A DNA stretch of 64,000 nt from Pseudomonas lalkuanensis (GTDB lineage: Bacteria > Pseudomonadota > Gammaproteobacteria > Pseudomonadales > Pseudomonadaceae): positions 724,001 through 788,000 of the forward strand of contig NZ_CP043311.1 of the NCBI RefSeq assembly GCF_008807375.1. The letters are read 5' to 3'. Below, piece after piece: positions 1 to 64,000 of this stretch. The notes below the pieces were generated by a model. That model had not been told where the DNA came from. It saw only the letters and a program-made list of their open reading frames with translations, and made no database searches. The number at the start of each line of letters is the position of its first letter. Positions within the stretch are counted from its first letter, which is position 1. The position numbers and the translations under genes were made by a program.

Positions 1-33
1 AGCGAGCACTGGAGCAGGAGCGAGAAGATCACG

Positions 34-51
34 GCGGCGCATCTGCGCCGC
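34..51 (-). other. GC-rich hairpin after eutC
   Basis: A perfect 8-bp stem with a 2-nt loop lies four bases beyond the eutC stop codon. On the minus strand no T-run follows it, so it is not a canonical intrinsic terminator. It could stabilise the 3' end of the eut message or act as a weak terminator. The 33 bases to its left show no recognisable gene. Confidence 0.3.
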
Positions 52-55
52 GGGT

Positions 56-889
56 TCAGTGGTGGTCGGTGGCCAACAGGAAATTACCGGCCAGGGCGCG
101 GTCCGGTTCGCCGGAAAGGCTCGGTACTTCGGCCTCGTCCTTCAGGTTCACCCCGGACAGCTGGCGACGGCAGGCCTCGCGCATCAGGTAGAGCAGGCGA
201 TGGGCGGCCATGCCGTAGCTGAGGCCTTCCAGACGCACGTTGGAAATGCAGTTGCGATAGGCATCGGTGAGGCCCACTTTCGGCGCCCAGGTGAAGTACA
301 GGCCGAGGCTGTCCGGCGAGCTGAGGCCGGGGCGTTCGCCGATCAGGATCACCACCATCTTCGCGCCCAGCAGTTCGCCGATTTCGTCAGCCACCGCCAC
401 GCGCCCCTGTTGCACCAGTACCACCGGCGAGAGCGACCAGCCTTCGGTCGTGGCCTGTTCTTCCATGCGTTCCAGGAAGGGCAGGCTGTGGCGCTGCACG
501 GCCAGGGCGGACAGGCCGTCGGCCACCACCACCGCGAGGTCATAGCCGCCGGGATGGGCGCGGGCGTGCTCCTGCAGTTTTTCCCGCGAGGCCGCATCCA
601 GGCGCCGGCCGAGGTCCGGGCGTTGCAGGTAGGTGTCGCGGTCGGTCGCGGCGCTGTGCAGCAGCAGGGTGTCGCGGCCGCGTTCGGCCAGCGCGGCACC
701 GAGGCCCGCGTGGTCGAACGGCAGGTGTACCGCGTCCCGCGCCTGGGCGTGGGCGTACTGGAAGTTCAATTGCGCGTGGGTGGGCAGGCTGATGCCGGCG
801 CGCCCCAGGGCAATGCGCGCGGGGGTCAGGCGGCGTAGCTCCTCCCAGGGGTTGGCGGTGTGGCCGGAGATGGGGCGTGGAGTTTTCAT
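56..889 (-). CDS. eutC: Ethanolamine ammonia-lyase light chain EutC
   Basis: Small subunit of the adenosylcobalamin-dependent ethanolamine ammonia-lyase, which converts ethanolamine to acetaldehyde and ammonia in the cytoplasm. The 277-residue product opens [20 protein letters not shown] and carries family-typical stretches such as [20 protein letters not shown] and [20 protein letters not shown]. The ATG at 889 is chosen because an AGGAG ribosome site lies just upstream; a second ATG four bases earlier is in another frame, and a longer in-frame start at 973 would overlap eutB. It follows eutB by 16 bases, so the two subunits are co-translated from one message. EutC of enteric bacteria is slightly longer, at its N-terminus. 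Confidence 0.95.
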
Positions 890-905
890 ACATCTCTCCT
901 CGGGG

Positions 906-2300
906 TCAGGCCAGTCGCGCGATGGCCTGGCGGAAGGCGGGCGGCAGCTGGTCGCCGAGCATGACCCGGCCATCGCTCTGCACCAGGATGCCCATGCGTT
1001 CCAGCCAGGCCTCGAATTCCGGTGCCGGCTTCAGGCCGAGGCTTTGCCGGGCGTAGAGGGCGTCATGGAAGGAGGTGGTCTGGTAGTTGAGCATCACGTC
1101 GTCGGAGCCAGGAATGCCCATGATGAAGTTGATCCCGGCGACACCCAGCAGGGTCAGCAGGGTGTCCATGTCGTCCTGGTCGGCTTCGGCGTGGTTGGTG
1201 TAGCAGATGTCGCAGCCCATGGGCACGCCCAGCAGCTTGGCGCAGAAGTGATCTTCCAGGCCGGCGCGGATGATCTGCTTGCCGTTGTAGAGGTATTCCG
1301 GGCCGATGAAGCCCACCACCGTGTTCACCAGGAACGGGTTGAAGTGCCGGGCAACCGCGTAGGCGCGGGTCTCGCAGGTCTGCTGGTCGACACCGTGGTG
1401 GGCGTTGGCTGAAAGCGCGCTGCCCTGGCCGGTCTCGAAGTACATCAGGTTGTTGCCGAGGGTGCCGCGCTTTTGCGACAGGCCGGCTTCGTAGCCTTCC
1501 TGGAGAATCTTCAGGCTGATGCCGAAGCTGGCGTTGGCCGCCTCGGTGCCGGCGATGGACTGGAACACCAGGTCCAGCGGTACGCCGCGCTCGATGGCGG
1601 CGATGGAGGTGGTGACGTGGGTAAGCACGCAGGCCTGGGTGGGAATCTCGTAGCGCTGGATGATCGCGTCGAGCATTTCCAGCATCGCGCAGATGGAGGA
1701 AATGCTGTCGGTGGCCGGATTGATGCCGAGCATGGCATCGCCGTTGCCATAGAGCAGGCCGTCGAGAATGCTCGCGGCGATGCCGGCAGGTTCGTCGGTC
1801 GGGTGGTTGGGTTGCAGGCGGGTCGAGAGTCGGCCGCGCAGGCCCATGGTGTTGCGGAAGCGGGTGATGACGCGGATTTTCTGCGCCACCAGTACCAGGT
1901 CCTGCACGCGCATGATCTTCGACACGGCAGCGGCCATCTCTGGCGTCAGGCCCTTGGCCAGGGCGCGCAGGCTGGCTTCGTCGGCATGCTCGCTGAGCAG
2001 CCAGTCGCGGAAGCCGCCGACGGTGAGGTGGCTGACCGGATCGAAGGCGGCGCGGTCGTGGCTGTCGATGATCAGCCGCGTGACTTCGTCTTCCTCGTAG
2101 GGAATCAGCGCCTCGTCGAGGAAGTGCTTCAGGGGAATGTCGGCCAGGGCCATCTGCGCGGCGACTCGCTCGCCGTCGCTGGCGGCGGCGACACCGGCCA
2201 GGTAGTCACCGGAGCGCGCCGGGCTGGCCTTGGCCATGACTTCCTTGAGGCTGTCGAAGCGCCAGGTTTCACCGCCGACGCTATGGGAAAAACTGCTCAC
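906..2300 (-). CDS. eutB: Ethanolamine ammonia-lyase heavy chain EutB
   Basis: Catalytic large subunit of ethanolamine ammonia-lyase; it forms the TIM-barrel that binds ethanolamine and presents the adenosylcobalamin cofactor held with EutC. The product is 464 residues, close to the usual length of about 453-465. Recognisable family blocks include [40 protein letters not shown] and [20 protein letters not shown]. The start is GTG at 2300, supported by an AGGAGAG site nine bases upstream. It lies between the permease gene and eutC in the same direction, so uptake and cleavage are probably in one operon. No reactivating factor EutA is encoded in the window. Confidence 0.97.
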
Positions 2301-2320
2301 TCGAAGCTCTCCTTGGTGAG

Positions 2321-2348
2321 GCGCCCCAGCCTTCCTGCACTGGGGCGC
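2321..2348 (-). other. Intergenic hairpin between permease and eutB
   Basis: A perfect 9-bp inverted repeat, GCGCCCCAG and CTGGGGCGC, with a 10-base loop fills most of the 55-base gap between the permease stop and the eutB start. No T-run follows on the minus strand, so complete termination is unlikely. It may adjust the permease to lyase ratio by mRNA processing or partial termination. This role is inference. Confidence 0.4.
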
Positions 2349-2355
2349 GGGAGGG

Positions 2356-3723
2356 TCAGGCGCGGTTCAGCAGGGCATCCGCCGGAGCATCGGCGCGATG
2401 GTGGGCGGTGAACTGGAAGTAGATATACCCCGCCGCCATGAAGCCAAGGAAGATGAATCCGATCAAGGTGTTGAACCAGGCCATCGCCAGCAGGCAGACC
2501 ACGGCCAGCACCAGGGCGATGGCGGGAACCACCGGATAGCCCGGCGCGCGGAAGGTGCGTTCCAGGTTCGGTTCGCTGGCGCGCAGCTTGAACAGGCTGA
2601 GCATGCTGATGATGTACATCACGATGGCGCCGAACACGCTCATGGTGATCATCGCGGCGGTCAGGGTCATGCCCTGCAGGTTCACCAGGCCGTCGCTGTA
2701 GATGGCGGCGATACCCACCACGCCGCCGGCGATGATGGCGCGATGCGGGGTCTGGAAGCGCGACAGCTTGGCCAGGCCACGGGGCAGGTAGCCGGCGCGG
2801 GCCAGGGCGAAGAACTGGCGCGAGTAGCCGAGGATGATGCCGTGGAAGCTGGCCACCAGGCCGAACAGGCCGATCCACACCAGCATGTGCATCCAGGTGG
2901 AGTCATTGCCGACCACGGCTTTCATCGCTTGCGGCAGCGGGTCGTTGATGTTCGAAAGCGCGCGCCAGTCGCCGACGCCGCCGGCCATGATCATCACGCC
3001 GATGGCCAGGAACACCAGGGTCAGGATGCCGGCGATGTAGGCACGCGGGATGGTGCGTTTCGGGTCCTTGGCTTCTTCGGCCGCCATGGCCGCGCCCTCG
3101 ATGGCGAGGAAGAACCAGATGGCGAAGGGGATGGCGGCGAAGATGCCGGAGATGGCCGCGCCGCTGAATTCATTGGAGCCGGCCCAGCCGTTGAGGACGA
3201 AGTTGGAGAAGCTGAAGCCCGGCGCTACCACGCCCATGAACACCAGCAGCTCGGCCACGGCCAGCACGGTGACCACCAGCTCGAAGGTGGCGGCGATGCT
3301 GACGCCGAGGATGTTCAGGGTCATGAACACGATATAGGCGCCTACCGCTGCGTGCTTCGGGTCCAGCTCCGGGTACTGCACGTTGAGGTAGGCGCCGATG
3401 GCCATGGCGATGGCCGGTGGGGCGAAGACGAACTCGATCAGGGTGGCGATGCCGGCGATCAGCCCGCCCTTCTCGCCGAAGGCGCGGCGGCTGTAGGCGA
3501 AGGGGCCGCCCGCGTGGGGAATGGCGGTGGTCAGTTCGGTGAAGCTGAAGATGAAACAGGTATACATGGTGGCGACCAGCAGGGCGGTAACCAGGAAGCC
3601 GAGGGTGCCGGCCGTGCCCCAGCCGTAGCTCCAGCCGAAGTATTCACCGGAGATCACCAGGCCGACTGCGATGCCCCAGAGGTGCAGGGTGCCGAGCGTT
3701 GGTTTTAGTTGTGTTGTGCTCAT
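2356..3723 (-). CDS. eat: Ethanolamine permease (APC family)
   Basis: Inner-membrane amino acid/polyamine/organocation permease expected to import ethanolamine. The 455-residue product begins MSTTQLKPTLGTLHLWGIAV and keeps the features of the Eat subfamily: glycine-rich GLVISGEYFGWSYGWGTAGT in the first membrane segment, GPFAYSRRAFGEKGG, and FFLAIEGAAMAAEEAKDPKR in the segment 6 region. About twelve hydrophobic segments are visible. The ATG at 3723 follows a GCGAGGAGT ribosome site; the open frame extends upstream but that part is basic and not permease-like. Position immediately before eutB supports the substrate. A 9-bp inverted repeat in its upstream region is a candidate operator. Confidence 0.92.
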   Translation of the reverse strand: MSTTQLKPTLGTLHLWGIAVGLVISGEYFGWSYGWGTAGTLGFLVTALLVATMYTCFIFSFTELTTAIPHAGGPFAYSRRAFGEKGGLIAGIATLIEFVFAPPAIAMAIGAYLNVQYPELDPKHAAVGAYIVFMTLNILGVSIAATFELVVTVLAVAELLVFMGVVAPGFSFSNFVLNGWAGSNEFSGAAISGIFAAIPFAIWFFLAIEGAAMAAEEAKDPKRTIPRAYIAGILTLVFLAIGVMIMAGGVGDWRALSNINDPLPQAMKAVVGNDSTWMHMLVWIGLFGLVASFHGIILGYSRQFFALARAGYLPRGLAKLSRFQTPHRAIIAGGVVGIAAIYSDGLVNLQGMTLTAAMITMSVFGAIVMYIISMLSLFKLRASEPNLERTFRAPGYPVVPAIALVLAVVCLLAMAWFNTLIGFIFLGFMAAGYIYFQFTAHHRADAPADALLNRA

Positions 3724-3795
3724 CGGGACTCCTCGCCCCAGAGGGCGTCGTTGGTGGATGACCAGGCTCGATCTTATCCAGCGACCCTCCGCAGG

Positions 3796-3836
3796 ACTTG
3801 ACCGTGGAACGCCATGTGCGGCCTGTGCGGTCAAGT
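3796..3836. promoter_or_regulatory. Inverted repeat upstream of permease operon
   Basis: Nine-base arms ACTTGACCG (3796-3804) and CGGTCAAGT (3828-3836) face each other about three helical turns apart, 73 bases or more upstream of the permease ATG. The TGACC core also appears in one of the palindromes in front of exaC, so one regulator could bind both places. A poor GG-N10-GC element at 3766-3779 on the minus strand might be a degenerate sigma-54 promoter; I see no convincing sigma-70 promoter. The adjacent AraC protein is the alternative ligand. Confidence 0.4.
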
Positions 3837-4021
3837 TGTGTCGCTTTGTTACCCATCGCCCCACGAGCCCTGCTCCGGCGTGGGGCAGAGGCCGGAGAAA
3901 TGCACGGATTTGGCCCGTAAATGGCCCTCGCGCGCGGGCTGCGGCCAATGCCTGGAAGGCGCGGCGTGAGGGCATGGGTTTTGCTTGGACGTGTGATCAA
4001 AAAAAGACTTGGTAGTCCGTG

Positions 4022-5074
4022 ATGAGCCAGCCCCTGTTTTCCAGTGCCAGCCTGCAGGCGAACATGGCCAGCAACGTCGGTGTGCTGTCGGCTGCCGCCA
4101 GCGGTCTCGACCGTTTCATCACGGATCAGGGCGGCGACCTTGACCGCATCTTCGGCCGCGCCGGCATCGACCCGGAGCAGCTGCTGCACCCGACCCTGAG
4201 CCTGGCATTGCCCAACTATTGCCAGGTGCTGGAAGAGGCCGCGCGGCAGTCGGGCTGCGACAACTTCGGCTTGCGCTATGGCCAGCAGTTCCAGCCCCGC
4301 GCGCTGGGGCTGCTGGGCTATGTCGGGCTCAGCTCGGCGACCCTGGAGGAGGCGCTGAAGAACTTCGCCGCGGCCTTTCCCTATCACCAGCACAGCACCC
4401 TGATCCGCCTGGTGGATTGCGGCGAGTGCTTCCGCTTCGACTACCAGGTTCGTCACGGCGCGATCCTCGATCGCCGCCAGGACGCCGAGCTCACCATGGG
4501 CATGGCGCTCAACCTGATCCGCCATGTGCTGGGCCGCGACTGGTCCCCGCGCGCGGTGGCCTTCGAGCATGACCGCCCGGAGGGCTGGCAGGAGCACAGC
4601 CAGGTCTTCGGTGCGCCGGTGCAGTTCGGCCGGCCGTGCAATTTCCTGCTGGTGCCCAAGGGCGATGTGCAGGGCAAGCCGATGCCCGAGGCCGATCCCA
4701 ATCTGCTGTTCCTGTTCCAGGACGTGATCCGTCGCCTGGGCGAGCAGGGCTGCGGGCCGAGCCTGCTGGAAGAGGCGGGCACGCAGATTCGTCTGGCCCT
4801 GAGCCTCGGCGAACCCAGCCTGGAACAGATCGCCGAGCGCCTGGAGATGACCCCGGCGGGCCTGCAGCGCCGCCTGCGCGAAGAGAACCTCAGCTTCAGC
4901 CAGCTGGTGGAGCAGACCCGTCGCGACTTGGCGCTGCACTACCTGCGCCAACGGCAGCGGCCCATCTCCGAACTGGCGCCCTTGCTCGGCTACTCCGAAA
5001 CCAGCGCGTTCTCCCGCGCCTTCCGCCGCTGGTTCGGCGTGAGCCCGAGGCAGTGGCGGGGGGATGAGCGCTGA
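4022..5074 (+). CDS. AraC-family transcriptional regulator
   Basis: DNA-binding regulator of 350 residues, with a large N-terminal ligand-sensing region of the AraC 'arabinose-binding-like' type (roughly residues 25-210) and a C-terminal double helix-turn-helix (roughly 245-345). The second helix-turn-helix reads ISELAPLLGYSETSAFSRAF followed by RRWFGVSPRQWR, the standard AraC signature. A GTG directly before the ATG is also in frame. It is divergent from the permease-eutBC genes, so control of ethanolamine uptake and cleavage is the natural guess, but its N-terminus resembles OruR/ArgR2-type proteins and I cannot name the ligand. In P. aeruginosa, as I recall, permease and dehydrogenase genes are neighbours, so this gene looks like an addition. 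Confidence 0.85.
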   Translation: MSQPLFSSASLQANMASNVGVLSAAASGLDRFITDQGGDLDRIFGRAGIDPEQLLHPTLSLALPNYCQVLEEAARQSGCDNFGLRYGQQFQPRALGLLGYVGLSSATLEEALKNFAAAFPYHQHSTLIRLVDCGECFRFDYQVRHGAILDRRQDAELTMGMALNLIRHVLGRDWSPRAVAFEHDRPEGWQEHSQVFGAPVQFGRPCNFLLVPKGDVQGKPMPEADPNLLFLFQDVIRRLGEQGCGPSLLEEAGTQIRLALSLGEPSLEQIAERLEMTPAGLQRRLREENLSFSQLVEQTRRDLALHYLRQRQRPISELAPLLGYSETSAFSRAFRRWFGVSPRQWRGDER

Positions 5075-5104
5075 GGTCGAGTCACGCCAGATAGGTGTTT
5101 ATTC

Positions 5105-5200
5105 GTGGGGGCGAATTTATTCGCGATGGGATGCGCAGCATCTCCCCGCAACCCCTATGGCCGAACCTGCGGTCCGGTTAGCGATTGAAATCGCCCCCAC
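5105..5200. repeat. REP-type palindromic pair
   Basis: The unit GTGGGGGCGAATTTATTCGC and an inverted partner ending AATCGCCCCCAC enclose about 50 bases. The same core (GGGNGCGAATNNATTCGC) occurs at five other intergenic places in this window, always outside genes, as is typical of Pseudomonas REP/REPIN elements. Confidence 0.75.
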
Positions 5201-5214
5201 AGGAAGAGCCGAAT

Positions 5215-5252
5215 CGTAGGTTGGGCTTCGCTGCGCTCTGCCACAACCTACG
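5215..5252. repeat. Second palindromic repeat family
   Basis: Arms CGTAGGTTG (5215-5223) and CAACCTACG (5244-5252) enclose a GC-rich centre. The sequence differs from the REP unit just upstream and resembles another dispersed palindrome I associate with Pseudomonas genomes. It is the only copy in the window. Confidence 0.45.
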
Positions 5253-5280
5253 GGAAGAATTGGGTGCTACAGGAATAAGA

Positions 5281-5306
5281 AAACGCGGCCGAGGCCGCGT
5301 TTTTTT
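5281..5306. terminator. Bidirectional intrinsic terminator
   Basis: A ten-base-pair stem AAACGCGGCC/GGCCGCGTTT is followed by a run of T on the plus strand and flanked by A-rich sequence, so it also gives T-rich sequence on the minus strand. It separates the converging AraC gene and aldehyde dehydrogenase gene. Confidence 0.85.
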
Positions 5307-5322
5307 ATTCAGGTGCCGGGGA

Positions 5323-6843
<1,521 letters not shown>

Positions 6844-6903
6844 GGTGTTTCTCCTGTCTCTTGTTGTAGTTGCAAAGACGCGGTTGGCGTTTGTTCCTAC
6901 TGG

Positions 6904-6919
6904 AGCAAGGGCTGGGCCA
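6904..6919 (-). promoter_or_regulatory. Sigma-54 promoter of exaC
   Basis: On the minus strand the element reads TGGCCCAGCCCTTGCT, with the invariant GG and GC exactly ten bases apart and the usual TTGCT at -12. Transcription would start near 6893, giving a leader of about 50 bases before the exaC ATG. The surrounding gene-free stretch, 6844-7160, also holds two palindromes nearer to eatR and otherwise shows nothing gene-like. Confidence 0.85.
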
Positions 6920-7008
6920 GAGTGCCGGAAGTGCCGTTCCAGAGCGGTTTTGTGGCTGGCATGTACCTGTGCTTGGGAGTGGATGTGGCAGGCCCGGTAC
7001 AACTGAGG

Positions 7009-7054
7009 GTGACACTTTGTCACGCATCTGGCACAGCGGGTGACCAGTGGGTCA
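7009..7054. promoter_or_regulatory. Two palindromic candidate activator sites
   Basis: Site 1 is the perfect palindrome GTGACACTTTGTCAC (7009-7023). Site 2 is TGACCAGTGGGTCA (7041-7054). Both have the form TGACN-(3-4)-NGTCA and their centres are about 31.5 bases, or three helical turns, apart. They lie about 90-140 bases upstream of the exaC -24 element, where sigma-54 enhancer sites usually are, and close to eatR, so they may also serve autoregulation. Binding by EatR is inferred. Confidence 0.55.
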
Positions 7055-7160
7055 GGCAACCATTGCAAAGGCATCAGCGCTGGAGGATGCTGCGTCGATG
7101 CGGGTGCCGTTCCACGGCCAGGGCTGCCTCCCGGGAAGCCCGCACTGGAGAAGAACAACA

Positions 7161-9062
<1,902 letters not shown>

Positions 9063-9083
9063 GACATCGCGAAACCGTTGTAA

Positions 9084-9176
9084 GGGCGAATTCATTCGCC
9101 CACCGGACCGCAGGGCCGGCCTTCGGGATTGCAGGGGGATGCTGTGCATCCCTTCGCGAATGAAATCGCCCCCACT
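9084..9176. repeat. REP-type palindromic pair
   Basis: A short palindrome GGGCGAATTCATTCGCCC (9084-9101) is paired with an inverted partner ending GAAATCGCCCCCAC about 55 bases further on. It lies between eatR and the converging phnX and marks the left end of the aminoethylphosphonate module. Confidence 0.7.
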
Positions 9177-9200
9177 GGTTTGCCGCTACATCCGGCGCAA

Positions 9201-9235
9201 AAAAGCCCGGCCCTCATTCGAGGGACCGGGCTTTT
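9201..9235. terminator. Bidirectional intrinsic terminator
   Basis: The stem AAAAGCCCGG/CCGGGCTTTT, extended by CCCT/AGGG across one mismatch, has T-rich sequence on both sides. It separates the converging eatR and phnX genes. Confidence 0.85.
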
Positions 9236-9298
9236 CGTTTTCAGGTGCGGGCATCCTTGCCCGCCGGGGGAGGGGCCGACGGCAGACCCCGGTTCCAA

Positions 9299-10126
9299 TC
9301 AGGCGCCTTGCGGGGTTTCGCCGCGGGCCAGGCGTTTGTTGATGTCGTCGATCACCGCCGGCAGGTCGGCGATGGTGTCGATCAGGTAGTGCGGGCGCGA
9401 ACCCTCGAACATCTGGCCGATGCGCGCGCGCTCCTGGTCCAGCTTGTCCTTCGGCAGCGCCTTGAACTGTTCGTACGTCAGGCCCAGGGCGTTGCCCGAG
9501 CAGGTCAGGGCAACGGTCCACATGCCTGCGCTACGGCCTTCGAGGATGCCGGGCCAGGTGTCGTCCACCTTCACGCAGGCGGCGACGTCGTCGATGCCGA
9601 GGGCGATCACGTTGGCCAGGGCCTGGGCCGGGTGCGGACGCCCATTGGGCACTTCGTCGGTGGCCACCACGTGGTCCGGCGTGTAGCCGTTCTCGCGGGC
9701 CAGTTCCACCACCTTGGCCATCACCACCGCCGGGTAGCCGGAGCAGGTGCCGATCTTCAGGCCCTTGCTACGCAGGGTGGCGATGGCGTCGAGGGCGCCG
9801 GGGATCAGCGCCGAGTGCAGGCCGATCTTCTCGATCTGCAGCGGCATGAAGCGTTCGTAGATGGCGGTGACGTCATCGTCCGTCGGCAGGCGGTCGAAGG
9901 CGGCGCGGTAGCGTTCGCCGATGGCCGGCACGTCGCAGAGGGTGCGGATGTGATCCCATTTGCCCATGCCCATCGGGCCGCGGGCTTCTTCCAGGGAGAC
10001 GGCGACGCCGAACTCGGCGAAGGCCTCGACGAAGATCTGGGTCGGCGCGAAGGAACCGAAATCGACGACGGTACCGGCCCAGTCGAGGATCGCGGCTTTG
10101 AGTTGAGTGGGTTGCTTGTAGTGCAT
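9299..10126 (-). CDS. phnX: Phosphonoacetaldehyde hydrolase PhnX
   Basis: HAD-superfamily enzyme that splits phosphonoacetaldehyde into acetaldehyde and phosphate, the second step of 2-aminoethylphosphonate breakdown. The 275-residue product has nucleophile D15 in [15 protein letters not shown], Schiff-base lysine K56 in [11 protein letters not shown], and [20 protein letters not shown] near the C-terminal metal site. The ATG at 10126 is preferred to an upstream TTG at 10159 because a GGAG site lies at suitable distance and the extra residues do not look like the family. It follows the transporter gene by 39 bases. Its product acetaldehyde could be oxidised by ExaC, encoded 2.5 kb away. Confidence 0.95.
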
Positions 10127-10165
10127 GGTGAGGACTCCAGCGGATTGCAGGTTGGCCAAGGGAAT

Positions 10166-11494
10166 TCAGGTTCTGGCCCCGGCGATGGCCGGTTGACCGT
10201 TGGCCGGGAGGTTTTCCGGCGTTTTCAGGGTTTGCGGGCGGCTGTTCCAGAAGGGCACCAGCATCAGGCTGGCCAGCAGCGCCGCGGCGGTGAACACCAG
10301 GAAGACGGTGGTGGTGTCGAAGTAGCCCGGCAGCAGGCCGCCGAGGATGGCGCCTACCGAGCCGCAGCCGTTGACGAAGCCCGCGGCGGTGCCGGCGGCT
10401 TCCTGGGTGCCGAAGTCGATGGCGGCGGAGCTGCTGATCATCGAATCCGGTCCGTAGAGGGTCATGCCCATCATGAACAGCAGGCCGACCACCAGGTACA
10501 GGCTGCCGCTCTGCATGGCCGGGACGAACAGCGCCAGGCACACGGTGAGGGCGATCAGGCTGAATACGCAGGCTGGCATGCGGCGGGCGCCGAAGAGCTT
10601 GTCCGAGGCGATGCCGATCAGGATCGGGCCCACCAGGCCGGCCAGCTCGAAGGCGGTGGGGACGATGGCCGAGGCGACCTTGCCGATGGCCGGCATGCGC
10701 TCGTAGACGATCACCGGGCCCCACAGGAGGATGGCGTAGCGGGCGGGCTTGAGCAGGAAGTAGGCCAGGCCCAGGACCAGCACGGTGCGGTTCCTGATCA
10801 CCTTGCGCAGGGCATTCCAGTGGCTTTCACGCGGACCGCTGCTGGTGGCTTCCACTTCAACCGGGGCGTGGCCCACGTCTTCCGGCGTGTTGCGCTGCAG
10901 GAAGAAGAACAGCACGGCGACGGCCCCAACCACCAGGGCGGAGGAGATGAACGCCATGCGCCAGTCGTGGAATACGTCATAGGCCCACCAGCCGGCGAAG
11001 GGCGTGGCCACCAGGCCGCCGAAGGCGTAGCAGGTACTCCAGTAGCCCAGCACGCGGCCGCGTTCGCGGGTGGCGAAGAAGCTGCCGATGTTCTTGCACA
11101 GCCCCGACCAGCCGGTGGATTGGGCCAGGCCCTGGACCACCATGCAGGTGGCGAAGATCGGCAAGGTGGCGAAGGTGCCCATTGCGACCGCTGCCAGGGC
11201 GGAGATCACCAGGCCGCCAAGCACTACGACTCGTGGGCCGAAGCGGTCGGCGAAGATGCCCCAGGTGAACTGGCCCACCGCGTAGGCAGTGAGGTAGAGG
11301 GCGTCGAGGTTGGCCATCGCGGCCTTGTCGAGTTCGAAGCTCGGGTCCTCGCCGATGCCGAGCTTGGCGACGGAGAAGGCTTTGCGGGTGAAGTAGAAGG
11401 CGGCGTAAGCCAGCCAGGTGATGAGGAAGATCTGGACGCGCCAGCGCTGGAGGGACTTCCAGCCGCTGTGCAAGGCACCTGCGTTGTTGTTCAT
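10166..11494 (-). CDS. OPA-family MFS transporter, probable 2-aminoethylphosphonate importer
   Basis: Inner-membrane transporter of 442 residues with about twelve membrane segments. The N-terminus has YFTRKAFSVAK, and the loop between segments 2 and 3 reads GIFADRFGPRVV; both are features of the organophosphate:phosphate antiporter branch (GlpT, UhpT, PgtP). Lying between phnW and phnX on the same strand, it most likely imports 2-aminoethylphosphonate; an MFS importer of this compound (AepP) has been described in other bacteria, but I cannot tell if this is its orthologue. The ATG at 11494 has a GGGG stretch upstream. A structured element lies in the 308-base gap before it. Confidence 0.8.
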   Translation of the reverse strand: MNNNAGALHSGWKSLQRWRVQIFLITWLAYAAFYFTRKAFSVAKLGIGEDPSFELDKAAMANLDALYLTAYAVGQFTWGIFADRFGPRVVVLGGLVISALAAVAMGTFATLPIFATCMVVQGLAQSTGWSGLCKNIGSFFATRERGRVLGYWSTCYAFGGLVATPFAGWWAYDVFHDWRMAFISSALVVGAVAVLFFFLQRNTPEDVGHAPVEVEATSSGPRESHWNALRKVIRNRTVLVLGLAYFLLKPARYAILLWGPVIVYERMPAIGKVASAIVPTAFELAGLVGPILIGIASDKLFGARRMPACVFSLIALTVCLALFVPAMQSGSLYLVVGLLFMMGMTLYGPDSMISSSAAIDFGTQEAAGTAAGFVNGCGSVGAILGGLLPGYFDTTTVFLVFTAAALLASLMLVPFWNSRPQTLKTPENLPANGQPAIAGART

Positions 11495-11695
11495 GGATTT
11501 CTGACCCCGTGTGGGTATGCCGGACAGTGCAAATAGGGAGGTTGTTGTTGTTTTGCTGCTGGGCTGTCTAAACGCACGGCCTTGGTCAGATGGCAGCGGT
11601 CGTGGCGTCAGGCGGATGGATGAGGTTCTGCGCTACGGAAGCTCCCTGCCCGGCGTTTCCGAGCGGTCGGTTTACTACGGATATGTTTCAGAAAA

Positions 11696-11757
11696 AGGTC
11701 ACCGCACCCCGGCCCCGCTACCCGCAGCGGGAACCGTCTCAGGACGGTGGGTGACCT
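11696..11757 (-). promoter_or_regulatory. Candidate three-way-junction RNA before the transporter gene
   Basis: On the minus strand an outer 8-bp stem AGGTCACC/GGTGACCT (11750-11757 with 11696-11703) encloses two perfect 6-bp hairpins: ACCGTC/GACGGT with loop CTGA (11733-11748), and CCCGCT/AGCGGG with a six-base loop (11714-11731). TTTTT follows the outer stem at once. It starts 46 bases after the phnW stop. It could be a branched terminator for phnW or a regulatory leader for the transporter; it matches no riboswitch consensus I can recall. The rest of the 11495-11802 gap shows no gene and no clear promoter. Confidence 0.5.
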
Positions 11758-11802
11758 GGAATGGGCCAGCCCTTCGACGTGGGTAGCCGTTTCAATCGCG
11801 GG

Positions 11803-12960
11803 TCATTTCATGTCCACGCCCATCACCTGGAGCGTGTCGGCGATGGCGCGCAGCAGCTGGCGGACGATGTGCTCGTCGATCTGGCCGATGCAGCCGATGC
11901 GGAAACTCTCGGCCACGGTCAGCTTGCCGGGATAGATGATGAAATTGCGGGACTTCAGCTCCTCGTAGAAGCGCTTGAACTCGAAGTTCGGATGTTCCGG
12001 GCTGAAGAAGGTGGTGATGATCGGCGACAGCCACCGGTCCTCCAGCAGGGTCTGGAAACCGATGTCGCGCATACCGGCCACCAGCACGTCGCGGTTGCGG
12101 CTGTAGCGCGCCAGGCGGCCCGGTACGCCACCCTCGGCGGCATGCTGTTCCAGCGCGCAGCGGAAGGCCACGACGCTGTGGGTCGGCGGGGTGAAGCGCC
12201 ACTGGCCCGTGCGCTCCATGTAGAGCCACTGTTCGTAGATGTCGAGGGCGAGGGAGTGGGCGCGGCCCTTCGCGGCTTCGAGTACGGCGCGACGGATGAT
12301 CACGAAGCCGAAGCCGGGGATGCCTTCGATGCATTTGTTGGCCGAAGACACCATTACGTCGAAGGCGATTTCATTCACGGTCAGCGGTACGGCGCCGAAG
12401 GAGCTCATGGCGTCGACGATCAGGCTCTTGCCGTGTGCCTTCACCACGTCGGCGATTTCGCGCAGCGGGTTGAGGATGCCGGAGCTGGTTTCGCAGTGGA
12501 CCAGGAAGACGTTGGTGACGTCCGGGTTGGCCTTCAGCAGGGCGTCGACTTCCGCCGGCTGCGGCGGCAGGTAGTCGCCCTTGTCCAGGGTGATGCAGGC
12601 GCGGCCGAGGTAGTCCAGGGTCTTGGCGGCGCGCTGGCCATAGGCACCGTTCATGAGGACCAGGCACTTGCCGTCGCGGGGGATGGCGGTGGCCAGGGCC
12701 GCTTCCACCGAGAAGCTGCCACTGCCTTGCAGGGGGACGCAGGCGAAGCTGTCGTCCTGCACGCCGGCCATGGAGAGCAGTTCCTGGCGCACTTCGGCGG
12801 TCACCAGGTTGAAGGCGCCGTCCCACGAGCCCCAGTCTCGCAGCATGGCTTCCTTGGTGGCCCTGGAGGTGGTCAGCGGGCCGGGGGTCAGCAGGTAGGG
12901 CTCGCCGAGGGCGGGGGCTGCCAGCGGTTGGGTGTTGGTGGGGAATTCGGCTTTGGTCAT
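11803..12960 (-). CDS. phnW: 2-aminoethylphosphonate-pyruvate transaminase PhnW
   Basis: PLP-dependent class V aminotransferase that turns 2-aminoethylphosphonate and pyruvate into phosphonoacetaldehyde and alanine. The 385-residue product has [10 protein letters not shown] at the start of the fold, SGILNPL, the cofactor aspartate D183 in [10 protein letters not shown], and the PLP lysine K209 in [15 protein letters not shown]. It is about fifteen residues longer than most family members, at its N-terminus. It is the first gene of the phn operon and is divergent from a LysR regulator; a strong palindrome lies between the two starts. Confidence 0.95.
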
Positions 12961-13055
12961 GGTCGTCTCCAGCGTTGTTCTGGTGAGGGCGCGTTGCGAT
13001 GGAGAGATAAAACCAATTCCCTGGAAATAAAAAAAATCGATTTATAGTATTTCAA

Positions 13056-13074
13056 AAATAAGTTGAGCTTATTT
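13056..13074. promoter_or_regulatory. Palindromic LysR-type operator
   Basis: A perfect 19-base palindrome, AAATAAGTTGAGCTTATTT, containing the LysR-type T-N11-A pattern, lies 16 bases before the regulator ATG within an AT-rich stretch (about 13005-13080) that contrasts with the GC-rich surroundings. It is well placed for autorepression and for activation of phnW, whose start lies 95 bases away on the other strand. Confidence 0.7.
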
Positions 13075-13090
13075 ATCGAGGTGCAGGCGA

Positions 13091-13963
13091 ATGGCGGTTT
13101 CCCAGGCACAGCTCAAGGCCTTTCATGCCGTGGCGGTGCACGGCAATTTCACTCGCGCGGCCGAGGCGCTGTTCCTCAGCCAGCCGGCGGTTTCTGACCA
13201 GGTGCGCAAGCTGGAGGAGCGCTTCGGCATCCTTCTGTTCCACCGCAACAAGCGCGCCGTGCAACTGACCGACCTGGGCGGGCGGCTGCTGGCCATCACT
13301 CAGCGGCTGTTCGCCGCCGAGGGCGAAGCCGAGGAGTTGTTGTCCACCTCGCGGGCGCTGGAGACCGGCAGCCTGACCCTGGCGGTGGACTCGCCGGTGC
13401 ACCTGCTGGGGCATATCGCGCGCTTCTGCGAGCGTTTTCCCGGCATCCGCGTGAGCCTGGTCACCGGCAACAGCGACGAGTGCCTGCGCCGGTTGCAGGA
13501 GTACAAGGCGGACTTCGCGCTGCTGGGGCGGGTGGTCGAGGACGACAGCCTGATCACCCAGGTGCTGAGCAGTGACCCGCTGGTGGCCTTCGTCGCCCAC
13601 TCGCACCCCTGGGCCACGCGGGACTCCATCGTCCTCGCCGACCTGGAGGACATGCCGATGGTGCTGCGCGAGCGCGGTTCCATGACCCGGCAGATCCTCG
13701 AAGAGGAGATGCGCCGCGCCGGCATCGCCATCCGTCCGGCCATCGAGGTTGAAGGCCGCGAGGCGACTTTCGAGATGGTCGCCGCCGGCCTTGGCGTCGG
13801 CCTGGTGTCGGCGGCCGAAGTGGGCGCCAGCGCCAACGTGCATGTGCTGCCGATCCGCGATTGCCTGCAGCGCATGACCGAGACGCTGGTGTGCCTGCGG
13901 GAGCAGGGCTCGCGGCGGATCATCGAGACCTTTTTCGCCATCGTGAGGTCGAACGGCGGCTAG
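13091..13963 (+). CDS. LysR-family regulator of the phn operon
   Basis: LysR-type regulator of 290 residues. The winged helix-turn-helix fills residues 1-65 (QLKAFHAVAVHGNFTRAAEA, LFLSQPAVSDQVRKLEERFG) and the periplasmic-binding-protein-like effector domain runs from about 90 to 285. ATG follows a GAGGTG ribosome site. It is divergent from phnW and so should sense 2-aminoethylphosphonate or a breakdown product and activate phnW-transporter-phnX; the ligand is inferred. A 19-base palindrome in the shared promoter region is its likely binding site. Confidence 0.9.
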   Translation: MAVSQAQLKAFHAVAVHGNFTRAAEALFLSQPAVSDQVRKLEERFGILLFHRNKRAVQLTDLGGRLLAITQRLFAAEGEAEELLSTSRALETGSLTLAVDSPVHLLGHIARFCERFPGIRVSLVTGNSDECLRRLQEYKADFALLGRVVEDDSLITQVLSSDPLVAFVAHSHPWATRDSIVLADLEDMPMVLRERGSMTRQILEEEMRRAGIAIRPAIEVEGREATFEMVAAGLGVGLVSAAEVGASANVHVLPIRDCLQRMTETLVCLREQGSRRIIETFFAIVRSNGG

Positions 13964-13983
13964 CGGCAGGCTTCTTCTTCACT

Positions 13984-14057
13984 GTGGGAGCGAGTTTATT
14001 CGCGATGCGGCATTGGGGGCCGCTTCGCGTCCCATTCGCGAATGAATTCGCTTCCAC
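13984..14057. repeat. REP-type palindromic pair
   Basis: GTGGGAGCGAGTTTATTCGC and the inverted TTCGCGAATGAATTCGCTTCCAC enclose about 30 bases, between the LysR gene and mpl. It marks the right end of the aminoethylphosphonate module. Confidence 0.8.
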
Positions 14058-14138
14058 GGAAATAGGGGTGGCAGGGGTGCTGTGCTAACCTGCGACAAGT
14101 TTTTTCCGGGCCGGGGCGGCCCGTTTCAGAGGTCATCC

Positions 14139-15491
14139 ATGCATATCCACATCCTCGGCATCTGCGGCACCTTCATGGGGTCGCTGGCGGTGCTGGCCAA
14201 GGAACTTGGCCACCGTGTCACCGGCTCCGACGCCAATGTCTACCCGCCCATGAGCACCCAGCTGGAGGCTCAGGGGATCGAGCTGATGCAGGGTTACGAG
14301 CCCGCCCACCTGGATCCGGCACCGGACCTGGTGGTGGTCGGCAACGCGCTGTCCCGCGGCAACCCCGCCGTGGAATACGTGCTGAACAAGGGCCTGCCCT
14401 ATGTCTCCGGCCCGCAGTGGCTGGCCGACCACGTGCTGCAAGGCCGTTGGGTGCTGGCAGTGGCCGGCACCCATGGCAAGACCACCACCACCAGCATGCT
14501 GGCCTGGGTGCTGGAGCATGCCGGCATGAGCCCGGGTTTCCTGATTGGCGGTGTACCGCAGAACTTCGGTGTGTCGGCCCGTCTGGGCGGCACGCCTTTC
14601 TTCGTGGTCGAGGCCGATGAGTACGACAGCGCCTTCTTCGACAAGCGCTCCAAGTTCGTCCACTACCGCCCGCGCACCGCCATCCTCAACAACCTGGAAT
14701 TCGACCACGCGGATATCTTCCCCGACCTCGCCGCCATCGAGCGCCAGTTCCACCATCTGGTGCGGACCATTCCCGGTGAGGGGCTGGTCATCCACCCAAC
14801 CTCCGAAACCGCCCTCAAGCGTGTGCTGGAGATGGGCTGCTGGACCCCGGTGCAGACCACTGGCGAAGGCGGCCAATGGCAGGCGCGCCTGCTGGCCGAG
14901 GACGGCTCGCGCTTCGAAGTGCTGTTCGAAGGTGCGGTCGCCGGCACCGTGGACTGGGAGCTGACCGGCCAGCACAACGTCGCCAACGCCCTGGCCACCC
15001 TGGCCGCCGCCCGCCATGTCGGCGTGGTGCCGGAACTGGGCGTCGCTGCGCTGTCCGCCTTCAAGAGCGTCAAGCGGCGCATGGAGAAGGTGGCTGAAGT
15101 GAACGGCGTAACCATCTACGACGATTTCGCCCACCATCCCACCGCCATCGCCACCACCCTCGACGGCCTGCGCAAACGCGTTGGCGACGCACCCGTGGTG
15201 GCGGTGATCGAGCCGCGTTCCAACTCCATGAAGCTAGGTGCCCACCGCGACGGCCTGCCGGACTCGGTGAAGCTGGCCGACCAGGTGTTCTGGTACGCGC
15301 CGCCGAACCTCGGCTGGGACCTGGCTGCAACCGCCATGGCCTGTCCGGTGCCTGCACAGGTCTGTACCTCGCTGGAGAGCATCATCGCCGAGGTCAAGGC
15401 ACTGGCTCGCCCTGGTACTCAGGTGGTGATCATGAGCAACGGCGGTTTCGGCGGCCTGCACGGCAAGCTGGCCAAGGCGCTCGAACAGTAA
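14139..15491 (+). CDS. mpl: UDP-MurNAc-tripeptide ligase Mpl
   Basis: Murein peptide ligase that attaches recycled L-Ala-D-Glu-meso-diaminopimelate to UDP-N-acetylmuramate in the cytoplasm. The 450-residue product begins [20 protein letters not shown] (nucleotide-fold glycine motif), has the ATP-binding [14 protein letters not shown] and the Mur-ligase motifs [13 protein letters not shown] and [14 protein letters not shown] 14139 follows AGAGGTC; an upstream in-frame GTG at 14082 would add residues not found in Mur ligases. In P. aeruginosa, loss of mpl is linked to AmpC derepression. It is followed by ubiX ten bases later. Confidence 0.97.
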
Positions 15492-15501
15492 GGAACTGGC
15501 G

Positions 15502-16131
15502 ATGACTGGACCTTCCCGCATCACCCTGGCGATGACTGGCGCATCCGGTGCCCAGTACGGCCTGCGCTTGCTTGACTGCCTGATCCAGGAAGACCGAGAG
15601 GTGCACTTCCTGATCTCCAAGGCGGCGCAGCTGGTGATGGCCACCGAAACCGACGTCACCCTGCCGGCCAAGCCCCAGGCCATGCAGGCGTTCCTCAGCG
15701 AATACACCGGCGCCGCGCCGGGACAGATTCGCTGCTACGGCAAGGAAGACTGGATGTCCCCGGTGGCGTCCGGCTCGGGCGCGCCAGCGGCCATGGTGGT
15801 GGTGCCCTGTTCCACCGGCACGCTTTCGGCCATCGCCACCGGCGCCTGCAACAACCTGATCGAGCGCGCCGCCGACGTGACCCTGAAGGAGCGCCGCCAA
15901 CTGATCCTGGTGCCGCGCGAGGCGCCGTATTCCAGCATCCACCTGGAGAACATGCTCAAGCTCTCCAACCTGGGTGCGGTGATCGTGCCGGCCTCGCCGG
16001 GTTTCTATCACCAGCCGCAGACCATCGATGACCTGGTGGACTTCGTGGTGGCGCGCATCCTCAACCTGCTGGACATCCCCCAGGACATGCTGCCGCGCTG
16101 GGGCGAACACCATCAGGGCGTCGATGACTAA
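15502..16131 (+). CDS. ubiX: Flavin prenyltransferase UbiX
   Basis: Transfers a dimethylallyl group to FMN to make the prenylated cofactor used by the decarboxylase UbiD in ubiquinone synthesis. The 209-residue product has the flavin-binding [20 protein letters not shown], the active-site [20 protein letters not shown], and [20 protein letters not shown] with LVPREAP near the FMN site. It is coupled to mpl upstream (10-base gap), and its stop codon overlaps the next gene by eight bases, suggesting a three-gene operon. Confidence 0.96.
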
Positions 16132-16414
16132 GCGCCTTGCGTCGGCCGTCCTGGCGCTGGCCCTGCTGCAGGGCTGCGCCACTGTCGGCACCCTCAATGC
16201 CGCCAAGCCCGGGGCGCCGATCATCTATTCCGGCACCCGCCTGGACTGGTATTCGCTCAATGGCGGCTGCTGCCCGGTGGACCGTTTCGGCGTCGAGCCG
16301 CCGGCCTATCCGGCCCTGGACCTGCCGGCCAGCGCGCTGCTGGACACGCTGCTGTTGCCCTTTGCGGTGGCGGCGGAGATGGGGGTGGTGCTCGGGGTTT
16401 CGGGCGGGTATTGA
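16124..16414 (+). CDS. YceK/YidQ-family lipoprotein
   Basis: Small lipoprotein of 96 residues. The signal peptide [18 protein letters not shown] ends in a lipobox with C18. The mature part carries [20 protein letters not shown] and [20 protein letters not shown], a pattern of the YceK/YidQ (DUF1375) family: a short conserved loop followed by one hydrophobic segment. No function is established for the family. The ATG lies inside the last codons of ubiX, implying translational coupling. Confidence 0.8.
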
Positions 16415-16440
16415 ACACCTGGGGGTGATGGACGGGGTAT

Positions 16441-16483
16441 TTGTGGAAGCCAATTCATTCGCGAGTGAATTCGCTCCCACAGG
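16441..16483. repeat. Single REP-type palindrome
   Basis: One imperfect palindrome, TGTGGAAGCCAATTCATTCG followed by the inverted TGAATTCGCTCCCACA, lies between two converging genes. It has the core shared by the other REP copies, here with several mismatches in the left arm. Confidence 0.7.
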
Positions 16484-16498
16484 TCTTGCAGCAATCGC

Positions 16499-16966
16499 CT
16501 ACGCCGGTTCCTGGCAGACATCCACCCATTTCGCTTCCACCAGCTCGGCCATGTAGTCCGGGGCGATGCGTACGGCGCTGTGCACGGCGCCGGCTGCCGG
16601 CACCACTTCGTCGAAGGCCTGCAGGGAACGGTCGCAGTAGACCGGCAGCGGGGTTGCCAGCCCGAACGGGCAGACGCCGCCCACCGGGTGGCTGGTCAGG
16701 GCTTCCACTGTCTCGGCATCCAGCATCCTGGCCTTGGTGCCGAAGGCTTCCTTGAACTTGCGGTTGTCGATCCGCGCGTCGCCACGGGCCACCACCAGCA
16801 CGGCGTCCTCGCCAACGCGGAAGGCCAGGGTCTTGGCGATGCGGCCCGGCTCGACGCCATGAGCTTCGGCGGCCAGTGCCACGGTGGCGGTGCTGGTATG
16901 CAGTTCGATGATGTCGATTTCCGGCGCCTTGCCGGCGAAGAAAGCGCGGACCGATTCAAGGCTCAT
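16499..16966 (-). CDS. YbaK/EbsC-type aminoacyl-tRNA deacylase
   Basis: Protein of 155 residues from the YbaK/ProX editing-domain family, which hydrolyses mischarged aminoacyl-tRNA in trans. Visible markers are KTLAFRVGEDAVLVVARGDA (the conserved K and the following beta strands), KFKEAFGTKARMLDAETVEA, and the GGVCPFGLATPLPVYCD loop. The substrate (Cys-tRNA(Pro) or another) cannot be told from sequence alone. The ATG at 16966 follows a GGAGGGATC site; an upstream extension of the frame overlaps the neighbouring gene. Confidence 0.88.
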   Translation of the reverse strand: MSLESVRAFFAGKAPEIDIIELHTSTATVALAAEAHGVEPGRIAKTLAFRVGEDAVLVVARGDARIDNRKFKEAFGTKARMLDAETVEALTSHPVGGVCPFGLATPLPVYCDRSLQAFDEVVPAAGAVHSAVRIAPDYMAELVEAKWVDVCQEPA

Positions 16967-17030
16967 GGGCGATCCCTCCTGGTCAAGGCACGAATCCTTG
17001 TGCAGGCGCGGGGCCTGCGTCAATCCGGAT

Positions 17031-17672
17031 TCAGCGGCCCAGCCGGCGCAGTTCGTCCGACTCGATGATGCGAACCCCGTCCTGTTCCTCCAGCGCCAGG
17101 CGCCAGAGCGCGCGGGCCAGGGTGCAGACGTCGATGCCCCGGTACTTGCCTGGCAGCCAGCGCATGACGGCCGCCGCAAGGCGCTCGCCGAAGCGGAACT
17201 CGTTGCGCGGTCCCATCAGCAGGGAGGGGCGGGCGATGGTCAGCTGCGGCCAGTCCATGGCTTTCAAGGCCTCTTCCATCTCGCCTTTCACCTTGTTGTA
17301 GAAGATCGGCGACGCCTGGCTGGCACCCAGGGCGCTGATCACGATGAAGTGCCGTGCGCCCAGTTCGCGGGCGCGCCGGGCGAAGGCCAGGACCAGATCC
17401 AGGTCGACCGCGCGGAAGGCTTCCTGGGAACCGGCCTGGCGGATGGTGCTGCCCAGGCAGCAGAAGGCGACGTCTATCCGGCCTTGCAATTGCGGCAGCA
17501 GTTCGACCAGTGGCCCGACGGGGTTCTGCAAGTGCGGGTGCTCGGCCAGGGGGCGACGGGTCGGCGCCACGACCCTGGCGACCGTGGGTTCGTTGAGCAG
17601 GCGGTCGAGCAGGTGCTCGCCGGTCAGTCCAGTGGCGCCGGCGAGCAGTATGTGCTGGGGCGTCAAATGCAT
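17031..17672 (-). CDS. NAD(P)-binding Rossmann-fold protein
   Basis: Atypical short-chain dehydrogenase/NAD(P)H-binding protein of 213 residues. The nucleotide-binding loop is [18 protein letters not shown] at the N-terminus, followed by [20 protein letters not shown] and [20 protein letters not shown] with a YNKVKGE that fits the Y-x3-K pattern. Similar proteins (YraR/HTATIP2-like) have no settled substrate. ATG 17672 is chosen over an earlier ATG because of the AGCGGAGAA ribosome site just upstream. Confidence 0.8.
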
Positions 17673-17700
17673 GTTGTTTCTCCGCTGATACACGCTGAGC

Positions 17701-19428
17701 TTAGTGGTTGCGCGCGGTTTTGTCGGCGTTCGCGCTGCTCTGCGCGGTCAGGGCTTGCTCCGCCTGGTGTTCGCGCAGTGCCCGCCAGCGTGCGATGACG
17801 GCCTTAGGCGCCCAGATCTGCGGTTCCGATGCTTCGAAGTCGTCGGCTTTCTCACGTTCGGCGACTTTCTCCTTGCTGATGCTGAAGGCGCGTTCCAGGT
17901 CATCGGTTTCGCTGAAGGCGTCGGCGAACAGGGCGCGGCCGAAGTAGGTGAAGTCGTTCTCTTCGGAACAGCCGAAGGACACGCGATCGGAGCGGGCTGC
18001 GGTCATGATCAGGGTCTTCTCATCCTTCAAGGGGGGAATGAAACCGCCGGAGTAACAGGCGGAAATCACCAGCACCTTGTACCTGTCCTCGAGAGGCTCG
18101 AGCAGGTTCGCGAGTTCCTGTGCCGGCAGGTGGTCCAGCAGCAGGCCGGGTTGCTCCAGGGCCAGTTCGTGGGTCGGCGAGCCGTGGCTGGTCAGGTAGA
18201 TGAACACCAGGTCTTCCGGACCGCTGCGCCGGGCGACCGCCTGGATGGACCGGGCAAGGCTTTCGCGGGTGGCCAGGGGGCGATCGGTCATGTGCTCGCG
18301 GTGGTTGACCAGGGTGATCTGGCCGTGGGCGCCGAAGCGTTCGGCCAGGAGCCTGGAAACATAGTCCGCCTCGCGCAGGAACACGCTCTGGCGGCCGTCG
18401 CCGGCGAGGCTGATGGAGTAGAGCTCCACCTCCGGGGTGGAGGCCGGCACGGCGTCGATCGCCCGCTGGAGCAGGCCGCCCTGGGCCAGCAGGCCGACTT
18501 CCAGGGGATCGGGCAGGGCCTTGCCCTGTTCGTCGCGGATGCGCGTGCCGTCCTGCCAGACGCCCGCTTCATGCGTGCCGTCTGCCAGTGTCAGCTTGCC
18601 GGTACCGCTGTAGAGACCGTCGTTGAAGTGTCCCTGGTAGCGGCTACCGTCGGCCAGGGACAGCTTGCCTTCACCCTGGTAGCGCCAGTGCTTGAAGTGG
18701 CCCTGGTAATGGCTGCCGTCGGCACCGATGAATTCGCCCTCGCCAACCAGGTCGCCCTCCTTGAACCTGCCGCTCCAGATATCGCCGTCGGCACTGGTGA
18801 AGCGACCCTTGCCGTCGAACAGGCTGTCCTTGAATTCGCCGATGTAGTGGGAGCCGTCTTCGCCCTGGTAGGCGCCCTGCCCCTGGAGCTGGCCGCGCTT
18901 GAAGCGGCCGCTGAAACGGTTGCCGGCTTCGTCGGTGCGGACCCCTTCGCCGTCCGGCGTGCCGGCACTGAAGAGGCCTTGATAGTTGCTGCCATCGGGC
19001 CACTCGAGGCTGCCGAAGCCCTGGTATTTGTCATTGCGGAACTGGCCGCGATAGGTGATACCGCCCTGGCGCAGGGTGCCTTCGCCATCGAACTGGTTGT
19101 GGGCGAAGCCGCCTTCGTAGGTGGTGCCATTGCCATAGTCGAGGCGGCCCTGCCCGTGGAACAGGCCGGCCTTGAACTCGCCGCTGTAGACCAGCCCGTT
19201 GGGGCCGTGCCATTCGCCCCGGCCATCCGGCTGGCCATCTTTGAACTGCCCCTCGAACCAGGTGCCGTTGTTGTAGTCCAGGCGCCCCGGACCTTGCAGC
19301 AGACCGTCGACCAGCTCGCCACGATAGCGGGACCCGTCCGGCAGGCGGGCGTCCGGCGGGGTCAGGGGTTCTCCTTCGCCGCAGGCCGCAAGTAGCAGTG
19401 CGAGCGTGAGGGGCAGAAGCGGCTTCAT
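17701..19428 (-). CDS. MORN-repeat lipoprotein with C13 (legumain-type) protease domain
   Basis: Predicted lipoprotein of 575 residues. The signal [16 protein letters not shown] gives lipidated C16. Residues about 30-293 form twelve MORN repeats of 23 residues (pattern G-x-x-Y-x-G-x-F-x-x-G-x-x-x-G-x-G). The C-terminal 330-550 region is a caspase-fold C13 peptidase with likely catalytic H415 in IYLTSHGSP and C458 in [16 protein letters not shown]. Similar MORN-C13 proteins occur in pseudomonads but I know of no assigned function; the layout suggests an envelope-anchored cysteine protease on a beta-meander scaffold. It may be a separate transcription unit: a terminator stands between it and the upstream MaoC gene. 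Confidence 0.85.
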
Positions 19429-19470
19429 CGGGTGTCCTTTTCCTGGCATCTGCCCTTCAGTTTGGCGCAA

Positions 19471-19498
19471 AAAAGCCCGCAGCTGCGGGCTTTTTTTG
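19471..19498. terminator. Intrinsic terminator after the maoC-like gene
   Basis: The symmetrical stem AAAAGCCCGC/GCGGGCTTTT with T-runs on both strands starts 15 bases after the MaoC stop on the minus strand. It should end the maoC-like transcript before the MORN-protease gene. Confidence 0.85.
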
Positions 19499-19513
19499 TT
19501 GCGTTGCCGCGGC

Positions 19514-19969
19514 TTAGACGAAGCAGAGGCTCAGGGATTCGGCGATGTAGGCGGGCTTTTGCTGGCCTTCGATTTCCAGGGTGCAGAGGGCCTTGATCAG
19601 CCACTGGCCGGGATTCTTCTCGTTGACGTCGATGACCTTCACGGCCAGGCGCACGCGGGAATCCACCTTCACCGGCTGGATGAAGCGAACGCTGTCGAGG
19701 CCGTAGTTGACGACCATCTTCGCGCCTTCGGGCAGGACCAGCAGGCCGTCGATCAGCTTCGGAATCAGCGACAGGCTGAGGAAGCCGTGGGCGATGGTGG
19801 AACCGAAGGGGGTCTGCTTGGCGCGCTCAGGGTCGACGTGGATGAACTGGTGGTCTTCGGTGCATTCGGCGAACTGGTTGATGCGGTTCTGGTCGATGCT
19901 TATCCAGTCCGAGTGGCCCAATTCCTTGCCAACGTAGTTCTTCAGTTCCGCTACTGGTACGTACGCCAT
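19514..19969 (-). CDS. MaoC-like (R)-specific enoyl-CoA hydratase family protein
   Basis: Hot-dog-fold protein of 151 residues. It carries the hydratase-2 type motif: D-x4-H in CTEDHQFIHVDPERA, then TPFGSTIAHGFLSLSLIPKL, the standard MaoC active-site layout. Family members hydrate enoyl-CoA esters in beta-oxidation or polyhydroxyalkanoate supply; the substrate here is unknown. It stands alone between the lrgAB promoter region and a strong terminator. Confidence 0.88.
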   Translation of the reverse strand: MAYVPVAELKNYVGKELGHSDWISIDQNRINQFAECTEDHQFIHVDPERAKQTPFGSTIAHGFLSLSLIPKLIDGLLVLPEGAKMVVNYGLDSVRFIQPVKVDSRVRLAVKVIDVNEKNPGQWLIKALCTLEIEGQQKPAYIAESLSLCFV

Positions 19970-20125
19970 ACGTCATCCTCCGTGGATGCAGTGTTGTAAT
20001 TCTTCTGGTTCGGGGGGCTTGGCCCCTCGCTTGCGTGCACGGCGTAGATCAACACGCCGGAAGGGGCGGGTCAAGACAGCATGCCCCCTGCGAATGGCGG
20101 GTTATAGCGCGGCGGCGGGCAAGCC

Positions 20126-20131
20126 TATAAT
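20126..20131 (+). promoter_or_regulatory. Candidate -10 box for lrgAB
   Basis: A perfect TATAAT lies 54 bases before the lrgA ATG. No good -35 hexamer stands at 16-18 bases upstream, so an activator may be needed or the box may be fortuitous. The rest of 19970-20184 shows no gene. Confidence 0.4.
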
Positions 20132-20184
20132 GCCCCCGTCCCGGCCAAGGCCCGCCTGGCCGGACCTGACCCGTGGAGAACCTC

Positions 20185-20547
20185 ATGCTGTTGCGCGGAC
20201 TGACCTGGCTGGTGCTGTTCCAGCTGATCGGTAGCGGGCTCAATGCCCTGTTCCTGTCCATGCTGCCCGGGCCCATCATCGGCCTGGTGCTGCTCTTCCT
20301 CTATCTGCTGGCGCGTGGCGAAGTGAGCGAGCCGCTGAGCCTGGCCGCCAGCAGCCTGCTGCGTTACCTGCCGCTGCTGCTGGTGCCGCCGGCTGTGGGC
20401 GTGATGGTCTATGCCCAGGCCATCTGGGCGGACTTCTGGGCCATTGTCGGGGTCCTGGTGCTGTCCCTGCTGGCCGCCTTCCTCTTCTGTGGCTGGCTGA
20501 TGCAGAAACTCATCGAGCGCCAGGCACGCCGCGAGGAGGACGCATGA
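20185..20547 (+). CDS. lrgA: LrgA/CidA-family holin-like protein
   Basis: Small inner-membrane protein of 120 residues with four hydrophobic segments, including SMLPGPIIGLVLLFLYLL and YLPLLLVPPAVGVMVYAQAI, the hallmark of the CidA/LrgA family. The ATG at 20185 is preferred to an in-frame GTG at 20173, since GTGGAGAA just upstream then serves as ribosome site. The family is proposed to act in murein hydrolase control or small-metabolite export. It overlaps lrgB by four bases (ATGA). Confidence 0.88.
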   Translation: MLLRGLTWLVLFQLIGSGLNALFLSMLPGPIIGLVLLFLYLLARGEVSEPLSLAASSLLRYLPLLLVPPAVGVMVYAQAIWADFWAIVGVLVLSLLAAFLFCGWLMQKLIERQARREEDA

Positions 20548-21260
20548 ACCTCGACTGGCAGGCCGCCGTGCAGGCGGTGGTGCATCACCCCCTGTTCGGT
20601 TTCGGCGTGACGCTGGCGGCCTACCAGCTGGCCCTGGCTGCCTACGAGAAGACCCGCTGGGTGTTCCTGCAGCCGGTGCTGCTGTCGATGCTGCTGCTGA
20701 TCGGCGTATTGCTGGCGTTCGGTATCACCTATCAGGAGTACCGTCAGAGTACCCAGTTGCTGACGGTGTTCCTCGGCCCGGCCACGGTGGCGCTGGCGGT
20801 GCCGTTGTTCCTCAATCTGCGGCGGATTCGCCAGCTGTTCTGGCCCACCCTGCTGACGCTGGTGTTCGGCGGGCTCTTCGCTACGCTGTCGGTAGCGGCG
20901 CTGGGCTGGTGGTTCGGCACCGAGCAGATGGTGCTGATGACCCTGTTGCCGAAGTCGGTGACTTCGCCCATCGCCATGCTGGTGGCCGAGCAGCTTGGTG
21001 GTGTGGCCGCCCTGGCGGCGGTGTTCGTGCTGATTACCGGCGTGCTTGGCGCCATGCTCGGGCCGGAGCTGCTGCGCCGTTGTGGTGTGCACCATCCGGC
21101 TGCCCAGGGCATGGCCCTGGGGCTCACCGCCCACGCCGTGGGTACTGCGCGGGCATTGCAGGAAGGCGAGGAGTGCGGCGCCTTCGCTGCCCTGGCGATG
21201 AGCCTGATGGGCGTTGCCACTGCGGTGCTGCTGCCGCTCGCCGTTGCCATGATTGCTTGA
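20544..21260 (+). CDS. lrgB: LrgB/CidB-family membrane protein
   Basis: Inner-membrane protein of 238 residues with seven or eight hydrophobic segments. Family signatures are LLPKSVTSPIAMLVAEQLGG and GAMLGPELLRRCGV, then HHPAAQGMALGLTAHAVGTA. It works with the LrgA-type protein from the overlapping upstream gene; start and stop share ATGA, so the two are translationally coupled. Confidence 0.92.
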   Translation: MNLDWQAAVQAVVHHPLFGFGVTLAAYQLALAAYEKTRWVFLQPVLLSMLLLIGVLLAFGITYQEYRQSTQLLTVFLGPATVALAVPLFLNLRRIRQLFWPTLLTLVFGGLFATLSVAALGWWFGTEQMVLMTLLPKSVTSPIAMLVAEQLGGVAALAAVFVLITGVLGAMLGPELLRRCGVHHPAAQGMALGLTAHAVGTARALQEGEECGAFAALAMSLMGVATAVLLPLAVAMIA

Positions 21261-21269
21261 GGTCGATGC

Positions 21270-21860
21270 ATGAAGCTGCCGCTGTTTCCGCTCAACACCG
21301 TGTTGTTTCCGGGCTGCACCCTGGATCTGCAGATATTCGAGGCGCGCTACCTGGACATGATCGGGCGCTGCATGAAGCGAGACGAAGGCTTCGGCGTGGT
21401 GTGCATCCTCGAAGGCCAGGAAGTGGGCGAGGCCGCCAGCCGCTTCGCCGCCATCGGTTGCGAGGCGCTGGTCCGCGACTGGCAGCAGCGCCCCAATGGT
21501 TTGCTGGGTATTCGCGTGGAGGGCGGCCGGCGCTTCCATGTGAGCAAGGCGGAAGTGCTGCACGACCAGCTGACCCTCGCGGAGGTGGAATGGCTGGATG
21601 ACGAACCGGAGCGGCCGCTGCGTCCGGAGCACGCCGACCTCGCGGCCTTGCTCAATGCCCTGGCCGAGCATCCGATGGTCCAGGGGCTGGGCATGGGCGG
21701 CGTGGTGCACGGGCAGCAGGCGCTGGCCAACCAGCTGTCCTATCTGCTGCCCTTCAATATCAAGGAAAAGATTCACCTGCTGACCCTGAGCGATCCGGAC
21801 GAACGCCTGGATTTCCTCCAGGGGTTGTTGGATCAGCTGCAGGGCGAATCCATCGCCTGA
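21270..21860 (+). CDS. Stand-alone LON N-terminal substrate-binding domain protein
   Basis: Protein of 196 residues made almost entirely of the Lon protease N-terminal (PUA-like) domain: LPLFPLNTVLFPGCTLDLQI, FEARYLDMIGRC and FGVVCILEGQEVG are typical. No ATPase or protease domain follows, so it cannot degrade proteins itself. It begins nine bases after lrgB and is probably in the same transcript. Function is unknown; an adaptor or sequestering role for misfolded proteins would be speculation. Confidence 0.85.
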   Translation: MKLPLFPLNTVLFPGCTLDLQIFEARYLDMIGRCMKRDEGFGVVCILEGQEVGEAASRFAAIGCEALVRDWQQRPNGLLGIRVEGGRRFHVSKAEVLHDQLTLAEVEWLDDEPERPLRPEHADLAALLNALAEHPMVQGLGMGGVVHGQQALANQLSYLLPFNIKEKIHLLTLSDPDERLDFLQGLLDQLQGESIA

Positions 21861-21876
21861 GGCGGGATTCAGCAGG

Positions 21877-23193
21877 TCAGTAGCTGTAGCGCGCCAGGGC
21901 CTCGGGCAGCGCCCAGACGGAGGCGCCACCCAGCAGGGCCAGGCAGGCCGGCAGCACCAACAGCCAGATGCGCGGCGCCATCGCCGTGAGCGGCGCGGCA
22001 CGCTGCATCAGCGCCAGGCCCGCCGCCGCGATGCCACCTGCCAGCAGGGCGCCGGCGAGGATGTCGGTGGGCCAGTGCACGCCGAGGTAGACCCGCGACA
22101 GGGCGATGACCAGGGCCGGCAGGCAGGCCAGCAGCAGCCAGGTCAGGCGCAGGCGTCCCGGCTGGCCGCGGCCGGCAAGAATCCCCAGTACCAGGAAGAA
22201 CGCGAAAGCCGCCGAGCTGTGCCCGCTGGGGAAGCTGAAGGTGGTCAGGGGCTCGGTGAGCACTTCCGGCCGCGCCCGTGCGAAGAACTGCTTGAGTCCG
22301 GTATTGGACAGCGCGGTCGCCACCAGGGTGCCGATGGCGAAGCAGGCGGGGCGCCATTGGCGCAGCAGCAACAGCAGGCCGCCGAGCAGGGCTCCGGCGA
22401 GGAGTTGGGTCGTGAAGTCGCCCAGGCGGGTGACCAGCACCATCAGTCGGTCGAGGCTGGCGTGGCGCTGCTCCTGGACCAGCGCCATCAGCCCCTGGTC
22501 CAGCGCCTGCAGGTGCGGCCAGCCGATCAGCAGGGTGCCCAGCGCCGCCAGGCACAGGCCCGCCGCCAATGGGTTGGCCAAGCGCTTTTCATGCAGCGTG
22601 CTGTGGACGATCAGGCCGAGCATGGCCACCACCGCCACTATCACCACCCCGGCTTCGCCCCAGAAACCTTCCGGCAGTGGCAGGCGCAATGCAGCACCGG
22701 TGGCCCAGCCGGGTACCAGGTAAGCCACTGCCCAGCCAGCGGCGGCCAGCATGCTCACGGCGACGAAACGCGGGAAGGGCATGTCCAGCATGCCGGCGAC
22801 CATCGGCAGCATGGGCCGCAGCGGGCCGATGTAACGGCCCACCAGCAGGCTGGCTACGCCGTAGCGCTGGAAGTAGTTCTCGGCGCCGCTGATCCATTCG
22901 GGGTGGTCCCGCAGCAGCGGCAGGTTGCGGATGTTCTGGTGGAAGCGGCGGCCCAGGCCGTAGGAAATCATGTCGCCCAGCAGCCCGCCGGTATAGGCCA
23001 GCAGCAGGGTTTCCCAAAGTTCCAGGGCGCCGCTGCCGGCCATCACGCCGACGGCGAACAGCAGGGCGACGCCCGGCACCACGATGCCGGCGATGGCCAG
23101 GCATTCGATGCAGGCGATCAGGAAGATGGCCAGGCCCAGCCATTCCGGATTGGCGCCGAGCCAGGCGGTGACCTGGTCGAACCATTGACTCAT
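21877..23193 (-). CDS. DedA-PAP2 fusion membrane phosphatase
   Basis: Inner-membrane protein of 438 residues joining two families. Residues 1-200 are a DedA/VTT domain (IECLAIAGIVVPGVALLFAV; FQRYGVASLLVGRYIGPLRP). Residues about 210-410 are a type 2 phosphatidic acid phosphatase domain with all three motifs: KQFFARARP (301-309), PSGH (322-325) and SRVYLGVHWPTD (366-377, with H373 and D377). DedA proteins are linked to undecaprenyl-phosphate and phospholipid flipping, PAP2 enzymes to lipid pyrophosphate hydrolysis, so recycling of a lipid carrier is a reasonable guess. The ATG overlaps the end of the glycosylase gene by four bases. Confidence 0.9.
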   Translation of the reverse strand: MSQWFDQVTAWLGANPEWLGLAIFLIACIECLAIAGIVVPGVALLFAVGVMAGSGALELWETLLLAYTGGLLGDMISYGLGRRFHQNIRNLPLLRDHPEWISGAENYFQRYGVASLLVGRYIGPLRPMLPMVAGMLDMPFPRFVAVSMLAAAGWAVAYLVPGWATGAALRLPLPEGFWGEAGVVIVAVVAMLGLIVHSTLHEKRLANPLAAGLCLAALGTLLIGWPHLQALDQGLMALVQEQRHASLDRLMVLVTRLGDFTTQLLAGALLGGLLLLLRQWRPACFAIGTLVATALSNTGLKQFFARARPEVLTEPLTTFSFPSGHSSAAFAFFLVLGILAGRGQPGRLRLTWLLLACLPALVIALSRVYLGVHWPTDILAGALLAGGIAAAGLALMQRAAPLTAMAPRIWLLVLPACLALLGGASVWALPEALARYSY

Positions 23194-23900
23194 GGGTGAA
23201 TGTCCTCGATCAGCGTGAAGTCGCGTCCTTCGACCTGCCCGCGGCGCAGCGGATTGCGCGTGCAGTGGCGGGCGTAGGCGGCGTCGACGAAGCGGTAGGG
23301 CAGGTGTTCGTCGCGGCCGTGGGGAATGCCCAGGCGCGCGGTCTGGATGATGGTGGCGGGGCGCTCGCCGACGTCTTCGACGAACAGGCGCTGCCAGTCG
23401 AAGCGCTGGCCGTCCCAGTCGGGCACCTTGAGGCCGAGGGAGCGGCACAGCAGGGTCTGGCCGGCGCAGAGGCGTTCGGCCGGGCGCGGCCCGCCCTGGG
23501 CGTCGGGGTTGTTGCCTTGCATGGCGGCCAGCGCGTCGGCAGGGGAGATGTCGTCCACCCAGGGGTGGCCGGATTTGATCAGTACCGCATTGCCGGCGCC
23601 GTGGGCGCTGAAGTTGAGCGAGTCGCCGCCGCGGGCGTAGTACATGTAGATGTGCCCGCCATCGAGAAAGAGTGCGCGGCGCTTGTGGGTGTAACCGAGG
23701 GAAGCATGGCTGCCCTTGTCCACCAGGTAATAGGCCTCGGTCTCGATGATGCGCGCGGACAGCCAGCGGCCGTCGACCCGGTGGCGGATGACCTTGCCCA
23801 GCAGTTCGCGGGCCACCTGCTGGGCATCGCGGTCGAAGAAGGCATCGGTCAGCGGTCGGGCGCCAGGCCAGGGCAAACTAAGGATGGGATCGCAGGACAT
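23190..23900 (-). CDS. 3-methyladenine DNA glycosylase (AAG/MPG family)
   Basis: Base-excision repair glycosylase of 236 residues from the alkyladenine glycosylase family. Signature stretches are LTDAFFDRDAQQVARELLGK, ARIIETEAYYLVDKGSHASL (catalytic Glu in the ETEAY motif), GGHIYMYYARGG and NAVLIKSGHP. It would remove 3-methyladenine and related lesions. The stop overlaps the start of the DedA-PAP2 gene by four bases, so both are likely on one message. Confidence 0.93.
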   Translation of the reverse strand: MSCDPILSLPWPGARPLTDAFFDRDAQQVARELLGKVIRHRVDGRWLSARIIETEAYYLVDKGSHASLGYTHKRRALFLDGGHIYMYYARGGDSLNFSAHGAGNAVLIKSGHPWVDDISPADALAAMQGNNPDAQGGPRPAERLCAGQTLLCRSLGLKVPDWDGQRFDWQRLFVEDVGERPATIIQTARLGIPHGRDEHLPYRFVDAAYARHCTRNPLRRGQVEGRDFTLIEDIHP

Positions 23901-24015
23901 GGGGCTGTCGCAGGGTTACGGGTCGGAATAGGCTCGCGATTATACGGAAGCATGCTGAGCCGAAGCTGAATGCCGGCGTCGGAATCGTCACGCAAAATAA
24001 CAAGAGCCCGTTGCC

Positions 24016-24861
24016 ATGTCCCGAGCCGCCCGCGTCGACAGTGCCCACATCACCCCCAGTGCGCATTACACCGGTTATGTCTGGTATCGCCACCAACTCG
24101 CCGAGGAACCCTTCGTGACCCCCTTCGGACGCTTCGCCCACGGCGTGCTGGCGCCGGTGAGTTGGGGCGCGCGCGTGGCCTTCGGCCTGGACGTGGAGCG
24201 CTTCCTGCTGCAGCGCCACCTGCTGATCGACGCTCTGTTGCGCGAGGCCATCGAGCAGCGCGGGGTGCGCCAGGTGGTGGAGATCGCTTGCGGCCTGTCG
24301 CCCCGGGGACGACGTTTCTGCTCCCGTTACCCGCGACTGCGCTACCTGGAGGCCGACCTGCCGCCCATGGCCGCGCGCAAGCGCCTGCTGCTGCATGAAG
24401 AGGGCTGGCTGAATGCGCGGCATCAGGTGCGCCCTGTGGATATCCTCGCCGAGCAATGCGCCAACGACCTGCAGGCGCTGTTCTCCGGATTGGATCGGGA
24501 AGAGCCGCTGCTGGTGATCACCGAAGGACTGGTGAATTACTTCGAGCTGCCGGTAATAGAAGGCTTCTGGGCCCGACTTGCGGCGCAGATGCGCCAGTTC
24601 CCGTCCGCCACCTACCTCACCGACCTCTATCCCGACCTGCGCGAGCACCCGCGCTACCGGCAATTGCGCTGGGGCATCGACCTGGTGGGCCGGCTGACCC
24701 GTGGCCGCTATTACCTGCACTACCGGGGCGACGACGCCATAGTCGCGGGCTTCGAAGAGTGCGGCTTCGGCGAAGTCCGGGTGCATGACCCGAAAGAGCT
24801 GGAGACGGCGCCGGTGGATGCCTGGCCAGCGTTGGTGCGGGTGGTGGAGGGGCGAGTATGA
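24016..24861 (+). CDS. Class I SAM-dependent methyltransferase (LCM-like)
   Basis: Predicted methyltransferase of 281 residues. The SAM-binding motif is QVVEIACGLSPRGRRFC, followed by the acidic residue in LRYLEADLPPMAARK and LLVITEGLVNYFELPVIEGF, which resembles the leucine carboxyl methyltransferase/polyketide-type (PF04072) group. Substrate unknown. It is divergent from the glycosylase gene and followed by a REP palindrome. Confidence 0.8.
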   Translation: MSRAARVDSAHITPSAHYTGYVWYRHQLAEEPFVTPFGRFAHGVLAPVSWGARVAFGLDVERFLLQRHLLIDALLREAIEQRGVRQVVEIACGLSPRGRRFCSRYPRLRYLEADLPPMAARKRLLLHEEGWLNARHQVRPVDILAEQCANDLQALFSGLDREEPLLVITEGLVNYFELPVIEGFWARLAAQMRQFPSATYLTDLYPDLREHPRYRQLRWGIDLVGRLTRGRYYLHYRGDDAIVAGFEECGFGEVRVHDPKELETAPVDAWPALVRVVEGRV

Positions 24862-24871
24862 GTTTGAGTCG

Positions 24872-24919
24872 CCCGTGTGGGAGCGAATTCATTCGCGAAT
24901 GATTTCGCTCCCACACGGG
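24872..24919. repeat. Single REP-type palindrome with perfect arms
   Basis: Sixteen-base arms CCCGTGTGGGAGCGAA and TTCGCTCCCACACGGG match perfectly around a core containing ATTCGCGAAT. It lies between two converging genes, 10 bases after the methyltransferase stop, and may also end transcription. Confidence 0.85.
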
Positions 24920-24934
24920 GGCTGAAGATTGGCG

Positions 24935-26164
24935 TCAGGCATAGGCCACGGCATGCGGCTCGGCCCGCACCACCTGCGCCGCCAGCGCCTCACTGGCCGC
25001 CGCGTCGGTATGGGGGAATACCAGCGCCAGGCTGTCGCCGTGGTGGCGCAGCGCGAGTACATCCAGTGCTGGCAAGTCGCCTGCCTGCAGGCGCCAGCCT
25101 CGGGATGGCAGGTCGGCCGGGAGGGCGCCCTGCACCAGGCCACCGAAGAATCCCAGTTCGCTGACATCCACCGACCATTCGCCCGCTTCGGCATGCAGCA
25201 GCCGGCCTCGCCGGTTCAGCGGCGCCACGCGTGGCTCCTGGCGCCGCTCCAGGCGGTCCAGGCGATTGCGTGCCAGGCGCGTGGCGCCTGGGCTGGCCAG
25301 GGGCAGGGCGGTGCCCTGGAGGAACGGACGATAGAAGCTGGCGCAGGCTTCGCGCTGCTCGAACTGGGCCAGGTGATCGCCGTTGTGGATAAGCGCGCAA
25401 TCGGCATCGGTACAGGCGGCGGCGAAGCCCGCGTGCTCCCAGGGCTGGGTAAAGTGGTCGTATTCGCCGGCCAGCACCAGGGTCGGGCAGGTCGGATGAC
25501 GGGTGAATCCGGGGAAATCGAGCAAGCGGCGGCTATTTTGCAGGTATCGCTCGACTTCCTGCGGGGAAAGTCGCTGCATCTGCCGCAGAAGTGCCTTGCG
25601 GAAGACCGGCGAGATGCCGGTCTCATCCAGGCGCAGGGGGTTGATCAGGCCGGTCAGGGCGCCCTGGGCGAAGCGCAGCACCTGGCCCTCGGCCAGCAGG
25701 TCCAGGCCTTCCTCCAGCATGCGCCGGGCGCCGGGCCGTCCGAATGCAGTGATCCCCGCCAGCAGCAGACGTGCACAGCGCTGCGGGTGGCGTGCGGCGA
25801 ACAGAGCCGCCAGCGCCGAGCCGTAGGACAGGCCGATGGGCATCAAGGGGGGCAGGCGGAGTTCTTCGGCGAACGCGGCGATCAGGTCGGCCAGCTGTTC
25901 CAGCGACAGCTCAGGCGCCAGCTGCAGGTTGCCGCCCTGGCTGGGCAGGTCGAGGAGGATCACCGGGTGATGCGGCAGCAGTTCCTGCACCTCGACGCCG
26001 AAGGAGCGAAAGCTCTGGAAGGCGCCACCGAGCATCAGGACCGGTTCGCGATTGTCCTCGGCCTGTCGGGAGAAGGCCTGGTAATGCAGGGTCCAGGAGC
26101 CGAGCTGGACGACGCGGGGCGCATCATTCAGGTGCTGTGGGGCGAAGTCGGTCTGGTAACGCAT
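24935..26164 (-). CDS. Alpha/beta hydrolase with C-terminal PilZ-like domain
   Basis: Protein of 409 residues. Residues 1-285 are an alpha/beta hydrolase: oxyanion region LGGAFQSFRSF, nucleophile S113 in GLSYGS, acid probably D236 in AGEYDHFT, and H264 in NGDHLAQF. Residues about 295-405 look like a PilZ domain with both c-di-GMP-binding motifs: RRxxxR at 307-312 (RRQEPR) and DxSxxG at 333-338 (DVSELG). I infer a hydrolase whose activity or location answers to c-di-GMP. ATG 26164 is used; a longer frame upstream adds a basic stretch with no similarity to the fold. Confidence 0.8.
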   Translation of the reverse strand: MRYQTDFAPQHLNDAPRVVQLGSWTLHYQAFSRQAEDNREPVLMLGGAFQSFRSFGVEVQELLPHHPVILLDLPSQGGNLQLAPELSLEQLADLIAAFAEELRLPPLMPIGLSYGSALAALFAARHPQRCARLLLAGITAFGRPGARRMLEEGLDLLAEGQVLRFAQGALTGLINPLRLDETGISPVFRKALLRQMQRLSPQEVERYLQNSRRLLDFPGFTRHPTCPTLVLAGEYDHFTQPWEHAGFAAACTDADCALIHNGDHLAQFEQREACASFYRPFLQGTALPLASPGATRLARNRLDRLERRQEPRVAPLNRRGRLLHAEAGEWSVDVSELGFFGGLVQGALPADLPSRGWRLQAGDLPALDVLALRHHGDSLALVFPHTDAAASEALAAQVVRAEPHAVAYA

Positions 26165-26396
26165 GGCGGGTTCTCCGGCGCCTGGGCGCTTCTTGTTCTT
26201 CTGCGACGACTGCCATTGGAAGGTAAACAGCGTGGCCACTTTTGTTTACCCAACCTTCGGGCGGGCGCCAGGGATGGGTGTCACCGTCCCGGCTGCGGCC
26301 CGCCTGGGACCAGGCCTGTGCCGTTACCGGCGGCGCCAGTGGAATGGGCTGTCTACCATCCGCCCGGCGCCGCTGGGCGTGGACGAGCGCGGTCGC

Positions 26397-26402
26397 TATA
26401 AT
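26397..26402 (+). promoter_or_regulatory. -10 box for proA
   Basis: A perfect TATAAT lies 33 bases before the proA ATG. The -35 region is weak (TGGGCG at 26374-26379, 17-base spacer). The remainder of the 270-base gap 26165-26434 shows no gene or strong repeat. This promoter may drive the long proA-to-lipB cluster. Confidence 0.55.
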
Positions 26403-26434
26403 CAGCCGCTTTCCCTTCGCCAGAACACGAGACC

Positions 26435-27700
26435 ATGACCGAGTCCGTTCTCGATTACATGACCCGCCTTGGCCGCGCCGCTCGTGCCGCCTCGCGCGTG
26501 GCCGCCCGTGCCAGCACCGCGCAGAAGAACCGCGCGCTGCTGGCTGCCGCTGATGCCCTGGACGCAGCCCGTGCCGAGCTGACCGCCGCCAACGAGCAGG
26601 ACCTGGCCAACGGCCGTGCCAATGGCCTCGAGCCAGCCATGCTCGACCGCCTGGCGCTGACCCCGGCGCGCATCGACGACATGATCGAGGGCCTGCGTCA
26701 GGTCGCCACCCTGCCGGACCCCATCGGTGAAATCCGAGACATGCGCTACCTGCCGTCCGGCATCCAGGTGGGCAAGATGCGCGTGCCGCTGGGCGTGATC
26801 GGCATCATCTATGAATCGCGGCCGAACGTGACCATCGATGCGGCCAGCCTCTGCCTGAAGTCCGGCAACGCCACCATCCTTCGCGGCGGTTCCGAGGCCA
26901 TCCATTCCAACCAGGCCATCGCCGCCTGCATCCAGAAGGGCCTGGCCGACGCCGGCCTGCCGAGTGAGCTGGTGCAAGTGGTGGAAACCACCGACCGCGC
27001 CGCCGTGGGGGCGCTGATCAGCATGCCGGAATATGTGGACGTGATCGTCCCGCGCGGTGGCAAGGGCCTGATCGAACGCATCAGCCGCGAGGCCAAGGTG
27101 CCGGTGATCAAGCACCTGGACGGCATCTGCCACGTCTACATCGACGTCGCCGCCGACCTGGACAAGGCGATCCGCGTGGCCGACAACGCCAAGACCCAGC
27201 GTTACGCGCCGTGCAACACCATGGAAACCCTGCTGGTGCACGAAGGCATCGCCGCGCGCGTACTGCCGCCGCTGGCCGCCATCTACCGCGACAAGGGCGT
27301 GGAATTGCGCGGCGACGCCGCCACCCGAACCCTGCTGGGTGCCGATGTGCTGGAAGCGACCGAAGAAGACTGGCGCACCGAGTACAACGCGCCGATCCTC
27401 TCGATCCGCATCGTCGACGGTCTGGAGCAGGCCATCGAGCACATCAACACCTACGGCTCGCAGCACACCGACGCGATCATCACCGAGAACTTCAGTGATG
27501 CACGGCGTTTCCTCACCGAAGTGGATTCCGCCTCGGTGATGGTGAACGCCTCGACGCGCTTCGCCGATGGCTTCGAATACGGCCTGGGCGCGGAGATCGG
27601 CATTTCCACCGACAAACTGCACGCCCGCGGCCCGGTCGGTCTGGAAGGCCTGACCAGCGAGAAGTACGTGGTCTTCGGCGACGGTCACGTACGTACCTGA
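26435..27700 (+). CDS. proA: Gamma-glutamyl phosphate reductase ProA
   Basis: Second enzyme of proline synthesis, reducing gamma-glutamyl phosphate to glutamate semialdehyde with NADPH. The 421-residue product is full length. Family motifs visible: [40 protein letters not shown], and the catalytic cysteine in [19 protein letters not shown]. Its TGA overlaps the nadD ATG (TGATG), so the two are coupled, an arrangement conserved in pseudomonads. Confidence 0.98.
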
Positions 27701-28344
27701 TGGGCAAGCGCATCGGCCTCTTCGGCGGCACCTTCGATCCCGTGCATATCGGCCACTTGCGGGGTGCCCTCGAGGTGGCCGAGCAGTTCGGCTTCGATGA
27801 GCTGCGCCTGATTCCCAGCGCGCGCCCGCCGCACCGCGATACCCCGCAGGTTTCGGCGGCCCAGCGTCTGGAAATGGTGCAGCTGGCGGTGGCCGGGGTT
27901 GCGCCGCTGGTGGTGGACGATCGCGAGCTCAAGCGCGAGCGGCCGTCCTGGACCATCGAAACGCTGGAGTCCCTGCGGACCGAGCTGGATGCCGATGACC
28001 AGTTGTTCCTGCTGGTCGGCTGGGACGCCTTCTGCGGCCTGCCGAGCTGGCACCGCTGGAGCGAGCTGCTGGACCATTGCCACATCCTGGTCCTGCAGCG
28101 TCCGGATGCCGACAGCGAGGCGCCGGAAGACCTGCGCGACCTGTTGGCGGCGCGCAGCGCGGTCGATCCGCAATCCCTGCAGGGGCCGTCCGGGCAGATT
28201 GCTTTCGTCTGGCAGACGCCCCTGGCGATTTCCGCCACCCAGATTCGCCAATTGCTGGGGGAGGGGCGCTCGGTGCGCTTTCTCGTGCCCGACGCCGTAT
28301 TGGCCTATATCCATGCGCACGATTTGTACCGTGCGCCGAACTGA
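27700..28344 (+). CDS. nadD: Nicotinate-nucleotide adenylyltransferase NadD
   Basis: Adenylates nicotinate mononucleotide to deamido-NAD in NAD synthesis. The 214-residue product opens with the nucleotidyltransferase motif [20 protein letters not shown] (GxFxPxHxGH) and ends with [20 protein letters not shown], containing the ISxTxxR motif. It overlaps proA by one base. Confidence 0.97.
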
Positions 28345-28366
28345 TTCACTGAGGTAGTTGAACCCG

Positions 28367-28720
28367 ATGCAAAACGAAGAACTCGTCAAGGTCGCCATCG
28401 CGGCCCTGGAAGACCTGAAAGGTCAGGAAATCACCACCATCGACGTACGTGGCAAGACCAGCATCACCGATTTCATGGTGATCGCCAGCGGCACCTCCGG
28501 CCGTCACGTCAAGTCCCTGGCCGAGAACGTCCTGGAAAAGACCAAGGAACAAGGCGTCCGCGCCCTGGGCAGCGAAGGCCTGGACGGCGGCGAGTGGGCC
28601 CTGCTGGACCTGGGCGACGTGGTGGTGCATGTGATGCAGGTCGCCACCCGCCAGTTCTATGACCTGGAGCGCCTGTGGCAAGGCGCCGAGCAGAGCCGCG
28701 CCCACCACAGCCACGAGTAA
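28367..28720 (+). CDS. rsfS: Ribosomal silencing factor RsfS
   Basis: Binds ribosomal protein L14 and prevents subunit joining under starvation. The 117-residue product has [40 protein letters not shown] and [12 protein letters not shown], all typical of the Iojap/RsfS family. ATG 28367 follows a GAGG site; an in-frame TTG nine bases earlier is less likely. RlmH follows after 12 bases. Confidence 0.96.
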
Positions 28721-28732
28721 GCGGGGCGTACC

Positions 28733-29200
28733 TTGCGTCTACGTCTGATTGCCGTTGGCACGCGGATGCCGCGTTGGGTGGAAGAGGGCTGGCACGAGTA
28801 CGTCAAGCGCCTGCCCTCCGAACTCAACCTGGAGCTGGTGGAGATTCCCCTGACCACGCGCGGCAAGAACGCCGACGTGACACGGATGATCCGTCAGGAG
28901 GGTGAGGCCATGCTGGCCAAGGTGCAGCCGGGGGAACGCATCGTCACCCTGGAAGTCCAAGGTCGGCCCTGGAACACCGAGCAGCTGGCGGCTGAGCTGG
29001 ATCGCTGGCGCCTGGATTCGCGCACCGTCAACCTCATGGTCGGTGGCCCGGAAGGGCTGGCGCCGGAGGTCTGCGCCCGTAGCGAGCAACGCTGGTCGCT
29101 GTCGCCTCTGACGCTGCCGCACCCGTTGGTCCGCATCCTCATCGGCGAGCAGATCTACCGCGCCTGGACGGTACTGTCCGGCCATCCCTACCACAAGTAA
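28733..29200 (+). CDS. rlmH: 23S rRNA pseudouridine-1915 N3-methyltransferase RlmH
   Basis: SPOUT-class methyltransferase acting on pseudouridine 1915 in helix 69 of 23S rRNA. The 155-residue protein has the knotted SAM site: [28 protein letters not shown] [19 protein letters not shown], and the C-terminal [20 protein letters not shown]. The start codon is a rare TTG at 28733, the only one that gives the full family N-terminus ([13 protein letters not shown]). It lies between rsfS and mrdA. Confidence 0.95.
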
Positions 29201-29209
29201 GCCCCGTCC

Positions 29210-31108
29210 ATGCCGCAACCGATTCGCCTCAAAGATCACGAGAAGGACGCCCGTCTGGTTCGCCAGCGCGTGATCGTGGGCGCGGCGGCGGTGTTGCTGC
29301 TGACTTGCGTGCTGATCGCCCGCCTCTATTACCTGCAGGTGATCCAGTACGACTACCACTCGACCCTGTCCGAGAATAATCGCGTCCACGTGCAGCCGAT
29401 TCCGCCCACCCGCGGGCTGATCTTCGACCGCAATGGCGTGATCATCGCCGACAACCGGCCCAGCTTCAGCCTGAGCGTGACCCGCGAGCGTGCCGGCGAC
29501 TGGGAGCAGACCCTCGACGTGATAGTCGAGGTATTGCAGCTGACCCCCGATGACCGTGCGTTGTTCGAGAAACGCATGAAGCAGGGGCGGCGCCCGTTCG
29601 AGCCGGTGCCCATCCTCTTCGAACTGACCGAGGAGCAGATCGCCCGCATCGCGGTGAACCAGTTCCGCCTGCCCGGGGTCGAGGTGGTGGCGCAGCTGGT
29701 GCGTCACTATCCGCAGGGCGCACATTTCGCCCATTCGGTGGGCTATGTCGGCCGGATCAACGAGAAGGAGCTCAAGCAGCTCGATCCGGTGAACTACAGC
29801 GGCACCCACCACATCGGCAAGACCGGCATCGAGCGCTTCTACGAAGACCAATTGCACGGCGAGGTGGGTTACGAGGAAGTCGAGACCAACGCTCGCGGCC
29901 GCGTATTGCGTGTGCTCAAGCGCACCGACCCGAAGCCCGGCAAGGACCTGGTGCTGACACTCGATGTGCGCTTGCAGGAGGCCGCGGAGCAGGCCCTGGC
30001 CGGTCGTCGTGGCGCCATCGTCGCTATCGAACCGTCCAGCGGTGACGTGCTGGCCATGGTCAGCCAGCCGAGCTTCGACCCCAACCCCTTCGTCACCGGC
30101 ATCAGCTTCAAGGCCTATGCCGAGCTGCGTGATTCCATCGACCGGCCGCTCTACAACCGCGTGTTGCGCGGCCTGTATCCGCCGGGTTCGACCATCAAGC
30201 CGATGGTGGCCGTTTCCGGCCTGGATTCCGGCGTGGTGACCCCGGCCTCGCGGGTCTTCGATCCCGGCTTCTACCAGTTGCCCAACTACGATCACAAATA
30301 CCGCAACTGGAACCGTTCCGGTGACGGCTGGGTGAACATGGAAACCGCGATCATGCGGTCAAATGACACCTACTTCTACGATCTTGCCCACAAGATGGGT
30401 ATCGATCGCCTGCATGACTACATGAGCCGCTTCGGTTTCGGTCAGCGCGTGGCCCTGGATATGTTCGAGGAGTCCTCTGGCCTGATGCCGTCCCGCGAGT
30501 GGAAGCGCGCGCGCTACCGTCAGGCCTGGTTCCCGGGGGAAACGCTGATCCTGGGTATTGGTCAGGGCTACATGCAGGCCACCCCGCTGCAGCTCGCCCA
30601 GGCGGTTGCGTTGATGGCCAACCGCGGCAAGTGGATTCGCCCGCACCTGGCCAAGACCATCGAAGGCCAGCCGCCTTTGGACCCGAATCCGATGCCGGAC
30701 ATCGTCCTGCGTGACCCGAAGTACTGGGATGCCGGCCGCAACGGCATGGAACAGGTGGTCCATGGTGCCCGGGGTACGGCGCACAAGGTCGGTGCTACCT
30801 CCGTCTACCGTATCGCCGGCAAGTCCGGTACCGCCCAGGTGGTGGCCATCAAGCAGGGCGAGAAATACGACCGCTCCAAGTTGCAGGAGCGCCACCGCGA
30901 CCATGCCCTGTTCGTGGCCTTCGCTCCGGCGGAGGACCCGAAGATCGCCGTGGCGGTGATGGTGGAGAACGGGGAATCCGGATCGGGTGTCGCCGCGCCG
31001 GTGGTCAAGCAGGTCATGGATGCCTGGCTGCTCGGTGAAGACGGCCAGCTGAAACCCGAGTTCCGACCGCCGCAGCCGCTGGCGGAACAGCAGAGCGCCA
31101 ATCGATGA
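29210..31108 (+). CDS. mrdA: Penicillin-binding protein 2 (elongation transpeptidase)
   Basis: Monofunctional transpeptidase of the rod complex, partner of RodA. The 632-residue protein has one N-terminal membrane segment (about 20-41), a dimerisation domain beginning with the PTRGLIFDRNG motif, and the transpeptidase domain: S327-x-x-K330 in PPGSTIKPM, S384-N-D in MRSNDTYFYD, and the KSG box in GKSGTAQVV. It overlaps rodA by four bases. This gene pair sets cell elongation and rod shape. Confidence 0.98.
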   Translation: MPQPIRLKDHEKDARLVRQRVIVGAAAVLLLTCVLIARLYYLQVIQYDYHSTLSENNRVHVQPIPPTRGLIFDRNGVIIADNRPSFSLSVTRERAGDWEQTLDVIVEVLQLTPDDRALFEKRMKQGRRPFEPVPILFELTEEQIARIAVNQFRLPGVEVVAQLVRHYPQGAHFAHSVGYVGRINEKELKQLDPVNYSGTHHIGKTGIERFYEDQLHGEVGYEEVETNARGRVLRVLKRTDPKPGKDLVLTLDVRLQEAAEQALAGRRGAIVAIEPSSGDVLAMVSQPSFDPNPFVTGISFKAYAELRDSIDRPLYNRVLRGLYPPGSTIKPMVAVSGLDSGVVTPASRVFDPGFYQLPNYDHKYRNWNRSGDGWVNMETAIMRSNDTYFYDLAHKMGIDRLHDYMSRFGFGQRVALDMFEESSGLMPSREWKRARYRQAWFPGETLILGIGQGYMQATPLQLAQAVALMANRGKWIRPHLAKTIEGQPPLDPNPMPDIVLRDPKYWDAGRNGMEQVVHGARGTAHKVGATSVYRIAGKSGTAQVVAIKQGEKYDRSKLQERHRDHALFVAFAPAEDPKIAVAVMVENGESGSGVAAPVVKQVMDAWLLGEDGQLKPEFRPPQPLAEQQSANR

Positions 31109-32250
31109 ACAGCAACTTCGACCGCACCATCTCCCAGGAGGACGTGCTCAAGCGCCGCGCCACGCTGCTGCAGCGCCTGCACATCGACGGCTGGCTGCTG
31201 CTGATCATCCTGATGCTGGCCGCCGGCAGCCTGTTCGTCCTCTATTCGGCGAGCGGCAAGCACTGGGACCTGCTGATGAAGCAGGCCAGCTCCTTCGGCC
31301 TCGGCATCGGCGCGATGATCGTCATCGCGCAGTTCGAGCCGCGCTTCATGGCGCGCTGGGTGCCGCTCGCCTACGTGGTCGGGGTGGCGTTGCTCATGGT
31401 CGTGGAGATCATGGGGCACACGGCCATGGGCGCGACTCGCTGGATCAACATCCCCGGGGTGATCCGTTTCCAGCCCTCGGAGTTCATGAAAATCATCATG
31501 CCGGCGACCATCGCCTGGTACCTGTCGCGGCACAACCTGCCGCCCAAGCTCAAGCACATCGCCGTCAGCCTGGTGCTGATCGTCGTGCCCTTCGTGCTGA
31601 TCCTGAAGCAGCCCGACCTCGGCACCGCGATGCTGATCCTGGCCTCCGGTGCCTTCGTGCTGTTCATGGCCGGCCTGCAGTGGCGATGGATTCTGGGTGC
31701 GGTGGCGGCCGTGATGCCGGTTGCCGTGGCCATGTGGTACTTCGTCCTGCACGACTACCAGAAACAGCGGGTACTGACCTTCCTCGACCCGGAAAGCGAC
31801 CCGCTGGGCACCGGCTGGAACATCATCCAGTCCAAGGCGGCCATCGGTTCGGGCGGGGTGTTCGGCAAGGGCTGGCTGCTGGGCACCCAGTCGCACCTGG
31901 ATTTTTTGCCCGAAAGCCACACGGACTTTATCATTGCGGTCCTCGGCGAAGAGTTCGGCCTGGTGGGCGCCTGCCTGCTGCTGTTGGTCTACCTGCTCCT
32001 GATCGGCCGCGGCCTGGTGATCACCGCCCAGGCCCAGACCCTGTTCGGCAAGCTGCTGGCGGGCAGTCTGACCATGACCTTCTTCGTGTACGTGTTCGTC
32101 AATATCGGCATGGTCAGTGGACTCTTGCCGGTCGTGGGGGTACCCCTGCCCTTCATTAGCTACGGCGGAACCCATCTGGTGACGCTGCTGTCTGGGTTTG
32201 GGGTGTTGATGGCGATCCATACCCATCGCAAGTGGATCGCCCAGGTTTGA
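31105..32250 (+). CDS. rodA: Rod-shape glycosyltransferase RodA
   Basis: SEDS-family peptidoglycan polymerase of 381 residues with about ten membrane segments. Markers are HTAMGATRWINIPGVIRFQP, LKQPDLGTAMLILASGAF, LPESHTDFIIAVLGEEFG (containing the conserved acidic residue) and GVPLPFISYGGTHLVTLLSG at the end. It overlaps mrdA by four bases and precedes mltB, as in other pseudomonads. Confidence 0.98.
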   Translation: MNSNFDRTISQEDVLKRRATLLQRLHIDGWLLLIILMLAAGSLFVLYSASGKHWDLLMKQASSFGLGIGAMIVIAQFEPRFMARWVPLAYVVGVALLMVVEIMGHTAMGATRWINIPGVIRFQPSEFMKIIMPATIAWYLSRHNLPPKLKHIAVSLVLIVVPFVLILKQPDLGTAMLILASGAFVLFMAGLQWRWILGAVAAVMPVAVAMWYFVLHDYQKQRVLTFLDPESDPLGTGWNIIQSKAAIGSGGVFGKGWLLGTQSHLDFLPESHTDFIIAVLGEEFGLVGACLLLLVYLLLIGRGLVITAQAQTLFGKLLAGSLTMTFFVYVFVNIGMVSGLLPVVGVPLPFISYGGTHLVTLLSGFGVLMAIHTHRKWIAQV

Positions 32251-32255
32251 AACGA

Positions 32256-33275
32256 GTGAGAGATTTGAAAGCACTGCGCACTTGGATGCGGTTGGGTGCC
32301 TCTGGGGCTGCCCTGGTCGGACTGCTGGGAGCAGCCGCACCGGCGCTGTCGGGGGATTACGAGGGATCGCCGCAGGTGGCCGAGTTCGTCGCCGAGATGA
32401 CTCGCGACTACGGCTTCGCCGGCGAACAGTTGGTGGATCTGTTCCGTGAGGTGGAGCGCAAGCAGTCCATTCTCGACGCGATCTCCCGTCCCGCCGAACG
32501 GGTCAAGCCCTGGAAGGAATACCGGCCGATCTTCATCACGCCGGCACGCATCCAGAAAGGCGTGACCTTCTGGAACCAGCACGCCGACGCGCTGGCCCGT
32601 GCCGAGAAGGAATACGGCGTACCGGCCCAGGTGATCGTCGCGATCATCGGGGTGGAGACCTTCTACGGTGGTAACACCGGCAACTTCCGCGTGATAGATG
32701 CCCTGTCCACCCTGGGCTTCGACTACCCGCCGCGTGCCGACTTCTTCCGCAAGCAGCTCAAGGAATTCCTCCTGCTGGCCCGCGAGGAGCAGGTCGATCC
32801 GCTGATGCTCAAGGGCTCCTATGCCGGCGCCATGGGCCTGCCGCAGTTCATGCCGAGCAGCTTCCGTGCCTACGCGGTGGATTTCGACGGTGACGGCCAT
32901 ATCGATATATGGAACAACCCGGTGGACGCCATCGGCAGCGTCGCCAGCTACTTCAAGCGCCACGGCTGGGTGCATGGTGCCCCGGTGGTCAGCCGCGCCC
33001 AGGTTCGCGGTGAACGAATCGACGAAGGGTTGACCCAGGGACTGGACCCGGTGAAGAACGTCGGCGATCTTAGGGCGCTGGGCTGGGCAAGCGGTGACGC
33101 ACTGCGCGATGATGTGCCGGTTACGGCCTTCAGGCTGGAGGGTGATGAGGGGGCGGAGTACTGGATGGGACTGCCGAACTTCTACGTCATTACCCGCTAC
33201 AATCGCAGCGCGATGTACGCCATGGCCGTGCATCAGCTTTCCGAACTGCTGGTCAACGCAAGGGGCGGGCGTTAA
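32256..33275 (+). CDS. mltB: Lytic murein transglycosylase B (MltB/SltB1 family)
   Basis: Cleaves glycan strands of peptidoglycan in the periplasm. From GTG 32256 the product is 339 residues; a TTG at 32265 with GTGAGAG just upstream is an equal candidate. A hydrophobic N-terminal signal lies at about 12-33. The catalytic glutamate is in VIVAIIGVETFYGGNTG, followed by GAMGLPQFMPSSFRAYAVDF and DGDGHIDIWNNPVDAIGSVA, all standard for the family. I see no lipobox, so a soluble periplasmic form is likely. It lies between rodA and rlpA. Confidence 0.92.
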   Translation: MRDLKALRTWMRLGASGAALVGLLGAAAPALSGDYEGSPQVAEFVAEMTRDYGFAGEQLVDLFREVERKQSILDAISRPAERVKPWKEYRPIFITPARIQKGVTFWNQHADALARAEKEYGVPAQVIVAIIGVETFYGGNTGNFRVIDALSTLGFDYPPRADFFRKQLKEFLLLAREEQVDPLMLKGSYAGAMGLPQFMPSSFRAYAVDFDGDGHIDIWNNPVDAIGSVASYFKRHGWVHGAPVVSRAQVRGERIDEGLTQGLDPVKNVGDLRALGWASGDALRDDVPVTAFRLEGDEGAEYWMGLPNFYVITRYNRSAMYAMAVHQLSELLVNARGGR

Positions 33276-33278
33276 CCG

Positions 33279-34283
33279 ATGCCACAACCGATAAGAGTCG
33301 CCGTATACGGCGCCGTAGCATTGTTGCTGGCCAGCTGCTCGAGCAGCCGGGCGCCGGAACCGATCCAGCCCGGCGGGCAGATCTCCGGCCCCGGCGACTA
33401 CGCGCGTCCGCACAGGGACGGCGCGCCCTGGTGGGATGTCGATGTCTCGCGCATTCCCGATGCCGTACCCATGCCGCACTACGGCTCGGTGAAGGCCAAT
33501 CCCTACACCGTGCTGGGCAAGACCTACTACCCGATGAACGATGCGCGCCGTTACCAGGCGGTGGGCACCGCGTCCTGGTATGGCACCAAGTTCCATGGCC
33601 AGGCCACCGCCAACGGCGAGGCCTATGACCTCTACGGCATGACCGCCGCGCACAAGACCCTGCCGCTGCCGAGCTACGTCCGGGTGACCAACCTGGACAA
33701 CGGCCGTAGCGTGATCCTGCGGGTCAACGACCGTGGCCCGTTCTATTCCGACCGCATCATCGACCTCTCCTTCGCTGCGGCGAAAAAGCTCGGCTATGCC
33801 GAGTCCGGCACTGCCCGGGTCAAGGTCGAGGGCATCGATCCCCATGAGTGGTGGGCGGCCCAGGGCCGTCCGGTGCCCATGGTCCTGGCGCAGCCGAAGA
33901 TGGCCGCCCAGCCGCAACCCAAGTCCCAGCCGGTCGCCCAGGTGGCCAGCGCGCCGATCGAGCAGTACACCCCGCCGCCGCAGCAACATGCCGCCGCCGT
34001 GCTGCCCGTGCAGATCGACGCAAAAAAAAACGATTCACTCGCAGCGTCTGGCCTGTATCTCCAGGTGGGCGCCTTCGCCAATCCGGACGCTGCGGAACTC
34101 CTCAAGGCCAAGCTGAGCGGGACGGTGACTGCCCCGGTCTTCATCAGCTCGGTCGTGCGCAACCAGCAGATACTGCACCGGGTACGCCTCGGGCCGATCG
34201 GAACTCAGGGTGAAGCCCAGCAGGTGCAGAACTCGGTTCGTTTGGCCAATCTCGGCCAACCCACCCTCGTGAAGCCGGACTGA
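33279..34283 (+). CDS. rlpA: Septal-ring lytic transglycosylase RlpA
   Basis: Outer-membrane lipoprotein that cuts naked glycan strands and helps daughter-cell separation. The 334-residue protein has a lipobox LLASC ending at about C20, a double-psi beta-barrel domain (about 85-185; VGTASWYGTKFHGQATANGE, VRVTNLDNGRSVILRVNDRG), a Pro/Gln-rich linker, and a C-terminal SPOR domain (about 258-330; LYLQVGAFANPDAAELLKAK) that binds denuded peptidoglycan. A run of nine A (34022-34030) lies at the linker/SPOR boundary. Confidence 0.95.
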   Translation: MPQPIRVAVYGAVALLLASCSSSRAPEPIQPGGQISGPGDYARPHRDGAPWWDVDVSRIPDAVPMPHYGSVKANPYTVLGKTYYPMNDARRYQAVGTASWYGTKFHGQATANGEAYDLYGMTAAHKTLPLPSYVRVTNLDNGRSVILRVNDRGPFYSDRIIDLSFAAAKKLGYAESGTARVKVEGIDPHEWWAAQGRPVPMVLAQPKMAAQPQPKSQPVAQVASAPIEQYTPPPQQHAAAVLPVQIDAKKNDSLAASGLYLQVGAFANPDAAELLKAKLSGTVTAPVFISSVVRNQQILHRVRLGPIGTQGEAQQVQNSVRLANLGQPTLVKPD

Positions 34284-34339
34284 CGGCTTCGTTTTTGCCC
34301 GCAAGGGCCTGTTAGACCATTAGTTACATAGAGAGACGG

Positions 34340-35503
34340 ATGAACATCTTCAGCTTCGCCAAACGCCTACTACTGCCCGCAGCCCTGCTCATCGTCGCGC
34401 CGGTCTCCATGGCGGCCCAGCAGATCATCCCGTCGCCGCCGCAACTGGCCGCCAAGTCCTATGTGCTGATGGACGCCCAGAGCGGCCAGGTGCTGGTGGA
34501 AAACAACGGCGACCAACGCCTGCCCCCGGCGAGCCTGACCAAGCTGATGACCGCCTACATCGCCACCCTGGAAATCCGCAAGGGCCAGATCGGCGAGACC
34601 GATCCTGTGACCATCAGTGAGCACGCCTGGCGCACCGGCGGTTCGCGCATGTTCGTCCAGGTCAACACCCAGGTGACCCTCAGCGACCTGCTGCACGGCA
34701 TCATCATCCAGTCTGGCAACGACGCCAGCGTGGCTGTGGCCGAGCACATCGCCGGCAGCGAAGACGCCTTCGCCGACATGATGAACACCACCGCCGAGAA
34801 GCTGGGCATGACCGGCAGCCACTTCATGAACGCCACCGGCCTGCCCAACCCGGAGCACTACTCCACCGCCCATGACATGGCGACCCTGGCCCGCGCGATC
34901 ATCTACGAAGATCCGGCCCACTACGCCATCTACTCCCAGAAGGAATTCTTCTGGAACAACATCAAGCAGCCCAACCGCAACCTGCTGCTGTGGCGCGACA
35001 AGACCGTCGACGGCCTGAAGACCGGCCACACCGACGAGGCCGGCTACTGCCTGGTGGCTTCCGCCGTGCGTGACAACATGCGCCTGATCGCCGTGGTGTT
35101 CGGCACCAACAGCGAACAGGCCCGCGCCGCCGAAACCCAGAAGCTGCTGACCTACGGCTTCCGCTTCTTCGAAACCCAGACCTTCTACCAGAAGGGCGCG
35201 GAGCTGGCCAAAGCCCAGGTGTGGAAGGGCTCGGCCCGTGAAATCAAGGCTGGCCTCGGCCAGGACCTGACCATGACCCTGCCGAAGGGCCAGATCAAGA
35301 AGCTGCAGGCCAACATGACCTTGAATCCGCAGCTGGTCGCCCCCATCAAGCAAGGCGACGTGATCGGCAAGGTGGAAGTCAAGCTGGAAGACCAGGTAGT
35401 CCACAGCGCCGACCTGATTGCCCTGGAGACCGTTGAGGAAGGTGGCTTCTTCCGCCGCCTGTGGGATAGCATCCGCCTGTTCTTCTACGGCCTGTTCAAC
35501 TGA
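34340..35503 (+). CDS. dacA: D-alanyl-D-alanine carboxypeptidase (PBP5/6)
   Basis: Low-molecular-weight penicillin-binding protein that trims the terminal D-Ala from pentapeptides. The 387-residue precursor has a signal peptide ending near VSMAAQQ, the active-site S65-x-x-K68 (PASLTKLM), S125-G-N127, and K227-T-G229, a C-terminal beta domain, and an amphipathic end (GGFFRRLWDSIRLFFYGLFN) that anchors it to the inner membrane. ATG follows AGAGAGACGG. The P. aeruginosa gene at this place is called dacC. Confidence 0.96.
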   Translation: MNIFSFAKRLLLPAALLIVAPVSMAAQQIIPSPPQLAAKSYVLMDAQSGQVLVENNGDQRLPPASLTKLMTAYIATLEIRKGQIGETDPVTISEHAWRTGGSRMFVQVNTQVTLSDLLHGIIIQSGNDASVAVAEHIAGSEDAFADMMNTTAEKLGMTGSHFMNATGLPNPEHYSTAHDMATLARAIIYEDPAHYAIYSQKEFFWNNIKQPNRNLLLWRDKTVDGLKTGHTDEAGYCLVASAVRDNMRLIAVVFGTNSEQARAAETQKLLTYGFRFFETQTFYQKGAELAKAQVWKGSAREIKAGLGQDLTMTLPKGQIKKLQANMTLNPQLVAPIKQGDVIGKVEVKLEDQVVHSADLIALETVEEGGFFRRLWDSIRLFFYGLFN

Positions 35504-35577
35504 CCTTCTGAGCCGACGCCTCGTGCCTTGCCTGGGCACGGGGTGTCCGCCTCGCGGATCACGAGTCCGCCGCTGCC

Positions 35578-35859
35578 ATGACCGATACTCCTGACGTACA
35601 ACCCCCGAAAATCGAATTCCCCTGCGAGCGCTACCCGATCAAGGTGATCGGCGATTCCTTCGATGGCTTCTCCGACCTGGTGATCGAAATCATCCAGCGC
35701 CATGCTCCCGATCTCGACGCCACCACCCTGGTGGTGCGTGACAGCCGCAACGGCCGCTTCCTCTCGGTGCAGGTGCTGATTACCGCTACCGGCGTCGACC
35801 AGTTGCAGGCCATCCATGTGGACCTGCGCGCCACCGGCCGCGTGCACATGGTGCTCTAG
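35578..35859 (+). CDS. ybeD: DUF493 family protein YbeD
   Basis: Small cytoplasmic protein of 93 residues with an ACT-like alpha/beta fold (DUF493): [40 protein letters not shown] and TGRVHMVL. No biochemical role is established, but it is almost always found between dacA and lipB, as here. Its TAG stop overlaps the GTG start of lipB. Confidence 0.92.
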
Positions 35860-36485
35860 TGCCACCTGCCGAACTCATCGTGCGCCATCTGGGGTTGGTG
35901 GATTACCTGCCGACCCTCGAGGCGATGCGCCGCCTGACGGTCGAGCGCGACGAACGGACGCCCGACGAAATCTGGTTGCTGCAGCATCCCCGGGTGTTCA
36001 CCCAGGGTCAGGCCGGCAAGGCCGAGCATCTGCTGGCGCCGGGGGACATCCCGGTGATCCAGGTGGAGCGCGGTGGCCAGGTGACCTACCACGGTCCCGG
36101 CCAGCTGGTGGCCTATCTCATGCTGGATCTGCGCCGCCTCGGACTGGGTGTGCGCGATCTGGTCACGGCCATGGAACAAAGCCTGGTCGATGTGATGGCC
36201 ACCTATGGTGTCGAGGCCGCGCCCAAGGCAGACGCTCCCGGTGTCTATGTCGAAGGCGACAAGATCGCCTCGCTGGGGCTGCGGGTCAGCCGCGGCTGCT
36301 CCTTCCACGGCCTGGCGCTCAATGTGGACATGGACATGTCGCCCTTCTGGCGGATCAATCCCTGTGGCTACGCCGGGCTGAAGATGGTTCAGCTCAAGGA
36401 CCTGATCGAGACGCCGCCACAGTTCGACGAGGTGGCACAGCGCCTGGAGCAGGCTCTGCGTCGGCGGCTGGGCTACACGCAGTAG
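35859..36485 (+). CDS. lipB: Octanoyl-[ACP]:protein N-octanoyltransferase LipB
   Basis: Moves the octanoyl group from acyl carrier protein to lipoyl domains, the first step of lipoate synthesis. The 208-residue product has [20 protein letters not shown], the [20 protein letters not shown] substrate loop, the catalytic lysine in [14 protein letters not shown] and the adjacent [13 protein letters not shown]. The start is GTG overlapping the ybeD stop (TAGTG). It is the last gene of the cluster; a 15-bp terminator hairpin follows. Confidence 0.96.
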
Positions 36486-36506
36486 AAGGACGTGCCCGGA
36501 AAGACG

Positions 36507-36543
36507 ACGGCCCCCTCTCCCATCGGGAGAGGGGGCCGTTTCG
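36507..36543. terminator. Very strong hairpin terminator between lipB and lipA
   Basis: A perfect 15-base-pair stem (arms at 36507-36521 and 36525-36539) with an ATC loop is followed by TTCGTT on the plus strand. It lies 22 bases after the lipB stop and 38 bases beyond the lipA stop on the other strand, so it can serve both converging genes. Confidence 0.85.
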
Positions 36544-36576
36544 TTCAGTCAGCTCGCGTCTGATTGCCCGCTGCGA

Positions 36577-37629
36577 TCAACCCAGGTTGAGTGTCGGAAT
36601 GATGCTCGAATCGAGGGGCTGGCCCGGTACCGGAACTGGCGCGGCCAGGCCCAGGTTGTTCTTCTCGAACACCCGGTCGGCCCGGTAGCTGGAGCGCACC
36701 AGCGGGCCGGCTGCGACTTCCATGAAGCCCTTTTCGAGGCCGATATCGCGGAAGCGGTTGAACTCCTCCGGGCTGACCCAGCGCTTCACGGGCAGGTGGT
36801 TACGGGTGGGCTGCAGGTACTGGCCGAGGGTGAGGATGTCGACGCCAATGGCGCGCAGGTCGTCCATGGTTTCGATGATTTCTTCGTCAGTCTCGCCCAG
36901 GCCCAGCATCAGGCTGGTCTTGGTCAGGACATCCGGGCGGTGGCGCTTGGCGTGCTCCAGCACGCGCAGGGTCTTCTCATAGCCGGCGCGTGGGTCGCGC
37001 ACGACATGGGTCAGGCGCTTGACCGTTTCGACGTTCTGCGCGAACACCTCGAGGCCGGAGTCCACTACCCGTTCGATGGCTGCATGGTCGCCATTGAAGT
37101 CCGGGGTCAGGGCTTCCACGACGACCTGCGGGGTGTTCGCCTTGATGGCGCGTACGCAGGCGGCGTAGTGGCTGGCGCCGCCATCGTCCAGATCGTCGCG
37201 ATCCACCGAGGTCAGCACGATGTAGCGCAGCGCCATCAGCTCGACCGACTTGGCGGTGTTCTGCGGCTCTTCCAGATCCAGCCAGCCATTGGGGTTGCCG
37301 GTGTCCACGGCGCAGAAGCGGCAGGCGCGGGTGCACACCGAGCCCATCAGCATGATGGTGGCGGTGCCGTTGGACCAGCACTCACCCATGTTCGGGCAGT
37401 GGGATTCCTGGCACACGGTGCTCAGCCGATGTTCGCCGACGTTGCGCTTGACCGCGTCGAAGCGGCTGCCGCCCGGTGCCTTTACCCGCAGCCACTTGGG
37501 TTTGGGCTCGAACACCTGGGGTTCGGCGGAATTGCGGCGCTTCTGGCCATCCTTGATCGCGGTGATGCCCTGCGCGGTGCGGAACTTTTCGCCGCTGGCG
37601 ACGTGTTTGGACGAGTCTGTATCGGACAT
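36577..37629 (-). CDS. lipA: Lipoyl synthase LipA
   Basis: Radical SAM enzyme inserting two sulfur atoms into octanoylated proteins. The 350-residue product has both iron-sulfur motifs: the auxiliary cluster C-x4-C-x5-C in [14 protein letters not shown], and the radical SAM CxxxCxxC in [16 protein letters not shown], followed by [18 protein letters not shown] and the terminal RSSYRADR with the conserved RSSY serine. It converges on lipB, so the two lipoate genes are neighbours but separate units. Confidence 0.98.
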
Positions 37630-37769
37630 CGGAAATCTGGCTCCGCTGGTGGCTCCGTTGGCTGCCGCAGGGGCAAAAAGGGGTGGCGCAGTTTATCACA
37701 AAGGCGTTTGCACGAACCGGCGGCCGTCCGGAGGCGGGAGCCCGGGACGGCCGCCATGCAGGCGGGATT

Positions 37770-39086
37770 TCAGCGGCCTTCGCGCAACTGCCTGAGCAGC
37801 TCCAGGTTGGGGTAGCCGTCCGCTGGCCAGCCCAGGCGCTGTTGATAACCACGTATCGCCTTGCGGGTGTTGGCACCGATGATGCCGTCCGCCGCTCCCG
37901 GGTTGTAGCCGGCCGCGGTCAGCGACTCCTGCAGCTCTACCCGCTCGGTACGGCTCAGCGGGCGCTCGTCGCGGGGCCAGCTTCCGGTGAGCTGGCCACG
38001 GCCGTCGAAGCGTTCGCCCAGCAGGCTGACCGCCAGGGCGTAGGACGAGGAGTTGTTGTACTTGAGGATGGCCCGGAAGTTGTCCAGCACCAGGAACGCC
38101 GGGCCGCGATGGCCGGCCGGCAGCAGCAGGGACGCGGATTCGTTGGCCAGGCTCGTGGCCTGGGGGCCAGCTTGTACGCCCATGGTCTGCCACTGGGCCA
38201 CGGATTTACGGATATCGCCGTCGGCATGGGCATAGTCGAAGCCATCGGGTAGCTGGACCTGGATCGCGGCAGGTTGGCCCTTGCGCCAGCCGGAGGCCTG
38301 CAGATAGTGGGCGGCGGAAGCCAGTGCGTCGGCCGAGGAGTTCCAGATGTCGCGGCGGCCGTCGCCGTCGAAGTCCACGGCGTGGGTGTTGTAAGTGGTG
38401 GGGATGAACTGGGTCTGGCCCATGGCACCGGCCCACGAGCCGAGCATGCTGCCGGGCTGGATGTCGCCGTGCTGGAGGATCTGCAGGGCGGCCAGCAGTT
38501 GTGCGTGGGCGAACTCGGGGCGGCGGCCTTCGTAGGCGAGGGTGGCCAGGGAGCGGATCACCGACTTGTCGCCCATGAACTGGCCGAAGCTGCTTTCCAT
38601 GCCCCAGATGGCCACCAGGGGCTCACGGTCCACACCGAAACGCTGCTCGATGGCGCCAAGGGTCGTCGCGTTTTCCGCGATCAGGGCCTGGCCCTTGCGA
38701 ACCCGGTAGGGCGAGATGGCGCCTTCCAGGTATTCCCACACCGGTCGGGTGAATTCGGGCTGGCTGCGATCTGCGGTGATCACGCTGGCGTCGGGTGTTA
38801 CCCCGGCGAAGGCGCGATCGAAGGTGGCGGCATCGATGCCATTGGACAGGGCCTCGCGGCGGAATCCGTCACGCCAGGCGCTGAAACTGATGGCCGGCAT
38901 CACCACTGGGGGCTGATTGGCCTGTGCGGGCGCTGGGGCGGTCCTGGTAGCCGGTTGGCTGGCTTGGGGCAAGGGCGCGGTAGCGGGTTTCTGGGCCGGA
39001 GCGTCGGCGCAGGAGCTGAGCAGGGTGAGGGCGGAGGCCACGGCCAGGCTGCGGAACATCGGGCCGGGGACGGGGGCATCGAACAT
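37770..39086 (-). CDS. MltB-family lytic transglycosylase with peptidoglycan-binding domain
   Basis: Periplasmic murein-cleaving lipoprotein of up to 438 residues. An internal ATG at 39059 gives a clean lipoprotein signal, MFRSLAVASALTLLSSCADA; the ATG at 39086 has the better ribosome site, so the start is uncertain. After a Pro/Ala/Gln-rich linker comes the transglycosylase domain with catalytic Glu in IWGMESSFGQFMG, then GAMGQTQFIPTTYNTHAVDF and a C-terminal peptidoglycan-binding domain (ELQESLTAAGYNPGAADGII). It is the second MltB-type enzyme within 7 kb, distinguished from the first by this extra domain and the lipobox. Confidence 0.92.
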   Translation of the reverse strand: MFDAPVPGPMFRSLAVASALTLLSSCADAPAQKPATAPLPQASQPATRTAPAPAQANQPPVVMPAISFSAWRDGFRREALSNGIDAATFDRAFAGVTPDASVITADRSQPEFTRPVWEYLEGAISPYRVRKGQALIAENATTLGAIEQRFGVDREPLVAIWGMESSFGQFMGDKSVIRSLATLAYEGRRPEFAHAQLLAALQILQHGDIQPGSMLGSWAGAMGQTQFIPTTYNTHAVDFDGDGRRDIWNSSADALASAAHYLQASGWRKGQPAAIQVQLPDGFDYAHADGDIRKSVAQWQTMGVQAGPQATSLANESASLLLPAGHRGPAFLVLDNFRAILKYNNSSSYALAVSLLGERFDGRGQLTGSWPRDERPLSRTERVELQESLTAAGYNPGAADGIIGANTRKAIRGYQQRLGWPADGYPNLELLRQLREGR

Positions 39087-39141
39087 ACGCGAGTCTCGAA
39101 GCAGACGAATCGAGTCGCGACCTTAACATGTTCGAGCCTTT

Positions 39142-39300
39142 TCAGGCCGCCATAAGCGACGAAGCCTCCCAATCGTGGGAGGCTTCGCGGCGGTAACTTC
39201 CTTTGCCTTTCCGGGGCTTTTCCTGGCGGCAGCGGAAGAGTGGTTGGGCTACCAGGGATTTGGCGCGGTTGGGCGCACCTTGCTTGCGTTTCTTGGCCAT
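39142..39300 (-). CDS. arfA: Alternative ribosome-rescue factor ArfA
   Basis: A 52-codon gene that fits ArfA, which recruits release factor 2 to ribosomes stalled on messages lacking a stop codon. It starts MAKKRKQGAPNRAKSLVAQP; residues 20-47 (PLFRCRQEKPRKGKGSYRRE, then ASHDWEAS) align by eye with the core of E. coli ArfA ([20 protein letters not shown] ... NWEAS). The ATG follows GAGGATCGGCC. A 12-bp hairpin lies within codons 38-47, the place where E. coli arfA mRNA is cut so that a shortened active protein is made and the full-length form is removed. The last residues, SSLMAA, resemble an ssrA-type degron. It lies between holA and a transglycosylase gene. Confidence 0.88.
   Translation of the reverse strand: MAKKRKQGAPNRAKSLVAQPLFRCRQEKPRKGKGSYRREASHDWEASSLMAA
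39160..39187 (-). promoter_or_regulatory. Hairpin inside the arfA coding sequence
   Basis: On the minus strand, perfect 12-base arms CGAAGCCTCCCA and TGGGAGGCTTCG flank a CGAT tetraloop, 16 bases before the arfA stop. No T-run follows, so cleavage by RNase III is more likely than intrinsic termination. In E. coli a hairpin at the corresponding place creates a stop-codon-less arfA message and so couples ArfA supply to tmRNA capacity. Confidence 0.8.
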
Positions 39301-39372
39301 GGCCGATCCTCGATTGGCGCCCGCATCAGCGCGGGCGAGCGCATCATCGGCTTCTGCTCAAAATTTGTCCAG

Positions 39373-40410
39373 TTATTCAGCGGATAGCGGCAGGCGCTGG
39401 CCGGCCAGCAGCAGGGCAAGGCGTGCGAGGCCGTTCCAGGGGTCGCCCGGCGCCTGGCCCTTGATCTGCGCGTCGATACGCTGGGCATCCTGCAGCAACT
39501 GGTTCCAGCGCGATGCCGGGTGGCGTTGCAGGGCGCGGGTGACCAGTGGACGGCGCTTGTCCCAGACCGGCGGGCGGGCCGCGGCAAAGGCCTTTTCCAG
39601 TGGCACGCCCTGGCTGTATTGCTGGGCCAGACCGGCCAGCAGGCGCAGCTCCCGTGCCAGCGCCCAGAGGATCACCGGCGGCTCCACCCCTTCACCGCGC
39701 AGGCCTTCCAGCGTGCGCAGGGTGTGGGCGGGTTCACCGTTGAGGGCGGCGTCGATCAGGCCGAAGACGTCGAAGCGAGCGCTGTCGGCCACCGCTGCCT
39801 GGACGGTCGCGGCATCCACCTGGCCACCTTCGGCCAGCAGTTTGAGTTTCTCGATTTCCTGGGCGGCGGCCAGCAGGTTGCCTTCGACCCGTGCGGCGAT
39901 CAGGTCCACCGCTTCCTGGTTGGCAGCGAGGCCCGCCTGGGACAGGCGCTGGCGGATCCATTGCGGCAGGTTGTGGGACTCGATGGGCCAGATCTGGATG
40001 AACTGCGCGTCCGCCCCATCGATCAGCGCCTTGGCCCACTTGGTTTTCTGGGTGCTGCCGTCGAGCTTGGGCAGGCTCAACAGCAGCACGGTGTCTTCCG
40101 GCGGTCGGGACAGGTATTCCAGCAGCGCGGCAGCGCCCTTGTCCCCCGGCTTGCCCGAAGGCATGCGCACTTCCAGCAGACGCTTCTCGGCGAACAGCGA
40201 CAGGCTGGCACCAGCTTCCAGAAGCAGGCCCCAGTCGAAGTTGGTTTCGGCGTTGAACACCTGGCGCTCGCTGAAGTCGCGGGCGCGGGCGCTGGCGCGA
40301 ATGGCGTCGCAGGCTTCCTGGCAGAGCAGCGGCTCGTCGCCGCTGACGACGTAGACCGGTGCCAGAGGCCCCTGCAGGTGTTTACCCAGTTGTGCGGGGT
40401 TGAGTTTCAT
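39373..40410 (-). CDS. holA: DNA polymerase III delta subunit HolA
   Basis: Clamp-loader subunit that opens the beta sliding clamp. The 345-residue product has the delta-subunit features PVYVVSGDEPLLCQEACDAI near the N-terminus, the clamp-contact region NAETNFDWGLLLEAGASLSL FAEKR (split here only for length), and LRLLAGLAQQY with VWDKRRPLVTRAL in the C-terminal collar domain. It follows lptE by 39 bases, an arrangement (leuS-lptE-holA) conserved in gamma-proteobacteria. Confidence 0.95.
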   Translation of the reverse strand: MKLNPAQLGKHLQGPLAPVYVVSGDEPLLCQEACDAIRASARARDFSERQVFNAETNFDWGLLLEAGASLSLFAEKRLLEVRMPSGKPGDKGAAALLEYLSRPPEDTVLLLSLPKLDGSTQKTKWAKALIDGADAQFIQIWPIESHNLPQWIRQRLSQAGLAANQEAVDLIAARVEGNLLAAAQEIEKLKLLAEGGQVDAATVQAAVADSARFDVFGLIDAALNGEPAHTLRTLEGLRGEGVEPPVILWALARELRLLAGLAQQYSQGVPLEKAFAAARPPVWDKRRPLVTRALQRHPASRWNQLLQDAQRIDAQIKGQAPGDPWNGLARLALLLAGQRLPLSAE

Positions 40411-40449
40411 AGGCGCAAATAACTGGGGCCGCTGTGCGGCCCCGAGTGC

Positions 40450-41058
40450 TTACTGGATGGGCAGTTGCAGCGGCGATTGCTGCGGTTGCTGGGCCTTCTC
40501 GGCCTGGCGCGCGGCTTCCAGCGCTTCGGCTTCGGCCTTGGCCTTGGCTTCGGCGGCCTGTTGCAGCTTGTCGAGCTGGGTCGGGGTGATCAGCTGCAGG
40601 CGCATGATCATCTGCTGGACCATTTCCTGGCGCATTTCCTGGCGCAGCTGGGCCGCTTCCTGATCCGAGCCGATCAGGTTGTTGCTGTCATGCACGTAGT
40701 ACTTCTGCACGGTCAGCTTGTCGTCCATCAGCAACAGGTCGTTGTTGCCGCGGATTTCGTACTGCAGGGTCTGGGTCAGCTCGTACTCGGCACTGCGGGC
40801 GCCAGTGGTGTAGCTGGCAGTGCGCTGGGTTTCGTCCTCACGGGCCAGTACCAGGGTGTAGGGTGCGCCGGCGTGGACATTCACGCCGTTGTCGACCAGG
40901 GCCTGGCGGACGGATTTGACGGTCTGGCCGTAGAGGTTGCGGGCAGTCACGTCCATTTCAGTCAGGGCGAACTTGGCTTCGCCGGTGCCGCGCAGGTGAA
41001 AGCCGCACGCGCTCAGCAGTACGGTGAGGCCCAGGACCAGCAGATTCCGTTTCATCAT
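40450..41058 (-). CDS. lptE: LPS-assembly lipoprotein LptE
   Basis: Outer-membrane lipoprotein that plugs the LptD barrel and aids lipopolysaccharide insertion. The 202-residue precursor has a lipobox LLSAC with C18 followed by GFHLRG, the standard LptE start of the mature chain. The fold region runs to about residue 165; then comes a charged, Ala/Glu/Gln-rich coiled tail (about 165-202) that is longer than in E. coli. Two adjacent ATGs are possible starts. It lies between leuS and holA. Confidence 0.95.
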
Positions 41059-41118
41059 TTGTTGCTTTCCCCTTGCAAACAGTCCGGCGCCACTCCAGGA
41101 GGAGGGCGCCGGCTTCGA

Positions 41119-43896
<2,778 letters not shown>

Positions 43897-43994
43897 CTAT
43901 CCCGCCACCGTTTGTCGCAGGCACCTTGCAGCAGGGAAGCGAACGCTAAGCTTTTCATAAGCAACGCAAGCGTTTACGTGGTTCGAGGTGCTGG

Positions 43995-44432
43995 ATGGGT
44001 GAGTTGCGGCGGACGGAATCAGGGAACGGGCTTTACGAGCGGTTATTGCATCGGCTGGCCCTGGCGCTGGATGAAGCGGATACGGCGGTTCGCTTGCGCG
44101 ACGAGGAGCCGCTCGAATTGGAGCTCAAGGGATTGACCCCTGCCGAGATGGAGCTGATTCGCGCCTATCTGGACCGCGATACGCGCTGGCTGCGGGGTTG
44201 GCATGCTGCTGCCGAGGAGCTGGCCGCCATCGAGGCGCTGCCCCGGCGCTCGCTTCGTGGCGAAAGCAGCCCGCCCAAGACCCTCGCCCTCAAGCCCAAG
44301 CCCGTGTTCAAGCGCCGCCAACAGCTTTGCTGCGCCATGTGCGGTACGCCGGCCACCTGGCAACGCGGCCAGGGTGTGCAGGCATGCATGTCCTGTGGTT
44401 CGCAGCTTTTCCGCACGTCGAATCCCCGCTAG
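43995..44432 (+). CDS. Zinc-ribbon protein (DUF1451/YbeL-like)
   Basis: Cytoplasmic protein of 145 residues with an N-terminal alpha-helical part and a C-terminal zinc ribbon: CCAMCGTPATW and then QACMSCGSQLF give two C-x2-C pairs. It resembles the YbeL/DUF1451 family, which is often encoded beside leuS, as here (divergent). No function is established. The 254-base gap to leuS holds both promoters but I could not pick convincing boxes. Confidence 0.78.
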   Translation: MGELRRTESGNGLYERLLHRLALALDEADTAVRLRDEEPLELELKGLTPAEMELIRAYLDRDTRWLRGWHAAAEELAAIEALPRRSLRGESSPPKTLALKPKPVFKRRQQLCCAMCGTPATWQRGQGVQACMSCGSQLFRTSNPR

Positions 44433-44456
44433 GCTCCGGGCACCCTGGAGGTGCCC

Positions 44457-45218
44457 ATGCCGATTCGCTACATCATCAAACAATTCCTGCTGCCGCCCGG
44501 CGGCCTGCTGCTGTTGCTCCTGCTCGGGTGGTGGTTGCGCCGGCGCATGCCACGCCTGTCCGCAGCCTGCTTCTGGGCCGGGCTCGGTGGCCTGTGGTTG
44601 ATGAGCCTGCCCATCGTCGTCGAGTGGTCCGCCAAGGTGCTGGAGCGCGAGCCGCCGCTGGCCGAAGCCGAGTGGACGCAACTGGCCGGGCGAGTGGATG
44701 TGATCGTGGTGCTGGGCGGTGGCCGCGACCGTGACGACCCCGCCTGGGGGGCGGATCAGCCCTCCCCGATGGCCCTGGAACGGCTGCGCTATGCGGCGCG
44801 CCTGGCACGTGCCAGCGGCTTGCCGCTGCTGACCAGTGGCGGTCTGCACTTTGGTGAGCCTCCTGCCGAGGCGAAGATCATGGCCGATACGCTCAAGCGC
44901 GATTTCGGGGTGGACGTGCGCTGGCAGGAAGGGGAGAGCCGAACCACCTGGGAAAACGCTACTTTCAGTGCGAAGTTGCTGGAGCCGGCAGGCGTCCGTC
45001 GCGTGCTGCTGGTGACCCAGGCGTCCCACATGCCCCGGGCCCGTTGGTGTTTCGAACAGGCCGGATTCGAGGTGGTGGCGGCGCCCATGGGCTATCTCGG
45101 TGTACCCAACGGCCGGCCGGCCGGCGGCTGGCTGCCGGAGGCCAAGGCGGTCTGGCAGAGCGGGATGCTGCTCAATGAGGCGATCGGCCTGCTGGCCTAT
45201 CCGCTGGCGTATGACTGA
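44457..45218 (+). CDS. YdcF/ElyC-type DUF218 membrane protein
   Basis: Protein of 253 residues with two N-terminal membrane segments (about 8-30 and 37-58) and a DUF218 domain: VDVIVVLGGGRDRDDPAWGA, GLPLLTSGGLHFGEPPAEAK, EGESRTTWENATFSAKLL and LLVTQASHMPRARWCFEQAG. ElyC, a member of this group, affects envelope biogenesis and undecaprenyl-phosphate use; the orthology is not certain. ATG 44457 is preferred to GTG 44451, since CTGGAG then lies at normal distance. Confidence 0.85.
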   Translation: MPIRYIIKQFLLPPGGLLLLLLLGWWLRRRMPRLSAACFWAGLGGLWLMSLPIVVEWSAKVLEREPPLAEAEWTQLAGRVDVIVVLGGGRDRDDPAWGADQPSPMALERLRYAARLARASGLPLLTSGGLHFGEPPAEAKIMADTLKRDFGVDVRWQEGESRTTWENATFSAKLLEPAGVRRVLLVTQASHMPRARWCFEQAGFEVVAAPMGYLGVPNGRPAGGWLPEAKAVWQSGMLLNEAIGLLAYPLAYD

Positions 45219-45228
45219 ACGGACATGA

Positions 45229-45253
45229 AAAAGGGCCGCTATGCGGCCCTTTT
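45229..45253. terminator. Bidirectional intrinsic terminator
   Basis: Perfect 11-base arms AAAAGGGCCGC and GCGGCCCTTTT around a TAT loop serve the converging YdcF-type gene and lnt. Confidence 0.88.
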
Positions 45254-45276
45254 CTGCTGATATCGCTCCCTCAGCT

Positions 45277-46797
45277 TCACACTGTCTTGGCGATTCGGCT
45301 GGCCATCAGCGCCCAGGCGAAGAGCAGGCCGCAGAGGACCACCAGCGGCCAGGCACGCCACTGCAGATAGGGGGTCAGGCCCTGCATGGGCAGCACTTCA
45401 CCGTACAGTACGCCCTGCTGGAACTGCGGGATGCCCTCGGTGACCTGGCCGAATGGATCGATCAGCACGGTCACACCGTTGTTGGTGGCGCGAATCATCC
45501 AGCGGCCCGCTTCCAGGGCGCGCATCTGCGCCATCTGCAGGTGCTGCAGCGGCCCGATGGAGGTGCCGAACCAGGTGTCGTTGCTCACCGTCAGGAGGAT
45601 GTCGCTCTGGGTAGCCAGGCTGGCGGCGAACTCGGGGTAGACCACTTCGTAGCAGATGTACGGGGCGATGCGGTAACCCTTGGCCATCAGCGGACCCTGG
45701 TTGGAATCACCGCGGGCGAAGTCGGACATGGGCAGGTCGAAGAAGGCGATCAATCCGCGCAGTACTTCCTGCAGCGGGACGTACTCGCCGAAGGGCACCA
45801 ACTTCTGCTTGAGGTAAGTGCCTTCGCCCTGGCCGACCACGGTGATCCCGTTGTAGTAGCGCTTCTCGCCGCGTTCGTTGTTCTGCCGGATCGGCACGCC
45901 GGTAATCAGCGCGGACTGGCGATCATTGGCGAAGCGGTTCATCACGCCGAGGTAGCCGTCGACGAACTCCTTGAGCACCGGCACGGCGGTTTCCGGCCAG
46001 ACGATCAGGTCGGCCTTCTGCGCGCTGAAGGTCATGTCGCGATAGAGCGCGAGCTGGGCGTTGAGCTGCTCAGGGTCCCACTTCAAATTCTGCTCGATGT
46101 TGCCCTGCATGGCCGCGACCTTCAGAGGCGCGCCGGCGGGCTGGGTCCAGGCGTGGCCCTTGAGCGCCAGGCCGAGGCCCCACGGGGCGATCAGCAGGAC
46201 GACACCGGCGCCGAGGAAGGCTGGACGGCTGCGCAGGCGTGCGAGGTTCACCAGCAGTGCGGCAGTGAGCGCCAGGGCGAAGGACACCAGCCAGACGCCG
46301 CCCACCGGTGCCAGTCCGGCCAGGGGGCCGTCAAGCTGGCTGTAGCCGGCGTAGAGCCAGGGGAAGCCGGTGAGGAACCAGCCGCGGAACGCCTCCTGGG
46401 CGAGCCACAGCGCGGCGAAGGCCAGGGTATCGGCCAGGGCCGCTTCGCTGCGGCGTATCCAGCGCGCCCAGACCAGCGCCGGCAAGGCGAAGAACAACGC
46501 CACACCGGCACTGAAACCGACGGTGAGAAAGGCGGCCAGGGGCGCTGATGCCGAGCCGTAGTCGTGGATGCTGACGTAGATCCAGCTGGTGCCGGTCAGG
46601 AACAGGCCAAGGCCGTACCACCAGCCGCGCCAGAACGCGGCCTTGGGCGCCAGGTCGCGCAGGCCCAGGTAGAAGAGGGCGAGTGACAGCAGTTCCAGGG
46701 GCCAGAAGTCAAAGGGGGCGAAGGCCAGCGGCGTCAGGGCGCCGGCAGCCAGGGCCAGCAGGTTGCCCGGCCAGCCGGGGCGGGTGATCCAGTTCAT
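45277..46797 (-). CDS. lnt: Apolipoprotein N-acyltransferase Lnt
   Basis: Inner-membrane enzyme adding the third acyl chain to lipoproteins. The 506-residue protein has seven or eight membrane segments (first GNLLALAAGALTPLAFAPFD) and a nitrilase-type domain with the likely triad E269 (IVWPETAVP), K330 (YLKQKLVPFGEYVP) and C382 (YICYEVVYPE). The ATG at 46797 opens the expected N-terminus; an upstream extension of the frame belongs to the corC region. It follows corC after 115 bases that contain a hairpin. Confidence 0.97.
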   Translation of the reverse strand: MNWITRPGWPGNLLALAAGALTPLAFAPFDFWPLELLSLALFYLGLRDLAPKAAFWRGWWYGLGLFLTGTSWIYVSIHDYGSASAPLAAFLTVGFSAGVALFFALPALVWARWIRRSEAALADTLAFAALWLAQEAFRGWFLTGFPWLYAGYSQLDGPLAGLAPVGGVWLVSFALALTAALLVNLARLRSRPAFLGAGVVLLIAPWGLGLALKGHAWTQPAGAPLKVAAMQGNIEQNLKWDPEQLNAQLALYRDMTFSAQKADLIVWPETAVPVLKEFVDGYLGVMNRFANDRQSALITGVPIRQNNERGEKRYYNGITVVGQGEGTYLKQKLVPFGEYVPLQEVLRGLIAFFDLPMSDFARGDSNQGPLMAKGYRIAPYICYEVVYPEFAASLATQSDILLTVSNDTWFGTSIGPLQHLQMAQMRALEAGRWMIRATNNGVTVLIDPFGQVTEGIPQFQQGVLYGEVLPMQGLTPYLQWRAWPLVVLCGLLFAWALMASRIAKTV

Positions 46798-46880
46798 GCT
46801 CGGTCCTTGGGCGGATAGGGAGCTGGAGTAGCGTGCGAGGCGAGCCTTTTGTTGCCCGCTCGGGGCGCGATTATCCACGG

Positions 46881-46905
46881 GCGCCCCTCCGCTGTGGAGG
46901 GGCGC
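46881..46905 (-). other. Hairpin between corC and lnt
   Basis: Perfect 10-base arms GCGCCCCTCC and GGAGGGGCGC around a five-base loop lie seven bases beyond the corC stop on the minus strand. No T-run follows. It may mark an RNA processing point or partial stop between corC and lnt. Confidence 0.4.
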
Positions 46906-46912
46906 GCAGCCA

Positions 46913-47752
46913 TCAATGGGATAGCGGAGAGAGACGCAGCAGGTGGATGCGGCGGCTGTCGGCGTTGAGCACGCGGAAGCGGAACTCGCCGATCTCGGTG
47001 GTCTCGTTGCGCTTGGGCAGATGGCCGAAGGCACCCATGACCAGGCCGCCGACGGTGTCGAACTCGTCCTCGGAGAAGTCGGTCTCGAAGAACTCGTTGA
47101 AGGCATCCACGGGGGTCAGCGCCTTGACGATGAAGTCACCACTGGGGAGAGGCTTGATGTAGCTGTCTTCCTCGACGTCGTGCTCGTCCTCGATGTCGCC
47201 GACAATCTGCTCCAGCACGTCCTCGATGGTCACCAGGCCTGCTACGCCGCCGTATTCGTCGATGACCACGGCCATGTGGTTGTGGTTGGCGCGGAACTCG
47301 CGCAGCAGCACGTTGAGGCGCTTGGACTCGGGCACGAAGGTGGCCGGGCGCAGCAGGTCCTTGATGTTGAAGGGCTGGTTGCTGTCGTGGAGGATCAGCG
47401 GCAGCAGGTCCTTGGCCAGGAGGATGCCCATGACGTCGTCGAGGCTTTCGCCGATGACCGGGTAGCGGGAGTGGGCGGCGTCGATGATCGCCGGGAGGAA
47501 CTCCTTCGGCGTCTGGGTGGCCTTGATGCTGATCATCTGCGAGCGCGGCACCATGATGTCGCGCACTTGCAGGTCGGCGACCTGGATCGCGCCTTCGACG
47601 ATCGACAGCGCTTCGCTGTCGAGCAGCTTGTTCTGGTGGGCTTCGCGCAGCAGCTCGAGGAGCTCCTGGCGGCTTTTCGGCTCATGGGCAAAGGCCTGGG
47701 TCAGCTTTTCCAGCCAGGACCTGTGCCCGTTGCTCGATCGATCTTCGCTCAT
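46913..47752 (-). CDS. corC: CorC-family CBS-domain protein
   Basis: Cytosolic protein of 279 residues with two CBS domains (about 65-190; VRDIMVPRSQMISIKATQTP, HNHMAVVIDEYGGVAGLVTI) and a C-terminal CorC/HlyC domain (about 205-278). It lacks the N-terminal membrane part of the larger CorC-like transporters. Linked to magnesium/cobalt efflux in enteric bacteria. It lies between ybeY and lnt in a conserved cluster. Confidence 0.94.
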   Translation of the reverse strand: MSEDRSSNGHRSWLEKLTQAFAHEPKSRQELLELLREAHQNKLLDSEALSIVEGAIQVADLQVRDIMVPRSQMISIKATQTPKEFLPAIIDAAHSRYPVIGESLDDVMGILLAKDLLPLILHDSNQPFNIKDLLRPATFVPESKRLNVLLREFRANHNHMAVVIDEYGGVAGLVTIEDVLEQIVGDIEDEHDVEEDSYIKPLPSGDFIVKALTPVDAFNEFFETDFSEDEFDTVGGLVMGAFGHLPKRNETTEIGEFRFRVLNADSRRIHLLRLSPLSH

Positions 47753-47773
47753 ATGTCCTTTGCTCGGTGCCTC

Positions 47774-48238
47774 TTATTGGTCTTCGTCGTCACGGTAAGG
47801 GTCGGGGTGGCCAAGTTCAGCCAGCAATTCCCGTTCCAGGGCTTCCATTTCCTCGGCTTCCTCATCCTCGATGTGGTCGTAGCCGAGCAGGTGCAAACAA
47901 CCGTGGATCACCAGGTGCGCCCAGTGCGCCTCCAGGGCCTTGCCCTGTTCGACGGCTTCCCGTGCTACCACCGGCGCGCAGATCACCAGGTCGCCGAGCA
48001 GCGGGATGTCCAGCAACTCGTCGGGCACATCTGCGGGGAAGGAGAGCACGTTGGTAGCGTAGTCCTTGTGTCGCCAGGTGCGGTTCAGCTCGCGCCCTTC
48101 AGGCTCGTCCACCAGCCGGATGGTCAGCTCGGAGTCGGCACTGCGCTGGCGCAGGGCCAGTTCGCACCAGCGACGGAAGTCCGCCTCGCTCGGCAGGCCC
48201 AGGGCCGTGCTGGCGAGTTGCAGGTCAAGTTCAAGCAT
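47774..48238 (-). CDS. ybeY: Endoribonuclease YbeY
   Basis: Zinc-dependent RNase for 16S rRNA 3' end maturation and ribosome quality control. The 154-residue protein has the metal site H-x3-H-x5-H in [20 protein letters not shown], preceded by the conserved [16 protein letters not shown] block. It overlaps the end of the PhoH gene by eight bases. Confidence 0.96.
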
Positions 48239-49247
48239 TGTCGTCTATGGCGCCTGGATCGTTATCGGCCGGCTTGGCCTTCGGCTGCTGCTGTTGGCTG
48301 TCGAAGCGGTCGTAGGCTTCGACGATGCGCTGGACCAGCGGGTGGCGCACCACGTCATGGGACTTGAAGTGGGTGAAGCTGATGCCTGGTACGTCGCGCA
48401 GTACGTCGATCACGTGGGTCAGGCCCGAACGGGTGCCGCGCGGCAGGTCGATCTGGGTGATGTCGCCGGTGATGACGGCAGTGGAGCCGAAGCCGATACG
48501 GGTCAGGAACATCTTCATCTGCTCGACGGTAGTGTTCTGACTTTCGTCGAGAATGATGAAGCTGTTGTTAAGGGTGCGGCCGCGCATATAGGCCAGCGGG
48601 GCGACCTCGATCACCTGCTTTTCGATGAGCTTGGCCACATGGTCGAAACCGAGCATCTCGTAGAGCGCGTCGTAGAGCGGGCGCAGGTAGGGGTCGATCT
48701 TCTGGGACAGGTCGCCGGGGAGGAAACCGAGTTTCTCGCCAGCCTCGACCGCCGGGCGCACCAGCAGGATGCGGCGCACCTGCTCGCGCTCCAGGGCGTC
48801 CACGGCGCAGGCCACCGCCAGGTAGGTCTTGCCGGTGCCCGCCGGACCGATGCCGAAGTTGATGTCGTGGTCGAGGATCGACTTCACATAACGCTGCTGG
48901 TTGGCGCCGCGCGGGCGGATGTTGCCCTTGCGGGTGCGCAGGCTGACCGCTTCGGCCTTCGGATTGACCTCGTCCATGCCGGTTTCGCGCAGGAACAGGT
49001 GAACCATGTCCGGCGACAGCTCGATGGCTTCGGTTTCGCGGTAGAGGCGGTGCAGGAGGTTTTCCGTGGCGCGGGTGCGTTGCGGGTCGCCGACCAGTTC
49101 GAACTGGTTGCCACGGTTGCGGATCTCGATGCCCATGCGCTGTTCGATCAGGCGAAGGTGCTCGTCGAATTGGCCGCACAGATTGGCGAAGCGGCGGGCT
49201 TCAAAGGGTTCCAGGGTGAAGCGGTGAAGATCCAGTGAGGCGTTCAA
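48231..49247 (-). CDS. ybeZ: PhoH-family ATPase YbeZ
   Basis: Cytosolic P-loop ATPase of 338 residues, partner of YbeY. Walker A is [12 protein letters not shown] (about residue 135), Walker [12 protein letters not shown] (about 230), and [20 protein letters not shown] follows. An N-terminal region of about 110 residues precedes the PhoH domain. It overlaps ybeY, suggesting coupled synthesis; the YbeZ-YbeY pair is implicated in rRNA processing. Confidence 0.95.
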
Positions 49248-49297
49248 TGTCGTGTGTTCGCCCTTGGGCGGAAAGGAAGGGATGACAGGAAGAATAA

Positions 49298-49333
49298 CTC
49301 CGAGGGCCCGCCTGGAAAAGCGCGGGCCCGGAG
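49298..49333 (-). terminator. Possible terminator after miaB
   Basis: On the minus strand the stem GGGCCCGC/GCGGGCCC, lengthened by CTCC/GGAG across a two-base bulge, starts six bases beyond the miaB stop and is followed by TTATTCTT. It may attenuate reading into the PhoH gene rather than end it fully. Confidence 0.55.
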
Positions 49334-49338
49334 GTTTG

Positions 49339-50679
49339 TCAGTGCAGGGCCCCTTCGATCAGGGTGCCGCGCAGCGAGTGGGGCAGGGCATCGTCGATGT
49401 GGACGTCGACGAACTGGCCGATCAGGCGCGGGTTGGCGCTGCGGAAGTTGACGATGCGGTTGTTCTCGGTGCGGCCCTGGAGCATGCCCGGATCCTTCTT
49501 GGAGAAGTCGCTGACGAGGATGCGCTGGACGCTGCCGACCATTCGTCGGCTGATCTCGAAGCCCTGCTGGTGGATGCGGCCCTGGAGAATCTGCAGGCGC
49601 TGCTTCTTCACGTCTTCCGGGGTGTCGTCCACCAGGTCGGCCGCCGGGGTTCCGGGGCGCGAGCTGTAGATGAAGGAGAAGGAGAAGTCGAAGCCGACGT
49701 CTTCCACCAGTTTCATGGTGGCCTCGAAGTCCTTGTCGGTCTCGCCGGGGAAACCGACGATGAAGTCCGAGCTGATGCAGATATCCGGCACGGCGGCCTT
49801 CAGCTTGCGGATGCGCGACTTGTATTCGAGCGCGGTGTGGTTGCGTTTCATGGCCGCGAGGATGCGGTCGGAACCGGCCTGCACCGGCAGGTGGACGAAC
49901 TTCACCAGCTCCGGCACTTCGGCGTGGGCCTGGATCAGCGCGTCGGAGAATTCCAGCGGGTGCGAGGTGGTGTAGCGGATGCGGTCGATACCATCGACGG
50001 CGGCGACCACCCGGATCAACTCGGCAAAATCGGCGATGCGGCCGTCATGGGTCTGGCCACGGTAACCGTTCACGTTCTGGCCCAGCAGGGTCACTTCGCG
50101 GACGCCGTTCTCGGCCAGGTGGATGACTTCGGCCAGGACGTCGTCGAACGGGCGGCTGACTTCTTCGCCACGGGTGTAGGGCACGACGCAGAAGGTGCAG
50201 TACTTGCTGCAGCCTTCCATCACCGAGACGAAGGCGCTGGGGCCGTCGACACGCGGTTCGGGCAGGCGGTCGAACTTCTCGATCTCGGGGAAGCTGATGT
50301 CCACCTGGGGTTTGCGGGTGACCCGGGCGGCGTCGATCATTTCCGGCAGGCGATGCAGCGTCTGCGGACCGAACACCACGTCCACGTAGGGCGCGCGCTC
50401 ACGGATGGCGGCGCCTTCCTGGCTGGCTACGCAACCACCTACGCCGATCACCAGCTGAGGGTTCTGCTGCTTCAGCTCGCGCCAGCGGCCAAGTTGCGAA
50501 AACACCTTCTCCTGCGCCTTCTCGCGGATCGAGCAGGTATTGAGCAGGATCACGTCGGCTTCTTCCGCGCGATCGGTGACCTCAAGTGCCTGATGTTCGC
50601 CGAGCAGGTCGACCATGCGCGAGCTGTCGTACTCGTTCATCTGGCAGCCGTGGGTTTCGATATAGAGCTTCTTGGCCAT
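49339..50679 (-). CDS. miaB: tRNA-2-methylthio-N6-isopentenyladenosine synthase MiaB
   Basis: Radical SAM methylthiotransferase modifying A37 of tRNAs reading UNN codons. The 446-residue protein has the N-terminal cluster domain ([45 protein letters not shown]), the radical SAM motif [17 protein letters not shown], and a C-terminal TRAM domain. ATG 50679 opens with the usual [15 protein letters not shown]. It is the first gene of the miaB-ybeZ-ybeY-corC-lnt cluster. Confidence 0.98.
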
Positions 50680-50766
50680 GCACTTAGGAATCAGGTGGTT
50701 CGAAGAACCGCGCATTATAGTCGTCATCCCCCGGTGTTCCTAGCGCCGACTGCCTGGCGGCTATGC

Positions 50767-50772
50767 TATGAT
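50767..50772 (+). promoter_or_regulatory. -10 box for the DUF1820 gene
   Basis: TATGAT lies 45 bases before the DUF1820 ATG, with TATGCT overlapping just upstream as an alternative. The -35 region is weak. It is the only promoter-like element I can point to in the 137 bases between the divergent miaB and DUF1820 genes. Confidence 0.4.
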
Positions 50773-50816
50773 TTGCGCCCCTCGAAATTCCCCCCAAGAC
50801 GGCCCAGCAATCCCCC

Positions 50817-51140
50817 ATGAGCAAGTCCGACCCCATCTACAAGGTGATCTTCCTGAACCAGGGCCAGGTGTACGAGATGTACGCCAAGCAGATCTACCAG
50901 AGCGATCTGTGGGGCTTCCTGGAAGTGGAAGAGTTCGTCTTCGGCGAACGCACCCAGGTGGTGGTCGATCCCAGCGAAGAGAAACTCAAGGCCCAGTTCG
51001 AAGGCGTGGTGCGCAGCTTCCTGCCGATGCATTCGATCATCCGCATCGACGAAGTGGAGCGTCTGGGCACGCCGAAGATCAGCGAGGCCAAGGGTGGCGG
51101 TAACGTGATGCCCTTCCCGCTGCCGATGCCCGAGAAGTAG
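50817..51140 (+). CDS. DUF1820 family protein
   Basis: Small acidic-to-neutral cytoplasmic protein of 107 residues: YKVIFLNQGQVYEMYAKQIY, LWGFLEVEEFVFGERTQVVV and SFLPMHSIIRIDEVERLGTP are the conserved blocks of DUF1820. No function is known. A single-gene unit divergent from miaB, ending against the converging Sel1 gene. Confidence 0.85.
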   Translation: MSKSDPIYKVIFLNQGQVYEMYAKQIYQSDLWGFLEVEEFVFGERTQVVVDPSEEKLKAQFEGVVRSFLPMHSIIRIDEVERLGTPKISEAKGGGNVMPFPLPMPEK

Positions 51141-51163
51141 GGGCCGGTTGGAAGTCTCTGCCG

Positions 51164-51712
51164 TCAGGGCAGGGGCGAGAAGGGCGAGCCGCCGTCGGCG
51201 GCCTGCAGTTCCAGCAGGTAATTGCGGAAGATCTGGCCCAGCACCTGGGTGGCGATTTCCAGCTCATCGCTGCGCATCTGCGCGGCCACCAGGTCGGCGC
51301 TGTCCATTGCTTCGTCCGAACCGTTCACCGCAGCCATTTTCAGCACGATGTAGGCCTGCACATTGTTGGCCGGTACGCCTTCGCCCCTGAAGAACATGTT
51401 GCCCAGGCGCAACTGGGCCTGGGCATGGCCTTTCAGGGAGGCTTGCTCGAACCATTGCAGGGCCTGGGCCAGGTCACGCGGGGTGCGCTTGCCGTCGTAG
51501 TAGAACTCGCCGAGCTCGTACTGAGCTTCGGCGTCGCCGCCCTTGGCGGCCTGTTGGCAGGCGGAAACGGCTTCCGAGAGGTTTTCCGGCAGGCTGTTCA
51601 GGTTGCAGCGGCCGGTTGCGGGGATCAGCAAGGAGTTGCCGCCGGCATTGGCCAGCAGCGGGAGGAAAAGCAACAGGCTGCCCAGGATCAGGGTTCGGCC
51701 GGTGCGGTTCAT
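51164..51712 (-). CDS. Secreted Sel1-like repeat (TPR) protein
   Basis: Periplasmic protein of 182 residues with a signal peptide MNRTGRTLILGSLLLFLPLL ending near ANAGG, then Sel1-like repeats: AEAQYELGEFYYDGKRTPRD, AQAQLRLGNMFFRGEGVPAN and a less regular third. Such repeats mediate protein contacts; partner unknown. ATG 51712 is used rather than a GTG nine bases upstream. Confidence 0.82.
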   Translation of the reverse strand: MNRTGRTLILGSLLLFLPLLANAGGNSLLIPATGRCNLNSLPENLSEAVSACQQAAKGGDAEAQYELGEFYYDGKRTPRDLAQALQWFEQASLKGHAQAQLRLGNMFFRGEGVPANNVQAYIVLKMAAVNGSDEAMDSADLVAAQMRSDELEIATQVLGQIFRNYLLELQAADGGSPFSPLP

Positions 51713-51805
51713 GGGGATCACAGCGCCTCGGAAGCAATGCGGGCATCATGCCCGGCCGGCGAGAAACGCGCCGACCGTCACATTATGAAATAAGCCGGGG
51801 CGATC

Positions 51806-52453
51806 TTACAAAGCCTTTACTTTGTTTGCGTTCGGCTCGGTGCCGTGAAGGTGCAGGAGCAGCCAGGTCATCAGCGGATAGGCGGGGGTGAGCAGGGCGT
51901 GGAACAGGTCGACGCGGCGTAAAGGACCGATAAAACCATCGGTTCCCACCACCAGCCCGGCAACGAGGAACAGGCCGATGACCGCCAGGGCCGCCAGCAG
52001 CGGCAGGGGCTGCTCCGGCAGCCTGCCCAGGCCCGCCAGCAGGATCAGCGCGAAGGCGGCGAGACTCAGCAGCAGCCGGTACTCGGCCGTCACGCCAAAG
52101 CGCCGAGCCAGTTCGAAGAATACGCACAAGCCGATTATCAGGCGGCCCCAGCCGGCGCGGCTCCAGGTCGCGCCTCGGGCGAAGGCGAAGACGGCCAGGG
52201 CGACCAGCGGCAGGGCGAGGAAGGTCCCGGCCTGGCTGAGCAGGCTGTGGATTTCGCGCCAGGAAGGATCGAGGGAAAAGCGCACCATCCCGCACAGGGC
52301 TGCCGCGGCCGGGATCAGCACCCCGAGCAGGGCACAGAACCAGGCTGGGCGCTCTCCGTCGGTGAACGCCTTGCCCGCCTGGACCAACGCGAAGGCGCTG
52401 GCCAGGCAGGCGAGGGCGAGAATGCCGTCGGAGAGGGCGGTGCTGTATTGCAT
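51806..52453 (-). CDS. Predicted multi-pass membrane protein
   Basis: Hydrophobic protein of 215 residues with about seven membrane segments and no recognisable catalytic motif. The ATG overlaps the hemL stop codon by one base (TGATG), so it is probably made with HemL. It is conserved at this place in pseudomonads as far as I recall, with no assigned role. Confidence 0.75.
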   Translation of the reverse strand: MQYSTALSDGILALACLASAFALVQAGKAFTDGERPAWFCALLGVLIPAAAALCGMVRFSLDPSWREIHSLLSQAGTFLALPLVALAVFAFARGATWSRAGWGRLIIGLCVFFELARRFGVTAEYRLLLSLAAFALILLAGLGRLPEQPLPLLAALAVIGLFLVAGLVVGTDGFIGPLRRVDLFHALLTPAYPLMTWLLLHLHGTEPNANKVKAL

Positions 52454-53742
52454 CAGGCCTGCTTGAGCTTGGCGAAGGCGCGCTCGGCAGCGTCCAGGGT
52501 GATCGCCAGCTCCTTGTCGCCGTGGGCGATGGAGGTGAAGCCTGCCTCGTAGGCGCTCGGCGCCAGGTACACGCCGCCATCCAGCATCAGGTGGAAGAAT
52601 CGCTTGAAGCGCTCGGCATCGCTGGCCATCACGTCCTGGAAGGTGACGATGTCGTCGGCACCGCTGAAGTAGAGGCCGAACATGCCGCCCGCCTGGGTGG
52701 TGACGAAAGGAATGCCGGCGGCATCGGCGCGCTGCTGCAGGCCGTCGAGCATGCGGGTGGTGTAGTCGGTTAGCTCGGCGTGGAAGCCCGGGCGGCTGAT
52801 CAGCTTCAGCGTGGTCAGACCGGCGGCCATGGCCAGTGGGTTACCGGACAGGGTGCCGGCCTGGTAGACCGGGCCCAGCGGGGCGATGTGCGACATGATT
52901 TCGCGTTTGCCGCCGAAGCAGCCGACCGGCATGCCGCCGCCGATGATCTTGCCGAAGGTGGAAAGGTCCGGGGTGATGCCGTAATACGCCTGGGCGCCGC
53001 CGAGGGCCACGCGGAAGCCAGTCATCACTTCGTCGAAGATCAGCACCACGCCGTGCTTGTCGCACAGGCTGCGCAGGCCTTGGAGGAAGCCCGGGGCCGG
53101 CGGCACGCAGTTCATGTTGCCGGCTACCGGCTCGACGATGATGCACGCCACTTCCTTGCCCACGTCGGCCAGGGTCTTCTCCACGGCGTCGATGTCGTTG
53201 AATGGCAGGGTCAGGGTGTGCTGGGCGAAGGCTGCCGGCACGCCCGGGGAGCTGGGCACGCCCAGGGTCAGGGCGCCGGAGCCGGCTTTCACCAGCAGGG
53301 AATCGGAGTGGCCGTGGTAGCAGCCTTCGAATTTGATGATGCTATCGCGGCCGGTGTAGCCACGGGCCAGGCGGATGGCGCTCATGGTGGCTTCGGTGCC
53401 GGAGCTGACCATGCGCACCATTTCCATGGACGGCACCAGGGAGCAGACCAGGTCGGCCATTTCCACTTCCAGCGCGGTCGGGGCGCCGTAGGACAGGCCG
53501 TGGTCCAGTTGCTTGCGCACTGCGTCCAGGACGTCCGGATGGCTGTGGCCGAGGATCATCGGACCCCAGGAGCCCACGTAGTCCACGTAGCGCTTGTCGT
53601 CCTCGTCCGTCACGTAGGCGCCTTCCGCGTGCTTGAAGAACAGCGGGGTGCCGCCGACGCTCTTGAAGGCGCGGACCGGCGAGTTGACGCCACCGGGGAT
53701 ATGTTTCTGGGCGTTGGCGAACAGGGTTTCGGAGCGGGACAT
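52453..53742 (-). CDS. hemL: Glutamate-1-semialdehyde 2,1-aminomutase HemL
   Basis: PLP enzyme converting glutamate-1-semialdehyde to 5-aminolevulinate for tetrapyrrole synthesis; heme and, indirectly, the cobalamin used by EutBC depend on it. The 429-residue product begins [20 protein letters not shown] and has [20 protein letters not shown], the cofactor aspartate in [11 protein letters not shown] and PLP lysine K265 in [18 protein letters not shown] 53742 has AGAGACCTGCC upstream. It follows thiE by 31 bases. Confidence 0.97.
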
Positions 53743-53773
53743 GGCAGGTCTCTCTTTCAAGCGAATTCGGGGG

Positions 53774-54403
53774 TCAGGCGGCGCCGAACAGGGCGCTGAA
53801 GGCACGGGCGCGGCGTTCCACCTCGGCGGCCGAGTCGGCGCCGAACAGCGCATGGATCACCGCCACCATGCTGGCGCCACGGGCGATCAGCTCGGGGGCG
53901 TTTTCCAGGGTCACGCCGCCAATGGCGACGATCGGCGACTGGAAACGCTGCCTGGCCTGCTCCAGCAGATCCAGGGTGGCGGCGGGTGCGCCCGGCTTGG
54001 TCTGGGAATTGTAGAAGCGGCCGAAGGCGATGTAGCTGGCGCCTTCCTTGAGCGCCGCGGCAGCCAGGTCGAGGCTGGCGTGGCAGGTGCCGCCGATGAT
54101 GGCCTGGCGGCCGAGCAGGGCGCGTGCCGCTGCCAGGGATCCGTCGCCCTGTCCCAGGTGCAGGCCGACGCCGAGGCGCGCGGCGAGTTCGGCGTCATCG
54201 TTGATGATCAGCTGGGCGCCGTAGCGGGTGCAGAGTTCGCCCAGGGCTTCCGCCTCGCGCAGGCGACGGGCTTCATCACTGGACTTGTCGCGGTACTGCA
54301 GCAGCCTGGCGCCGCCCTTCAGCGCCGCTTCGACGTAGGGCAGCAGCTTGCCGCCAGCCAGCAACTGGCTGTCGGTGATGGCGTAGAGGCCGCGCAGTTT
54401 CAT
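53774..54403 (-). CDS. thiE: Thiamine-phosphate synthase ThiE
   Basis: Joins the pyrimidine and thiazole phosphates to make thiamine phosphate. The 209-residue TIM-barrel protein has [40 protein letters not shown] and [20 protein letters not shown] with the phosphate-binding [20 protein letters not shown]. It overlaps thiD by four bases (ATGA). Confidence 0.96.
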
Positions 54404-55197
54404 TGGCAGAAGTCCAGCGGCAGGCGGCGCGGCACGTACTGGCCGTGACCGGGTTGTTCGGCATCGCGCAGGGTGCGCCAGGTGTAGTCGAGGGCGCTGC
54501 GTACCGCGCTGGACAGTTCTTCGCCCAGGGCGAGGCGGCCGGCGAGGGCGCTGGCCAGGGTGCAGCCCGAGCCGTGGTAGCTGCCGGGCAGCCGCTGGCA
54601 GGTGTAGGTGAAGCGCCCGCCGTCCCGGGTGTACAGGCGGTTGTGCACCTCAGTCTCGTCGCCGTGGCCGCCGGTGATCAGCAGGTTGTGGCAGAAGGGC
54701 AGGAGCTTTTCCGCGCACTCGTCCGGAGTGCCTTCCGGCAGTTCGGCGAGGATGCGTGCTTCCGGCAGGTTCGGGGTAGCAATGGCGGCTACCGGGAGCA
54801 GGCGCTCGCGGATCGCGTAACCCACTTCGTCCTTGCCCAGTGCACCGCCGCCGCCAGCGCGCAGTACCGGGTCGCAGACCAGCGGTATGCCCGGCAGGGA
54901 TTGCATGATCTCCAGCACGGTTTCGACCATCTGCACCGAGCCGAGCATGCCCAGCTTGACGGCAGCCACCGGCAGGTCGGCGATCACGGCATTGGCCTGG
55001 GCCAGCACCCATTCGCGGTCGAGGACGCGGAAGTCGGAAACGTTGACGGTATCCTGCACGGTCAGGGCGGTCACGGCCGGGGCAGCGTGGCAGCCTTGTG
55101 CGATCAGGGCTTCGATATCCGCCTGGAGGCCGGCGCCACCACTGGGGTCGTGGCCGGACAGGCAAAGGACTACGGGGCGAGAGTTGGTCGTTTTCAT
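54400..55197 (-). CDS. thiD: Hydroxymethylpyrimidine/phosphomethylpyrimidine kinase ThiD
   Basis: Phosphorylates HMP and HMP-phosphate to provide the pyrimidine for ThiE. The 265-residue ribokinase-fold protein has [20 protein letters not shown] at the start and the anion-hole motif [20 protein letters not shown] near the end. It overlaps thiE by four bases. No TPP riboswitch consensus is seen in the 252-base region before it, which is shared with the divergent ladS. Confidence 0.96.
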
Positions 55198-55449
55198 GGT
55201 CGGCGAGCTTACCACTAAACACCTTGCCGGACCGCACTGGCGGCGCTTTGCCTCAGGTGCTCCTGGCGCGGCTGCGCCGGGCGGGCTGCAATGCGCGGAA
55301 TAGAGCCACTCCGCTGTGATGGCAATGTGCAGCTTTCAGCCGCTCTGCGCTGTGCTAGAGTTCAGTTTTCGAACAACCTGGCCCTGCATGGCGCGTCGGA
55401 TGAGGAGGTGGGGCTCCGGGACGCGGTCAAGCGGCCATTGCGGGGCTGC

Positions 55450-57846
55450 ATGCGTACCCTCCTTTTCCTGACCCTTTGCCTGCTCGCGGGCCTGGCCAAT
55501 GCCGTGGAGTTCGACGAGCAGCTGCGCAGCCTCTCGCTGGGCCAGCACATGGACGTATTCGAAGATGTTCGTGGCGATGCCGAAATCGACGACATCACCT
55601 CTCCCGCCCTGGACAGCAGCTTCCGCCGCAATGACAAGCCCGTGCTCAATGCCGGCTATTCGCGCTCGGTGTTCTGGCTGCGCGTCGACCTTGACTACCG
55701 TCCGCGCGAGCTCGGCGGCCAGCAGGTCTGGCTGCTGGAGCTGGCCTACCCGCCGCTGGACCACCTCGACCTCTACCTGCCCGATGGCCAGGGCGGCTTC
55801 CGCCTCGCCCAGCGCACGGGGGATTCGCTGCCGTTCGACAGCCGGCAGATCAGGCAGAACAACTACGTCTTCAGCGTCGACCTGCAGCCCAACCAGCCCA
55901 AGCGCATCTACCTGCGCATGCAGAGCGAGGGCTCGATCCAGGCGCCGCTGACCCTCTGGTCGCCCCGGGCCTTCCTCGAGGAGCAGCCGGAACGCATCTA
56001 CGTGCTCGGCATCATCTATGGCGTGTTGCTGGTGATGCTGTTCTACAACCTGTTCATCTATCTCAGCGTCCGCGACACCAGCTACCTCTATTACATCCTC
56101 TATATAGGCTCCTTCGGGCTGTACCAGATTTCGGTCAACGGTGCCGGAATCCAGTACCTCTGGCCGGACAACCCGTGGTGGGCCAACGCGTCGACACCCT
56201 TCCTGATCGGTTCGGCGGCGCTGTTCGGCTGCCAGTTCGCGCGCAGCTTCCTGCATACGGCCGACCACAGCCCCTGGGTCGATCGCGCCCTGCTCGGCCT
56301 GATGGCCCTGGGCGGGCTGGCGATGGTCCTGGCGCTGACCGCCAGCTACGGCCTGGCCCTGCGCCTGGCCACCTCGCTGGCGCTGATCTTCACCGTGGTG
56401 ATCTTCTCCGCCGGCGTACTGGCCTGGCTGCGCGGCATGCGCGTGGCGCGCTACTTCATCATCGCCTGGAGCGCGTTCCTCCTCGGTGGCGCCGTCAACA
56501 CCCTGATGGTTCTGGGCTACCTGCCGAATATCTTCTTCACCATGTACGCCAGCCAGATCGGCTCGGCGCTGGAAGTGGGGCTGCTGTCGCTGGCCCTGGC
56601 CGACCGCATCAACGCCATGAAGGAAGAGCGCGCGCGAATCCTCCAGGATGCCGGGCGCAAGCTGGAAGCGCTCAACCAGGAACTGGCCAACAGCAACCGC
56701 CTGAAGGACGAGTTCCTCGCCACTGTCACCCACGAACTGCGCACCCCGATGAATGGCGTCATCGGCTCGCTGGAACTGATGCAGACCCTGCCGCTGCACG
56801 AAGAGCTGGAGCAGTACCAGCGCACGGCGTCCGGTTCGGCGCGGGACATGATGCGGCTGGTCAACGACATCCTCGCGATGACTGAACTGCAGGCCGGCAA
56901 GCTCTACCCGCGACGGGAACCCTTCAGCCTGCGCGGCCTGGCGGACAGCCTGCGAGTGCAGTACGGCCCGCGCGCGCAGGAGAAAGGGCTGGCCTTCGAT
57001 CTGGAACTCGACCATCGCCTGCCCGATACCCTGGAGGGCGACGCCGGCAAGCTGGCCCAGACGCTTGGCTACCTGCTGGACAACGCCATCAAGTTCACCA
57101 GCCGCGGCAGCGTTGGCCTGAAGATCAGCGGCCAGGAGCCTGTCGATGGCAGTCTGGCGTTGCGCATCGAGGTCACGGACACCGGCATCGGCTTTTCCGC
57201 CCCGCCGGACGGGCTGATCTATCGGCACTTCTATCAGCTCGACGGTTCCATGACCCGCGAGTACGGCGGCCTCGGCATTGGACTCGCCCTCAGCCAGCAA
57301 CTGGTGGCGCTGCTCGGCGGCAAGCTTTCCCACCAGTCCCAGCCAGGCCTTGGCAGCACCTTTATCCTGGAGCTGAATGTCTCCTTGCCGGCCCAGGCAC
57401 AGGTCGTGCCCATGCGCCGTCCCGGCGGCCAGCCCTTGCGTCGGCCGGAGCAGTGCACCGTGCTGGTGGTGGAAGACAATGCCATCAACCAGCTGGTGAC
57501 CCGCGGCATGCTGCTCAAGCTTGGCTACCGCGTGCGTACGGCTGACAACGGCGCTGAAGCGCTGGAGCAGATCCGCCGCGAGCCCATCGATGCCGTGCTG
57601 CTGGACTGCCAGATGCCGGTGATGGACGGTTTTGCCACCTGCCGAGCCCTGCGCGCCATGCCCGGTTGCGCCGACCTGCCGGTGCTGGCCATCACCGCTC
57701 ACAGCCACAGCGGCGATCGCGAACGCTGCCTGGCGGCCGGCATGAGCGACTACATGGCCAAGCCGGTGAAGTTCGAGGAGCTGCGCACCTTGCTCCACGA
57801 CTGGCTGCTGTGCAAGCCGGTCGAGTCCATCCGTTCAGTGACCTGA
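55450..57846 (+). CDS. ladS: Hybrid sensor histidine kinase LadS
   Basis: Calcium- and surface-responsive sensor that in P. aeruginosa feeds the GacS/GacA-RsmYZ pathway and favours biofilm. The 798-residue protein has a cleavable-looking signal (about 1-18), a periplasmic 7TMR-DISMED2 domain (about 25-175), seven membrane segments (about 183-385), HisKA with H428 in FLATVTHELRTPMNG, HATPase boxes (LLDNAIKFT, DTGIGF, GLGIGLAL) and a receiver domain with D719 in LLDCQMPVMDGF. Length and layout match P. aeruginosa LadS (795). ATG 55450 is chosen because it begins the signal peptide. Confidence 0.93.
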   Translation: MRTLLFLTLCLLAGLANAVEFDEQLRSLSLGQHMDVFEDVRGDAEIDDITSPALDSSFRRNDKPVLNAGYSRSVFWLRVDLDYRPRELGGQQVWLLELAYPPLDHLDLYLPDGQGGFRLAQRTGDSLPFDSRQIRQNNYVFSVDLQPNQPKRIYLRMQSEGSIQAPLTLWSPRAFLEEQPERIYVLGIIYGVLLVMLFYNLFIYLSVRDTSYLYYILYIGSFGLYQISVNGAGIQYLWPDNPWWANASTPFLIGSAALFGCQFARSFLHTADHSPWVDRALLGLMALGGLAMVLALTASYGLALRLATSLALIFTVVIFSAGVLAWLRGMRVARYFIIAWSAFLLGGAVNTLMVLGYLPNIFFTMYASQIGSALEVGLLSLALADRINAMKEERARILQDAGRKLEALNQELANSNRLKDEFLATVTHELRTPMNGVIGSLELMQTLPLHEELEQYQRTASGSARDMMRLVNDILAMTELQAGKLYPRREPFSLRGLADSLRVQYGPRAQEKGLAFDLELDHRLPDTLEGDAGKLAQTLGYLLDNAIKFTSRGSVGLKISGQEPVDGSLALRIEVTDTGIGFSAPPDGLIYRHFYQLDGSMTREYGGLGIGLALSQQLVALLGGKLSHQSQPGLGSTFILELNVSLPAQAQVVPMRRPGGQPLRRPEQCTVLVVEDNAINQLVTRGMLLKLGYRVRTADNGAEALEQIRREPIDAVLLDCQMPVMDGFATCRALRAMPGCADLPVLAITAHSHSGDRERCLAAGMSDYMAKPVKFEELRTLLHDWLLCKPVESIRSVT

Positions 57847-57926
57847 ATGTTTGCCGCGCGGCTGGTTCGCCGCTGATCTGCGACGCAAATGCCATCAGGC
57901 GCGGCATTTATCCCGCTTTCTGCAAA

Positions 57927-57970
57927 GTCTGAATCCTGATTCACTGAATGAAGTGAATCAGGATTCAGAC
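57927..57970. promoter_or_regulatory. Double palindromic TetR operator covering the tetR ribosome site
   Basis: Perfect 18-base arms (57927-57944 and 57953-57970) with an 8-base spacer form a 44-base palindrome ending one base before the tetR ATG. Each arm holds its own palindrome, TGAATCCTGATTCA (57930-57943) and TGAATCAGGATTCA (57954-57967), with centres 24 bases apart, as expected for two regulator dimers. The only plausible ribosome site, AGGA at 57960-57963, lies in the right arm, so transcription from upstream would bury it in a hairpin. Confidence 0.8.
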
Positions 57971-57971
57971 C

Positions 57972-58619
57972 ATGGCCTACCGCACCACCGCTTCCCGGAT
58001 CGACCGTGACCAGGCGCTACGCAGCCGTATCCTCGCCTGCGCCCATGCGCGGGTGGTGGAGGGCGGGTTCGCGGCGCTGACCATGCAGGCCCTGGCCGAG
58101 GACGTCGGCATCGCCACCGGCAGCCTGTATCGCCACTTCGGCAACAAGGGCGAGTTGGCGGCCGAGGTCTTCGCCCGCGCCAGCCAGTTGGAAGTGGACA
58201 GCCTGGCCGACGTGCTGTGCGGTGAAGGTTCCGCCGCGGAGCGCCTGGCTCGTGGCTTGCGCCAGTTCGCCGCGCGCGCCTGGCATAGCCGGCGGCTGGC
58301 GTTCGCCCTGATCGCCGAACCGGTGGACCCGGAAGTCGACGAGCAGCGCCTGCTCTACCGCGAAGCCTACGCCGAACTGTTCTGCCGCCTGCTGGAGGAC
58401 GGCCGTGCCCGCGGCGAATTCCAGGTTCCCTCGATTTCCCTGACCGCAGCCTGCCTGGTCGGCGCCATCGCCGAATCCCTGGTAGGTCCGCTGTCGCCCC
58501 CGGCCCGCGCCCTGCGTGAGGCTGGTCAAGGGCCGGACGAACTCGAAACCGTCTGCGCCAACCTCACTACTTTCTGCCTGCGCGCCCTGGGCGCCAGCCA
58601 ACCTGCCCAGGAGACCTGA
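57972..58619 (+). CDS. TetR-family transcriptional regulator
   Basis: Regulator of 215 residues with an N-terminal TetR helix-turn-helix (about 15-60; ALAEDVGIATGSLYRHFGNK) and an all-helical ligand-binding C-terminus. It directly precedes the acyl-CoA dehydrogenase gene (stop and next start one base apart), so it most likely controls itself and that gene through the 44-base palindrome in front of it, with a fatty acyl compound as possible ligand. Ligand is inferred only from context. Confidence 0.9.
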   Translation: MAYRTTASRIDRDQALRSRILACAHARVVEGGFAALTMQALAEDVGIATGSLYRHFGNKGELAAEVFARASQLEVDSLADVLCGEGSAAERLARGLRQFAARAWHSRRLAFALIAEPVDPEVDEQRLLYREAYAELFCRLLEDGRARGEFQVPSISLTAACLVGAIAESLVGPLSPPARALREAGQGPDELETVCANLTTFCLRALGASQPAQET

Positions 58620-58620
58620 G

Positions 58621-60270
58621 ATGAGTCTGCACGAGTTCGCCGAAACCCATGAAGTCATCAACCAGGTGCCGCCACTGGATGGTGCCAACCTCTATCGCGT
58701 CGACCTGCCGCTGCAGGAATGGCTGCACCGTTACCACGGCGGCTGGGCCGAGAGTCGCCTGGACAGCTACGGTGCGTTGGCCGGCGGGCCGCTGATGGCG
58801 GCGGGCTTCCTCGCCAACGAGAACAAGCCGGTGTTCAAGAGCCATGACCGCTATGGGCACCGCATCGACCTGGTGGAGTTCCACCCGGCCTACCACGAAC
58901 TGATGCGTGCCTCCATCGAGAACGGCATCCCGTCCATGCCCTGGACCGATCCGCGCGCGGGTGCCCAGGTGGCTCGTGCCGGCCTCAGCTACCTGCACAG
59001 CCAGGCCGAAGCCGGCACTGGTTGCCCGCTGACCATGACATTCGCCAGCGTGCCGGCCTTGCGCCTGCAGCCGGATATCGCCGAGAAATGGCTGCCGAAG
59101 ATCCTCTCCACCGAGTACGACCCACGCAACCTGCCGATGGAGCAGAAAACCGGCCTGACCATCGGCATGGCGATGACCGAGAAGCAGGGCGGCACCGACG
59201 TGCGCGCCAACACCACCCGCGCCTATCCGGTGGGCATTCCGGGGCCGGGCCAGGCCTACGAATTGGTCGGCCACAAATGGTTCTGCTCGGCGCCCATGTG
59301 CGATGCCTTCCTCACCCTGGCCTACACCGACAAGGGCCTTTCCTGCTTCCTGCTGCCGCGTCATCGCCCGGATGGCAGCCGCAACGAGTTCTATATCCAG
59401 CGCCTGAAGAACAAGCTGGGCAACTGGTCCAACGCCTCCAGCGAAGTGGAATACCGCGGCGCCCTGGCCTGGATGGTGGGAGAGGAGGGGCGCGGCGTAC
59501 CGACCATCATCGAGATGGTCGCGCTCACCCGTTTCGATTGCATGATCGGCTCCAGCGCCCTGATGCGTCAGGCGCTGACCCAGGCCGCCCACCACTGTGC
59601 CTATCGCAAGGTCGGCGGGCGTGTGCTGGCCGAGCAGCCGCTGATGCAGAACGTGCTGGCCGACCTGGCCCTGGAAAGCGAAGCCGCGCTGGCGCTGACC
59701 ATGCGCATGGGCCGCGCGCTGGACAACGCCCACGACGAGCAGGAAGAGAAGTTCGCCCGCCTGGTCACCGCTGTCGGCAAGTACTGGATCTGCAAGCGCG
59801 CCCCGGCAATGATCAACGAGGCCGCCGAGTGCCTGGGTGGTGCTGGCTACGTGGAAGACACCATTCTCCCGCGCCTCTATCGCGAGGCCCCGGTGAACTC
59901 CACCTGGGAAGGTTCAGGCAACGTGCAGTGCCTGGATGTGCTGCGGGCCCTGTCCAAGGAACCGGGCGTACTCGATGCGCTCTTCGCCGAGCTGGGTGAT
60001 GGTCATGGCGATGCGCGCCTGGCGTCCTTCATCGGCAACCTGAAGAAGGGCTTCGCCGACACCGCCGACATCCAGTTCCGCGCTCGCCAGCTCACCGAAG
60101 ACGTAGCTGTGGCCCTGCAAGCCAAGCTGCTGCTGGAGGCCGGCAACACCACTGTTTCCGACGCCTTCATCGGCAGTCGCCTGGCCGGTCATGGCCGTGT
60201 CTACGGCACCCTGCCGCGTGGCGCAGATGCCGAGGCACTGTTGGCGCGCAGCACCCCGCACCTGGCCTGA
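58621..60270 (+). CDS. AidB-like acyl-CoA dehydrogenase
   Basis: FAD-dependent acyl-CoA dehydrogenase family protein of 549 residues, of the AidB type: long N-terminal extension with GAGAxP-like GADPRAG-type region WTDPRAGAQVARAGLSYL, GMAMTEKQGGTDVRANTTRA, LGNWSNASSEVEYRGALAWM and the catalytic-region PVNSTWEGSGNVQCLDVLRA. AidB in E. coli is an alkylation-response flavoprotein with isovaleryl-CoA dehydrogenase activity; the role here may be catabolic. ATG 58621 follows CAGGAGACCTG inside the end of tetR. Confidence 0.9.
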   Translation: MSLHEFAETHEVINQVPPLDGANLYRVDLPLQEWLHRYHGGWAESRLDSYGALAGGPLMAAGFLANENKPVFKSHDRYGHRIDLVEFHPAYHELMRASIENGIPSMPWTDPRAGAQVARAGLSYLHSQAEAGTGCPLTMTFASVPALRLQPDIAEKWLPKILSTEYDPRNLPMEQKTGLTIGMAMTEKQGGTDVRANTTRAYPVGIPGPGQAYELVGHKWFCSAPMCDAFLTLAYTDKGLSCFLLPRHRPDGSRNEFYIQRLKNKLGNWSNASSEVEYRGALAWMVGEEGRGVPTIIEMVALTRFDCMIGSSALMRQALTQAAHHCAYRKVGGRVLAEQPLMQNVLADLALESEAALALTMRMGRALDNAHDEQEEKFARLVTAVGKYWICKRAPAMINEAAECLGGAGYVEDTILPRLYREAPVNSTWEGSGNVQCLDVLRALSKEPGVLDALFAELGDGHGDARLASFIGNLKKGFADTADIQFRARQLTEDVAVALQAKLLLEAGNTTVSDAFIGSRLAGHGRVYGTLPRGADAEALLARSTPHLA

Positions 60271-60353
60271 GAGTTCGTTAACGAACAGCCGCGCGTCGGC
60301 CCTGCCGGGTTAAAAGCAGGCTCCAGCTCACAAGACCGTGAACGGGCTCTGAG

Positions 60354-61508
60354 TCAGGCGGCGCGGGTGACGTAGCGTCGACGACTGGTCAGCGCGGTCG
60401 CCACGAACAGGGCTGCCGCCAGGCACAACGCCAGCGGCAGCCCTTGCGGGCCGAGCCCCATCAGCGCCCCGCTGAACAGCGGGCCGACCAGACTGCCGAT
60501 GCCCCAGAGCATGCCCACGCAGGCATTGGCGGTGACCAGGTCCTGGCCGCTGAAGCGCTCGCCGATCAGCACCAGGGCCAGGGTGTAGACGCCGCCGGCC
60601 ACCGCACCGAGCATCACCAGCGCCGGCCAGAGCAGGCCCGGAACCTCCATCAGCCAGGGCAGTGCTACGCCGATGGCCAGCGCGGCCACGCCGCAGCACA
60701 GGTGCAGGCGGCTGCGCTCTGTGCGGTCGGAAAGCCAGCCCAGGGGTACCTGGCAGACCATGTCTCCCAGCAGGATCACCGTGACCATGAAGGCGGCGAC
60801 GCCCACGCCGTAACCGTGGGCGCTGGCATACACGGGAAACAGCGACAGCACCACCGCATCGAAGAAGGCGAAGAACAGCACGCCGGTGCAGAGCGCCGGG
60901 GCTACCCGCAGGAAGCCGGCGAGGGAGAAGGTTCGAACGTCATCCTCGGCCGCTTGCGCCCAGCCGCTCGGCAGGCTGCGCCAGATGAGCGCCAGGGCAG
61001 CCAGGTTGGCCAGGGTCACGATCATCACCAGCCATGGGCCCTGGGTGCCGATCAGGCCAATCAGCGCCGGGCCGCCCAATTGGCAGCCGGTGAAGCAGGC
61101 GGCGTAGAAGGCCACCACCTGGCCGCGCTTGTCCTCATCGCAGAGTTCATTGACCCAGGATTCCCCGAGGATCACCGCCACCCCCATGCCGACACCCAGC
61201 ACCAGACGCGCCAGGGCCAGCAGGGTTCGCGATTCCGGCAGCCACTCCAGGGCGCTGGCGCTGAGGGTGCAGAGGACGAAGCAGGCGAGATAGAGGGTGC
61301 GGCCGGAGAAGCGCCGGCACAGCGGGTGGACCAGAAAGGCGGCGAGGATCATGCCGGCCGCCGGCATGGCACTGAGGATGCCGATCTCCAGGGTGGAGGC
61401 GCCGGCCTCCAGCAGGCGCAGGGAAACCAGCGGCAGGGTGGCGCCCATGCCGAGGCCGATGACCGACACGGCAAAGATCAGGACGCCCAGTAACCAACGA
61501 TTGTTCAT
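60354..61508 (-). CDS. MFS transporter (YcaD-like)
   Basis: Inner-membrane major facilitator protein of 384 residues with about twelve hydrophobic segments: GLGMGATLPLVSLRLLEAGA in segment 1, ARLVLGVGMGVAVILGESWV in segment 4, and the loop GWLSDRTERSRL between the two halves. The pattern resembles the YcaD group, whose substrates are unknown. It converges on the dehydrogenase gene; a 14-base palindrome (60273-60286) lies between them. Confidence 0.85.
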   Translation of the reverse strand: MNNRWLLGVLIFAVSVIGLGMGATLPLVSLRLLEAGASTLEIGILSAMPAAGMILAAFLVHPLCRRFSGRTLYLACFVLCTLSASALEWLPESRTLLALARLVLGVGMGVAVILGESWVNELCDEDKRGQVVAFYAACFTGCQLGGPALIGLIGTQGPWLVMIVTLANLAALALIWRSLPSGWAQAAEDDVRTFSLAGFLRVAPALCTGVLFFAFFDAVVLSLFPVYASAHGYGVGVAAFMVTVILLGDMVCQVPLGWLSDRTERSRLHLCCGVAALAIGVALPWLMEVPGLLWPALVMLGAVAGGVYTLALVLIGERFSGQDLVTANACVGMLWGIGSLVGPLFSGALMGLGPQGLPLALCLAAALFVATALTSRRRYVTRAA

Positions 61509-61940
61509 TCTCGACTCCTGCCCGAATTGAACGGCCCGGGCCTGGCCAGAAAGCAAGGCAGACACCCGCGCGAAGACGGGGTGTCAGGGGATTCAGCGAA
61601 CGACGAGCCGCAGGACGCGACTCAGGCGCGGAGGGCGGGAGGCGAGAAGGTGAAGGCGAAGAGCACGCTGCGGCGGCGCTTGAGTTTTGCGTCACGCGGC
61701 CAGGTGCGCGCCGACAGCGCCGGATCGGGCTGGACGGGACGGAGCTGGGGGGCGGGCGGGAACATCGAGCGAACTTCGGCAGACAACGCGAGGGCGCGCA
61801 GTCTAAGTAGCCCGGCGCTCCCGGTCAACGCGCGTCGGACGTGCCGCCGTCCGCGCGGAGCAATGGTTGAAACCGAGGCTGGCTGACCTTCGCATCCATG
61901 GCGCAAGATAGGGACGAGTTCCCCTGCCAGGAAGCAGACC
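61509..61940. other. 432-base gap between MFS gene and amn
   Basis: Divergent promoter region with no convincing gene. It contains a 7-bp inverted repeat, GACACCC/GGGTGTC (61561-61585). A 47-codon open frame at 61622-61765 on the minus strand lacks a ribosome site and is very Pro/Arg-rich. I could not identify clear -35/-10 boxes for either flanking gene. Confidence 0.5.
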
Positions 61941-63416
61941 GTGAGCAGCCCGTCGTTCAATGAATTCATCGTCGCCGCCACCGCCGAAGAGGCCGTTACG
62001 CGCCTTTCCGCCCTTTACCATCGCGCTACCGATGCGCTGAGCCAGGCACTGAAGCGCTATCTCAAGGAACGAACCCTGCCCAGCGCCGCCGAGCGCGAGC
62101 TGTTCCGCTATCCCGAACTGCGTGTCACCTACCACTGCCAGGGCGAGGTGCCGAGCACCGTGCGCGCCTACGCCAAGGTACAGGTGCCCGGAACCTACAG
62201 CGTCACCGTGACCCAGCCGGAAGACTTCCGCGGCTACCTGCTGGACCAGTTGGGCCCCCTCATGCAGGACTTCACCGTCACCGTCGAAGTGGGGGTGAGC
62301 CAGCAGAACATTCCCTATCCCTATGTGGTCGAGCAGGGCGATGAACTGGCGGGCTCCGGTGTCACCGCCGCCGAGCTGGCACGGGTCTTCCCCAGCACCG
62401 ACCTTTCCGCCGCCAGCGATGGCGTGGCCGATGGCCTGCACGACTGGGACGATTTCGATCACATGCCCCTGGCGCTGTTCGATGCGGCGCGGGTGGATTT
62501 CTCCCTGCGGCGCCTGGTGCACTACACCGGCAGTGACTGGCGCCACGTGCAGCCGTGGATCCTGCTGACCAACTATCACCGCTACGTCGACCAGTTCATC
62601 CGCTACGGCATCGACCTGCTGCACGAAGACTCGCGCTACGTGCGCATGGTGCTGCCGGGCAACGTCGTGGTGGAGCGTGGCATGGACGAGGGCGAGATGC
62701 AGGCCATCGTCGACGGCGTGGTCTGGCACCGCTACCAGATGCCGGCCTACCACCTGATCGCCGCCAACGGCCACGGCGCCACTCTGGTCAACATCGGTGT
62801 CGGCCCATCCAATGCCAAGAACATCACCGATCACCTTGCCGTGCTGCGCCCGCACTGCTGGCTGATGATCGGCCACTGCGGCGGGCTGCGGCAGTCGCAG
62901 ACCATCGGCGACTACGTGCTGGCCCACGCCTACATGCGCCGCGACGGCATCCTCGACCGGGTACTGCCGCCGAACATTCCCTTGCCGGCACTGGCCGAGG
63001 TGCAGCAGGCGCTGCAGGAAGCCGCTGCCCAGGTCACCGGCGAGCGAGGCGAAGACCTCAAGCGCCGCCTGCGCACCGGCACCGTGCTCACCTACGACGA
63101 CCGCAACTGGGAACTGCGCTGGGCCCAGGAGCGACCGCTGATAAACCTGTCGCGGGCGGTGGCGGTGGATATGGAAAGCGGTACCGTGGCTGCCCAGGGC
63201 TACCGCCTGCGGGTTCCCTACGGCACCTTGCTGTGCGTATCCGACAAGCCGCTGCACAGCGAGATCAAGTTGCCCGGCTCGGCCAGCGCCTTCTACCAGC
63301 GCGCCGTCAGCCAGCACCTGCGCATCGGCATCGCCGCCCTGGACCTGCTGCGTTCCCAGCTCAACGCTTTGCACTCGCGCAAGCTGCGCAGCTTCGACGA
63401 GCCGCCATTCCGCTGA
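61941..63416 (+). CDS. amn: AMP nucleosidase Amn
   Basis: Hydrolyses AMP to adenine and ribose 5-phosphate, adjusting adenylate pools. The 491-residue protein has an N-terminal regulatory domain (about 1-200) and a nucleoside-phosphorylase-like catalytic domain: VNIGVGPSNAKNITDHLAVL, MIGHCGGLRQSQTIGDYVLA and AVDMESGTVAAQGYRLRVPY with the conserved DMESG motif. The start is GTG 41 bases into the frame region after CAGGAAG. Length fits the family (E. coli 484). Confidence 0.96.
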   Translation: MSSPSFNEFIVAATAEEAVTRLSALYHRATDALSQALKRYLKERTLPSAAERELFRYPELRVTYHCQGEVPSTVRAYAKVQVPGTYSVTVTQPEDFRGYLLDQLGPLMQDFTVTVEVGVSQQNIPYPYVVEQGDELAGSGVTAAELARVFPSTDLSAASDGVADGLHDWDDFDHMPLALFDAARVDFSLRRLVHYTGSDWRHVQPWILLTNYHRYVDQFIRYGIDLLHEDSRYVRMVLPGNVVVERGMDEGEMQAIVDGVVWHRYQMPAYHLIAANGHGATLVNIGVGPSNAKNITDHLAVLRPHCWLMIGHCGGLRQSQTIGDYVLAHAYMRRDGILDRVLPPNIPLPALAEVQQALQEAAAQVTGERGEDLKRRLRTGTVLTYDDRNWELRWAQERPLINLSRAVAVDMESGTVAAQGYRLRVPYGTLLCVSDKPLHSEIKLPGSASAFYQRAVSQHLRIGIAALDLLRSQLNALHSRKLRSFDEPPFR

Positions 63417-63436
63417 TCGCGGCAGTCCTTGGGGTG

Positions 63437-63472
63437 TCCTTGCAGGGGCGAATGAATTCGCCCCTGCAAGGA
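63437..63472. repeat. Single REP-type palindrome, near-perfect hairpin
   Basis: Seventeen-base arms TCCTTGCAGGGGCGAAT and ATTCGCCCCTGCAAGGA with a two-base loop lie between converging genes, 20 bases after the amn stop and four bases from the next gene. It has the GGGGCGAAT core of the other REP copies and may also end transcription. Confidence 0.8.
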
Positions 63473-63476
63473 TTTG

Positions 63477-64000
63477 CTATCTCGGCATAGGCGGAATCAG
63501 CCACTGATAGCCCGGTGTCGGCACGCGGAAATCGTCCGCAGCCACCTGCCAGTCCGCCAGCGCCTTGGCCAGGTCGCGAGGCGGGGCGAACTGGCCTTCG
63601 TCGGTGAGGTTGAAGGTGCCGAAATGGATGGCCAGGCTGTGTGCGGATTCCAGTTGCTTGTGGGCCTGGACCGCATCGTCCGGGTTCATGTGGTTGTCGC
63701 GCATGAACCAGCGCGGCGCGTAGGCACCGATTGGTAGCGCGGCGAAGCGCATGGGGCCGAAGCGCTCGCGGATCAGGCGGAACTCCGGCCCCAGGCCGGT
63801 ATCGCCGGGAAACAGGAAGGGGCCGTATGGCGACTCGATGACAAAGCCCATCCACAAGGTTTCGTTTGTGTCGCTGCGGGTTCGCGCCGACCAGTGCTGC
63901 ACCGGCACCGAATGCAGCTTCAGGCCGCCTTCCAGTGGCAGTTCCTGCCACCAGTCCAGCTCGACGACGTTCTTGAAACCGCTTTCCCGGATCAGCAGGG
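63477..64000 (-). CDS. Metallo-beta-lactamase-fold hydrolase (3' part only)
   Basis: C-terminal 174 or so residues of a protein cut by the right window edge. Visible are VPVQHWSARTRSDTNETLWM, then GPFLFPGDTGLGPEF (metal-binding Asp), PIGAYAPRWFMRDNHMNPDD and AIHFGTFNLTDEGQFAPP with the late histidine. This is the pattern of RomA/NAPE-PLD-like MBL-fold proteins, often membrane-associated hydrolases. The true start and the HxHxDH motif lie outside the window. Confidence 0.85.
   Translation of the reverse strand, partial: LLIRESGFKNVVELDWWQELPLEGGLKLHSVPVQHWSARTRSDTNETLWMGFVIESPYGPFLFPGDTGLGPEFRLIRERFGPMRFAALPIGAYAPRWFMRDNHMNPDDAVQAHKQLESAHSLAIHFGTFNLTDEGQFAPPRDLAKALADWQVAADDFRVPTPGYQWLIPPMPR

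Follow-up and report, generated by a model that had tools for sequence, protein, structure and literature searches.

The gene at the center of this study, a short open reading frame on the minus strand of the 64,000-nucleotide stretch of DNA analyzed here (hereafter the window), belongs to the ArfA family, carries a perfect hairpin inside its 3′ coding region, and ends in an Ala-Ala pair that is conserved among its relatives when the tails are anchored at the C-terminus. The explanation that best accounts for these observations, and that we consider probable as a whole, is an ArfA made from an mRNA lacking its stop codon and provided in addition with a gene-encoded, ssrA-like Ala-Ala degron. 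The coordinates of the features discussed below are given in Table 1.

The arfA Gene and Its Neighborhood

The open reading frame translates as MAKKRKQGAPNRAKSLVAQPLFRCRQEKPRKGKGSYRREASHDWEASSLMAA (52 residues, minus strand). The product matches the Pfam family ArfA (PF03889) with E 7.4e-12 and 45 bits, above the cut-off of 25.5, and also aligns over residues 9-47 with E. coli ArfA chains of known structure (best E 1.5e-6). The family search proposed in an earlier sequence-only reading thus bears out its claim of a 52-codon arfA with an E. coli-like core, while its description of the gene as hidden does not hold, since the NCBI entries of close relatives, several of them from Metapseudomonas, already bear the name ArfA. 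A search of the 52-residue product against NCBIfam gave no match up to E = 1, and an Rfam scan of window positions 38900-39600 returned only two chance matches, far below the gathering score. The plus-strand reading of 39142-39300 was rejected, as its translation yields no ArfA. An RBS-like GAGG precedes the ATG. The gene encodes ArfA, for which a role in RF2-dependent release is predicted from the family match.

ArfA was found in all 18 genomes of the genus, the source genome included, and in 348 of 398 Pseudomonadaceae genomes. Among the 50 of the 398 without an ArfA match, 18 of the 20 listed belong to two genera, g5 and g7.

The genomic setting is also shared. Of the relatives whose sequence extends far enough, 168 of 198 have a holA match upstream of arfA and 122 of 128 have mltB downstream. 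In the window, the minus strand between 39142 and 43854 holds leuS-, lptE-, and holA-like genes followed by arfA. If these are co-transcribed with arfA, a stop-less arfA could trigger trans-translation-coupled decay of the holA mRNA; decay of this kind is described for zntR-arfA in E. coli in the part of the source available to us (PMC10107115). The sigma-70-like consensus match ahead of the gene may represent a separate arfA promoter. Elsewhere in the window, at 35859-37629, an LplA/B-type gene (plus strand) and a radical-SAM gene labeled here as lipA-like (minus strand) are convergent.

Table 1. Features of the arfA region (window positions)
Feature	Position	Strand	Remarks
arfA CDS, 52 aa	39142..39300	minus	ATG 39300-39298, TGA 39144-39142; PF03889 match to residues 11-42
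Perfect 12-bp hairpin	39160..39187	minus	Arms 39176-39187 and 39160-39171, 4-nt loop; predicted RNase III site and/or terminator stem
U-enriched stretch behind the stem's GC core, TTCGTCGCTTATGG (14 nt)	39150..39163	minus	6 T vs 3.6 expected from synonymous codons; weak, interrupted
C-terminal Ala-Ala codons GCG GCC	39145..39150	minus	Proposed encoded ssrA-like degron; SSLMAA = 39145-39162
Sigma-70-like site	39371-39343	minus	42 nt before the arfA ATG; 9/12 matches, 0.1 expected in shuffles (consensus match only)
holA-like gene (DNA polymerase III delta)	39373..40410	minus	Stops 72 nt upstream of arfA
mltB-like gene (lytic transglycosylase)	37770..39086	minus	Begins 55 nt downstream of arfA

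The Hairpin in the 3′ Coding Region

The hairpin is composed of CGAAGCCTCCCA-CGAT-TGGGAGGCTTCG, with 12 bp that are 100% complementary, and spans nucleotides 114-141 of arfA, that is, codons 38-47, and begins two codons after SY. Its position inside the 3′ coding region and upstream of the stop codon is that of the arfA genes with stop-less mRNA. The last 59 nt of arfA fold to -33.2 kcal/mol, with a z of -5.25 relative to dinucleotide shuffles, none of which (0/200) is equally stable. When the segment from KGKGSY to the stop codon was randomly recoded with synonymous codons, keeping the protein constant, the observed stem score was reached by only 23 of 20000 recodings. The perfect 12-bp hairpin that the sequence-only reading had placed in codons 38-47 is thus confirmed.

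The stem is widespread. From 233 collected Pseudomonadaceae loci, 229 were parsed (L224, L227, L228, and L244 were left out), of which 199 are distinct after removal of duplicates (CDS + 30 nt). A stem of at least 10 pairs is present in 195 of these 199 genes, the exceptions being L029, L189, L246, and L247; the synonymous test is not significant for L029 (338/2000) and L246 (675/2000). Three ArfA genes of genus g12 (L029, L246, and L247) have no clear hairpin, and their products end in IA, AA, and VA. Of 87 genes with distinct stems, 48 were hand-picked for variety and aligned. Five hairpin pairs in this alignment have changed on both sides without loss of pairing; at three of the five, the pair is broken or gapped in some genes (5, 8, and 14 of 48).

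The source genome contains the genes for SspB, RNase III, and ClpX, and its tmRNA encodes the tag ANDDNYALAA. Together with the family match and the spread of the stem, the presence of these components supports the logic of a stop-less mRNA proposed from the sequence. Because the synthesis of ArfA from such a message is known E. coli biology, and because relatives are already annotated, the gene and its hairpin are in themselves ordinary.

Possible Routes to a Stop-less Message

The sequence-only reading ascribed the loss of the stop codon to the hairpin acting through RNase III. The hairpin part of this proposal stands, but RNase III may not be the lone route, since the U-enriched stretch after the stem offers a second possible one, intrinsic termination, which may weigh as much. 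Both RNase III cleavage and intrinsic termination fit the data, and both are reported to be in use for E. coli arfA in the available portions of two studies (PMC10107115, PMC3989581). In the 14 nt past the GC core, the mean number of T over the 199 genes is 7.40, compared to a synonymous expectation of 4.86 that, as a simplification, applies the codon usage of the source genome to all 199 genes. In the window gene, TTCGTCGCTTATGG shares bases with both neighboring features: the four nucleotides at its start also make up the outer part of the 3′ arm, and the Ala-Ala codons begin with its final G.

It is quite possible, although we stop a little short of favoring it, that the message becomes stop-less mainly by intrinsic termination and not by RNase III, which would be a compatible, detailed form of the explanation given above. 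Such a mechanism is consistent with the succession of a GC-rich stem and U-enriched DNA, a strong example of which, TTCTTACTTTTTGG in L080, resembles an intrinsic terminator, and with the spacing between the GC core and the terminal Ala codons: of the 163 genes with an Ala-Ala end and no extended tail, 162 have 13 nt there. As the U-tract stops short of the Ala-Ala-stop codons, termination would remove little beyond the degron and the stop codon. In addition, the hairpin of P. aeruginosa arfA is described as shorter than known RNase III substrates in the part of a review at our disposal (PMC13159725). However, the tract of the window gene is interrupted, with only 6 T in 14 positions, and a scan with the terminator consensus found no terminator on the minus strand. 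Furthermore, in 35 Halomonadaceae-type loci the best stem passes the stop codon, so that termination there would not produce a stop-less message.

The length of the active protein bears on the same question. Active E. coli ArfA has 53-55 residues according to the accessible part of PMC3989591, and thus ends about 15 residues past its KGKGSY. With an RNase III cut in the 5′ arm of the present hairpin, the protein would extend just a few residues beyond KGKGSY, less far than in E. coli, and might be too short. By this analogy, termination would be the favored source of active ArfA here.

The Ala-Ala End in Pseudomonadaceae

Five residues, SLMAA, follow the hairpin. The sequence-only reading gave this tail as SSLMAA, of which SLMAA is retained, the first Ser being encoded by the last codon of the hairpin. 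The protein ends in Ala-Ala-COO-, as do ssrA-type ClpX degrons, and its tail is similar to the last residues of ANDDNYALAA, the tmRNA tag of the source genome. As only SLMAA follows the hairpin, the SspB-binding segment (ANDDNY) is absent, which makes the tail ssrA-like and not an ssrA tag.

Most of the Pseudomonadales ArfA genes examined share this tail with the source genome. Among the 199 distinct Pseudomonadaceae genes, which are related by descent so that their counts are not independent events, 185 end in Ala and 177 in Ala-Ala, with LAA in 134 and MAA in 26; the other ends are AC (6), AG (4), CA (3), VA (3), AV (2), and YA, IA, TS, and LP (one each). As a control we used 306 ORFs of the source genome of at least 150 aa, taken from 20 stretches of 20 kb and from the 64-kb window. 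Here, 37 end in Ala, eight in Ala-Ala, three in a hydrophobic residue followed by Ala-Ala, and none in LAA. Of eight further loci outside the 199 (L278-L285), four repeat tails of that set, and of the other four, three end in AA and one in AC. Three protein searches were also evaluated, using the best 120 proteins of 271, of 730, and of 2959. In the first, which includes metagenomic entries, the AA end is found in 96 of the best 120 of 271 relatives.

The conservation is centered on the last two residues, and the third bases of their codons vary. The last Ala is encoded by GCC in 101 genes, GCA in 41, GCT in 36, and GCG in 7, and all four third bases occur at both Ala codons. For the 85 distinct canonical tails, anchored at the C-terminus, the entropy is 0.32 bits at position -1 and 0.40 bits at -2, and rises to 1.44, 1.83, and 2.50 bits at -3, -4, and -5, respectively. 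Extended tails, in which the stop codon lies more than 20 nt past the stem (25 genes), end in AA in 14 cases, AC in six, CA in two, and YA, TS, and LP in one each, the residues before the end being variable. The six long-tail genes ending in AC (L076, L082, L169, L172, L177, and L222) have RAC or SAC and share a common GCATGCTAA end; AC is also the end of E. coli ArfA.

The Ala-Ala End beyond Pseudomonadaceae

Searches were carried out across the order, where 390 genomes yielded 30 with ArfA (18 from Pseudomonadaceae), in family f3, where it was found in 69 of 201 genomes, and in family f170, with 107 matching genomes. At most 30 loci were taken from each search, and L288, which is below the cut-off, was left out. 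From the names of the closest proteins we identify f3 as Halomonadaceae. Family f170 is probably Pasteurellaceae, a guess based on AT-rich hairpins among other traits, and Ala-Ala ends are found in none of its 30 loci.

Among Halomonadaceae and other Pseudomonadales, the AA end is found at 37 of 40 loci (35 distinct tails), and AV, TA, and VA at the other three. The tails are varied and include RQAA, HNAA, VMRAA, HIALAA, RIAA, and MKAA. At position -3, most Pseudomonadaceae tails have Leu or Met, and 25 of the 35 distinct tails of the other Pseudomonadales have Gln, with which recognition may be weaker. A literature search on the tmRNA tag of Halomonas yielded no paper.

The hairpin is arranged differently in these loci. 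In all 35 Halomonadaceae-type loci (L134, L273-L277, and L319-L347), the best stem reaches beyond the stop codon, and in 33 of them it surpasses each of 40 mononucleotide shuffles; the exceptions are L337 and L344, the latter being cut by the end of the contig. With such a layout, termination would keep the stop codon, and only cleavage within the stem could give a stop-less message. A reading in which the other Pseudomonadales families have Ala-Ala and no hairpin was considered and rejected, because a stem is found in 35/35 once 60 nt past the stop codon are included.

In a profile search, 101 of the best 120 of 2959 proteins end in AA, among them both entries named Vibrio and one of the three named Shewanella. 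Among 120 enterobacterial proteins, 15 end in Ala and two in Ala-Ala. The four loci from outside Pseudomonadales in the class search (one of f170, two of f53, and one of f34) end in LK, LH, GD, and AC, none of them in AA.

Probable Selection on the Protein End

The ssrA-like tail noted in the sequence-only reading therefore stands as a C-terminal feature of the protein, on the basis of the Ala-Ala counts (177/199 relatives vs 8/306 control ORFs), the extended tails, and the other families. Selection on the end of the protein, and not just on the DNA, is the better reading of these sequences, although the RNA may act too.

Alternatively, the tail could be a generic hydrophobic end as in E. coli, taken by any protease that accepts a hydrophobic C-terminus, in which case the likeness to ssrA would be incidental and the hydrophobic residues partly imposed by the U-tract. 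The excess of T after the stem noted above (7.40 vs 4.86 of 14) does favor Phe, Leu, and Val codons, and the portion of a 2026 review available to us gives P. aeruginosa ArfA a hydrophobic C-terminus (PMC13159725). We nevertheless regard this alternative as unlikely, because the low entropy is confined to the two Ala positions and does not extend to -3 to -5, and because the common Halomonadaceae ends HRQAA and YRQAA are non-hydrophobic and still keep AA.

Still less probable is that the Ala-Ala codons are kept for the RNA, GCNGCN pairing with upstream codons (GGC AGC TAC or CGC CGC) and lengthening the hairpin, with the protein end as a by-product. RNAalifold does pair the Gly-Ser-Tyr codons with NTG-GCN-GC in an outer helix, through which the Ala codons could be retained as RNA, and CCGCC pairs with GGCGG in the minimum free energy structure of the window gene. 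Compared with their synonyms, the Ala codons actually present gain 0.48 kcal/mol of folding stability on average, and in 113 of 163 genes they fall within the more stable half of the 16 synonyms; yet in only six of the 163 do they give the most stable fold of all. Changes on both sides occur at none of the six outer-helix pairs, and the AA end is kept in 34 of the 37 genes in which the third bases of Gly or Ser weaken the helix. The variation at the third bases weakens this alternative further, as do the 14 of 25 extended tails ending in AA and the Halomonadaceae with their different hairpin layout.

That arfA is a pseudogene or an unexpressed relic, as its very short length might suggest, can practically be dismissed given its presence throughout the genus (18/18) and in most of the family (348/398), the conservation of its core, hairpin, and C-terminus, and the GAGG before its ATG.

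Proposed Mechanism

In the mechanism that we propose, ArfA would be an RF2-recruiting backup for trans-translation, whose mRNA would become stop-less at the in-frame hairpin through a cut by RNase III, through intrinsic termination within the U-enriched stretch, or through both. Ribosomes would stall on this message and, with tmRNA available, the nascent ArfA would receive ANDDNYALAA and be destroyed; without tmRNA, untagged and active ArfA would build up. An unprocessed message would instead encode the short tail with Ala-Ala-COO- at its end, the same C-terminal signal as in the tmRNA tag. A ClpX-type degron would then stand at the end of both normal routes, coming from tmRNA in one and from the gene in the other, and ArfA would be free of it only when truncated and untagged. 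The stop-less message, its tagging, and the activity of the truncated form are here carried over by analogy from E. coli, and the degradation of the full-length protein by ClpXP is predicted from its C-terminus.

This prediction rests on the role of Ala-Ala-COO- as the key ClpX determinant of the ssrA tag, through which an uncut message should give a gene-encoded degron of the ClpXP type. In the part of PMC7652416 available to us, Ala-Ala-COO- is ranked first among the ssrA elements in importance for ClpXP, and other proteins are described as targeted through degrons with a related Ala-Ala. For E. coli, the accessible text of PMC3989581 reports that full-length ArfA is unstable and that a C-terminal Asp-Asp stabilizes it, which is what either an Ala-Ala or a hydrophobic degron would predict.

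In a broader form, toward which we lean only slightly, the ArfA proteins of Pseudomonadales and of some Vibrio and Shewanella would carry, encoded in the genome itself, a copy of the Ala-Ala end that is essential in the tmRNA tag. Within Pseudomonadaceae, this copy would sit just behind an mRNA-truncating hairpin, so that formation of the 3′ end chooses whether tmRNA or the gene supplies the signal, and ArfA free of it would arise only when trans-translation is lost. The backup would in this way imitate the tag and form a double lock. The instability of full-length E. coli ArfA has been ascribed to a hydrophobic tail; if the broader form is true, the near-fixed Ala-Ala end in another order would recast this as a two-residue degron and would give a reason for keeping the tail although the active form is without it. 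The last residues of ArfA would then be a regulatory signal, and the backup system would be wired to the tag of the very rescue system it backs up.

Comparison with Known Systems

The ArfA family, its hairpin, and its stop-less control are already known. The Ala-Ala end as an encoded ssrA-like degron or a double lock was not found in the titles, abstracts, and accessible portions of the ArfA literature searched.

The window gene resembles E. coli ArfA (YhdL) in the ArfA core, with PLFR...KGKGSY and WEAS, and in the hairpin of the 3′ coding region with its predicted stop-less mRNA. As far as the available portions of the sources go, the C-terminal residues of E. coli ArfA beyond the hairpin are dispensable for activity, and 17-18 residues are lost, whereas in the window gene five residues ending in Ala-Ala lie past the hairpin. 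In the window gene, only a few residues also separate the hairpin from the KGKGSY core, fewer than in E. coli, and enterobacterial tails vary (2/120 AA), in contrast to the near-fixed Ala-Ala of Pseudomonadaceae.

P. aeruginosa ArfA (PA3990) belongs to the same family and has a predicted hairpin upstream of the C-terminus. In the part of the review at hand it is presented as having a hydrophobic C-terminus and a short, untested hairpin, and the Ala-Ala end is not mentioned there (PMC13159725).

Bacillus subtilis brfA, in the portions of the literature available, is similar in that a terminator inside the ORF gives a stop-less message, although BrfA has little sequence similarity to ArfA. A similar in-ORF terminator, giving a stop-less message, is said to have been described in the arfA of Neisseria gonorrhoeae by Schaub in 2012.

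Compared to the ssrA tag and the ClpX Ala-Ala degrons, finally, the ArfA tail differs in being encoded by the gene and in having no SspB-binding ANDDNY, while it shares with them the C-terminal Ala-Ala-COO-, before which Pseudomonadaceae usually have Leu or Met.
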